From a virus, in IMG/VR virus record IMGVR_UViG_3300032236_000464, positions 1 through 37,168 of that record: a stretch of DNA of 37,168 bases; one strand, given 5' to 3'. Positions 1-37,168 of the stretch are shown piece by piece (the stretch's first letter is position 1; the number at the start of each line of letters is the position of its first letter). Position numbers and translations under genes: made by a program. Under the pieces are notes generated by a model, which ran no database searches, was not told the DNA's origin, and saw nothing but the letters and a program-made list of their open reading frames with translations.

Positions 1-56
1 CCAATCTTGTGCAAAAGGGGTTGCCAGAAGGGGGGTGTTGTGTATAAACTACAAAT

Positions 57-527
57 ATGAACAAACTTCCTGTGGAACTCCACCTTGTGCATGGCACAAA
101 ACCAGAGCATGACCCGGTTGCATTGCCAGCCAATGTAAAAAAGAGAATCCCTGAAGCAGAGTGGATGACCAATCCCCTGTCATGGAATCGATCAACCTTT
201 GTGGCTGAAACTGCCGACTATCTTTTCGATGTTTATGGGATCGGCTCAAATCAGGACAAGCATACTTTGGCTATGTTGGCAGATCAGATAGATTTGTATA
301 TCGAGTGCGGCAAGCAAATTGACCCTGCAAATATTGTGGTGTCCACAAATGATGGAAAGACACTTGCACCAAACCCAGCCATATCAATTCGGAACAATGC
401 CTTGAAGCTGGCGATACAATTAATGAATGAATTAGGGCTAACCCCTAGAGGTAGATTGAATAAGACAGAAACAAATTTGGATGATGATTCCGCTGTATCC
501 AGATTTTTAAAAGGACCAAAAGGATAA
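57..527 (+). CDS. terS: Terminase small subunit, P27 family
   Basis: This 156-residue protein resembles P27-type small terminases, which bind the packaging start site and load DNA onto the large terminase. Supporting features are the N-terminal K-L-P-x-E-L-H-x-x-H-G-T segment and the C-terminal L-G-L-T-P-x-x-R block (about residues 124-132), both typical of the family. It is followed 1 base later by the large terminase and is preceded, if the genome is joined end to end, by an HNH nuclease, the usual order in HK97-like cos phages. No good Shine-Dalgarno sequence sits directly before the ATG; a purine run lies about 20 bases upstream. The start is kept because the family-typical N-terminus begins there. 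Confidence 0.88.
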   Translation: MNKLPVELHLVHGTKPEHDPVALPANVKKRIPEAEWMTNPLSWNRSTFVAETADYLFDVYGIGSNQDKHTLAMLADQIDLYIECGKQIDPANIVVSTNDGKTLAPNPAISIRNNALKLAIQLMNELGLTPRGRLNKTETNLDDDSAVSRFLKGPKG

Positions 528-528
528 G

Positions 529-2196
529 ATGAATTACCTAGATGGCATCCGGTATGCCAATCAGGTTGCCAAAGGTGAGATTGAAGTTTGCAGAAATGTG
601 CGGCTTGCCTGTCAGCGCTTCCTGAACCAATATGAAAACAAAGAGTGGGAATGGGAATTTGACCCAGACTATCCCAATCATGTCCTTGGATTTTCTTCCC
701 TACTAAAGCATACAAAAGGACACCAAGCCGGGCAGTCGGTAACCCTTGAGCCATTCCAGATTTTCTTTATTTGTGCCATCTATGGATTTAGGGCAAAGAA
801 GGATCATAGCCGCCGAATGGTTACTGATGTCATTTTGTATATTCCTAGAAAAGCTGGTAAGTCCACACTAACTGCGATCCTTGCACTTTATGAATTGGCT
901 TGTGGCGAAGCTGGCGCTGAAGTATTTACCCTAGCAACAAATCGAGAGCAAGCATCCATTGTTTTTGATGCCGCCAAAGGATTCATAGAATCTGGACCAA
1001 AAGAAATTGCCAGCTTGTTTAGTGTCAGCAAATACCAAATAGGCAAGTTTGGCGATAGTCAGTCAATGTTCAAAGCGCTTAGTCGCGACACCAAAAAGAC
1101 AGGCGATGGTAAGAATCCATCCTGTTGCATAGTCGATGAAGCGGCGCAAATTGTAGATAGAAATGCAATTGAGGTTTTGCACTCTGGTATGGTTGCCCGG
1201 CAAAATCCTTTGAGAATTTATATCACTACAGCCAGCTTTACCAAGGACACCAAGTTTTATGAAGATATGTCCATGTATGAATCCATGCTTAATGGCGAAG
1301 CAACCGATAACCCCAGATGGTTTGGTTTGCTCTATGCGCTAGATCCACAGGATGATTGGCGAGATCCTAAGACTTGGGCAAAAGCCAACCCTATGCATGG
1401 CATTAGTATTTTTGAGGATGCTATTGCACAAAGGGCAGAAGAAGCCAAAAACAAGCCAGCCGCCCTAAATGAGTTTCTTTGCAAAACCCTAAATATCTAT
1501 GTCAGCGCCCAGACAGCATGGGTAGATAGAAACCATTGGGATAAAGCCGAATGTATAATTTCACAGGATCGGGGCGAACCAGAAGCGACATTTATTGGAT
1601 TCGACTTAGCGGCTACTCGCGACTTAAATGCAGTTTGCACACTAAAGCGCTATGGTGAATTAGATTATGAAGCAAGCTGGAAATTCTTTTTGCCTGAAGC
1701 TGGATATGAGTTAATTCCAAAGCATTATCAGGATATATTCAGGGTTGCTGTAAATACAGGCATCCTGAAATTAACCGAAGGCAATGTAATGGATGATAGG
1801 GAAATATCCGATTACATTAAGATGGAGTGCGAAAAATACAATGTCAAAGAAGTTGGATATGATGCCTATAATGCGGCTTCTTTAGTTGCGCGACTTTATG
1901 ATGCCGGAATCCCAGTTAAAAAGGTTGGACAGGGCATGGCGGTATTATCGAACCCTAGTAAGTATGTGGAAAAGTTAATACTGAATCAGCAAATCAAGCA
2001 TGATGGCAATCCATTTGTAGGATGGCAATTAGGCAACTGTGAAGTATATGAAGATGTAAATGGAAATATCAAAGTTCGCAAGAATGAAGCTGATAAAGCG
2101 GCAAAGGTTGATGGAATAATTGCATTAATTATTGCGGCGCATTGCAGTTTAGATAATCCTTTTGTTTCAAACTCCTTTGGATTCAGAAGTTTCTGA
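529..2196 (+). CDS. terL: Terminase large subunit
   Basis: The 555-residue protein is the packaging ATPase and nuclease (Terminase_1 type). The Walker A motif P-R-K-A-G-K-S is at residues 106-112 and a Walker B strand ending V-D-E-A-A is near 202-206. The C-terminal RNase H-like nuclease shows three acidic positions: F-D-L-A-A near 358, V-G-Y-D-A near 445, and K-V-D-G-I near 527. Its length is normal for the family. It follows terS by one base and precedes the portal, so packaging and portal proteins are co-expressed. Confidence 0.95.
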   Translation: MNYLDGIRYANQVAKGEIEVCRNVRLACQRFLNQYENKEWEWEFDPDYPNHVLGFSSLLKHTKGHQAGQSVTLEPFQIFFICAIYGFRAKKDHSRRMVTDVILYIPRKAGKSTLTAILALYELACGEAGAEVFTLATNREQASIVFDAAKGFIESGPKEIASLFSVSKYQIGKFGDSQSMFKALSRDTKKTGDGKNPSCCIVDEAAQIVDRNAIEVLHSGMVARQNPLRIYITTASFTKDTKFYEDMSMYESMLNGEATDNPRWFGLLYALDPQDDWRDPKTWAKANPMHGISIFEDAIAQRAEEAKNKPAALNEFLCKTLNIYVSAQTAWVDRNHWDKAECIISQDRGEPEATFIGFDLAATRDLNAVCTLKRYGELDYEASWKFFLPEAGYELIPKHYQDIFRVAVNTGILKLTEGNVMDDREISDYIKMECEKYNVKEVGYDAYNAASLVARLYDAGIPVKKVGQGMAVLSNPSKYVEKLILNQQIKHDGNPFVGWQLGNCEVYEDVNGNIKVRKNEADKAAKVDGIIALIIAAHCSLDNPFVSNSFGFRSF

Positions 2197-2235
2197 TATA
2201 AAATATAGGAAAATCGGAAGAAATCGAGGAATAAT

Positions 2236-3678
2236 ATGGGTGTTTTAGATATTTTCAGCAAGAAAAGTAATGTTCAAAAGGAAAATAACACCCTATTTGG
2301 ACAGACCCAATTAGGTAACCAGATTGTTCGCCAAGCCCAAGATGGTAAGGGTGGCGCTAATTTCCAGCTTCTTTATGTAACTACTTCATCCCAAACCAAT
2401 GCTGGTCGCATTGTGGATATGTCTGTTCTTACTCGGAACAGCACCATTATGTCCTGCGTAGGTGTTATTGCTAGAGCATTGGCGCAATGTAGCATTTCTG
2501 TAGTATCCAAAGATGAAAGTGGAGTTTTTGTAGATGCCACTCAATCCACAAAGGTTGGTAGCCGGGATAAAGCAAAAGCCAAACAAATCGTATCGCTTTT
2601 GCAAGAACCAAACAATTTCCAGAGCCAATATGAGTTCTGGTATCAATGGACAATGTGGTATTTGCTATCTGGCGAAACCTTTACTTTGCTATTCCGTAAA
2701 GATCAAAAAGATGCAATGCAAACCCCAATTGAACTCTATAACCTAGATTCAACCCTAATTACAACCCAAATGAACCCTGCTAGATATCCTACTTACAGGC
2801 TATCTACACCTTCTTATGGCTTTAACCGCGATGAACCTTTAGATTCTCATCAAGTTATCCATATTTCTGAAGCGGCATGGCAAGGTTCTGCTGGTTTCAA
2901 CAAAGGTATTTTGGCAACCGAATTAGTAGCGCTGGATCAGGACATCGATCTATATGCAAACTATGTAATGCAAAATGGTGCTAAACCATCTGGTATTTTC
3001 AGCACAACTCAGGTAATTCCTGATGCTAAATACAAAGAAGTAGCGCAAAGGCTAAAAGAAGCATGGTCAAGCATGACAGGAAGCCGCCCTACAGACCTAT
3101 CTAAGCCCGGTCAAGGTATGTTGCTAGATCAAGGCATGACCTACAACCCTGTGCAGATGCTAACCCTGCAAGATGCCGATTGTGCAAGATTAAAAGAGCA
3201 AACCACTAAGCGCATCTGTGCATTGTTTGGTGTTCCACCACAAATGCTTGGATTGGATGTAGGCAAGTTTAATAACACCCAGACATTATTGGATGAGTTC
3301 TACAAAACCACTATGTATCCTATGATTATTGCTATTGAGCAAAAATTCAAAATGGGATTATTGAAAGGTTATCCAAATCTAGCTATCCGCTTTGATACCA
3401 AAGATTTCTTGAAGGGCGCGGCATTAGATCAAATGAACTTTGTTAATGCTGGTGTTGCTGGTGGCATTATGACCCCTAATGAAGCTAGAGAATATCTGAA
3501 TATGCCTAATGTTGAAGGCGGCGATGAATTATTGGCTGTAAATACAAAAGCAATCACTTCTACTAATGTTCCAGTAGGACAAAAAACAGCCAAAGTAGAA
3601 CCATTACCCGGCAGTAGTCCACAAGATACTGGCGGCGGTGGCGGCAATCAAACTAAGAAAATGAATATAGGAAAATAA
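2236..3678 (+). CDS. Portal protein, HK97 family
   Basis: The 480-residue protein fits the HK97-type portal (Phage_portal) that forms the dodecameric DNA channel at the capsid vertex. Recognisable segments are the N-terminal helix-rich part with S-x-V-L-x-x-C-V-x-x-I-A-R-A, the middle Y-W-x-W-T-like region, and the C-terminal I-C-x-L-F-G-V-P-P-x-M-L-G block (near residues 330-345), a portal hallmark. The C-terminus ends in a Gly/Gln/Lys-rich tail that is probably disordered. A GAGGA ribosome binding site lies before the ATG. The gene stands between the large terminase and the prohead protease. Confidence 0.93.
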   Translation: MGVLDIFSKKSNVQKENNTLFGQTQLGNQIVRQAQDGKGGANFQLLYVTTSSQTNAGRIVDMSVLTRNSTIMSCVGVIARALAQCSISVVSKDESGVFVDATQSTKVGSRDKAKAKQIVSLLQEPNNFQSQYEFWYQWTMWYLLSGETFTLLFRKDQKDAMQTPIELYNLDSTLITTQMNPARYPTYRLSTPSYGFNRDEPLDSHQVIHISEAAWQGSAGFNKGILATELVALDQDIDLYANYVMQNGAKPSGIFSTTQVIPDAKYKEVAQRLKEAWSSMTGSRPTDLSKPGQGMLLDQGMTYNPVQMLTLQDADCARLKEQTTKRICALFGVPPQMLGLDVGKFNNTQTLLDEFYKTTMYPMIIAIEQKFKMGLLKGYPNLAIRFDTKDFLKGAALDQMNFVNAGVAGGIMTPNEAREYLNMPNVEGGDELLAVNTKAITSTNVPVGQKTAKVEPLPGSSPQDTGGGGGNQTKKMNIGK

Positions 3679-3681
3679 AAA

Positions 3682-3900
3682 ATGGAAAAGATTAATAAAG
3701 TTCTTCAGCTTTTTGGTTATCAGTTACAGAAAAATAATGTTAAACTACCAGTAAAATCTGTAAAATCCCCTAAAATACAAGATAATAATCAATCTATTAA
3801 GAATGGGATTATCAATGAATCAGAACCTAAGCCTACTTTGCGAAGCAAAACTAAGCCTAAACCAATCCTCAAAAGACAAGTTACCAAGCGGCAAGATTGA
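3682..3900 (+). CDS. Small basic protein overlapping the protease start
   Basis: This 72-residue open frame begins 3 bases after the portal stop, with AGGAAAA a few bases before its ATG. It is lysine-rich and low in complexity toward its C-terminus, and is not recognised as any family. Its last 86 bases overlap, in another frame, the N-terminus of the prohead protease. The good ribosome binding site favours real translation; the overlap and lack of recognisable fold argue for caution. Alternatives are a leader that couples portal and protease translation, or the remnant of a longer protease N-terminus. Confidence 0.45.
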   Translation: MEKINKVLQLFGYQLQKNNVKLPVKSVKSPKIQDNNQSIKNGIINESEPKPTLRSKTKPKPILKRQVTKRQD

Positions 3901-4615
3901 AGCCAGAGTAACTTCTTGGGGCGCTAGAGAAGGCGCTGATGGTCGCCGCTTTAATTATCAGCCTGAAGGCTTCATGGAATGGGCTAATGAGTTTGCCGCA
4001 TCTGGCAAACCGCTTCCTATGTTCTTGAACCACAATGATATGGGTATGCCTGTAGGTCAATGGACAGAATTTAACTTTGACAAAAAAGGTATGACTGCAT
4101 CTGGCGAGTTGTTTATGAATACAACCGCTGGCTCTGATCTTTATGAAGTATTAAAAAATTCACCTGATCTTTTTGGTGGTGTTTCTGTTGGCGCTTATGC
4201 TGATGAAGCACAAATGGTTGATGAAGCTGGCAACCCAGTAGCCGAAGATGATATGAATGGCGAAGAATATTTCCAAATTACTAAAGGTGGTTTGCGCGAA
4301 GTATCTGTTGTGATGTATCCAAATAATCCGGCGGCAGAAATTCAAAAGCTGGAATACTTCACAGCCGAAGGTGCGCCCAATCCCCGAAATATCGAAAAAG
4401 CCTTGCGCGATGCAGGACTTTCCCGAAAAGATGCGACCACCGCATCTTCAATCCTCAAAAAACTACTCGAACAGCGCGATGTTGTAGAGCAAGTGGTTGA
4501 GGTAGCCCCTACTCAGAGTGAGCCTGAAGCGGTGGTCGAAAATGATGCTGATGCAATTCTCAAAGCAATTGAAGAAAGAGAATTATTGAAGCAATTATCT
4601 AATCGTATTAAATAA
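3815..4615 (+). CDS. Prohead maturation protease, HK97 gp4-like (S78/U35)
   Basis: This serine protease processes the capsid protein N-terminal scaffold domain during head maturation. From the ATG at 3815 it has 266 residues, with the catalytic histidine in L-N-H-N-D (H73), the nucleophile serine in G-G-V-S-V-G (S124), and the later V-S-V-V-M-Y-P-N-N-P-A-A segment typical of this family. The C-terminal third is charged and Gln/Glu-rich, as in proteases fused to a scaffold-like tail. An upstream in-frame ATG at 3803 is possible; 3815 was chosen because GGGA lies six bases before it. It stands between portal and capsid genes as expected. Confidence 0.9.
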   Translation: MNQNLSLLCEAKLSLNQSSKDKLPSGKIEARVTSWGAREGADGRRFNYQPEGFMEWANEFAASGKPLPMFLNHNDMGMPVGQWTEFNFDKKGMTASGELFMNTTAGSDLYEVLKNSPDLFGGVSVGAYADEAQMVDEAGNPVAEDDMNGEEYFQITKGGLREVSVVMYPNNPAAEIQKLEYFTAEGAPNPRNIEKALRDAGLSRKDATTASSILKKLLEQRDVVEQVVEVAPTQSEPEAVVENDADAILKAIEERELLKQLSNRIK

Positions 4616-4626
4616 AGGAAAAAATC

Positions 4627-5985
4627 ATGTCTGAAAAGATTATTGAAAAACTTGATTTGATCGAAGCCGCTAATGTAGCTAAGATTGAAGAAGTTAAAGC
4701 TGAAGCTGTAGCCGCTGTTGAAGCCGCTAAAGCAGAAATGACAGAAAAAGTAGTTGCTTTGGAAACTAAGATTTCTGCTATTCAAGCACCAGAAGTTATG
4801 CGCCAACCAGCTAAATCTGTTAAGCAAGATGTAAACCGCAAGGTTAAAGAGCAGTTAGCTAAGTTTGTTAAAAAAGGTTCAATGAGCAAAGAGTTTGAAA
4901 TTTTTGCTGATGAATCCGAATATTCTGCATACTTGCAAGAAGATGGTTCACAGATCGGTAACCCAGCAGGCTATGGTGGTGGTTACAATGTGGGTGGTCG
5001 CACAGCCTATGATCCTGTATTCCACAAATTGCGCTTGATGAACCCATTGCGCGGTGTTTCTCGCAATGTAACAACTGATGGCTCTGTTTACCAGTTCCGC
5101 GCTAAGACAGGCAATGCTGGTGCTCAATTCGGTTATGCAATCCAAAACAACGGCGCGCCAACAACTGAAAATACAGTTATCTGGCAAACAGTTCTGCAAG
5201 ATATGAACTGCCAATTCCCAATCAGAACAGCGGCACTCGATGATATCGATGGTTTGGAATCAAATGTAGTGGATGATATGTTGCTCGAATTTAGCCAATT
5301 AGAAGGTTTGGCTATGATGCAGAACAACAACCAAGCATCCCCAACTGGCAATCCTACTGGCGGTTCAAATGGTATTATCGGTTTGGATCAGTATGCAGGC
5401 GCTAATGGTTCTTATACAGGCGGCACAATCTCTACAGCGGCTTTCGGTTCATCCGGCACAGCTTCTACAGATGGCTTGCACAGCATTGCAACTTATGACC
5501 AGCTTACCACCAATGGTAATACTCCCGGTGCAAACAATGTAACTTTTGATGATGTTATCAACTTCTTACATTTCTTGCCACAGGAATACTGGACACCAGA
5601 TGCAAAGATTATCATTAGCCCATTCTTCTTGGCACAAATTCGTGGCTTGAAGGATACTAATGGCACTCCAATTTTTGATCGTATGACACCATTAATTACT
5701 GATGGTATCGTAGGTCAAATTGCTGGCTTTGATGTTGTAGTTAATAAGTATGCTGATGCACCTTATGAAACTTCTGGCAACACTCATGCAAACTTGTATC
5801 CAATGTGGTTCGGTCAATGGTCAAGATTCCACACAATCGTGGATCGCTTGAACATGGTATTGCGCCGCTATGACCAGACTTTACCGGGCTATATCACCTT
5901 CTTTGGTGAGAAGCGCTTGGCAACTTCTGTAGTAGATCCATTTGCCGCAATCCGCTATCGTTCAACAGCGACAGCAACAGCGTAA
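4627..5985 (+). CDS. Major capsid protein 1, HK97 fold with delta domain
   Basis: The 452-residue protein is a classic HK97-type major capsid precursor. Residues 1-55 form a Glu/Ala/Lys-rich coiled coil (delta or scaffold domain), followed by a linker and then the capsid core from about residue 110, with V-G-G-R at 122-125. The core includes a D-D-M-L-L-E-F helix and the C-terminal G-Y-I-T-F-F-G-E-K-R block. Cleavage by the adjacent protease probably removes roughly the first 85-110 residues (inferred). AAAGGAAAAA before the start fits high expression. A strong terminator follows directly. The next gene is a clear paralogue. Confidence 0.93.
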   Translation: MSEKIIEKLDLIEAANVAKIEEVKAEAVAAVEAAKAEMTEKVVALETKISAIQAPEVMRQPAKSVKQDVNRKVKEQLAKFVKKGSMSKEFEIFADESEYSAYLQEDGSQIGNPAGYGGGYNVGGRTAYDPVFHKLRLMNPLRGVSRNVTTDGSVYQFRAKTGNAGAQFGYAIQNNGAPTTENTVIWQTVLQDMNCQFPIRTAALDDIDGLESNVVDDMLLEFSQLEGLAMMQNNNQASPTGNPTGGSNGIIGLDQYAGANGSYTGGTISTAAFGSSGTASTDGLHSIATYDQLTTNGNTPGANNVTFDDVINFLHFLPQEYWTPDAKIIISPFFLAQIRGLKDTNGTPIFDRMTPLITDGIVGQIAGFDVVVNKYADAPYETSGNTHANLYPMWFGQWSRFHTIVDRLNMVLRRYDQTLPGYITFFGEKRLATSVVDPFAAIRYRSTATATA

Positions 5986-5991
5986 TAAAGA

Positions 5992-6026
5992 TGGGGGGTC
6001 AAAAGCCCCCCACTTTTAAATTTTTT
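5992..6026 (+). terminator. Rho-independent terminator between the two capsid genes
   Basis: A perfect 7-bp stem (TGGGGGG at 5992-5998, CCCCCCA at 6006-6012) with a 7-base loop is followed by C-TTTT-AAA-TTTTTT. It lies just after the first capsid gene and before the second. As no other strong hairpin of this kind was seen in the structural operon, it probably acts as a partial terminator that lowers expression of downstream genes relative to the first capsid protein, or stabilises the upstream mRNA 3' end. Confidence 0.85.
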
Positions 6027-6042
6027 AATATTTGGAAATAAA

Positions 6043-7092
6043 ATGGCTAATCTAATTCTCGAAGCAGTCCAAAAAGCCTTTAAAAAAGGCGAAGCGGAAG
6101 TAAATTTAAAGGAAGCATCTGCGCTTACTGGCTCTGGCTCTGGAGTTGGTGGTCGTGTAATTTATGATGATGCATTTGCATCTTTGCGCCAAAACAATCC
6201 TATTCGTAATGCTGGGGCGCGAGTAATTCAGACTATTGGCTCAGATGAAGCCTTTGTAGTCAAAACCGGTAATATTACCAATGTCCAACAAGGTGGCACT
6301 ATCAATCCTTGGGGATACCCAATCAATAGTAACAATGCCAATGGTGCATCTGGTATTGCTACTTCTTACTGGCAATTGCCTGTTCGCGCTGTTAATGCTG
6401 TAGTGCCTGTTCGTAATGCAGTAATGGATGATATCAATGCAATTGGCGATGCTTTAGTAAGCGACATCATGCTTGAGTTTGCACAGCAAGAAGCCTTGTC
6501 TATGATGCTCAATAATGACCAAGCAGGATCTACCACTTACAACTATGGCGCTACTCAAGGTTTGCGCGGTTTAAATAGCTATCCCGGCTCTACATCTGCC
6601 GCCGCTTTTGGCTCTAATGGTCCAGCAATGACCAATGGCAGACATACTGTTTTACAAGTAGCGCAAGAATCTGCTACTGCTGTTTCTTACAATGACTTAG
6701 CTAATTTGGCTGGCGCATTGCCCTCACAATATTGGACAGATCCAACTGTTTGCTGGATGATGCACCCAACCACAATTAAGAATTTGCGCGAATTAGTAAC
6801 TTCTTCTTCTGGTATTCCTTATTTCCTAGAAGTAGGTGATGAGGATGGCGGTTCAGTAGTTTATATGTTCGGTTTCCCAGTATGCGCCAACCCTTATATG
6901 TCATTGGCTGGCTCTGGCAACTATCCAGTTTACTTGGCGGCATGGGATCGCTTTGTAACTGTTGCAGACAATGAGTTAATGAGCATTAAGGCTTTTGAGC
7001 AAACTCAACCGGGCTTCACCACTTTATTCTGTGAAAAGCGAGTAGTTTCTACTATTCGCGATGTATTTGCTGGTGTTAGATTGGTAGGCTAA
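6043..7092 (+). CDS. Major capsid protein 2, paralogue without delta domain
   Basis: The 349-residue protein aligns by eye with the core of major capsid protein 1: V-G-G-R at 35-38 (122-125 in copy 1), N-P-I-R-N against N-P-L-R-G, an M-D-D-I-N helix against L-D-D-I-D, M-L-E-F-A-Q-Q-E-A against L-L-E-F-S-Q-L-E-G, and the C-terminal Q-P-G-F-T-T-L-F-C-E-K-R block. It lacks the coiled-coil delta domain, so it looks like an already mature capsid subunit. Roles could include a specialised vertex, a minor capsid subunit in a mixed shell, or a decoration-like function; sequence alone does not decide. It has its own GGAAATAAA ribosome binding region and follows a terminator. Confidence 0.88.
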   Translation: MANLILEAVQKAFKKGEAEVNLKEASALTGSGSGVGGRVIYDDAFASLRQNNPIRNAGARVIQTIGSDEAFVVKTGNITNVQQGGTINPWGYPINSNNANGASGIATSYWQLPVRAVNAVVPVRNAVMDDINAIGDALVSDIMLEFAQQEALSMMLNNDQAGSTTYNYGATQGLRGLNSYPGSTSAAAFGSNGPAMTNGRHTVLQVAQESATAVSYNDLANLAGALPSQYWTDPTVCWMMHPTTIKNLRELVTSSSGIPYFLEVGDEDGGSVVYMFGFPVCANPYMSLAGSGNYPVYLAAWDRFVTVADNELMSIKAFEQTQPGFTTLFCEKRVVSTIRDVFAGVRLVG

Positions 7093-7093
7093 T

Positions 7094-7753
7094 ATGCCAT
7101 TAGATAGTTACACAAATGGTCCTTATTTAGGGACTACTAGGAATCCTTTTAGCTATGAAAAGGTTGAGCAGTTAAGCCGAGATACCACAACTTCTTGGCT
7201 TAGCCTTGACCAAATCTTGCAACAGCTAAACTTGTTTCAAGATGATAGCCAAGCAGACTATCTGTTTGGGCTTGAAGTAGCCACTCGCATGGCGATTGAG
7301 GACTATCTTGGTATGTCCATATTCCCGATTAAATATCGGTGCTACTATGGTGCTACAAATGGAATGTCAGGCACTCAGCAATGCTTTGATCTGCCAGAAG
7401 TAACCAATGGCATTGGAAATACTACAATTAATGAAGTGGCTTACTATACATCTGGCAATACTCCAGTTTATACAATCATTGATCCTACAGCTTATTTTTA
7501 TGATCCAACAGGCAACAAAATTGTAGTAAACAGCATCCCAAATGAAATAAGCCAAGTAATGACTAACCCTGTAGTGGTTACCTATACTACAGCGGCTAAT
7601 CCTTTGGCGGCTTATCCTAATATCCAGCAGGCTGGTTTATTGCTTTTAACCCATTTGTATAACAACCGCAGTAATACTTTCAATGGCAAGCTAGATGAGA
7701 TTCCATTTGGTGTTGCACAGCTTCTTAGACCTTACAAACCTTTGGTGATGTAA
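7094..7753 (+). CDS. Head-tail connector protein, gp6-like
   Basis: This 219-residue protein has the N-terminal helical layout of HK97 gp6/SPP1 gp15-type adaptors: S-L-D-Q-I-L-Q-Q-L-N followed by an E-V-A-T-R-M-A-I-E-D-Y-L-G helix (residues about 35-75). These proteins form a ring under the portal. The C-terminal part, with V-V-T-Y-T-T-A and a helix ending in A-Q-L-L-R-P-Y, also fits. It begins two bases after the second capsid gene and its TAA overlaps the ATG of the next gene. Confidence 0.82.
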   Translation: MPLDSYTNGPYLGTTRNPFSYEKVEQLSRDTTTSWLSLDQILQQLNLFQDDSQADYLFGLEVATRMAIEDYLGMSIFPIKYRCYYGATNGMSGTQQCFDLPEVTNGIGNTTINEVAYYTSGNTPVYTIIDPTAYFYDPTGNKIVVNSIPNEISQVMTNPVVVTYTTAANPLAAYPNIQQAGLLLLTHLYNNRSNTFNGKLDEIPFGVAQLLRPYKPLVM

Positions 7754-8097
7754 TGGCTATTGCGCGCTATGAAAATGTGGTGGTAAATAATGTAACCAAT
7801 TCTGTCGATGATATTGGTCAATACACTACTACTATCACCCCTTGGTTTAATACTAGGGCTAGAGTAGCGGATGTGCATAATGCCTTGCAAATAACTGCAA
7901 ATGAGAGGGTTTACACAGATTTAGTGAAACTTACTGTAAATTACACCCCATATACAAGGCAAATGGTAGATGCTCAACAGCTTTATTCCATTACTTATCG
8001 CAATCAAGATTGGCGCATTACCGATTGTTATGAATCGAATGATCGCATGAATGTTACATTCCTGTGCTATAGAAATGATCCGGTAGTCCCAGTATGA
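7753..8097 (+). CDS. Head closure / head-tail joining protein
   Basis: At 114 residues this beta-rich protein matches Phage_H_T_join / SPP1 gp16-type stoppers in size, position and pattern (R-V-A-D-V, V-K-L-T-V-N-Y, then I-T-Y-R-N-Q-D-W-R-I near residues 80-90 and a terminal beta strand). Such proteins close the head after packaging. It overlaps the previous stop by one base and the next start by four, placing it in a tightly coupled connector block. Confidence 0.75.
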   Translation: MAIARYENVVVNNVTNSVDDIGQYTTTITPWFNTRARVADVHNALQITANERVYTDLVKLTVNYTPYTRQMVDAQQLYSITYRNQDWRITDCYESNDRMNVTFLCYRNDPVVPV

Positions 8098-8507
8098 GCC
8101 AGAATAATGTTGTGCAGTATGCACAGGCAATCCAATACCAGTTATCTAGTATTGTTAATCCTGTGCCTGTTTATGCCAATTTCAACCGCAATTTTGCTTC
8201 TGAGCCTAAGTTTGTGGCTTGGCAATTAAGAAATGTCCACCAGCCTGTATATACTGGTGTAAACCAGAATAATAAAGGCATTGATCGCCCAGTAGTTCAA
8301 ATGAATGTATTTGCCCAGAATATGCAGGATGCTTTTGGAATAGCAAATACCATTATTCAGGCTTTACATGGATATAATGGGCAATTCGGTGGCATGGCTG
8401 GCTTTTATATTGCAAAAGCCGATGTAGTTTGGTTATATAATACTTATGATAATACTGTAGGGTTGCATCAAATAACAATGGATTGCACCTTGGATATTCC
8501 AACCTAA
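8094..8507 (+). CDS. Tail terminator / tail completion protein, DUF3168-like
   Basis: The 137-residue protein lies between the head-closure and tail tube genes. Its pattern fits tail completion proteins of the DUF3168/SPP1 gp17 type: an N-terminal helix ending in L-S-S-I-V, a central V-V-Q-M-N-V-F-A strand followed by a helix with A-N-T-I-I-Q-A-L, and a terminal strand with M-D-C-T-L-D-I. Family assignment is from pattern and position. It begins inside the last codons of the head-closure gene. Confidence 0.68.
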   Translation: MSQNNVVQYAQAIQYQLSSIVNPVPVYANFNRNFASEPKFVAWQLRNVHQPVYTGVNQNNKGIDRPVVQMNVFAQNMQDAFGIANTIIQALHGYNGQFGGMAGFYIAKADVVWLYNTYDNTVGLHQITMDCTLDIPT

Positions 8508-8546
8508 TAAGATAAAATTAATTTAATTATTTTTTAAGGAATTAAA

Positions 8547-9068
8547 ATGGCTATCCCAAATCAAGTTTTACCCGGATTTTCGGCTTCCCTATGGTGTCAG
8601 ACTACTGCTACTCCTACTCCATTAACTGTATCCCAGTTATCTACATGGGTAGGCGAAGTGGGCGATATTGTTGGTGTTTCTGCTGGTGGAACTGGCACTT
8701 CTGGTGAACAGTTAAATGTTGAAGCTATCCCAGCTTTCGGTCAAGATGATGCTTCTGCTTCATTCATGGTTGCTGGTAAGCGCCAATCAGATCAGATCCC
8801 TACACAATCAAAGCCAACTTCTTTGACAATTACAGCCGCTTGGAATCCTAGCGATGCTGGCTTGTTATTGATGCGCGGCGATGCTTACAGCGGAATCATT
8901 GATCGAACTTTCGTAGTTGCGGCTGTAGATGGAACAAATACTGTTGCTTATGCTTTCAATGGTCGTGTATCTGAGTTTAAGATTGATGCTCAACCCGGCG
9001 CTGAAGCTAAGTGTATATTTACAATTCATCCTCGCGGCAATCAATATGGTTGGTCAGACAACGATTAA
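8547..9068 (+). CDS. Major tail tube protein
   Basis: This 173-residue protein is the likely tail tube subunit. It has a beta-rich composition with M-V-A-G-K-R and S-L-T-I-T-A-A-W-N-P segments and a late A-Y-A-F-N-G-R-V-S-E-F strand pair, all frequent in siphovirus tube proteins. It lies after the tail terminator and before chaperones and tape measure. TTTTTTAAGGAATTAAA before the ATG gives a strong ribosome binding site, as expected of an abundant structural protein. The AT-rich 39-base gap before it could hold regulatory signals, but none is clear. Confidence 0.85.
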   Translation: MAIPNQVLPGFSASLWCQTTATPTPLTVSQLSTWVGEVGDIVGVSAGGTGTSGEQLNVEAIPAFGQDDASASFMVAGKRQSDQIPTQSKPTSLTITAAWNPSDAGLLLMRGDAYSGIIDRTFVVAAVDGTNTVAYAFNGRVSEFKIDAQPGAEAKCIFTIHPRGNQYGWSDND

Positions 9069-9071
9069 TAT

Positions 9072-9311
9072 ATGACAGATACAAGAATAGAAAACAGCAC
9101 AGACCTACTAAGTTACCTATTAAGCCAAGCCAGTTCTGGAACAAAGAATTGGTTTGGTTTTGCTCAACAGCGAATAACAGGAATTTATTTGGCGCATGAG
9201 ATTGCCAAAAATCATGCTGATAAACTTTCCCCTGATGAAATTGCTGATTATGTTATTAAACTAAATAATTCCATATATCAAAAATTAATCAAGGGTGATG
9301 GAAATGGCTGA
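9072..9311 (+). CDS. Small protein between tail tube and gp10-like gene
   Basis: The 79-residue protein is not recognised. It looks helical, with an N-terminal amphipathic stretch and a central A-H-E-I-A-K-N-H helix. It starts 3 bases after the tail tube stop and overlaps the start of the gp10-like gene, so it belongs to the structural operon; a minor tail or assembly role is inferred from position only. Confidence 0.65.
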   Translation: MTDTRIENSTDLLSYLLSQASSGTKNWFGFAQQRITGIYLAHEIAKNHADKLSPDEIADYVIKLNNSIYQKLIKGDGNG

Positions 9312-9825
9312 TGTAATATCTATTCAATTTGAGGGAGTTTTAGAATTCACTCAAATGCTGGATCAGATAAAAAATGATTTCAGCGAGAAAGATTCCAAAA
9401 AGATTTTGAACAATGCTGTAAAGCTGGCTATGAAACCAGTTTTAAGCAAAGCACAGTCGCTTGTGCCTGTCGATACTGGCGCACTTAGAGCATCCCTTAG
9501 AATTGAAGCCAGAAAGCCTACAAGCCGCGATAAGCGGTCAATCTATGTCAATCCTACTGATGTAGTCATAGGCACAGTTACAACCGCGCCCGGAAGTGTT
9601 TTAAAGAAAAAGACTTTTGTCAATCAGCGCACAGGGCAAAAAGAAACAGGCATTGCCAGCGATGCCAGAGCAGTAGCCAATGAGTTTGGAACAGCAAAAA
9701 TGGCAGGCAAGCCATTTATGCGCCCAGCAATGGAAACTAGCACTCAACCAGTTTTAAATTCTTTAGCAGAATCCTTAAAAACAGCACTAGATAAATATCA
9801 AGCAAGACAAGCCAAGAAAGGTTAG
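9304..9825 (+). CDS. HK97 gp10-like tail/connector protein
   Basis: The protein carries the HK97-gp10_like signature: V-P-V-D-T-G-A-L-R-A-S-L around residues 55-66 and, later, A-N-E-F-G-T-A-K-M-A-G-K-P-F-M-R-P-A. This family acts at the head-tail or tail-completion stage. The frame is open from a GTG at 9295, but the ATG at 9304 is preferred because AAGGG lies 8 bases before it. It overlaps the end of the preceding small gene by 8 bases and is followed 2 bases later by the tail assembly chaperone. Confidence 0.85.
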   Translation: MADVISIQFEGVLEFTQMLDQIKNDFSEKDSKKILNNAVKLAMKPVLSKAQSLVPVDTGALRASLRIEARKPTSRDKRSIYVNPTDVVIGTVTTAPGSVLKKKTFVNQRTGQKETGIASDARAVANEFGTAKMAGKPFMRPAMETSTQPVLNSLAESLKTALDKYQARQAKKG

Positions 9826-9827
9826 AA

Positions 9828-10316
9828 ATGAATCAGTTTGCACAGGCATTAGGCAGTAAGTTTATAGAACAAAAAGAAGCAATCCGAATCAGATCATTTG
9901 AGTTTGCAGGGCATACTTTTAAAGTTAAAGTGCCATTAACTTCAGAGTTCGAGTTAATCCAAAAAGGTATGGATAATGTCGATGAAGTTATTGTTAATAA
10001 ATATTATCAGGAATTATCTAAAGAATTAATAGATAATAAAGATAAAGCATCAAAAGATAATGATATTGATTTTCAAGAAAATGATATTATTGTCAAAGGT
10101 AAATCATTAAGGGATGCCGCTAAAAATAAAGCATTAACAGAAAAGCGCATTACTACTTTGTTTAAATTCCTTGTTCCAGAAGAAAAGGATTTTGACATGG
10201 ATACCATCACCTATGACATGATCGAAGAATTGTTCCCATTCTCAATCCAGATGGAATTGATTGAAGCAATTGGCGATACCATATCCCCTAATTACAAAGA
10301 AACTAGGGGAAAGTAA
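9828..10316 (+). CDS. Tail assembly chaperone, G-like
   Basis: This 162-residue acidic/lysine-rich protein sits directly upstream of the tape measure block, where lambda gpG-like chaperones lie. Its last codons are AGG GGA AAG TAA, so the heptanucleotide G GGA AAG, the lambda G/GT slip sequence, lies exactly before the stop codon. Normal termination gives this protein; a -1 slip gives a longer G-T-like fusion. No catalytic motif is visible. The central region is charged and probably flexible. Confidence 0.85.
   Translation: MNQFAQALGSKFIEQKEAIRIRSFEFAGHTFKVKVPLTSEFELIQKGMDNVDEVIVNKYYQELSKELIDNKDKASKDNDIDFQENDIIVKGKSLRDAAKNKALTEKRITTLFKFLVPEEKDFDMDTITYDMIEELFPFSIQMELIEAIGDTISPNYKETRGK
10307..10313 (+). 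promoter_or_regulatory. -1 ribosomal frameshift slip site GGGAAAG
   Basis: The sequence G GGA AAG is in phase with the chaperone reading frame and is followed at once by TAA. It matches the X XXY YYZ rule and is identical to the lambda G/GT slip site. The downstream stop codon in the zero frame may promote slipping. No strong downstream pseudoknot was found by eye. Confidence 0.85.
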
Positions 10317-10660
10317 TTGGGTCAGTTCGCAGACAAGTAAAAGCCTATTTGACTGCTCATGGAACTGATCCAGATAGTATTGATGAGCAGACCTTTACTG
10401 ATATATGCATTATGTTCCATGATGGCATTATTGGTAATCTTGGAATCATAGAAACTTTAGGGGTTTTAACCGCTGGGCATTTTAATATGACCTTGCCAAA
10501 AGGCAAATCCCCATTTAAACTACAGGATATTATTCCGCAGGCATATAATTACTTATACCCGCCATTAACTACAGAACAAAAACAAGAACAAGTCAGTAAT
10601 AGTTTGCTTGCATTTGCAATGATGCATCCGGGCGCACCAAGTAAGTTAAAAGGAAAGTAG
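10307..10660 (+). CDS. Frameshift extension of the tail chaperone, T-like
   Basis: This open frame is -1 relative to the chaperone gene and starts right after a TAG at 10304. After a -1 slip at GGGAAAG (10307-10313), translation would continue with V-I-G-S-V-R-R-Q and add 115 residues, ending at 10660, for a 277-residue fusion. It has no good independent start (the first usable codon is a TTG at 10349). The extension resembles T-like domains that bind the tape measure and recruit tube subunits. It ends 3 bases before the tape measure gene. Confidence 0.85.
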   Translation, partial: GKVIGSVRRQVKAYLTAHGTDPDSIDEQTFTDICIMFHDGIIGNLGIIETLGVLTAGHFNMTLPKGKSPFKLQDIIPQAYNYLYPPLTTEQKQEQVSNSLLAFAMMHPGAPSKLKGK

Positions 10661-10663
10661 AAA

Positions 10664-12574
10664 ATGGCGCAGAATGTAGCGAGATTAGGGGTAGTTCTAG
10701 GAATAGATATAGCCGAATTTACCAAAGGGTTAAATGAAGCTAAATCTAAATTAAAAGAATTTACTAGTGTTGCCGCCGATGTTGCCGCCGCTGGTATAGC
10801 CGCTATGACCTACAAAGCATTGGAATTTTCTGATGCTATGTCCGACTTGTCCGATGCCACAGGAATTGGCATTGCTAAGATTCTACAGATTGGCGATGCG
10901 CTGGAAATGTCTGGCGGTCATGCTGATGATGCTGGAAAAGTCCTTGTTAAGTTTTCCGATAATATTGATAAAGCCGCCCAAGGATCTAAACCCCTACAAG
11001 ATGCATTTGCCAGAGTAGGTGTAACACTTCAAGATTTAAGCAAGCTATCTACTCAAGATATATTCCAAAAATCAGTAGATGGAATGTCCAAGCTGGGCGA
11101 TAAAGCTAGTCAAACTGGTGCTAGTCTGGCATTGCTTGGCAAAGGCTTTAGGGGTGTTGATGTAGAGGGTTTTAACAACCTAGTTAAAGAAGGCACACAA
11201 GAATTTGATCGCTATGCTGATGCTGTGGCTAATGCCGCTGATCTGCATGATAAGCTGGCTAAGAAAGCCGCCATTACAGGATTAATTTTTACTGAAAAAG
11301 TAATGCCTGTTCTTAATGCTATGTTCGATACTATTAATGCCAAAGGCGGTATGGCTGAAGATGTATTTGAAGCAGTAAGAAAAGTATTGATGGGACTTTG
11401 GGGCGCGGCTGTATTGGTTGGCAAGGCTTTTGAGTATGTCGGTATTGTCAAAGATAGAGTATTTGGCAATATTGATACTTCTCAAATGGAAACCAAGCTA
11501 AAAAAATTAGATGATGATGCAAAAGCCTTTGTTCAAAAATGGCGACAAATAGATGCTGGGGTTTATGGTGTAAAAGCTAAAGCAGGCGAAGCTGATGGCA
11601 ATCGCACAGTAACTCCCGGCAAAGATCCAGCCGCCGAAAGAATGGCGCAAATGCTGGCAGTAGCAAAATTAGTATCTGTTGAATATCAGCGCCAGATGTC
11701 CACTATGCTTCAACAGCAAGCCATTAGAAATCAGATGGCTGGCATGACTAAAGATGAAGCCAGAGTTCAAGCCGCAGTAAATCAAGTGCTAGATTCCACC
11801 AGTAAAAAGCTGGATGAAATTGCTAAAAAGAAAGAAGAAGCTGTAGCGCATAGCACAGGCACTAAGCAAGAAATTGAAAAAGTAACTCAAGAATTAGATA
11901 GGCAAGCGCAAGAAGTTTCTAGGCTTGGCGATATCTATGCTGATATGGCTAGAAAAAATGAAGAATATGCCATTAAGACACAGCGCACCTTTACTTATGG
12001 CTGGGATAAAGCATTTGCACAGTTTAAAGAAGATGCTTTCAATTATTCAAAATTGGCTGAAGATATGTTCAACAGTATCACAGGCAATATGACAAAAGCC
12101 TTAGATACTTTTATTGATACTGGTAAGTTTAACTTTGCTGATTTTACTAGAAGCATTATTAATGATCTTCTTAAAATTCAAGCCAGAATGTTAATGATGC
12201 AAGCCATTAGCGGTGCATCAAGCTGGATGTCTGGAATATTTGGTGGTGGCGGTAGTTCTGTAGATTCTATTAGCACTTCTCAATGGATGTCTGGCGCTTT
12301 TGCTAGTGGTGGCGAACCCCCAGTAGGTATGCCAGCTTTGGTTGGTGAGAAAGGACCAGAACTGTTTATTCCAAGAACTGCCGGAACAATTATCCCAAAT
12401 AATCAATTGGCACAATCAATGGGTGGTGGACAATCGATTGTTTACAATGGACCATATATTCAAAATATGTCTGCAATTGATACTCAATCTGCTACACAAT
12501 TCTTATCCAGAAACCAAAATGCTGTATGGGCGGCTAATCAATCAGCACAAAGGGGACTGCCACAAAGCAGATAA
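10664..12574 (+). CDS. Tail tape measure protein
   Basis: The 636-residue protein is the tail length ruler. It has an N-terminal region with hydrophobic Ala/Gly helices, a hydrophobic stretch near residues 240-260, a long central coiled-coil region (about 350-460), and a C-terminal lambda-type tape measure segment (K-F-N-F-A-D-F-T-R-S-I-I-N-D-L near 490-505), then Gly-rich and beta parts with E-K-G-P-E-L-F-I-P. With the usual 1.5 angstrom per residue rule, it predicts a short tail of about 95 nm (inference). It follows the frameshift chaperones. Confidence 0.92.
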   Translation: MAQNVARLGVVLGIDIAEFTKGLNEAKSKLKEFTSVAADVAAAGIAAMTYKALEFSDAMSDLSDATGIGIAKILQIGDALEMSGGHADDAGKVLVKFSDNIDKAAQGSKPLQDAFARVGVTLQDLSKLSTQDIFQKSVDGMSKLGDKASQTGASLALLGKGFRGVDVEGFNNLVKEGTQEFDRYADAVANAADLHDKLAKKAAITGLIFTEKVMPVLNAMFDTINAKGGMAEDVFEAVRKVLMGLWGAAVLVGKAFEYVGIVKDRVFGNIDTSQMETKLKKLDDDAKAFVQKWRQIDAGVYGVKAKAGEADGNRTVTPGKDPAAERMAQMLAVAKLVSVEYQRQMSTMLQQQAIRNQMAGMTKDEARVQAAVNQVLDSTSKKLDEIAKKKEEAVAHSTGTKQEIEKVTQELDRQAQEVSRLGDIYADMARKNEEYAIKTQRTFTYGWDKAFAQFKEDAFNYSKLAEDMFNSITGNMTKALDTFIDTGKFNFADFTRSIINDLLKIQARMLMMQAISGASSWMSGIFGGGGSSVDSISTSQWMSGAFASGGEPPVGMPALVGEKGPELFIPRTAGTIIPNNQLAQSMGGGQSIVYNGPYIQNMSAIDTQSATQFLSRNQNAVWAANQSAQRGLPQSR

Positions 12575-12577
12575 TTT

Positions 12578-13261
12578 ATGCCAAATTTAAGCACTATCCT
12601 TTCTATAGCGGAACAAGTATCAATTAATGACCAGCGGTTTGTAGGTCAAGTTATTAGCCGCAACCAAAGAATTTCCACAAGTGAAATTGTTACTGTTGTG
12701 CCTTTTCAGTTTGAATTTAAGCCCATGAATTATTTGCTGTATAGCAAAAACAGGGCTTTGCTTTCTAACCTAAGATACTATGACAAATCCCTAGAGCAAT
12801 ATCTTAACTTTGGTGGAACTGGCTGGGTAAACTATATTGCCTATCAAGCCGATATGACACCAAGCCAAATTTCTGCTTGTCAATGGCAAACCGCATCTGC
12901 TGTTAAAAATTTAGTTTTAGGCAATTTGCCATCAATATCTTCATCAGCTTATATTGTTAGAGTAGGCGATTTTTGCCAAGTAGGAAGATATGCATATATC
13001 GCCACAGCGGATGTGCAAAGGGGATCTGGAACAACTGTAACCATTCCTGTTCATAGAAATCTATTAACCCCAGTAGTAACCCCTATTAATGCAGTTATTG
13101 GTCAATATGGCACTACTATTGCTATGGGTGGCAATACTTATACTGGCATTACTTTTCCAGTAATATTGCAACAGTATCCTACTTATACTTTAATACCAAT
13201 GACCGATGATTCTTTCATTCAATGGAATCAAACTTTTAAAGGGTTTGAATCTGTATTATGA
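12578..13261 (+). CDS. Minor tail protein, distal tail-like
   Basis: This 227-residue protein lies just after the tape measure gene, where distal tail or M-like tip proteins are found. It has an F-Q-F-E-F-K-P strand near residue 45, a Q-Y-L-N-F-G-G-T-G-W segment, and later beta-rich stretches such as Y-I-V-R-V-G-D-F-C-Q-V-G that fit a beta-sandwich tail tip protein. The exact family is not recognised. Its last bases overlap the ATG of the next tail gene. Confidence 0.68.
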   Translation: MPNLSTILSIAEQVSINDQRFVGQVISRNQRISTSEIVTVVPFQFEFKPMNYLLYSKNRALLSNLRYYDKSLEQYLNFGGTGWVNYIAYQADMTPSQISACQWQTASAVKNLVLGNLPSISSSAYIVRVGDFCQVGRYAYIATADVQRGSGTTVTIPVHRNLLTPVVTPINAVIGQYGTTIAMGGNTYTGITFPVILQQYPTYTLIPMTDDSFIQWNQTFKGFESVL

Positions 13262-13851
13262 ACACAATTGCTCCAGTAGAAAATACTAATAATATTCGAT
13301 ATGCTGATTTTGTAAGAGTTATTACAGGCACTCAGACTTTTCTATTTTCTACAGCACCAACTTCATTGACTATTCCAGAAGTGGATAGCAAGCCTTTTGA
13401 TGGACTTGGAGTTTTAGTTAATATTGGCAAAATCCAAAGAGATATTAAATCCACAGCAAATCAGACCACCATTGATCTGGTTGGTATTGATACCGCTTTT
13501 CTTGGGGAAGTTTTAAACCAAGATTTAAAAGGCGCACAAATTACCATGTGGAAAGGGTTTTTTAATACTGATGGCAGTTTAATTACTTCTGGCGGTTCTG
13601 GTGGTTTGTATCAATATTTCTATGGCTATGTTAATAATTTTAATATTAGCGAACAATGGATGGAAGAAGTGCGGATGTATGTAGGGACTGTTTCTGTAAG
13701 CGCTTCTAATATCCAAATGATTTTGCAAAATAGAATAGCAGGCAGATTTACTAATGATGCAAGCTGGCAATTCATAACACCGGGTGATACTTCTATGAAT
13801 AGAGTATCGGTTATTTCAACTCTTTATTATGCTTTTGGCAAAACTAAATGA
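13258..13851 (+). CDS. Minor tail protein, tail-tip (L/DUF2163-like)
   Basis: The 197-residue protein includes Q-N-R-I-A-G-R-F-T-N-D-A-S-W followed by P-G-D-T-S-M-N-R-V (about residues 160-185), a pattern common in DUF2163-like and lambda L-like tail tip proteins, in which the tip of the tape measure channel is built. A glycine-rich loop lies near residue 115. It overlaps both neighbours by four bases, indicating translational coupling within the tip cluster. Confidence 0.68.
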   Translation: MNTIAPVENTNNIRYADFVRVITGTQTFLFSTAPTSLTIPEVDSKPFDGLGVLVNIGKIQRDIKSTANQTTIDLVGIDTAFLGEVLNQDLKGAQITMWKGFFNTDGSLITSGGSGGLYQYFYGYVNNFNISEQWMEEVRMYVGTVSVSASNIQMILQNRIAGRFTNDASWQFITPGDTSMNRVSVISTLYYAFGKTK

Positions 13852-14270
13852 TTAGATATGGAAATAAGTTTGATTTCCCAACAATACACAATTTATTAAG
13901 ACATTTTTGCAAGATTCATCAATTTGAGATTTTAAAGGATAAAACAACTTGGTCGGAAGAATATGTAAATAAGCAATTAAGTATGGCTTTGGCTGGTGCT
14001 GGATTCATACTAATTGCTGAAGATGGAAGCGGATTTTTACTTGCATTAAAAGCGCCCTGCTTTTTTATAGAAGGGGCATTTAGTTTGCATGAGATAATCT
14101 GGCACAGCACAAATGATAAGACATCAGTAAAACTATTAAAGAGATTTATTGAAATTGGCGATGAAATGAAAGATAGTGGCGAAATAAAAGAAGCCCATTT
14201 TTCTTGTTTTAGCAATGCTGATTTCAGAAGATATGGCGCAACTAAGTTACAAAATACTTGGAAGATATAA
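13848..14270 (+). CDS. GNAT-like acetyltransferase in tail module
   Basis: The 140-residue protein has the layout of a GNAT (Gcn5-related N-acetyltransferase) fold: an N-terminal R-x-G-x-x-x-D-F-P-x-I helix, strands G-F-I-L-I-A-E-D-G and G-F-L-L-A-L-K at about residues 50-70, then a helix L-L-K-R-F-I-E-I-G near 105 and a late beta strand with A-H-F-S-C. The usual acetyl-CoA loop (R/Q-x-x-G-x-G/A) is not clear, so activity is doubtful. Genes of this kind do occur between tail tip genes in other phages. It overlaps the previous gene and lies 3 bases before the J-like gene. Confidence 0.6.
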   Translation: MIRYGNKFDFPTIHNLLRHFCKIHQFEILKDKTTWSEEYVNKQLSMALAGAGFILIAEDGSGFLLALKAPCFFIEGAFSLHEIIWHSTNDKTSVKLLKRFIEIGDEMKDSGEIKEAHFSCFSNADFRRYGATKLQNTWKI

Positions 14271-14273
14271 ATT

Positions 14274-17200
14274 ATGGGCGGCGGCGGTGGACTAATTGGA
14301 GCAGTAGTAGGGGCAGTCTTAGTGGCTGTCGGAACTTTTGTGCCGGGGGCGCAGATGTTAATCCCTATGGGATTGACCATGATTGCTTCATCTGTTATTT
14401 CTAAACTAACAGCACCACAAGCACCAGACAATAACCAATCACAGCTTACTTTAAATGCTGGTTCAAATATCCAAGTATCGCCAGCAACCAATAACAAACT
14501 GCCTGTAATTTATGGCTCTGCCTATGTGGGCGGCACAATTACTGATTTATCCATTACTACAAACAATCAAGATTTGTATTATGTCCTTTCTATTTGCGAA
14601 GTAACTGGCGGCGGCTCTGATTCCATTACTTTTGGCGATATTTACTATGGCGGCAAGAAAGTTCAATTAAGTGGAACTTCTGTAACTGGATTATTAGATC
14701 CATCAACAGGATTAGTAGATACCCAAGTAAATGGGCATATCAATATCTATTTGTATAACAATGGATCAAATAGCCCTGTAAATTCTAGTCAAAGCGCCAT
14801 ATCAGTAATGCAGGCATCTGGGCTTACTTATACTTGGGATAATAATAAGTTAATGACAAATACAGTATTTGCCATTATTCACCTTAACTATAATGCCAAT
14901 GCTGGTGTAACTTCTATTCAGCAAACCCAGTTTAATATCATCAATTATAGAAATAATACTGGTGATTGTTTATATGATTATTTGACTAATACTGTTTATG
15001 GCGCGGCTATTCCATCTAGCCAGATTGATACTGCTAGTCTTGATGCATTAACCGCTTACAGCAATGAATTAATTACCTTTAATAATTATCTTGGAGTGCC
15101 AAGCACTCAGCCAAGATTTAAGTTTAATGGTGCAGTAGATACTACTAAAAATGTCATGACTAATTTGCAAAACATGACACAATGCTGTGATTGTTTGCTT
15201 AAATACAATGAAATCTATGGTGTCTGGTCGGTTATTGTTCAGAAGCCAACCTATACAGCGGTAATGGATATTAATGATAGTAATATTGTTTCCCCAATCA
15301 ATATTTCATCAATGGATATATCTAATACTTACAATATTGCTCAATGCCAATTTCCAGACATTACTTTAAATAGTTCATTTAATACCAGCACCATTGATTT
15401 ATCAATTGTTGATCCCGGCTTGCTATATCCAAATGAACCGCAGAATATCCAGAATATTCAATTGCCATTAGTTAATAATGATGTTCAAGCCCAGCTTTTA
15501 GCTACTCGATTCCTAAAAGCGGCAAGGATGGATTTGCAAGTTCAATGCACTATTAACTTTATTGGTATTGAATTGGAAGCTGGCGACATAGTAACTATTA
15601 CCAATGCCAATTATGGCTGGGCGGCAAAGCTGTTCCGCATTATTAAAGTAGAGCAAACCTTTGGTCAAGATGGCAATATTACTGTTGCATTGACCATGCA
15701 GGGCTATGATCCAAATGTCTTTAATGATGCATCTATTACACAATATACACCGCCACCTAATACTGGCTTGCCATTGCCAAATATCTTTGGCACTATTCCA
15801 GCACCAGTAGTTACAGGCACTTCACCAAATGCCGCCATTCCATCTATTCAACTTACAGTAACTACCAGTAGTTCTGGCATTATTCAATATGCTGAAATTT
15901 GGTATTCAGCTTTTCCGACACCATCACCATCCCAGTTAATCTTTGCTGGAACTACAGAAATTCAATCCAATGGCACTCCTTATGGCAATTCAGTAGCAAT
16001 GCCTACTGTAAGCCTTGGCAATATTCCATCTGGCAATTGGTATTTCTTTGATCGAATGGTTAATAGCACAGGCACTTCTAATTTTAGTTCTGCAAGCACT
16101 TTATTAGAATGGCGACCAACTACTTTCCAATATACACAGCGCTATTTATCTGTGGCTTATGCTGATGATGCTATTGGCACAGGATTTAATCTTGATCCAG
16201 TAGGAAAGTCTTATTATGGATTAGTCAATCAATCTACTAATTCTGTATCGACCAATCCATCAGACTATACATGGTATCCAGCAGACCCTACTTTTGGATA
16301 TACAAATTATCTTTTGTATTGCAATAGGGCAAATTTATTGTTTAGTTTTGCTACTGGCGGCGCTAATTATGCATCTGGAACAGCATCATTTGTGCCTAGC
16401 GATACTGGAAATTATGACCCATCTATTTGGGCTGGTTTGAACTATGGCATTAATATTATTGATTTATCAGTAAGAACTGGGCAATTAATTCAAACTGGAA
16501 CTACTACAGTAGGCACAGGCGAAATTGCTATTAGCAATAATAATCAAGGATTGGTGGTTGCTTCTTTAGCCCAGCTTTTAAACTTTGGTCCGGGCAACTA
16601 TACAAAAACCAGTTCAGTAGCTAATTTAACCATTGATATTTATGGCAGGGTTGTTGGTTTTGAAACTCCAGATGCTTTCTATTACAGTATGACAGCTTAT
16701 GATGCATCAGCCGGGCAAACAGTATTTGCGGTAACTAGGGGCGCTGGCTATATTGTTGGTCAATGCCTAGTGTTCCAAAATGGACTTTTATTGGATACCA
16801 GCGAATATACAGATGCTTCTGGATCGGTAACTTTGGCTACTGGTGCAACTGTAAATGACATTATTACCATTATTTCTTTTAAATCAGTTAATTCTACTTC
16901 TGGGGTTTATGCTTCATTTACTAGAAATGTAGTTACTTTAGACAATCAAATAAACTATACTGCATCAGGGTTTACCCTAGTAGGTGGTAATGAATTGCTG
17001 TTTTTAAATGGAACTGTGGTAAATGCTCAAGACTACAATATTTCTGGGCAAACCATTTCTTTTATTACAGCGGCATCTGGTGATTTAGAAGTAATCCAAT
17101 GGTCAAATAATAACCTAGGTGTTCCAAATGGCACTCCAGTAAATATTGATACTTATACAGTTATTGGGCAAAGTTTATATACTTTTAGTTTTGATCCAAA

Positions 17201-17348
17201 TGCCTTTAACTTATATAATAATGGTGTATTGCAATTAGAAACCATTGATTATACTGTGGCAACTGGAACTTATACTTTGACATCGACCCCTTCATCAAAC
17301 TTAAATATTTTGGTTCAACAAACTTTCAATAGAACAGGCGCGGTATGA
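14274..17348 (+). CDS. Central tail-tip / host specificity protein, J-like
   Basis: This 1024-residue protein is the largest in the window and is placed where lambda J stands. It begins with a Gly-rich hydrophobic segment (residues 2-45), like lambda I-type tip proteins. This is followed by L-P-V-I-Y-G-x-A-Y-V-G-G-T near 80, which is typical of J-like hub N-termini, and then a hub region up to about 500 and fibronectin-like beta domains. The end (about 803-1024) holds three tandem beta modules with the pattern F-x-N-G-x-x-x-x-x-x-D-Y-T, also found at the end of the collagen-like fibre. It probably forms the central tip that contacts the host receptor. Confidence 0.83.
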   Translation: MGGGGGLIGAVVGAVLVAVGTFVPGAQMLIPMGLTMIASSVISKLTAPQAPDNNQSQLTLNAGSNIQVSPATNNKLPVIYGSAYVGGTITDLSITTNNQDLYYVLSICEVTGGGSDSITFGDIYYGGKKVQLSGTSVTGLLDPSTGLVDTQVNGHINIYLYNNGSNSPVNSSQSAISVMQASGLTYTWDNNKLMTNTVFAIIHLNYNANAGVTSIQQTQFNIINYRNNTGDCLYDYLTNTVYGAAIPSSQIDTASLDALTAYSNELITFNNYLGVPSTQPRFKFNGAVDTTKNVMTNLQNMTQCCDCLLKYNEIYGVWSVIVQKPTYTAVMDINDSNIVSPINISSMDISNTYNIAQCQFPDITLNSSFNTSTIDLSIVDPGLLYPNEPQNIQNIQLPLVNNDVQAQLLATRFLKAARMDLQVQCTINFIGIELEAGDIVTITNANYGWAAKLFRIIKVEQTFGQDGNITVALTMQGYDPNVFNDASITQYTPPPNTGLPLPNIFGTIPAPVVTGTSPNAAIPSIQLTVTTSSSGIIQYAEIWYSAFPTPSPSQLIFAGTTEIQSNGTPYGNSVAMPTVSLGNIPSGNWYFFDRMVNSTGTSNFSSASTLLEWRPTTFQYTQRYLSVAYADDAIGTGFNLDPVGKSYYGLVNQSTNSVSTNPSDYTWYPADPTFGYTNYLLYCNRANLLFSFATGGANYASGTASFVPSDTGNYDPSIWAGLNYGINIIDLSVRTGQLIQTGTTTVGTGEIAISNNNQGLVVASLAQLLNFGPGNYTKTSSVANLTIDIYGRVVGFETPDAFYYSMTAYDASAGQTVFAVTRGAGYIVGQCLVFQNGLLLDTSEYTDASGSVTLATGATVNDIITIISFKSVNSTSGVYASFTRNVVTLDNQINYTASGFTLVGGNELLFLNGTVVNAQDYNISGQTISFITAASGDLEVIQWSNNNLGVPNGTPVNIDTYTVIGQSLYTFSFDPNAFNLYNNGVLQLETIDYTVATGTYTLTSTPSSNLNILVQQTFNRTGAV

Positions 17349-18952
17349 CACAGGCATTTAATTTATCTCAATTTGCAAATAATGTTAATTCTGCTGGGGT
17401 TGCACAAACCGCCGGGGGTGGAACTGGTGTAAATATTGCTACCACAGACCTTTCAGTAAATGGGCTTACTGTTGGTAAAGGCACAGGCAGTTCTGCTGGA
17501 ATGACTGTTTTAGGTTATCAAGCTGGTAGTGGAACAAATACTTCAGGCTATAACACTTTAATTGGTTATCAAGCTGGAAAAGCAATTACATCGGGTGCTG
17601 ATTGTGTAGCTGTAGGCTATCAAACTTTGCTATCAAATACAACAGGAGTTTCTGTTGTAGGGCTAGGCGATCAAGCACTTCAATCAAACACTTCAGGCAG
17701 TTTTAATACAGCCGTTGGACAAAGTGCTTTAGCCGCAAACACAACAGCATCAAACAATACCGCAGTTGGTTACCAAGCTGGTTTAAGCAACACTACTGGT
17801 TCAATAGATGCTTTTGGTAGATATGCTTTATCTTCAAATACTACAGGTGATTATAATGCTGCTTTTGGTTTAAATGCTTTAGCAAATAGCACAACAGGTG
17901 TTTCAAATATCGCTGTTGGTCGTGGAGCATTATCTGGAAATACTATTGGTAACTATAATGTTTCAGTTGGTCATACAGCTTTATTTAGCAACACTACAGC
18001 ATCTAGCAATACCGCAATAGGTCATCAAGCTGGTTACAGTAATACAACTTGCGGAAATAATACTTTTGTAGGCGCTTATGCTGGTTACAATTCAAATGCT
18101 TCAGGTAGTATTGGTAACTGCTGTCTTGGCTTCTTTACTGGTTATGCTTTAACTACAGGCTATGGAAATATTTTTGTTGGCGGTAACAATACTGTAGCCG
18201 CTGGTCAGTTAATGACAACAGGAACTTATAACACTATTCTTGGTGGTTTTACTGGTAATGCAAGTGGTTTAGATATCCGCACAGCAAGCAACTACATTGT
18301 GTTATCTGATGGTCAGGGTAATCCTAAATATTACACAAATGGAACAACTCATACTTTTAATACATCCGCAGGAACAGAAGGAACTGCAATATTTGCTCTT
18401 GGCGGCAACTGGGGTGGAATGTATTGGACAGGATATGGTGCTGATTCAGCCAATTCTGCAAATTCTGGATTGAAATTAGGAAAAGCAACTAATGGTAGGT
18501 CAATAAATGCTGGCGGCACTTTTAATGCTAATGGTGCGGACTATGCCGAATATATGGTAAAAGCTGGATCATTTACTATAAGTAAAGGCGATATTTGCGG
18601 TATTGATGCAAATGGTAAATTAACAAATGTATTTGTTGATGCTGTTTCTTTTGTAGTTAAATCTTCCGATCCTTCTTTTGTTGGTGGTGATAAATGGGGT
18701 GTTGGAATAGAAGATGCAGAACAATTAGAGGAAATTCGCCAAACAGTAGATAGAATTGCTTTTGCTGGGCAAGTTCCAGTAAATGTAACTGGCGCAATTG
18801 CTGGTCAATATATTATTCCTATAAATAATAATGGTGCGATAAAAGGGCAGGCTATAAGCAATCCAACTTTTGAGCAATATCAATTATCAGTAGGAAAAGT
18901 AATTTCTGTTGATTTAACAGGAAATCCAATAATTATTGTTAAGGTTGCTTAA
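17345..18952 (+). CDS. Tail fibre with YadA-like repeats and Peptidase_G2-like end
   Basis: The 535-residue protein has a short N-terminal anchor, then (about residues 55-300) repeats of about 17 residues around T-A-V-G-Y-Q-A-L-x-x-N-T-T-G-x-x-N, like the left-handed beta-roll heads of trimeric adhesins such as YadA. From about 396, G-A-D-Y-A-E-Y-M, then K-G-D-I-C-G-I-D and a V-V-K-S-S-D-P stretch resemble the Peptidase_G2 (intramolecular chaperone autoproteolytic) domain of some appendage proteins. It is likely a trimeric receptor-binding fibre. Its start overlaps the J-like stop. Confidence 0.8.
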   Translation: MTQAFNLSQFANNVNSAGVAQTAGGGTGVNIATTDLSVNGLTVGKGTGSSAGMTVLGYQAGSGTNTSGYNTLIGYQAGKAITSGADCVAVGYQTLLSNTTGVSVVGLGDQALQSNTSGSFNTAVGQSALAANTTASNNTAVGYQAGLSNTTGSIDAFGRYALSSNTTGDYNAAFGLNALANSTTGVSNIAVGRGALSGNTIGNYNVSVGHTALFSNTTASSNTAIGHQAGYSNTTCGNNTFVGAYAGYNSNASGSIGNCCLGFFTGYALTTGYGNIFVGGNNTVAAGQLMTTGTYNTILGGFTGNASGLDIRTASNYIVLSDGQGNPKYYTNGTTHTFNTSAGTEGTAIFALGGNWGGMYWTGYGADSANSANSGLKLGKATNGRSINAGGTFNANGADYAEYMVKAGSFTISKGDICGIDANGKLTNVFVDAVSFVVKSSDPSFVGGDKWGVGIEDAEQLEEIRQTVDRIAFAGQVPVNVTGAIAGQYIIPINNNGAIKGQAISNPTFEQYQLSVGKVISVDLTGNPIIIVKVA

Positions 18953-18953
18953 T

Positions 18954-19166
18954 ATGGAACTAACTCAAAAAGAAATTGCTCAACACTATAAAGCCGCAAT
19001 GGATTCTGTAAATCTTATCAATGCTGGCAAAACAGATGATAAAATGACAGATCAAGAATGGGCAGATTGCTTAGATAGAAATAAAAAGCATTTAGAAATC
19101 ATGCTTGCAAAAGATTTTTGGACTACAGAAGATTTACAACCACTAAAGGATGCAATAGCAAAATGA
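18954..19166 (+). CDS. Small hypothetical protein of the fibre region
   Basis: A 70-residue helical protein, rich in charged residues, with Q-E-W-A-D-C-L-D-R-N-K-K-H-L-E near the middle. The frame is open further upstream, but the ATG at 18954, one base after the fibre stop, is the best start. It may be a chaperone for the neighbouring fibres; this is inferred only from size and position, as in other phages where short genes follow fibre genes. Confidence 0.6.
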   Translation: MELTQKEIAQHYKAAMDSVNLINAGKTDDKMTDQEWADCLDRNKKHLEIMLAKDFWTTEDLQPLKDAIAK

Positions 19167-19306
19167 TAAAATTAGAACTAACACAAGATGAAGTAAATGG
19201 AATTTTGATGGTTTTGGGCGATATGCCTACAAAATCAGGCGCATGGATTCTTTTGCAAAAGATTAAAGAACAAGCTGATCCGCAAGTAGAACCGCCTAAA
19301 GAATAA
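19163..19306 (+). CDS. Small hypothetical protein (47 aa)
   Basis: The ATG overlaps the preceding stop (AATGA), and the 47-residue product begins M-I-K-L-E-L-T-Q-D-E-V-N-x-I-L. This opening, with leucine/isoleucine spacing and a later W-I-L-L-Q-K-I helix, resembles small phage proteins with an E-L-T-x-x-E-x-x-x-I-L start that fold as helical hairpins. No function is assigned. Its sister gene just upstream also begins M-E-L-T-Q. Confidence 0.6.
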   Translation: MIKLELTQDEVNGILMVLGDMPTKSGAWILLQKIKEQADPQVEPPKE

Positions 19307-19318
19307 GACATGATTATG

Positions 19319-19340
19319 AACCCTGTGAGGGCATAGGGTC
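19319..19340 (+). promoter_or_regulatory. Short inverted repeat before the 162-aa gene
   Basis: In the 57-base gap between two genes, ACCCT and AGGGT can pair around a ten-base loop, and an alternative CCCT-GTG-AGGG hairpin overlaps it. There is no U-tract, so it is not a classical terminator. It could be an mRNA processing or translational element, but support is weak. Confidence 0.25.
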
Positions 19341-19363
19341 ATTTACCTAGAATTGGATTAATC

Positions 19364-19852
19364 ATGGCAATGTTTAGCAAGAATACAATCACTCAGGTGA
19401 GTGGTTTTGACAATCCCTGTATCGCCGGAGAATTGGTTTGGGAACAGCAAACTTATTGGAATTTAGATATTACTGCATCCGATGGGATAACTCCATTGGA
19501 TTTATCAACTGCAACTATTGATGCTGAAATCATCCGCAGAACAGTAACTAATCTTCAAGATTCTAGATATGGATTGTCTTTTGATATTGGCAATTACAGC
19601 CCTACTCCAAGCCCAATCAGCTTAACAATTACCAATGAAGATCCTACTCATGGCAAGTTTACCCTTGTTATCAATGATTCAACTTGGGGCTTAATCAATG
19701 ATGATCCAGAATTAGATATTGGCGCAAAAAATTGTGTAGCCTTTTCTGGTCGAATTAAAATCAGTTTTCCTACAGATGGCACAAATCCAGCAAATGACTA
19801 CATCATTTTCTTACTATTCTTAGTTCGATCTGATGGCATTGTGGTGGAGTAA
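19364..19852 (+). CDS. Fibre-associated beta protein, BppU-N-like
   Basis: The 162-residue protein has W-N-L-D-I-T-A-S-D-G-I-T-P-L-D-L-S-T near residues 30-47. This pattern, a beta strand, a loop with D-G, then P-L-D-L, is typical of BppU N-terminal-like immunoglobulin domains that link fibres to the tail. Another beta strand near K-F-T-L-V-I-N-D fits the same fold. It lies between the adhesin-like fibre and the collagen-like fibre, so an adaptor role is plausible (inferred). The next gene starts 3 bases after its stop. Confidence 0.6.
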   Translation: MAMFSKNTITQVSGFDNPCIAGELVWEQQTYWNLDITASDGITPLDLSTATIDAEIIRRTVTNLQDSRYGLSFDIGNYSPTPSPISLTITNEDPTHGKFTLVINDSTWGLINDDPELDIGAKNCVAFSGRIKISFPTDGTNPANDYIIFLLFLVRSDGIVVE

Positions 19853-19854
19853 TC

Positions 19855-22503
19855 ATGGGAATAAAAGTTAATGTAACCGATGAAAATAATGTATCGGTAG
19901 CAGTAGTCCCTGTTGCGCGGCAAGTGGTAAAAGTCGCAACACCACCTAATCAAACAATTAGCATTAATCGCGGCTTGTATGGTCCACAAGGGACTTCAGG
20001 CTATTCTGGTTATTCTGGACAATCAGGGTTTTCCGGGTATTCTGGATCATCTGGCTATATTGGGCGCGATGGCGCTTCAGGATATTCTGGATACTCTGGA
20101 TATAGTGGTTCTGGCATATCAGGCTATTCTGGTTACTCTGGAAGTGGCACAAGCGGATATAGCGGTTATAGCGGCTTCTCTGGACAGTCTGGGGCATCTA
20201 CATCAGGATATAGTGGATACAGCGGTATAAGCGGTTTTAGTGGCTTTAGCGGTCAAGATGGCGCATCTGGAATTTCTGGATTCTCTGGCTACAGCGGTAG
20301 TGGTGTAAGCGGCTATTCTGGTTATTCAGGCATCAGCGGCTTTTCTGGCATTTCAGGATACAGCGGCGCAATCGGTCAATCTGGCACAAGTGGCTATAGT
20401 GGATTTTCTGGCGCTGTAGGGCAATCTGGATTAAGTGGATTCTCTGGTATTTCTGGTTACTCTGGCGCATCTGGCATTTCTGGTTTTAGTGGCATATCAG
20501 GTTATTCAGGCGCAGTAGGTCAATCAGGTATTTCTGGATATTCTGGCTTTAGCGGCGAAAGCGGCGCATCTGGCATATCTGGTTACAGCGGATTTTCTGG
20601 ATATAGCGGTCAGCAAGGCGCAAATATTAATATCAAAGGTTCTGTAGCAACCCCAGCAGATTTGCCATTAATAGGTAATTTACCTAATGATGCTTATATT
20701 GTGGAATCCAATGGTGATTTATATATTTGGAATGGCACAAATTGGTTTGATGCAGGACATATTGTTGGACCTACTGGCGCATCTGGTATTAGCGGTTTCT
20801 CAGGTTACAGCGGCGATAGCGGCATTTCTGGTTATTCTGGATTCTCTGGAATTTCAGGCTATAGTGGCGCAGTCGGTCAATCTGGCATTAGCGGGTATTC
20901 AGGATTTAGTGGCGCTGTAGGCGAAAGCGGAATTTCTGGATACTCAGGATTTAGTGGATATTCTGGTGAAGTAGGCGCAAGTGGATTTAGTGGCATCAGC
21001 GGTTATAGCGGTGCTGTAGGTCAATCTGGAATATCAGGTTATTCTGGATTCTCAGGATTGGATGGACAAAGTGGCTTCTCAGGTTACAGCGGTATTTCTG
21101 GCTTTAGCGGTTGGAGTGGTATATCTGGTTATTCTGGTTCTGGTGTTTCGGGCTACTCAGGATATTCAGGGAACAGCGGCATATCTGGTTTTAGTGGCTA
21201 TTCTGGCATTTCTGGTTATAGTGGTTTTTCAGGCTATTCTGGTAGCGGAACTTCTGGCTATTCAGGTTATTCTGGAATTAGTGGCTATAGCGGAATTAGC
21301 GGATTTAGCGGATATTCTGGCAAATCAGGGCTTGGTGGTGCAGTTGGTGCATGGGGCGCTTTTTGGGATACCACAACTCAAACAACAACTGCAAATACTC
21401 CAACAGTAATTACTTTAAATTCTTCTGATACAAATAACAATGGAGTGTCTGTTGTTAGTAGATCACAGATAACTTTTGCTAATGCTGGAACTTATAGCTT
21501 AACTTTTTCTTTGCAATTTACAAACCACAGCACAGCTTTAGGTAATACACAAGTTTGGTTAAGAAAAAATGGGACAGATATTCCTAGTAGTAATTCTCAT
21601 TATGATGTCCCAGACAAACAAGGTAGTGCATTTTCATCTGAAATATTGACTGTAAATTTTGCATTTAATGTCAATGCAAATGATTATGTAGAACTATATT
21701 GGCAAACAACTAATACTTCTGTTTATTTAGAAACTTTAGCGGCTGGTGCGAGTTATCCTGAAACACCATCAGTAATCTTTACTGCAACTCAAGTGATGTT
21801 TACTCAATCTGGATATAGCGGAACAAGTGGCTATTCTGGATATAGCGGCATTAGCGGCTTCTCAGGCATCAGCGGATATAGCGGATCTGGTGTATCTGGA
21901 TATTCTGGCTATAGCGGATCTGGTGTAAGTGGATATAGTGGATACTCTGGTGCGGTTGGAACTTCAGGATATTCTGGATATAGTGGCGCAGTAGGCGCAT
22001 CTGGAATATCAGGATATAGCGGCTATTCTGGAATAAATGGCGCATCTGGCTATTCTGGATATTCAGGCGCGGTTGGCGCTACTGGCGCATCCGGCACAAG
22101 CGGATATAGCGGTTATAGCGGTGCGGTTGGTGCAACAGGCACAAGTGGATATTCTGGTTATTCAGGCTATTCTGGGTCTGGCATTTCTGGATACTCAGGT
22201 TATTCTGGATCAGGTGTATCTGGTTATAGCGGTTACTCTGGCGCTGTTGGAACTTCTGGCTATAGTGGTTATAGTGGATATAGTGGCTCTGCTATTGGCA
22301 TGGTTTATGATTCATTTACTGCAACTGCCAGCCAAACTACTTTCACTTCATCTGCATCTTATACAGCAAATAAAATTGAAGTATTTGCAAATGGAGTTAA
22401 GATGGTAAATGGCACAGATGTTACTGTTTCAGGTGGAACTTCTGTAGTATTTGCTACTGGACTTGCTGTTAGCACAAAGGTAGATTTAGTATATCCGCAT
22501 TAA
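19855..22503 (+). CDS. Collagen-like tail fibre rich in Gly-Tyr-Ser triplets
   Basis: The 882-residue protein has a short beta-rich N-terminal anchor (1-42), then three long G-x-S repeat blocks (about 43-252, 305-490, 652-812; about 180 triplets), mostly G-Y-S, G-F-S and G-I-S with short G-A-V-G and G-x-G-x-S interruptions. A compact module with Y-I-V-E-S-N-G-D-L-Y-I-W-N-G-T lies at 252-305. A C1q/TNF-like jelly-roll (W-G-A-F-W-D-T-T-T-Q start) lies at about 495-651, and a terminal F-x-x-T-A-S-Q-T-T-F-T module at 813-882. Proline is almost absent from the triplets. It is likely a flexible trimeric fibre. Confidence 0.85.
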   Translation: MGIKVNVTDENNVSVAVVPVARQVVKVATPPNQTISINRGLYGPQGTSGYSGYSGQSGFSGYSGSSGYIGRDGASGYSGYSGYSGSGISGYSGYSGSGTSGYSGYSGFSGQSGASTSGYSGYSGISGFSGFSGQDGASGISGFSGYSGSGVSGYSGYSGISGFSGISGYSGAIGQSGTSGYSGFSGAVGQSGLSGFSGISGYSGASGISGFSGISGYSGAVGQSGISGYSGFSGESGASGISGYSGFSGYSGQQGANINIKGSVATPADLPLIGNLPNDAYIVESNGDLYIWNGTNWFDAGHIVGPTGASGISGFSGYSGDSGISGYSGFSGISGYSGAVGQSGISGYSGFSGAVGESGISGYSGFSGYSGEVGASGFSGISGYSGAVGQSGISGYSGFSGLDGQSGFSGYSGISGFSGWSGISGYSGSGVSGYSGYSGNSGISGFSGYSGISGYSGFSGYSGSGTSGYSGYSGISGYSGISGFSGYSGKSGLGGAVGAWGAFWDTTTQTTTANTPTVITLNSSDTNNNGVSVVSRSQITFANAGTYSLTFSLQFTNHSTALGNTQVWLRKNGTDIPSSNSHYDVPDKQGSAFSSEILTVNFAFNVNANDYVELYWQTTNTSVYLETLAAGASYPETPSVIFTATQVMFTQSGYSGTSGYSGYSGISGFSGISGYSGSGVSGYSGYSGSGVSGYSGYSGAVGTSGYSGYSGAVGASGISGYSGYSGINGASGYSGYSGAVGATGASGTSGYSGYSGAVGATGTSGYSGYSGYSGSGISGYSGYSGSGVSGYSGYSGAVGTSGYSGYSGYSGSAIGMVYDSFTATASQTTFTSSASYTANKIEVFANGVKMVNGTDVTVSGGTSVVFATGLAVSTKVDLVYPH
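19984..20613 (+). repeat. Nine-base-period coding repeats, collagen block 1
   Basis: The DNA encodes near-continuous Gly-x-Ser triplets in which the codon usage is varied (GGA/GGC/GGT and TCT/TCA/AGC/AGT alternate), so the protein repeat is better kept than the DNA repeat. This suggests selection for the peptide and against recombination between long identical stretches. Similar blocks lie at about 20770-21325 and 21810-22290. Confidence 0.75.
20770..21325 (+). repeat. Coding repeats, collagen block 2
   Basis: This second Gly-x-Ser block follows the W-N-G-T module and ends in K-S-G-L-G-G-A before the C1q-like domain. It has the same G-A-V-G-Q-S-G interruptions as block 1, so it may derive from block duplication. 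Confidence 0.7.
21810..22290 (+). repeat. Coding repeats, collagen block 3
   Basis: This third block follows the C1q-like domain and differs by many G-A-V-G and G-A-T-G inserts. It leads into the terminal beta module. Confidence 0.7.
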
Positions 22504-22525
22504 TATAAGGACAATATAAGACAAG

Positions 22526-23191
22526 ATGGCAACACTATATGGATTAGATGTAGCTACACAATGGGAACAGATTTTAGAACTTCATGTCCTAAATCTAGCA
22601 AAGGAATATCACCCTGATTGGTATCGGTGGCGGCTAACCAATAACTATGAAAGGGCGGTATTCCTAAAAGGCGATCCAGTATTGCCTAGAGAAACCACTA
22701 GATATCTTTGGGCAAACCAAAATCTATATGGCAATTCCATTTTAGAAATCGGTTGCTCAACTGGCTATGGATGCCAATTCTTCCCGGCAGATATGAAATA
22801 TTATGGTGTTGATTATGACTCCATCATCATTTCTGTTGCGAAAGAGCAACAATGGGGCGACAACAAATTCTTTTTCCAAGCCGATATTAATCAGATGCAA
22901 ATGGAAAAGCATGATACTGTGATTGCTTTTGAAGTCATTGAACACTTAGATAATGGATTAAGTGTTGTAAAAAAGCTACAAAATGCTTGTAAGCGCTTAT
23001 TAATTACTGTGCCACACAATGAGCCAAAAGGCTTTTGGGGTGAGCATCACAAATTGCATGGGCTAACCGAAGCAGATTTTCCCGGATTTACTTTTGCTTA
23101 TATCAATGAAGCTGGTCATGTATCCGATCAATTACAGCCAGTATCCGAAACCAATCGATGCAACTTAATGCTGTGTAGATATGATGCATAA
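22526..23191 (+). CDS. Class I SAM-dependent methyltransferase
   Basis: The 221-residue protein has the class I methyltransferase core: motif I I-L-E-I-G-C-S-T-G-Y-G at about 72-82, an acidic end of strand 2 (Y-G-V-D-Y-D, near 95), and the motif IV-like V-I-A-F-E-V-I-E-H-L (near 132-141), as in UbiG/Methyltransf_23-type enzymes. The N-terminus holds an H-P-D-W-Y-R-W-R segment. The substrate is unknown; position between the collagen-like fibre and glycosyltransferase genes suggests a sugar or protein of the fibre or of the host surface. It overlaps the next gene by 11 bases. Confidence 0.8.
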   Translation: MATLYGLDVATQWEQILELHVLNLAKEYHPDWYRWRLTNNYERAVFLKGDPVLPRETTRYLWANQNLYGNSILEIGCSTGYGCQFFPADMKYYGVDYDSIIISVAKEQQWGDNKFFFQADINQMQMEKHDTVIAFEVIEHLDNGLSVVKKLQNACKRLLITVPHNEPKGFWGEHHKLHGLTEADFPGFTFAYINEAGHVSDQLQPVSETNRCNLMLCRYDA

Positions 23192-24158
23192 AGTTCTATG
23201 CTCTGTAGCGACTAGAGGGCGCTATTTTACAACCCTGCCGCTGGTTTTAAATGCCATCATGAATCAAACTACTTTGCCAGATAAGCTGGTGATATTTGAT
23301 GATAATGATGAACCCCAAGATATGCGGACCAATCCGATGTATCAGCACTTTTTCCAGATCCTTGACTACAAAAAGATTGCTTGGGAATGGGTATTTGCCG
23401 ATAAAAAAGGACAGCATCATATCCATCAAAAAGCCAATGAAATGGGCTATGAATGGGTTTGGCGAGTAGATGATGATGCCATCCCAGAATCCAATGTCCT
23501 TGGCGCTTTGCTGGGATATAGTCATGCTATATATGAAGTAGGCGCTGTAGGCGGTTCAATCCTTACTATGCCGCATATTTTTGATACTTCTGCATCTACA
23601 GGCAAAATTGCCGATATTGATTCAGAACCCAATATTCAATGGGGAATCCTTAAAAGATCAAAAGAGGTTGAGCATTTGCATTGTTCTTTTTTATATCGCG
23701 CTGGAGTGCATGATTACAATCTAGGGCTATCCAGAGTGGCGCATAGGGAAGAAACTTTATTTACCTATGGACTGCATCAAAAAGGATACAAAGTTATAGC
23801 CATTCCCCATGCTATTACTTGGCATCTTAAAAACCCAGAAGGGGGTATCCGAAGTGAAGTCAAACAAGAAATGTTCGCCCATGATGAAGCTATCTTTAGA
23901 AATACTATTGGATTTTCTGATTCAACCATTATTGTTCTTAATGCTGGCGCTGGCGACCATATTGTTTTCAGCCATATTCTTCCTGAGATTCCTAATCCTG
24001 TCATTTTTACTTGTTATCCTGAGATTGTTCCCGGCAGATCAATAGCAGAAGCACAAGCATTGTTTGGCGACTTAGACCAATGGAATATCTATAAAAAGAT
24101 GTGCCAATGGAACTGGAAAGGAAGCCTTGAGGATGCCTATAGAAAGCTGTATTTATGA
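23181..24158 (+). CDS. Glycosyltransferase: GT2 domain fused to a GT9-like N-part
   Basis: The 325-residue protein has an N-terminal GT-A fold: V-L-C-S-V-A-T-R-G-R at the start, L-V-I-F-D-D-N-D-E near 40, and the metal-binding D-D-D in W-R-V-D-D-D-A near 95-101. After about residue 245 a second segment begins, V-L-N-A-G-A-G-D-H-I-V-F-S-H-I-L-P-E, as in heptosyltransferase-type (GT9) N-terminal domains, and ends with W-K-G-S-L-E-D-A-Y-R-K-L-Y. The remaining GT9-like half is the next gene, which overlaps by four bases. So one GT9-like enzyme seems split across two genes, its front part fused to a GT2. Confidence 0.78.
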   Translation: MMHKVLCSVATRGRYFTTLPLVLNAIMNQTTLPDKLVIFDDNDEPQDMRTNPMYQHFFQILDYKKIAWEWVFADKKGQHHIHQKANEMGYEWVWRVDDDAIPESNVLGALLGYSHAIYEVGAVGGSILTMPHIFDTSASTGKIADIDSEPNIQWGILKRSKEVEHLHCSFLYRAGVHDYNLGLSRVAHREETLFTYGLHQKGYKVIAIPHAITWHLKNPEGGIRSEVKQEMFAHDEAIFRNTIGFSDSTIIVLNAGAGDHIVFSHILPEIPNPVIFTCYPEIVPGRSIAEAQALFGDLDQWNIYKKMCQWNWKGSLEDAYRKLYL

Positions 24159-24583
24159 TTATTATTGCGCCATTTGCCAAACCATTAATTAATGGCAAAA
24201 CAAATCCAAAGAATTATTCATATTGGAAAGAATTAATAGCGCTGATTAATGAGCCTATTATTCAAGTTGGTGTAGAAGGCGAAAAACAATTGATAGAAGA
24301 TTTTAGAAAGAATCTGCCATTATCTGAACTTAGAGAGTTAATAGCCCAATGTCGAACTTGGATTGGTGTAGATAGTTTCTTTCAGCATCTTGCATGGGAC
24401 TGTGAAAAGCCCGGCATTGTGCTGTGGTCGGTATCTGATCCCATGATCTATGGGCATCCGCAGAACCATAACTTATTGAAATCTGAAAAGTATTTAGCAC
24501 CAAATCAATTTTTATGGTGGGATTTTACTGAATATAACCCTGATGCCTTTGTAAAACCTGAAGAAGTGGTAAAATTCCTGTAA
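24155..24583 (+). CDS. GT9-like glycosyltransferase, C-terminal half
   Basis: The 142-residue protein starts with I-I-I-A-P-F-A-K-P-L and carries I-G-V-D-S-F-F-Q-H-L-A-W near 92-103 and V-L-W-S-V-S-D-P-M-I-Y-G-H-P near 110-123, matching the nucleotide-sugar binding half of heptosyltransferase-like GT-B enzymes. At 142 residues it is only half an enzyme; the other half is the end of the preceding gene. Similar split pairs occur in phage glycosylation cassettes (recollection, not checked). It closes the modification cassette before the lysis genes. Confidence 0.76.
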   Translation: MIIIAPFAKPLINGKTNPKNYSYWKELIALINEPIIQVGVEGEKQLIEDFRKNLPLSELRELIAQCRTWIGVDSFFQHLAWDCEKPGIVLWSVSDPMIYGHPQNHNLLKSEKYLAPNQFLWWDFTEYNPDAFVKPEEVVKFL

Positions 24584-24630
24584 ATATCTACAGTATAAGA
24601 CTTATTAACCTTTTTTATTATGAGTTTTGT

Positions 24631-24792
24631 ATGACCGATATTAATGAAACAGAAGCCAGATTAAATTCTCATGAAGCCATTTGCGCTTTAAGATATGAAT
24701 CCATAAATGCTCGCTTAAAAAGGCTTGAGCAAATTCTAATAGGTGTTGCTGGGTTTGTTATTGTTACCCTAATTACCATCAAATTCCACTAA
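24631..24792 (+). CDS. XhlA-like membrane peptide (53 aa)
   Basis: This short protein has an N-terminal amphipathic heptad part with E-A-R-L-N-S-H-E and R-L-K-R-L-E-Q, followed by one C-terminal transmembrane segment (about residues 33-52). This layout fits XhlA/hemolysin-like lysis-associated proteins, often located next to holins. It is too short for an ORF cut-off of 60 codons, but position and composition support it. The 47-base gap before it includes TATAAG and a T-rich run that might hold a weak promoter or terminator. Confidence 0.68.
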   Translation: MTDINETEARLNSHEAICALRYESINARLKRLEQILIGVAGFVIVTLITIKFH

Positions 24793-24808
24793 AGGTAATC
24801 AAAATGCT

Positions 24809-25261
24809 ATGTCAAACAATTTTGGTATATCCGAAGGGATTAAGGGGTTAAGTGGTGCGCTAAATGAAACTAGGGAAGCAAGCAAAGATTTATCTAAAAG
24901 CATTGAAAATATCCAAAAAGATGGAACAGATTTAGCCCAGAAAAGGGCGCAAGAAAAGATTAGAGCAAGGCGAGAAGCAGAATTAAAAAAAGAAAGGGCG
25001 CTAATAAAAGCCCTAGAAGAATGGAAGCATAAGAAGCAAATAAGTGATGAAGAAGCAAAGCTAAAAATAGATTTTGTTAAAAAATATGGCGCTAAAGAAT
25101 GGGAAGCAGTTTTGAAAATTAAACTAGACATTGAGAATCTTCAAAGAAAAGACAATGAAGAATTCCAGCATGATTTAAAAGCTGTTCGCCGGGTTCAGTT
25201 TTATTGTTTTGCATTAGCGGCTGTTATTGCATGGTATTTAACTTGGGGATACAAAATATGA
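24809..25261 (+). CDS. Coiled-coil membrane protein of the lysis cassette
   Basis: The 150-residue protein has a highly charged Lys/Glu/Arg-rich coiled coil (about 20-128) and a single C-terminal transmembrane helix (about 131-147, with F-A-L-A-A-V-I-A-W-Y-L). No family is recognised. It might be a tail-anchored scaffold or a lysis regulator. Its TGA overlaps the ATG of the holin candidate. Confidence 0.7.
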   Translation: MSNNFGISEGIKGLSGALNETREASKDLSKSIENIQKDGTDLAQKRAQEKIRARREAELKKERALIKALEEWKHKKQISDEEAKLKIDFVKKYGAKEWEAVLKIKLDIENLQRKDNEEFQHDLKAVRRVQFYCFALAAVIAWYLTWGYKI

Positions 25262-25494
25262 ACAATATTTTAAAAACAATGCTTACTGGCAAAGATAATC
25301 ATACTCATGACATAGCCAAATGGACTTGGCTTGGTGGCTTTTTTGCTGTGTTGGTAACAGCTTTATATGAGATTTACAAAGAGCATCCTATGTCTTTGAT
25401 GGAACTAGCAACTGCATTAGGCATTGTTTCTGGCGCTGGATCTGCTTCTGTTGCCGGGAAACAAATTGCTGGTGCTGAACCAGAGGAAAAATAA
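25258..25494 (+). CDS. Holin candidate
   Basis: The 78-residue protein has a charged N-terminus, a first transmembrane segment near residues 22-39 (W-L-G-G-F-F-A-V-L-V-T), and a second hydrophobic Gly/Ala/Ser-rich segment at about 48-64. It then ends with a charged tail. That arrangement fits a two-helix holin. The frame is open further upstream, but the ATG overlapping the previous stop is favoured. It lies directly before the Rz-like gene and endolysin, where holins are expected. Confidence 0.7.
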   Translation: MNNILKTMLTGKDNHTHDIAKWTWLGGFFAVLVTALYEIYKEHPMSLMELATALGIVSGAGSASVAGKQIAGAEPEEK

Positions 25495-25931
25495 TGGGAT
25501 TTTTATTTACTTTACTTAGTGGCGGCGCTGGAATTTATGTCAAAATTGGATTGGTTATTATGGTGCTACTCGGCGCTTATGGCGCTGGCTGGCATAGTCG
25601 CGATAGGGATTTCTCTGTTTACAAAGCTGAAGTTAAAGCAGAAGCCGAGAAACAAGCGGCTCATGTCGAAAGCATCAAAAGCCAACAGGACTTAATTAAA
25701 AAAGGTGTAGAAGATGAATACAATGCGAAACTTGGTTTATTGCGCCAGTATTATGCTAATGGGGTGCGCCAGCAGTCCAGTTCCGGTGGCTTGTCCCCCA
25801 ATTCAGGCATCGCCCCCAAGCCAATTGATGTTAGCGCCGCCTACTCTGAACTTATTGGAAATTGCGCGCAAACAACCCTAATGCTGGTTGAATTGCAAAA
25901 ATGGTTAAATGAACAAATGGGGATTAAATGA
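25494..25931 (+). CDS. Inner-membrane spanin, Rz-like
   Basis: The 145-residue protein has one N-terminal transmembrane helix (about 14-31), followed by a long charged coiled coil (about 40-90), the pattern of Rz-type i-spanins. It contains, in the +1 frame, an embedded lipoprotein gene of the Rz1 kind. Its end overlaps the endolysin start by four bases. Together the pair would fuse inner and outer membranes at the last step of lysis of a Gram-negative host. Confidence 0.85.
   Translation: MGFLFTLLSGGAGIYVKIGLVIMVLLGAYGAGWHSRDRDFSVYKAEVKAEAEKQAAHVESIKSQQDLIKKGVEDEYNAKLGLLRQYYANGVRQQSSSGGLSPNSGIAPKPIDVSAAYSELIGNCAQTTLMLVELQKWLNEQMGIK
25714..25881 (+). CDS. Outer-membrane spanin lipoprotein, Rz1-like, embedded in Rz
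   Basis: In the +1 frame inside the Rz-like gene, an ATG at 25714 opens a 55-residue protein with a short signal sequence and the lipobox L-M-G-C (cysteine 18), followed by a proline-rich mature part that includes S-S-P-V-P-V-A-C-P-P. Size, lipobox, proline content and nested position all match Rz1 o-spanins. The gene is too short for a normal ORF threshold and would be missed by most callers. Confidence 0.9.
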   Translation: MNTMRNLVYCASIMLMGCASSPVPVACPPIQASPPSQLMLAPPTLNLLEIARKQP

Positions 25932-26524
25932 CATCTGAACAATTAGCACAATTAGGTATTAACCCTGATTGGTTGCAACACTTACAAAAAACTTGTGATA
26001 AATATTCTATTAACAATGTAAACCGCCAAGCCGCTTTCCTTGGTCAGCTAATGCATGAATCTAATAACCTAAAAGTATTGCAAGAGAATCTTCATTATTC
26101 AGCCAATGGGCTAAAAGCAGTTTGGGGATCAAGATTCCCTACAGATGAAATTGCCAATCAGTATGCAAATCAGCCTGATCGCATAGCTAACAAAGTTTAT
26201 TCAAACCGCATGGGCAATGGCGATGAAGAATCCGGTGATGGCTGGAAGTTTCGCGGCAGGGGCTTGATTCAATGCACAGGCAAAGACTTATATAAGACCT
26301 TATCCGATGCGATGAATATTGATTTAATCAATGATCCAGATATGCTATTGCAACCACCTTATGCGGCTATGTCGGCTGGCTGGTTTTGGAATCGCAAACA
26401 ATTAAATTTGCTTGCTGATTCTAAAGATTATAAAGAAATGACCAAAAGAATTAATGGTGGCTTTAATGGTCTTGATGATAGAATTGCAAAAATTAACAAA
26501 GCATTTGAAGTATTAAATACATAA
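25928..26524 (+). CDS. Endolysin, glycoside hydrolase 19-like
   Basis: The 198-residue muralytic enzyme matches the GH19 (chitinase-like lysozyme) endolysins. Residues F-L-G-Q-L-M-H-E-S-N-N-L-K hold the first catalytic glutamate (E44) and Q-E-N-L-H-Y-S the second (E53); the nine-residue spacing agrees with the known SPN1S-type endolysins. Other family blocks are G-W-K-F-R-G-R-G-L-I-Q-C-T-G near 107-120 and R-I-N-G-G-F-N-G near 175. No signal sequence is seen, so export would depend on the holin. Confidence 0.92.
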   Translation: MTSEQLAQLGINPDWLQHLQKTCDKYSINNVNRQAAFLGQLMHESNNLKVLQENLHYSANGLKAVWGSRFPTDEIANQYANQPDRIANKVYSNRMGNGDEESGDGWKFRGRGLIQCTGKDLYKTLSDAMNIDLINDPDMLLQPPYAAMSAGWFWNRKQLNLLADSKDYKEMTKRINGGFNGLDDRIAKINKAFEVLNT

Positions 26525-27024
26525 TGAAAATTTGTTCTATTTGCAAAAAAGAAAATACCTATTCAAGTGGTTATTGCAAACCATGTCAATCTGCTTATTA
26601 CAAAAAATATAGGCTTAAAAATAAAGAAAAATTAAATGCCTATAAAAACAAATGGTGTCAGGAAAATTTAGATAAAAGGCTTGCTTATCATTTGCAATAT
26701 TATGAAAGTAACAGGGAAAAAATGCTTAAAAAACAAAAGGTTTTTAGAAAACAAAATACTGAAACAATTAGCGCAAGCAATATGAAGCGAAAAGCCGATA
26801 AATTGCAAAGAACCCCAAAATGGCTTACAGAAAATGATTTTTGGATGATTAAACAGGCTTATGAATTAGCCAATATTAGATCAAAATTGTTTGGAATTAA
26901 ATTTCATGTAGATCATGTAATTCCTTTAAGGGGTAAAAATGTAAGTGGATTACATACCCCATACAATTTACAAGTTATTCCAGCAAAAGAAAATTTAAAA
27001 AAATCTAATAAATTGACAGCCTGA
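26524..27024 (+). CDS. HNH endonuclease with N-terminal zinc ribbon
   Basis: This 166-residue protein has an N-terminal four-cysteine zinc ribbon (C-S-I-C at 4-7 and C-K-P-C near 18-21), a long basic helical middle, and a C-terminal HNH motif (F-H-V-D-H-V-I-P-L-R-G near 127-137, then Y-N-L-Q-V-I-P-A-K-E-N near 145-155). It fits free-standing phage HNH nucleases that can act as homing-like elements. It starts one base inside the endolysin stop region and is the last rightward gene before the convergent leftward operon. Its AT-richness looks higher than that of its neighbours. Confidence 0.85.
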   Translation: MKICSICKKENTYSSGYCKPCQSAYYKKYRLKNKEKLNAYKNKWCQENLDKRLAYHLQYYESNREKMLKKQKVFRKQNTETISASNMKRKADKLQRTPKWLTENDFWMIKQAYELANIRSKLFGIKFHVDHVIPLRGKNVSGLHTPYNLQVIPAKENLKKSNKLTA

Positions 27025-27071
27025 TAGGATATTCTGGGCTGTCGGCAGAATCGTGAAGTATTAGTCCTATC
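27023..27071. terminator. Nested inverted repeat between convergent genes
   Basis: GATAGGA (27023-27029) pairs with TCCTATC (27065-27071). Within that, ATTCTG (27031-27036) pairs with CAGAAT (27046-27051). This nested structure lies between the rightward HNH gene and the leftward cysteine-rich peptide gene, so it may serve as a bidirectional terminator or RNA stabiliser, though there is no U-tract. Confidence 0.4.
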
Positions 27072-27082
27072 TGCTAATTACT

Positions 27083-27211
27083 TTAGCGGCAAATAGTTAC
27101 CCAATGGCAACCAGCGCCGCCGCATACATACTGTTGCCAGCAATTAGCATACTGCGCTATTGCTAAACCAAAAGTAAAAGCTAGTGCTATTGCTAATAGT
27201 ATCTTTTTCAT
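27083..27211 (-). CDS. Secreted four-cysteine peptide (42 aa)
   Basis: Reading leftward from an ATG at 27211, the frame encodes a short signal peptide (M-K-K-I-L-L-A-I-A-L-A-F-T-F-G then L-A-I-A before a Gln) and a mature peptide of about 23 residues with four evenly spaced cysteines (C24, C30, C35, C41), so two disulfide bonds are possible. AAAGGA lies 6 bases upstream of the ATG. It is the last gene of the leftward operon. The function is unknown: a periplasmic or envelope-acting peptide is inferred. Confidence 0.75.
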   Translation of the reverse strand: MKKILLAIALAFTFGLAIAQYANCWQQYVCGGAGCHWVTICR

Positions 27212-27225
27212 ATCTTGTCCTTTAT

Positions 27226-27471
27226 TTAAAATGGAACTTCATCATCAATGATGCTGTTTGATGCTGGTTTTGATGCACCTTCTTCTCTGGGTTTAGGTTC
27301 TGCCAAAGAAATCCAGCCATCCCAAGAAACAGGGATTGCTTCTAATTTGATAGCCAAACCACCTTGTTTGGTATCGACACAAACACCAATCTTTTGCCAG
27401 CGATTCTTTTCATTGCCGCTTTTATCGGTATAAGTGCCATTTTTGACGATGCAATCATATTTAATGCCCAT
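27226..27471 (-). CDS. SSB-like single-stranded DNA binding protein
   Basis: This 81-residue protein has a beta-rich OB-like pattern (M-G-I-K-Y-D-C-I-V, K-I-G-V-C-V-D-T, L-A-I-K-L-E-A-I-P-V) and ends in an acidic tip D-D-E-V-P-F, like the D-D-x-I-P-F ending of SSB proteins that recruits recombination enzymes. It is smaller than classic SSB. It overlaps the exonuclease gene by 11 bases and sits near a SSAP gene, so a recombination or replication role fits. Confidence 0.68.
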   Translation of the reverse strand: MGIKYDCIVKNGTYTDKSGNEKNRWQKIGVCVDTKQGGLAIKLEAIPVSWDGWISLAEPKPREEGASKPASNSIIDDEVPF

Positions 27472-28192
27472 AACTTCTCTCTTTCAATTGTGAATAAACT
27501 TGTTGAACTTCATCTAAAAACTGCTTAACTTCTGCTTCTATTTCTTGAATATATGCTTCATCCCTATTCAAGCGCACTACAAACAATTGCAACTCAGGTG
27601 GTAGCCTAGGGTCAAATGATACAAAATCGCACCATTTAGCCCCTGTGCAAGCCATCTGTGTTTGCATTTGTGGGACATACTTTGCCGGGGGAACTCCAGC
27701 CAATAAATAATCAATATGGGTGGCAGTATTTGGGCATTTAATCTCAATTAACCCATCTTTTGTAGTTCCATCTGGGCTACAGCCAAACCATTCAATTGTA
27801 GGATGGTTGCAAAAAACAACCTGATCCACAAATTCCCCTTTAAAGGCTTCATAAGCCATTCTAGCCAGCGGTTCGGTTTCTGTTCCCCAAGCCATTGCCG
27901 CATTGGTAAAACTGCTTGTAGGGGTGTTTGTGAGCCTTTCTACCACCAAATCCATCTTGTAGTTCTTTCGGCTGGCAGATTCCCCAGATTTGATCTTAGA
28001 CATGACATCAGCAACCCGGCTGGCTGTTACTTTGCCAAGCCGAAGTTTTTTCCATTCGTCTGTGCCTTGTTTAATCTCTAAATCAACCATTCCTGCAAAT
28101 GGGATTGGCTCAAATAATACTGAAGCGCCCCCATCTGCATTTTTGGTAAATGTAGCTACTGATAATCTATCTTCTGTTGTAAAGGTTGTCAT
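27461..28192 (-). CDS. YqaJ-type recombinase exonuclease (lambda Exo-like)
   Basis: The 243-residue protein belongs to the YqaJ/lambda Exo PD-(D/E)XK nuclease family. I-K-Q-G-T-D-E-W-K-K-L-R-L-G-K-V-T-A-S lies at residues 40-58, G-T-E-T-E-P-L-A near 103-110, G-C-S-P-D-G-T near 137-143 (D141) and L-I-E-I-K-C-P (E150, K152). It degrades DNA ends to expose single strands for the annealing protein encoded further upstream on the same leftward transcript. The first about 40 residues are not part of the typical domain. Confidence 0.92.
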   Translation of the reverse strand: MTTFTTEDRLSVATFTKNADGGASVLFEPIPFAGMVDLEIKQGTDEWKKLRLGKVTASRVADVMSKIKSGESASRKNYKMDLVVERLTNTPTSSFTNAAMAWGTETEPLARMAYEAFKGEFVDQVVFCNHPTIEWFGCSPDGTTKDGLIEIKCPNTATHIDYLLAGVPPAKYVPQMQTQMACTGAKWCDFVSFDPRLPPELQLFVVRLNRDEAYIQEIEAEVKQFLDEVQQVYSQLKERSYGH

Positions 28193-28349
28193 ATTGTTTT
28201 ATGGTTTCCTGTAGTTGTTTTGCATAATTTGATGCCGCTTCTGCCGCTTTGCTTGCCCCTTCCCAATCACTTTTTAAGCAAAGTAAATGACAGTTTTTGA
28301 TGGCGCATTGTGTATCTAAGTAAAGTTCTGAGTAATCTTTAGTTTGCAT
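28167..28349 (-). CDS. Small hypothetical protein (60 aa)
   Basis: A 60-residue helical protein containing an A-A-E-A-A-S-N-Y-A-K helix and a C-A-I-K-N-C-H-L-L-C segment, no family recognised. It overlaps the genes on both sides, in keeping with the compact leftward operon. It may be a small accessory of the recombination module; nothing in the sequence shows this. Confidence 0.6.
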   Translation of the reverse strand: MQTKDYSELYLDTQCAIKNCHLLCLKSDWEGASKAAEAASNYAKQLQETIKQYDNLYNRR

Positions 28350-28546
28350 GGTTTCTTACTGTTAGTTGAGTTATAAACTGCTTCATGAGGTTTGCATCTA
28401 TTTTGTTTTTGCATTTCCATTGAATATTTTGGGTCGCAATCATCACAGACCGAAGCAACTTCATGAGCATAATTCCTTGCTTCCACCCATGATTGATACT
28501 GTAATCTGCTTTCAAAACAAATCGGATACCAATCATTCTGCTTCAT
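28316..28546 (-). CDS. Small cysteine-containing protein
   Basis: The 76-residue protein has V-C-D-D-C-D-P-K-Y-S-M-E-M-Q-K-Q-N-R-C-K-P in its centre (residues 33-53), a pattern often seen in small phage proteins that bind zinc through three or four Cys/His residues. The N-terminal W-Y-P-I-C-F part adds a further cysteine. It overlaps its upstream neighbour by 14 bases. Another frame at 28339-28536 is taken as a shadow. Confidence 0.65.
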   Translation of the reverse strand: MKQNDWYPICFESRLQYQSWVEARNYAHEVASVCDDCDPKYSMEMQKQNRCKPHEAVYNSTNSKKPCKLKITQNFT

Positions 28547-28736
28547 CGTCTGGCATCGGCATTGTCTGGTTCTGATGCACTAATTGAGTATCTTCAATTT
28601 CTGCTTTTTCCCATTTAGTCATAAATTCTTTGGACAGAGTATTGATTGCCGCCATCCAACCCAGTTCAAAATATTCTTCAGGCGCATAAACAGCCTTTGG
28701 TATCTTGTCAAATTCCTTTTGTGCAAATGGATTCAT
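28533..28736 (-). CDS. Small hypothetical protein (67 aa)
   Basis: A 67-residue protein with an E-Y-F-E-L-G-W-M-A-A-I-N helix and an acidic C-terminal end (P-D-D-E-A-E). It is not recognised as a known family. Its ATG overlaps the stop of the upstream gene (ATGA), supporting translation within the operon. Confidence 0.65.
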   Translation of the reverse strand: MNPFAQKEFDKIPKAVYAPEEYFELGWMAAINTLSKEFMTKWEKAEIEDTQLVHQNQTMPMPDDEAE

Positions 28737-28951
28737 ACTTTTTGCTTTCGCTGTTTTTGCCAGATTTGTTGCACTTTGGGATCTATAAATATAGCATCAG
28801 AATCATCAAGTGTCCGATTAAATAATGCTTTAAAATCAGCCCATTTTCTTTTATAGAATTCTTGTTCGCTTGCTGGAACATAGCCATAAATTTTGCGCCA
28901 TCTGGCTGTAATGTCGGTGCTTGCTGGGGTATAAATATAATCATTGTTCAT
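28733..28951 (-). CDS. Small hypothetical protein (72 aa)
   Basis: The 72-residue protein is aromatic and charged, with A-R-W-R-K-I-Y-G-Y-V-P-A-S-E near residues 16-29 and a Gln/Lys-rich end. AGGAG lies 7 bases before the ATG. A start/stop overlap with the neighbour on each side ties it to the operon. No function is recognised. Confidence 0.65.
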   Translation of the reverse strand: MNNDYIYTPASTDITARWRKIYGYVPASEQEFYKRKWADFKALFNRTLDDSDAIFIDPKVQQIWQKQRKQKV

Positions 28952-29094
28952 AATTGTTTACTCCTATATTGTTGATCGGATTGCCTTTTAATACACTTTT
29001 CACACTTCCACACTTTTGTTTTATTTCTTAATACTAATTTGAAGCCGCTTTTATCTCTTAATACTTGACAACTAACACAAAACTTCTTTTCCAT
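28948..29094 (-). CDS. Zinc-ribbon microprotein (48 aa)
   Basis: The ATG at 29094 lies inside the end of the upstream gene, with an AGG 8 bases before it. The 48-residue product has C-V-S-C at residues 6-9 and C-E-K-C at 31-34, a clear C-x2-C / C-x2-C zinc ribbon, with basic residues throughout. Its TGA overlaps the start of the next gene (ATGA). Its function may be nucleic-acid or protein contact, but nothing further can be said. Confidence 0.72.
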   Translation of the reverse strand: MEKKFCVSCQVLRDKSGFKLVLRNKTKVWKCEKCIKRQSDQQYRSKQL

Positions 29095-29269
29095 CCCAAC
29101 CTACTTTCAGGTATTTATATTCAGCCGCATCTACTACAGCAGTTAATTTGTTGCAGACATCGCATTTATCAAGCCACACCCGGTAATCATGGTATTTAGG
29201 CTTTTCTTGCCCCCATTTAGTTCCGCAATCAAAACAGACATTATCCGGTTGTTCTTGGGCTAGTCGCAT
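29072..29269 (-). CDS. Zinc-binding small protein (65 aa)
   Basis: A 65-residue protein with C-F-D-C near residue 12-15 and C-D-V-C near 36-39, so another zinc-ribbon type protein, followed by an A-E-Y-K-Y-L-K-V-G-W-D-G-K-E end. It overlaps the SSAP gene by 29 bases and the next zinc-ribbon gene by 23. Two adjacent zinc-ribbon genes may come from related ancestry, but length and spacing differ. Confidence 0.72.
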   Translation of the reverse strand: MRLAQEQPDNVCFDCGTKWGQEKPKYHDYRVWLDKCDVCNKLTAVVDAAEYKYLKVGWDGKEVLC

Positions 29270-29789
29270 TTAGTTCTGCCTTCTTCTTTTCATAGATTGG
29301 TTGAATTTGCTCTTTTTGCTTCTTTGTTTTCAACTCAGCCCATGCAAGACCAAAGACAGTTTTAAGTTCATCCGCTGTTTTACAGTTTTCCAATTGCTGA
29401 ATTACTTTATCAGTAGGCGATTCTTCTGGTTCATCCCAAAATTCATCCCCTGCATACAAGGATAAACCAATTCCATGAAGTGCGATAGCTTTAACCAAAC
29501 AGCGCTTCATAGCATTATTTATCTGCATGGCATTTGGGTTAGTGATTGCTTTATTTGTCCCATCAATAACCGGAAGATACTCTGTCATTTCTTTTCCAAA
29601 AGCAGTAACAGAGCAACTAACCATCATTGTTCCATTAAAGTGAATGACATCGCCATAAGACCAATTAGCATTGGGATCATGTATCAACAATGTATCTACA
29701 GCATAAGTCCAAGGCAAATAATTAAATTTTCCTTTTTTGCGGATCTCAGCCGATACATCTATGGTTCGCAATTCTTTGTATTTACTCAT
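29241..29789 (-). CDS. Single-strand annealing protein, DUF1071/Sak3-type
   Basis: The 182-residue protein has the features of DUF1071 (Sak3) annealing proteins of the Rad52-like group: L-P-W-T-Y-A-V-D-T-L near residues 25-34, a central beta region with V-S-C-S-V-T-A-F-G-K-E-M-T-E-Y-L-P-V near 57-74, and N-A-M-K-R-C-L-V-K-A-I-A-L-H-G-I-G-L-S-L-Y near 92-112. It probably anneals single strands made by the YqaJ exonuclease. The C-terminal end is a lysine/glutamate helix. Confidence 0.85.
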   Translation of the reverse strand: MSKYKELRTIDVSAEIRKKGKFNYLPWTYAVDTLLIHDPNANWSYGDVIHFNGTMMVSCSVTAFGKEMTEYLPVIDGTNKAITNPNAMQINNAMKRCLVKAIALHGIGLSLYAGDEFWDEPEESPTDKVIQQLENCKTADELKTVFGLAWAELKTKKQKEQIQPIYEKKKAELNATSPRTTG

Positions 29790-29932
29790 ATCAAGTCCTG
29801 TATTGTGATGCCCCTATCTGCAAGGGCTTTTTTAAACTTCTTTAATGCAGAAGCCAATATTTCTGCAATGCGCTGGTGGCTAACACCTTCAGCTTCAGCA
29901 ATTTGTTGCAAAGTCATTGGCTCTTTTTTCAT
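29786..29932 (-). CDS. Helix-turn-helix microprotein, sigma region 4-like
   Basis: The 48-residue product begins M-K-K-E-P and then T-L-Q-Q-I-A-E-A-E-G-V-S-H-Q-R-I-A-E-I-L-A, a clear helix-turn-helix like sigma-70 region 4 (E-I-A-x-x-x-G-V-S-x-x-R-V). Its TGA overlaps the SSAP start and its ATG overlaps the upstream stop (ATGA at both ends). It could be a transcription regulator, perhaps acting on phage promoters. It is shorter than most HTH repressors, which argues for a single DNA-binding module. Confidence 0.75.
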   Translation of the reverse strand: MKKEPMTLQQIAEAEGVSHQRIAEILASALKKFKKALADRGITIQDLI

Positions 29933-30048
29933 GCCATATCCCGGCAAAATTTAACAAAATTAGCAACTGCCATAATGCCGAACATAGTCCACCAGATCCA
30001 GTTTGCATCGCCATAATAGAAAAAGAAAGCAACTAACAGCATTATCAT
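29929..30048 (-). CDS. Membrane microprotein (39 aa)
   Basis: From an ATG at 30048 preceded by AGAAAGGA, a 39-residue hydrophobic protein is encoded with two likely transmembrane segments around L-L-V-A-F-F-F-Y-Y and W-T-M-F-G-I-M-A-V-A and a basic end (K-F-C-R-D). The stop overlaps the HTH gene start. No function recognised. Confidence 0.65.
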   Translation of the reverse strand: MIMLLVAFFFYYGDANWIWWTMFGIMAVANFVKFCRDMA

Positions 30049-30116
30049 TTTTTTTCCTTTCTAGCGGCAATTTCTCTTTGCAAGATATACCAAAATTGTG
30101 ATTTGATAGGCTTCAT
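30045..30116 (-). CDS. Basic microprotein (23 aa)
   Basis: This 23-codon frame begins at an ATG overlapping the stop of the acidic gene upstream and ends at a TGA overlapping the next ATG. It encodes a basic peptide with F-W-Y-I-L-Q-R-E-I-A-A-R, an amphipathic helix. Coupling on both sides is the only support; it may simply be a coupling leader. Confidence 0.45.
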   Translation of the reverse strand: MKPIKSQFWYILQREIAARKEKK

Positions 30117-30382
30117 GGATGGCAATCGCTTTCTGCTCTGGATTCCCAATATTCATAAATACAAGTGGAAACAATTAACCCAATTTTTTCTTTTTCATTC
30201 TTTTGTAATGCTTCTACCAAAGAATCCCAATGATCGCCAAAGAAAGCATCATTTAAAAATGCTTCTTGAATATTCTCTGGCAAGTCCGGGTTATAGTCCC
30301 CATTTAGTAATTCGGCTACTTGCTCATCAAAATCTTCATCATCTTCTGGTTCATAGTAACGGTCATGCATTGACATTCCCAT
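30113..30382 (-). CDS. Acidic protein (89 aa)
   Basis: The frame is open from 30445, but the ATG at 30382, preceded by GGGGG seven bases upstream, is favoured because the upstream part would overlap a membrane peptide gene in another frame. The product is very acidic (E-P-E-D-D-E-D-F-D-E near residues 11-20) and later has a helix E-N-I-Q-E-A-F-L-N-D-A-F-F. Acidic phage proteins can mimic DNA or inhibit host enzymes, but nothing here proves this. Confidence 0.65.
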   Translation of the reverse strand: MGMSMHDRYYEPEDDEDFDEQVAELLNGDYNPDLPENIQEAFLNDAFFGDHWDSLVEALQKNEKEKIGLIVSTCIYEYWESRAESDCHP

Positions 30383-30384
30383 GA

Positions 30385-30465
30385 TTAAGCCCCCATCGCA
30401 AACATATAGCCAAACAAAATGCCAAGCAGTATGACACCAACCCATTCAATAATTTCTTTTTTCAT
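30385..30465 (-). CDS. Single-pass membrane microprotein (26 aa)
   Basis: An ATG at 30465, two bases after the preceding stop, opens a 26-residue peptide: M-K-K-E-I-I-E-W then a hydrophobic stretch V-G-V-I-L-L-G-I-L-F-G-Y-M-F and a short end. It has one transmembrane segment. AGGG lies eight bases before the start. Tiny but well placed in the chain. Confidence 0.55.
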   Translation of the reverse strand: MKKEIIEWVGVILLGILFGYMFAMGA

Positions 30466-30466
30466 T

Positions 30467-30730
30467 TTATGCCCTGCCCAAGATATAGTTAATAAATGGA
30501 GTGCCTACTACTTGTTGATCTTGAAATACTACTTTTTGTTTTTCATCTAAGAAAGCATAAGTTCTAAATGCAAATGGCGCTTCTTTGTGCAAATCAAATA
30601 AAACTTTGTCAATTCTGGCGGCATAGGCATTAGATTCTGCAACAGTCAATTTGCTGAACTGTTCGGTTGTTAAACCGCTTGATGCCGCTTTGAGTAATGC
30701 TTGTTGTTGTGTGGTTAAAGGGTTTTTCAT
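30467..30730 (-). CDS. First gene of leftward operon, hypothetical (87 aa)
   Basis: The 87-residue protein begins M-K-N-P-L-T-T-Q-Q-Q-A-L-L-K-A and has mixed helix/beta character; no family was recognised. AGGAAATAAT before the ATG is a good ribosome binding site. It is the first gene after the leftward promoter, so it is probably an early, highly expressed product. Its role could be host takeover (inferred from position only). Confidence 0.7.
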   Translation of the reverse strand: MKNPLTTQQQALLKAASSGLTTEQFSKLTVAESNAYAARIDKVLFDLHKEAPFAFRTYAFLDEKQKVVFQDQQVVGTPFINYILGRA

Positions 30731-30781
30731 ATTATTTCCTATTTTGTTTAAAAATTACTGCATGGGTAAACTTTAATCCTG

Positions 30782-30811
30782 CTTATACCTAAAAAAGTTG
30801 ATCTAGGTCAA
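30782..30811 (-). promoter_or_regulatory. Leftward sigma-70-like promoter
   Basis: On the minus strand TTGACC (30811-30806) and TATAAG (30787-30782) are separated by 18 bases, giving a good match to -35 and -10 elements. It would drive the leftward operon that begins at 30730. The -35 element lies in the palindrome at 30798-30811. Confidence 0.65.
30798..30811. promoter_or_regulatory. Palindrome shared by divergent -35 elements
   Basis: TTGATCTAGGTCAA is a near-perfect 14-base palindrome (one mismatch pair) placed midway between the divergent operons. Its left half reads TTGATC rightward and its right half reads TTGACC leftward, so both -35 elements fall in it. It resembles an FNR-type site (TTGAT-N4-ATCAA), but a phage or host regulator is equally possible. 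Confidence 0.5.
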
Positions 30812-30827
30812 GAAAATGAAAAATAAA
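30798..30827 (+). promoter_or_regulatory. Rightward promoter candidate
   Basis: TTGATC (30798-30803) is followed after 18 bases by AATAAA (30822-30827), a moderate match to -10. It would start transcription near 30834, just upstream of the rightward gene at 30850, leaving a very short leader. Weaker than the leftward promoter. Confidence 0.4.
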
Positions 30828-30849
30828 TGAATTGTTGTATTATTGCCAG

Positions 30850-31161
30850 ATGACCAGCTTAAACCAGCGCACAGTCGCACTTCTCAAAGATAGGGGCTAT
30901 CAATGCGATGTAGTCGAAAGCTACAATGCCTTTACCAAAAGAAAAAAAGACCTATTTGGAATATTCGATATATTAGCTATTGGGTCAGGCGAAACTATAG
31001 GGGTTCAGATTACTTCCAAGAGCAATATATCAGCCCGGATCAAAAAAATAGAAGAATCTGAGTATTTACCCCTATTGCTTGCCGCTGGCTGGCGAATTAT
31101 TGTCTTTGGGTGGTTTAAAAAAGACAATGGAAGATATGATTACAAGGAATTTGAGTTTTAG
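30850..31161 (+). CDS. PD-(D/E)XK nuclease-like protein
   Basis: The 103-residue protein shows G-I-F-D-I-L-A-I-G (D40) and T-I-G-V-Q-I-T-S-K-S-N (Q53) and a later helix A-R-I-K-K-I-E. This fits small Holliday-junction-resolvase-like nucleases of phages with the pattern F-x-D-I-L-x-x ... G-V-Q-x-T-x-x-x-N. The frame is open from a TTG at 30832; the ATG at 30850 is preferred by alignment with the family start (N-Q-R-T-V-A-L-L-K). It lacks a clear ribosome binding site and may be translated from a short leader. Confidence 0.7.
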   Translation: MTSLNQRTVALLKDRGYQCDVVESYNAFTKRKKDLFGIFDILAIGSGETIGVQITSKSNISARIKKIEESEYLPLLLAAGWRIIVFGWFKKDNGRYDYKEFEF

Positions 31162-31176
31162 TAGTAAAATCTATGG

Positions 31177-31231
31177 GGTGGCTAGAGTAGCTCTCGAAAA
31201 GGTGTTTCTGCAACACCCTGCCTGTCCCACC
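31177..31231 (+). ncRNA. Structured RNA element, three-way junction candidate
   Basis: In the 126-base gap before the replication gene, GGTGG (31177-31181) can pair with CCACC (31227-31231), enclosing two local hairpins: AGAG-TAG-CTCT (31184-31194) and GGTGTT-TCTGC-AACACC (31201-31217). The fold was read by eye; no known riboswitch class was recognised. It lacks T-arm features of a tRNA. Confidence 0.45.
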
Positions 31232-31245
31232 ATTAATTGCAGATT

Positions 31246-31271
31246 TTAGTCGGCTTGACTATCCGACCTAA
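31246..31271 (+). promoter_or_regulatory. Hairpin before the replication gene
   Basis: GTCGG (31249-31253) pairs with CCGAC (31263-31267) around a nine-base loop; after one bulged base, TTA and TAA extend the stem. It ends about 17 bases before the ATG of the replication gene and could affect ribosome access to the AAAGG site. Confidence 0.45.
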
Positions 31272-31287
31272 GCAGAAAGGTTGTTTT

Positions 31288-31971
31288 ATGAATTTTTACC
31301 CATTCCATATTGGCGATTACATCAGCCATACAAGCCATTTAAGCGATGAAGAAGATTTGGCATATCGCCGAATGATTGATCTTTATTATCTTAATGAAGC
31401 GCCATTTGAGCCTGAATTGCATTTGATTGCTCGAAAAATAAAGTCTAATCCTGAAGTTGTTGATGTCATATTGAATGAATTTTTTGTATTTGAAGATGGC
31501 AAATGGCACAACAAAAGAGCAGATTTAGAGATTGCTAAATATCAATTTGTTAAAGAATCTGGTAAAAAAGGTGCTGAAAAGCGCTGGGCTAATAGGGAAG
31601 AAAAGCCATCCCAATGCCCACCCAATAGCCCCCCTAATGCCACCCCTATAGCAACCAAGACCATTACCAAGACCATTACCAATACCAATAATAAAGACAT
31701 ACCCATTCCTGAAGGAATGAATATTGTTGTTTGGAATGATTATTTGAAATTAAGAAAAGGTCAAAAAAAACCGCTTACAGAAACAGCATTAAAAGGATTG
31801 CAAAGAGAAGCTGACAAAGCGGATATGACTTTAGTTAAAGCATTAGAAATATGCTGTGAAAGAGGTTGGATTGGATTTAAGGCTGATTGGATTAAAGATA
31901 AAGAATCATCAATCCCAAAGCAATCAAACAAGATGAGCAATTTCTGGGCGCAAATTGAAGGGGTGAAATAA
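31288..31971 (+). CDS. Replication protein, DUF1376/YdaU-like
   Basis: The 227-residue protein starts with M-N-F-Y-P-F-H-I-G-D-Y (residues 1-11) and R-R-M-I-D-L-Y-Y near 30, the DUF1376 hallmark, and later has W-N-D-Y-L-K-L-R-K-G-Q-K-K-P-L-T-E and E-R-G-W-I-G-F-K-A-D-W, typical of the C-terminal part of such phage replication initiators. The start at 31288 follows AAAGG; an upstream in-frame TTG is unlikely. Between the domains lies a repetitive linker (T-K-T-I-T-K-T-I-T) encoded by 12-base direct repeats that may be replication origin iterons. Confidence 0.85.
   Translation: MNFYPFHIGDYISHTSHLSDEEDLAYRRMIDLYYLNEAPFEPELHLIARKIKSNPEVVDVILNEFFVFEDGKWHNKRADLEIAKYQFVKESGKKGAEKRWANREEKPSQCPPNSPPNATPIATKTITKTITNTNNKDIPIPEGMNIVVWNDYLKLRKGQKKPLTETALKGLQREADKADMTLVKALEICCERGWIGFKADWIKDKESSIPKQSNKMSNFWAQIEGVK
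31654..31689 (+). repeat. Iteron-like 12-base direct repeats in replication gene
   Basis: ACCAAGACCATT occurs twice in a row (31654-31665, 31666-31677) and is followed by the variant ACCAATACCAAT (31678-31689). AT-rich sequence and a 14-base dyad (31705-31718) follow. The arrangement resembles the lambda origin in gene O. Confidence 0.6.
31705..31718. repeat. Short dyad ATTCCT-GA-AGGAAT
   Basis: A perfect 6-bp inverted repeat with a two-base centre just behind the iteron-like repeats, in the linker of the replication gene. It may be part of the origin. Confidence 0.5.
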
Positions 31972-32366
31972 TGGATTTTGAATATAAAGAATCTGATTTT
32001 TGCACCAAAGATGAAGGGATTAAATATATCTTTAAGATGTTTTCTATCATTTATGGATCTAGGATTACAAATCATTGGGGCGATATGAATATATCCGCTG
32101 TAATGAATGTATGGCAGGAAATGATCGGAAATTATTTAACTTACAGACCAATACTCGATTTTGCCCTTAAAAACCTTGATCCTGCTGGTTTTGTAACAAA
32201 CCCAATGGCATTTGTTGAGTTATGCAAGCAAGCTGGCAGAATCCCTGTAAAGCCTTCCCAGACACTTACTCACCAAAAGACACAAGCAGAAGTAATTGCA
32301 GATGCAAAGGCTAAAGAAGAAGCATTAGCACAATTGAGGAAATTTACCGGAAAGGTGATTATATGA
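31971..32366 (+). CDS. Replication protein P-like helicase loader candidate
   Basis: The 131-residue protein has V-W-Q-E-M-I-G-N-Y-L near residues 44-53, then I-L-D-F-A-L-K-N-L and P-M-A-F-V-E-L-C-K-Q-A-G-R-I-P near 78-92. This matches the W-x-x-x-L ... P-x-x-x-E-F-x-x-L-C pattern of lambda P-like proteins that load the host DnaB helicase. It begins at the last base of the DUF1376 gene stop, as O and P are adjacent in lambda. The assignment rests on pattern and position. Confidence 0.65.
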   Translation: MDFEYKESDFCTKDEGIKYIFKMFSIIYGSRITNHWGDMNISAVMNVWQEMIGNYLTYRPILDFALKNLDPAGFVTNPMAFVELCKQAGRIPVKPSQTLTHQKTQAEVIADAKAKEEALAQLRKFTGKVII

Positions 32367-32515
32367 TCTACTACATCTATGACACTTTAGGTTTGATTCG
32401 AATTGTAAAAAGCAAAACAGAAGCTAAATATTTGACATCTATTCGCCCAGATTGGAAGATTGTGGCTAAAAAGATAATTAAACCGATTTTCCAATTTGAG
32501 GATGCATTGATATGA
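32363..32515 (+). CDS. Small hypothetical protein (50 aa)
   Basis: The ATG overlaps the preceding stop (ATGA) and its TGA overlaps the next start. The 50-residue basic product begins M-I-Y-Y-I-Y-D-T-L-G-L-I-R-I-V and contains a T-E-A-K-Y-L motif, like short beta-alpha modules in phage proteins. No function recognised. Confidence 0.65.
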   Translation: MIYYIYDTLGLIRIVKSKTEAKYLTSIRPDWKIVAKKIIKPIFQFEDALI

Positions 32516-32973
32516 ATACCGGAAACCATAGCTATGCAGAAAGAATACAGGGAACTAACCTTGGTGAAGAACTGTTTGAAGCCTATTGTGAATCTAAGGG
32601 TTTTCACTTAACCAGATTAGGGTTTGATGAGCATAAAGCCAATATCCCTAATTTCTTTAGATTAAACCCATATATCCGCAATATTCCAGATTATGTAATC
32701 AATACTGGCGAAACTACTTTTGTAGTTAATGTCAAAGGCACAGATAACTTTAAACAATCCGAATACAAATTATTGCCGGAATTTGGAGAATGGTTTAGCA
32801 GTAAAAATGCCCCATTGATTTATGCTTTTTGTTTCAGAGGTAGCGAAAGACCAATTTTGGTTTATCCTGAGAAAATTATTAGGCTGTATGAAGAAGCCAA
32901 AATTGACCAGCAATGGAGTGATGGAGTAGTTTATAGATGTCTGAATTTAAGAACTCAGAAGCATGGCGGTTAG
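32512..32973 (+). CDS. PD-(D/E)XK-like nuclease, altered active site
   Basis: This 153-residue protein has L-G-E-E-L-F-E-A-Y near residues 17-25, R-L-G-F-D-E at 35-40, the P-D-Y-V motif at 59-62, and V-V-N-V-K-G-T at 71-77. That is the PD-(D/E)XK layout, but the usual acidic residue two before the lysine is Asn here. Either the metal site is changed or the protein is a binding rather than cutting member. It is in the early rightward operon between two small genes. Confidence 0.7.
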   Translation: MNTGNHSYAERIQGTNLGEELFEAYCESKGFHLTRLGFDEHKANIPNFFRLNPYIRNIPDYVINTGETTFVVNVKGTDNFKQSEYKLLPEFGEWFSSKNAPLIYAFCFRGSERPILVYPEKIIRLYEEAKIDQQWSDGVVYRCLNLRTQKHGG

Positions 32974-33191
32974 AGTGCGAAGCTAGAGAATTATTGACAT
33001 GGAGTTTAAAAGACCGCAGGAAGCAGTTAGCATTAGTTTGGGAAAAAAGGGGCGCGACTGGCGCAATTAAATTACAAGAGGAAATGACAAGATTATGGAA
33101 ATTACAGAAAAAGATGCAATCAGAGCAAGAGATTTCTTGTGGAAAAATGCAAAACCACTTGGACAAGCATCAGCAAATAAATCTTATTTAG
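32937..33191 (+). CDS. DUF7696-like small protein
   Basis: An 84-residue protein starting with S-E-A-W-R-L-E-C-E-A-R-E-L-L-T-W-S (residues 7-23) and R-R-K-Q-L-A-L-V-W-E-K-R-G, a pattern of small phage proteins that I associate with DUF7696. The N-terminal about 60 residues fit well. The last about 32 overlap the next gene by 97 bases in another frame and look less conserved. The start overlaps the preceding gene end. Confidence 0.65.
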   Translation: MSEFKNSEAWRLECEARELLTWSLKDRRKQLALVWEKRGATGAIKLQEEMTRLWKLQKKMQSEQEISCGKMQNHLDKHQQINLI

Positions 33192-33427
33192 AAGCATTTT
33201 TAAAAAGTAAAATGGCATTGTTGATGGCTGAATCTACAGAAACAACAATGGCTGGTAAAGAAATGTATGCTAAATCTCATCCAGACTATATTGCTTTATT
33301 GCATGGCATAAAAGAAGCACAAGAACAAGAAGTAACTTTAAAATGGCAAATGGATTCAGCAAAAATTACAGTTGAAATTTATAGGACAGAAAGTGCAAAC
33401 AATCGCGCAATTGACAAGGCTATGTAA
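33095..33427 (+). CDS. Hypothetical phage protein, coiled-coil type
   Basis: The 110-residue protein reads as a long helical protein: an N-terminal A-I-R-A-R-D-F-L-W part, L-E-A-F-L-K-S-K-M-A-L-L-M, a Y-A-K-S-H-P-D-Y-I-A-L-L segment, and a C-terminal R-T-E-S-A-N-N-R-A-I-D end. Similar proteins are common in phage early operons, often linked to recombination. The overlap of 97 bases with the preceding gene is unusually long; this frame has the more convincing sequence there. Confidence 0.7.
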   Translation: MEITEKDAIRARDFLWKNAKPLGQASANKSYLEAFLKSKMALLMAESTETTMAGKEMYAKSHPDYIALLHGIKEAQEQEVTLKWQMDSAKITVEIYRTESANNRAIDKAM

Positions 33428-33505
33428 ATGGACAATATGCCTTATTATTTTGGTATTGTTGTTTTTGGAATCATCATCTTTTCTATATGGATTAATTTCA
33501 AATGA
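33428..33505 (+). CDS. Single-pass membrane microprotein (25 aa)
   Basis: The ATG directly follows the stop of the preceding gene. The 25-residue product is mainly one transmembrane segment (G-I-V-V-F-G-I-I-I-F-S-I-W). Its TGA overlaps the next ATG. No family or role recognised. Confidence 0.55.
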   Translation: MDNMPYYFGIVVFGIIIFSIWINFK

Positions 33506-33648
33506 GTTCTTGGCTGATAATTGTTACTGGTTTAATCTATTTTTACATTTCTGTTGAGCAATGTTGGAAAGGCAATATTCCAATGGCAATCACTTATTTA
33601 TCCTACAGCACAGCCAATATTGGGCTATATTGGATGGCAACTAAATGA
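33502..33648 (+). CDS. Membrane microprotein with two hydrophobic segments (48 aa)
   Basis: The ATG overlaps the preceding stop. Hydrophobic segments at about residues 4-17 (L-I-I-V-T-G-L-I-Y-F-Y-I) and 28-45 flank E-Q-C-W-K-G-N. The layout could be a small two-helix membrane protein; similar short proteins occur in phage early regions. Its stop overlaps the Ref-like gene start. Confidence 0.6.
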   Translation: MSSWLIIVTGLIYFYISVEQCWKGNIPMAITYLSYSTANIGLYWMATK

Positions 33649-33932
33649 CCAAAGATGAAAAGATCGCACTTAACAAGATTGCAGAACTCGGATGTATTCT
33701 CTGTTCCGAAGTCCTTGGGTTTGAAGGCACTCCGGCAGAACTCCATCATATTAGGCGGTATGGAAATGTCAGGTCTGCATCCAGTATCGTGCCTTTATGC
33801 CCAGAACACCATCGTGGAAACACCGGTGTTCATGGATTGGGTCACAAAGGTTTTGCAGTTAAATGGGGAATTACCGAGGAGAAGCTGTTGGAAGCAGTCG
33901 ATAAAAAACTTGGAAGAAAGCCTAAAGAATGA
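33645..33932 (+). CDS. Ref-like HNH nuclease (RecA-dependent type)
   Basis: The 95-residue protein has C-I-L-C at 17-20, then A-E-L-H-H-I-R-R (H34/H35), V-P-L-C-P-E-H-H-R-G (50-58, H55/H56) and G-V-H-G-L-G-H-K-G-F. This combination is typical of the Ref family of RecA-dependent HNH nucleases (phage P1 Ref). In this phage it would act alongside the annealing and exonuclease system. It starts in the ATGA overlap with the membrane microprotein. Confidence 0.82.
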   Translation: MTKDEKIALNKIAELGCILCSEVLGFEGTPAELHHIRRYGNVRSASSIVPLCPEHHRGNTGVHGLGHKGFAVKWGITEEKLLEAVDKKLGRKPKE

Positions 33933-34030
33933 ACATTATTGAATATTTACTTATTGTTATTTTTTTCATGGCAGCATTGCCAGTAATCGGAATGATTGTT
34001 GCTAGATTTATTGAAATGTTTGGTTATTAA
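33929..34030 (+). CDS. Membrane microprotein (33 aa)
   Basis: A 33-residue product of which most is one long transmembrane segment (Y-L-L-I-V-I-F-F-M-A-A-L-P-V-I-G-M). It starts within the stop overlap of the Ref-like gene. Third membrane microprotein of the block. No function recognised. Confidence 0.55.
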   Translation: MNIIEYLLIVIFFMAALPVIGMIVARFIEMFGY

Positions 34031-34060
34031 AAAAAGGACAAAAGAAATAAGGGATGAGCT

Positions 34061-34384
34061 ATGAATAACAATGAACCAGTAGCGTGGATGTCCACAAGCG
34101 GAAACAATTTTGTAAGTAAAAAAGCGCCAAGTTATGCACATATAGGAACTGACGGTTGGATTCCACTCTACACCCATCCAGCAAAGACACTAACAGATAA
34201 GGAAATTCAAAACCAATCATTAGATAATTTAATGGCTTGGCAACAAGAATTAGACAAAGCAAAGACACTAACAGATGAGGAAATAGAAGCAGTCCACAAT
34301 AGCCAAGATTTTTATAACGATTGGGAAATGTTTAGTTATAAAGATTTTGCTAGAGCAATACTAAGAAAGGCACAAGAGAAATGA
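34061..34384 (+). CDS. Small early protein, E-P-V-A-W-M type
   Basis: The 107-residue protein begins with N-N-E-P-V-A-W-M and contains W-I-P-L-Y-T-H-P near 33-40, a pattern of many small proteobacterial phage early proteins (Eaa/DUF551-like). Two near-identical segments (A-K-T-L-T-D-x-E-I at about 41-49 and 67-75) flank a helix. The function is unknown. Its stop overlaps the next start. Confidence 0.7.
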   Translation: MNNNEPVAWMSTSGNNFVSKKAPSYAHIGTDGWIPLYTHPAKTLTDKEIQNQSLDNLMAWQQELDKAKTLTDEEIEAVHNSQDFYNDWEMFSYKDFARAILRKAQEK

Positions 34385-34614
34385 ATAAGCCAATTAAATC
34401 AACTGCAAACAAGGGTAGCTATGTTGTTGGTGGCGATAAGATTCATGAAATCATTGAGCATCTTAATGACCTATTTGTAGGTAAGCCAATGACACCAGAT
34501 GAAATGCGATTGCTACAGCATATTGTGGATGACATCTGCGAAATGTCTAATGAAAATCAATTGCTCAGAATCTATAACCAAAACCAAATATTGCCTTATT
34601 CAAGTAATCATTAA
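34381..34614 (+). CDS. Small hypothetical protein (77 aa)
   Basis: A 77-residue helical protein with I-H-E-I-I-E-H-L-N-D-L-F and E-M-R-L-L-Q-H-I-V-D-D-I segments. It is the last gene of the rightward early operon before the convergent SprT-like gene. No family recognised. Confidence 0.65.
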   Translation: MNKPIKSTANKGSYVVGGDKIHEIIEHLNDLFVGKPMTPDEMRLLQHIVDDICEMSNENQLLRIYNQNQILPYSSNH

Positions 34615-34618
34615 AATA

Positions 34619-34632
34619 TATATTTAAATATA
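34619..34632. repeat. AT palindrome between convergent genes
   Basis: TATATTTAAATATA is a perfect 14-base palindrome in the 22-base gap between a rightward and a leftward stop codon. With AT pairs only, it is a weak terminator at best. Confidence 0.35.
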
Positions 34633-34636
34633 CAAA

Positions 34637-34993
34637 TCACAATTCTAGGTGATCTAGACCAATCGATTTAGCCACCAAAGTGCATCGGCGGCGAAATTCT
34701 TTCCCATGATGTAACCATTTATCCCCTTTTTGCCTATGGAATGAACAATGGACCATTTCATGACAGAGGGTTGCAATCATTGTCATGTAAAAAGCGCATC
34801 TGGCTGATGATATGGTTATTGTGTGTTCATATTCATCATGCCCGGTATCATAGGTATAAGTCCCAAGCGCATCCATGTCATAAATTATTTGGAAATCTAC
34901 TTCTTCCGGCAAAGGCATCTTCCACTTACTGAAGGGGTATGCACAGCTAAGGCTGGAATAAGCATGGCGCACAATTTCCGGATTTAATTTCAT
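34637..34993 (-). CDS. SprT-like zinc metallopeptidase
   Basis: The 118-residue protein has the zincin motif H-E-M-V-H (78-82) and a possible third ligand in L-H-H-G-K-E-F-R-R-R-C (94-104), matching the SprT-like family. In cells SprT-like/Spartan peptidases degrade proteins crosslinked to DNA, but the phage role is unclear. It lacks the C-terminal zinc ribbon of longer SprT proteins. It overlaps the upstream exonuclease gene by four bases, so both are made from one leftward transcript. Confidence 0.86.
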   Translation of the reverse strand: MKLNPEIVRHAYSSLSCAYPFSKWKMPLPEEVDFQIIYDMDALGTYTYDTGHDEYEHTITISSARCAFYMTMIATLCHEMVHCSFHRQKGDKWLHHGKEFRRRCTLVAKSIGLDHLEL

Positions 34994-35736
34994 GATAAAT
35001 GCTTTAATTTGGCATGAGGAATAATTGATCTTTTATCTGAAGAATAAGCGCCACAGGCTTTGCATTGATAGCGCTGATATGCCCCAGTAGTAGTATATTG
35101 AAAACCTTTGCTTACTAATGATGCTTTTCCACAAGTAGGACAGCTAAAACCATTTCTGTCCTTTTTCATAATATTTCTGTTGATTGGTGATTTAACCCAA
35201 GGCAGTAGTTTGTTATACAACTTTTCTAGCAATATGACATCTTGGATATTGTAACTTTCCATTGTTGCCCATGCTTTTTTATCGCCATTCATGCATTTAA
35301 TCCACAATGTATGCCCTTCATGATCTTTTTTCTTGCCTAAACCTAGGCGCTGGGCTACATAGTCAAGTTTATTGCTAGGGAATCTAAACTGGCTTTTTAC
35401 TACTCTTAACAAATCAACTTGCTTGATTGGTGGTGGCGGCGGCATCTTATGAACTAGAAATTCTTTGTTCAATGTCGGCATATCAAATTTTGTGCCATTG
35501 TAATGAACCACAGCATCGGCATCTTCTAGCAATCCATGTATGCCTTCTAGCATAGACTTTGAACTACTTTTTTGCACAGAATCAAAGTAAATTTGTTTTT
35601 CACCTAGCCATTTGGCTGAGTAGCACATGGTATAAGACGATTCCAAAAGCTGTGGAAGTCCGACATTTTGTTGCCAAAGTCCCCAGACATGAGCCAAATT
35701 TGGTGATGTTTCTATATCTAAGAGTAGAATCTTCAC
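34990..35736 (-). CDS. DEDDy 3'-5' exonuclease with C-terminal zinc ribbon
   Basis: The 248-residue protein has L-L-L-D-I-E-T-S-P at the start, V-V-H-Y-N-G-T-K-F-D-M-P-T-L in the middle, and Y-N-I-Q-D-V (Y-x-x-x-D), the DnaQ/RNase H-like exonuclease motifs. A C-terminal zinc ribbon follows (C-P-T-C-G and C-K-A-C-G). The frame opens at an ATG at 35754, but a GTG at 35736 preceded by AGGGAA is preferred because it gives the usual M-K-I-L-L-L-D-I-E start. It may serve in repair or host DNA turnover. Confidence 0.87.
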   Translation of the reverse strand: MKILLLDIETSPNLAHVWGLWQQNVGLPQLLESSYTMCYSAKWLGEKQIYFDSVQKSSSKSMLEGIHGLLEDADAVVHYNGTKFDMPTLNKEFLVHKMPPPPPIKQVDLLRVVKSQFRFPSNKLDYVAQRLGLGKKKDHEGHTLWIKCMNGDKKAWATMESYNIQDVILLEKLYNKLLPWVKSPINRNIMKKDRNGFSCPTCGKASLVSKGFQYTTTGAYQRYQCKACGAYSSDKRSIIPHAKLKHLS

Positions 35737-35762
35737 AATGTTCCCTGTAATCAAAGAGTTAT

Positions 35763-35784
35763 TGCATATATTAAATGAAATGCA
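35763..35784. promoter_or_regulatory. Dyad in divergent intergenic region
   Basis: TGCAT (35763-35767) and ATGCA (35780-35784), 12 bases apart, form an inverted repeat in an AT-rich gap between the leftward exonuclease and the rightward zinc-ribbon gene. It may be an operator or bent promoter; no good -35/-10 pair stands out. Confidence 0.35.
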
Positions 35785-35794
35785 TTAAAAAACA

Positions 35795-35953
35795 ATGATT
35801 TATGCAAAATATACTCAAAAACTGTTGGTGCATACCCTAAGAGTTTGCTCAATTTGTAAGTTTAAGCACAAGACTAGCGAAGGCTATTTCCAAACTTATA
35901 ACAAGGGATTAAATGAAAGATTTATCTGCAAATCCTGTAGTAAAATAGACTGA
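35795..35953 (+). CDS. Zinc-ribbon microprotein (52 aa)
   Basis: A 52-residue frame with C-S-I-C (18-21) and C-K-S-C (about 45-48), basic and aromatic residues between them. Its TGA overlaps the start of the HAD-like gene. The first residues are uncertain: a GTG inside could also be the start. Similar short zinc-ribbon proteins occur elsewhere in this window (28948-29094). Confidence 0.6.
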   Translation: MIYAKYTQKLLVHTLRVCSICKFKHKTSEGYFQTYNKGLNERFICKSCSKID

Positions 35954-36399
35954 TGCCATATAGAAAAACCGATCAAGGATGGTTCTGGGGTTCTAAAGGA
36001 CCATTTGATACCAAAGCAAAAGCTATGCAAGTGGCTAGAGCCGCTTATGCATCTGGTTACCATGAGGAAAAGCGCGAAAAGAATCTATGTGTAGCGCTTG
36101 ATTACCATAATACTTATTCAGCAGACCCTAAATTTTGGGACACTTTTATTTATATGTGCTGGATGCGAAAGTGGGATGTTTATTGTGTAACTCATCATGA
36201 GGGCGAAAAACAGAACCAAAAACTGATGGATTCAATCGGCAAAATACTGCCATCAGACAAAATCATCTTTACCAAGGGCGAAGCAAAAATGCCCTATTGC
36301 GACTCAATTGGCTTAGAAATAGATATCTGGATTGATAACAATCCTGTTCATATCTTGCATGATCCTGAAAATGAACCAGATGGTGTAACAGTCAAATGA
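35953..36399 (+). CDS. HAD-like protein with N-terminal GPF module
   Basis: The 148-residue protein has a short N-terminal module (G-P-F-D-T-K-A-K-A and A-R-A-A-Y-A-S-G-Y, residues 16-36) and then a compact HAD-like domain: L-D-Y-H-N-T-Y (D50) as motif I, V-T-H-H-E-G-E as a motif II-like region, K-G-E-A-K and I-D-I-W-I-D-N-N-P as motif IV. In standard HAD phosphatases motif I is D-x-D; here the second acid is His52, so the usual general acid is missing. It might be inactive, or a nucleotide- or polynucleotide-phosphatase relative. Confidence 0.72.
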   Translation: MPYRKTDQGWFWGSKGPFDTKAKAMQVARAAYASGYHEEKREKNLCVALDYHNTYSADPKFWDTFIYMCWMRKWDVYCVTHHEGEKQNQKLMDSIGKILPSDKIIFTKGEAKMPYCDSIGLEIDIWIDNNPVHILHDPENEPDGVTVK

Positions 36400-36647
36400 C
36401 TTGGAATATCCGGTTAGTGCAATATCAAGAAGAAGGTGAATCGGTATTAGCATTAGCAGAGGTTTACTACAATACACTTGGCAAACCTATGGGTTATTGC
36501 ATGGCATCAGCAGTAGGCGAATCAATAGATGATTTGCATGAATATGTGGATTGGATGAAAGAAGCATTGGCATATCCGATCATAGAATTTAATACAAACT
36601 GTTGTGTCGATACAACAACCACAGCTGATAAATCGCCAAGAAAGTAA
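36396..36647 (+). CDS. Conserved-looking small phage protein (83 aa)
   Basis: The 83-residue protein starts M-T-W-N-I-R-L-V and contains A-E-V-Y-Y-N-T-L-G-K-P-M-G-Y near residues 21-34, a pattern seen in small proteins of many phages. A W-M-K-E-A-L-A-Y-P-I-I segment follows. No function is known. It overlaps both neighbours (ATGA-type with the HAD-like gene, one base with HNH). Confidence 0.7.
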   Translation: MTWNIRLVQYQEEGESVLALAEVYYNTLGKPMGYCMASAVGESIDDLHEYVDWMKEALAYPIIEFNTNCCVDTTTTADKSPRK

Positions 36648-37081
36648 TGCCTAGCATACCAAACTACACTAAATGCGCCAGCCTTGGATGTAAAAATGAA
36701 AGAAGTAAGCTGAACTCATACTGCATGGATCATGGCGGCAAGGACTGGATCAATACAGAGAAGCGCAAAGAATTTAATAGCCATTACCAAACAGCCTTCT
36801 GGCGCGACAAAAGATCCATCCAGCTATCAATACAACCTTTGTGCCAAGCCTGCCTGCTTGCTGGTCGCATATCAAGCGCTATCCATATAGATCATGTATT
36901 CGCATGGAAAGATATAGGAAATGAAGCCTTCAAGCGCAACCTATTCCAATCACTATGCCCAGAGTGTCATAGTCATAAAACAGCACTAGAGCAACAAGGT
37001 ATATACAGATGCTATATACAACAACAGAAGGACTACTCGCTGTCCGACTACAAATTATTGGTGGCTCAAGGTCAAATTTGA
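36647..37081 (+). CDS. HNH endonuclease next to terminase
   Basis: The 144-residue protein has paired cysteines (C-Q-A-C at 66-69 and C-P-E-C at 104-107), H-I-D-H-V at 80-84, N98 and H108/H110: a complete HNH motif with a zinc-stabilised fold. An HNH gene beside the terminase small subunit is typical of cos phages such as HK97, in which HNH protein activity assists terminase cleavage of cos. It is the last gene before the window end, and the small terminase lies at the window start. Confidence 0.9.
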   Translation: MPSIPNYTKCASLGCKNERSKLNSYCMDHGGKDWINTEKRKEFNSHYQTAFWRDKRSIQLSIQPLCQACLLAGRISSAIHIDHVFAWKDIGNEAFKRNLFQSLCPECHSHKTALEQQGIYRCYIQQQKDYSLSDYKLLVAQGQI

Positions 37082-37155
37082 TCCTGTTTTAGCCCTGTCG
37101 CATAAAACCAACAGCAAGAACTTAAACTTTTTTGGCATCGGAAAACAGCAGGCGC

Positions 37156-37167
37156 GACTCAGGAGTC
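37156..37167. other. Dyad at the genome end, candidate cos region
   Basis: GACTC-AG-GAGTC is an inverted repeat in the last 13 bases of the window. The 86 bases behind the HNH gene and the 56 before the small terminase are both without genes. In HK97-like phages the cohesive end site lies between HNH and terS, so the window end could be the true genome end or a sequence cut point. Repeats at both ends were not seen. Confidence 0.4.
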
Positions 37168-37168
37168 A

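Follow-up and report, generated by a model that had tools for sequence, protein, structure and literature searches.

Paired HK97-type major capsid genes in a freshwater phage and hundreds of its relatives

In the well-studied HK97-like phages, a single major capsid protein (MCP) switches between hexamer and pentamer positions, and how its scaffold domain controls the geometry of the head is still an open question. The T=7 shell of HK97 is assembled from 415 MCPs. In HK97 gp5 and the D3 MCP, the scaffold (delta) domain consists of a coiled coil joined by a linker to a helix-turn-strand P-domain-associated element (PDAR; D3 residues 81-113); the PDAR attaches to the P domain and is proposed, from the D3 prohead structure, to act as a trimeric clamp between capsomers (PMC12749128). 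The arrangement in which a paralogue serves as vertex protein is best known from phage T4, where gp24 forms pentamers and carries a propeptide of 10 residues vs 65 in gp23, and where mutations in the A domain of gp23 allow it to replace gp24 (PMC9958956). In the second case, the Ccm protein encoded by SaPIbov5 occupies the pentamers and the capsid protein (CP) of phage phi12 the hexamers (PMC8569155). These two proteins, gp24 and Ccm, are the phage capsid paralogues with known particle location, and both are found at pentamers. Outside phages, the family 2B encapsulin of Streptomyces lydicus also has a shell in which two HK97-fold paralogues are combined (PMC12407261). For HK97-type phages, the literature searched contained no description of such a capsid pair, with subscription papers (probably including the genome paper of Methylophilaceae phage P19250A) outside its scope.

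The window analyzed here, the whole 37,168-nucleotide stretch of the IMG/VR virus record IMGVR_UViG_3300032236_000464, derives from a freshwater phage, and hundreds of its relatives carry the same two-capsid pair. The head genes open the record, in the order terminase, portal, protease, MCP1, MCP2, and adaptor (Table 1). The order portal, protease, MCP, terminator is shared with HK97, and a delta domain with coiled coil and PDAR, as in HK97 and D3, is predicted at low confidence for the first capsid protein, whereas HK97 and D3 use their single MCP for hexamers and pentamers alike and have no second copy.

Table 1. Features of the capsid locus, in positions of the window.
Feature	Position	Strand	Evidence
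Large terminase	529-2196		Profile matches
Portal	2236-3678		Profile matches
Prohead protease, S78 family	3803-4615	+	PF04586, 2.4e-10; phrog_80 head maturation protease, 5e-15
Shine-Dalgarno sequence (AAGGA) of MCP1	4615-4619	+	Anti-SD duplex -5.6 kcal/mol
MCP1, major capsid protein, N-terminal scaffold (delta) domain predicted, 452 aa	4627-5985	+	
MCP1 residues 2-51, predicted long scaffold helix (coiled-coil tower)	4630-4779	+	AF2/DSSP, pLDDT about 40-60
MCP1 residues 65-104, PDAR/spoke-like scaffold part	4819-4938	+	H65-83, H96-104; HK97/D3 prohead I alignment
Intrinsic-terminator-like hairpin, then CTTTTAAATTTTTT	5992-6012	+	
Weak Shine-Dalgarno sequence (TGGA) of MCP2	6033-6036	+	-3.3 kcal/mol
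MCP2, predicted HK97-fold paralogue without coiled-coil scaffold, 349 aa	6043-7092	+	
MCP2 residues 2-23, PDAR-like helix-turn-strand before junction motif KEASALTGSGSGVGGR	6046-6111	+	AF2 H2-15, E17-21
Head-tail adaptor (Ad1-like), gene after MCP2	7094-7753	+	phrog_442, 8.8e-10

Both capsid proteins match the Phage_capsid family (PF05065; 5e-21 for MCP1 and 2.4e-17 for MCP2) and TIGR01554 (4.8e-27 and 2.8e-17, respectively) above the curated cut-offs. They align with each other at 34% identity over 329 columns (BLASTP, E=4e-51), and a profile-profile comparison joins them over 320 columns (E=8.1e-89); by these sequence comparisons MCP1 and MCP2 are true paralogues, in agreement with a sequence-only reading of this DNA that had described a pair sharing the HK97 core. 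When the record was searched with MCP2, two capsid copies were recovered, namely MCP1 and MCP2. Structures were predicted with AF2 from alignments of 94 and 84 relatives for the two capsid proteins, giving a pLDDT of 74 and pTM of 0.72 for MCP2, and a pLDDT of 66 and pTM of 0.64 for MCP1. In Foldseek, the MCP2 and MCP1 models match HK97-fold capsids (E=2e-17 and 1e-16, respectively), the best being that of the Rhodobacter GTA (structural Z of 22.8 for MCP2 and 21.2 for MCP1), which likewise ranks first among the PDB sequence-profile matches for each protein. By prediction, then, both proteins adopt the HK97 fold, including MCP2, for which the sequence-only reading had allowed that modeling might indicate otherwise. 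The best structural matches of both models are the capsids of the Rhodobacter GTA and the cf-PICI EcCI2 (Z 20-23), although no paired paralogue was seen for these among the PDB matches. T4 gp24 is absent among the structural matches listed, an absence that carries no information on the fold. A preference for pentamers was sought in the structural matches and rejected: the MCP2 model fits best on HK97 chain G, which we take to be the pentamer chain, and the MCP1 model does likewise (in several entries), so the models do not favor a pentamer role of MCP2 over one of MCP1.

The two copies differ ahead of a junction motif that they have in common, the glutamate of which is invariant in the alignments (E105 in MCP1, E24 in MCP2). 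In MCP1, this motif is preceded by ∼104 residues, modeled by AF2 with low confidence as a helix (residues 2-51), a linker, a second helix (65-83), and a short helix (96-104), which is consistent with the earlier claim that a long N-terminal domain belongs to copy 1 only. In MCP2, there are ∼23 residues ahead of the motif, modeled as a helix (2-15) and a strand (17-21), and the protein has no stretch matching the long N-terminal helix of MCP1. The structural alignment begins with MCP2 residue 2 at D3 residue 81 and with MCP2 residue 3 at HK97 residue 76 (9osb/8fqk); MCP1 aligns with the D3 and HK97 prohead I structures from residues 66 and 68 on. In the TIGR01554 register, MCP2 residue 11 corresponds to position 88 and HK97 residue 106 to position 105, and the match extends back to position 71 in the MCP2 of two relatives (L057 and L064). 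The HK97-type scaffold is cut at 103/104, and the profile register and structural alignment together place the start of MCP2 about 25 residues upstream of that cut, and not at the cleavage point itself as had been proposed. On the strength of the models, MCP2 likely keeps the PDAR, with the coiled coil and linker missing. An ungapped profile scan did not detect the MCP2 N-terminal peptide in the MCP1 scaffold domain (124 of 300 permuted profiles equaled its score), so the identity of the PDAR rests on the structural alignment (pLDDT about 55-65) and on the profile register in a few members.

The N-terminal region and core of MCP2 vary in some relatives. Four related contigs (L057, L063, L064, and L070) encode an MCP2 with an extra N-terminal domain of ∼95 residues, which directly precedes the PDAR-like helix, in the place taken by the coiled coil in MCP1; this domain, which lies at 4686-4980 in L057, matches phrog_2859 (unknown function; 9e-24). 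In L150 (4839-6104), the E-loop region of MCP2 contains an insert of ∼75 residues with matches to phrog_21413 (unknown function) and phrog_38233 (tail fibre).

In two scans of IMG/VR, the candidate relatives of MCP1 and of MCP2 each numbered over 500, and further loci were obtained from single-protein queries and from four MAG contigs, with duplicates removed. MCP2 adjoins MCP1 in 225 of the 229 distinct loci having the end of MCP1, the other four ending within 600 nt, and MCP2 is present in every one of the 221 distinct loci that extend at least 600 nt past MCP1; the family search for the same pair finds it throughout. Every apparent MCP1-only genome was traced to a contig ending early or to an HNH-like gene lying in between, and the pair is ancient and obligatory. 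The next recognized gene after MCP2 is the head-tail adaptor in 137 of 143 loci, and the remaining six end first. A read-through fusion of the two proteins was also considered and rejected: the genes share a frame in the window, but two TAA codons intervene, and the frame is common to only 77 of 181 pairs among the relatives.

Several individual loci depart from the common layout. In L099, an HNH-like endonuclease gene (6345-6720) is apparently inserted between MCP1 and MCP2, which resumes afterwards, and the spacer of L101 is similar to this one. In L048 (2-1052), MCP1 is split over two ORFs, possibly through a sequencing error or an insertion. The four MAG contigs with the pair (L085-L088) were binned as beta-, alpha-, and gammaproteobacteria and Nitrosotalea; they look like phage contigs inside the bins, and these host names are not to be trusted.

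We analyzed the phylogeny of 40 MCP1/MCP2 pairs together with three single outgroup capsids (HK97 and two others). MCP1 and MCP2 form a clade apart from the outgroups (support 0.99), within which the 40 MCP2 sequences form their own clade (0.99); the MCP1 sequences also group together, although with support (0.31) low enough to leave room for a root inside MCP1. The dN/dS values of about 0.10-0.20 for both proteins point to purifying selection on both copies. Across identical phage pairs, mean core identity is 73% for MCP1 vs 62.5% for MCP2, and MCP1 is by this comparison the more constrained copy. Divergence between the copies relative to that within each copy is greatest in the A domain (ratio of 0.50 vs 0.57-0.78 elsewhere), although the fast change of A domains may also have unrelated causes. 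A single cultured relative, P19250A, was found; it has been described as a siphovirus (PMC8163748), and among annotated phages it alone was seen to have the pair. It has the same gene order, including both capsid genes, but its MCP1 and MCP2 are 59% and 50% identical to those of the window, and the current annotation lists its MCP2 as hypothetical. At 1e-5, tblastn with MCP1 and MCP2 recovered nothing from Venkman, which has been reported as related to P19250A.

The terminator that had been noticed between the two genes corresponds to a terminator-like hairpin with a GGGGGG...CCCCCC stem and a T-rich tail, which, along with its opposite-strand mirror, provides the strongest terminator-like matches in positions 1-12000 of the window. 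A hairpin of this T-tailed kind occurs in 125 of 129 distinct MCP1-MCP2 spacers, vs 6% of shuffled spacers, and in 13% of control stretches inside MCP2. The stem sequence differs among relatives; RNAalifold recovered only 3 pairs from the spacers, since the alignment leaves the stems offset from one another, and hairpins were counted per sequence instead. The Shine-Dalgarno sequence of MCP2 is weaker than that of MCP1 in 86% of 161 loci (median -3.3 vs -5.6 kcal/mol; p=2.5e-21, with relatedness uncorrected). In HK97, an annotated putative terminator directly follows gp5, so MCP1 would stand in the place of gp5, and MCP2 would be an addition downstream of the terminator. A post-capsid terminator is not specific to paired capsids, since single-capsid phages such as HK97 have one.

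We consider it fairly probable, by analogy with the described paralogues, that the hexamers of a two-protein HK97-type shell consist of MCP1 and that its 11 pentameric vertices, the portal vertex excepted, consist of MCP2. MCP1 would be the abundant subunit, and its coiled-coil scaffold domain, the expected substrate of the S78 protease, would guide assembly and then be removed by that enzyme. An old tandem duplication would have given rise to MCP2, which would have shed both the coiled-coil tower and the linker while keeping the short PDAR, proposed to act as a clamp at local threefold sites in D3 and HK97 proheads. Its PDAR would dock with MCP1 hexamers and its A domain would pentamerise at the vertices, with internal towers under hexamers only. 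With a weaker ribosome site and a terminator ahead of its gene, MCP2 would stay the minor partner. Because the genome is similar in size to that of HK97 (a 39.7 kb record), about 360 MCP1 to 55 MCP2 would be expected if T=7. We infer the vertex role of MCP2 because T4 gp24 and SaPIbov5 Ccm both sit at pentamers, and MCP2 fits the pattern of those two proteins in its short propeptide, its minor expression signals, and the divergence of its A domain. The sequence-only reading had suggested a shell of two subunits in set ratio or a specialized role for the second, perhaps at the vertex; the invariant pair, the hairpin, the weaker Shine-Dalgarno sequence, and the gp24 and Ccm precedents make this the best supported explanation, the location and ratio themselves being drawn from comparison.

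As in T4 gp23/gp24, the genes encode neighboring HK97-fold paralogues of which the second has a shorter N-terminal part, but the prolate T4 makes its scaffold proteins separately and packages a ∼171-kb headful, whereas here the predicted scaffold is fused to MCP1 in a 37 kb record. In Pfam, the T4 capsid family gave no match to MCP1 or MCP2, which match only PF05065, and the pair may work like gp23/gp24 without belonging to that family. For the more specific proposal, that a tower-less vertex protein, with PDAR kept and coil deleted, evolved independently of T4 in a widespread HK97-type lineage, we regard the case as close to evenly balanced. If so, T4-like vertex proteins would have had a second, independent origin, in a common freshwater phage group, and scaffold towers would be confined to hexamers, separating in nature the two functions of the delta domain. 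Because hexamer and pentamer positions are seemingly split over two genes, one of them coil-less, the roles of coil and PDAR would become separately testable.

The family 2B encapsulin provides the precedent for a different arrangement, in which MCP1 and MCP2 share capsomers or take irregular positions and MCP2 dilutes the coiled-coil towers. The S. lydicus proteins do co-assemble with variable, irregular composition (PMC12407261), but in a cellular compartment that packages no DNA, and terminase, portal, and protease genes adjoin MCP1 and MCP2, setting the pair apart from encapsulins. With the A domain, at the capsomer axis, being the region most diverged between the copies, and the pair never reduced to a single gene, we find a mixed shell unlikely.

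Ccm raises the possibility that MCP2 serves a second particle class (smaller, or isometric vs prolate), since this capsid homologue alters particle shape from the pentamers; it and the phi12 CP are likewise HK97-fold homologues in one shell, from delta-domain capsid systems (PMC8569155). Ccm is, however, parasite-encoded and has its own 87-residue delta domain, whereas MCP2 belongs to the phage itself, has just about 24 N-terminal residues left, and neighbors MCP1 among the head genes of all 221 loci. No second genome needing another head size is known, and action at pentamers would overlap with the vertex explanation, so we hold a size or shape switch to be rather improbable. A little less credible again is a role restricted to the portal-surrounding capsomers, or to assembly initiation, rather than all vertices: the minor expression signals of MCP2 and the position of its gene immediately before the head-tail adaptor would suit this, but we found no earlier example of an HK97-fold paralogue that is limited to the portal vertex. 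The sequence itself does not strictly preclude the inverse assignment, with hexamers from MCP2 and vertices from MCP1, but it is highly improbable given the main-subunit features of MCP1, which is more conserved, bears the predicted scaffold, has the stronger ribosome site, and precedes the hairpin.

Beyond the head genes, the window encodes an 882-aa protein (19855-22503) with long runs of GYSGYSG/GISGFSG repeats of collagen-like period, which is probably a tail fibre or head fibre.
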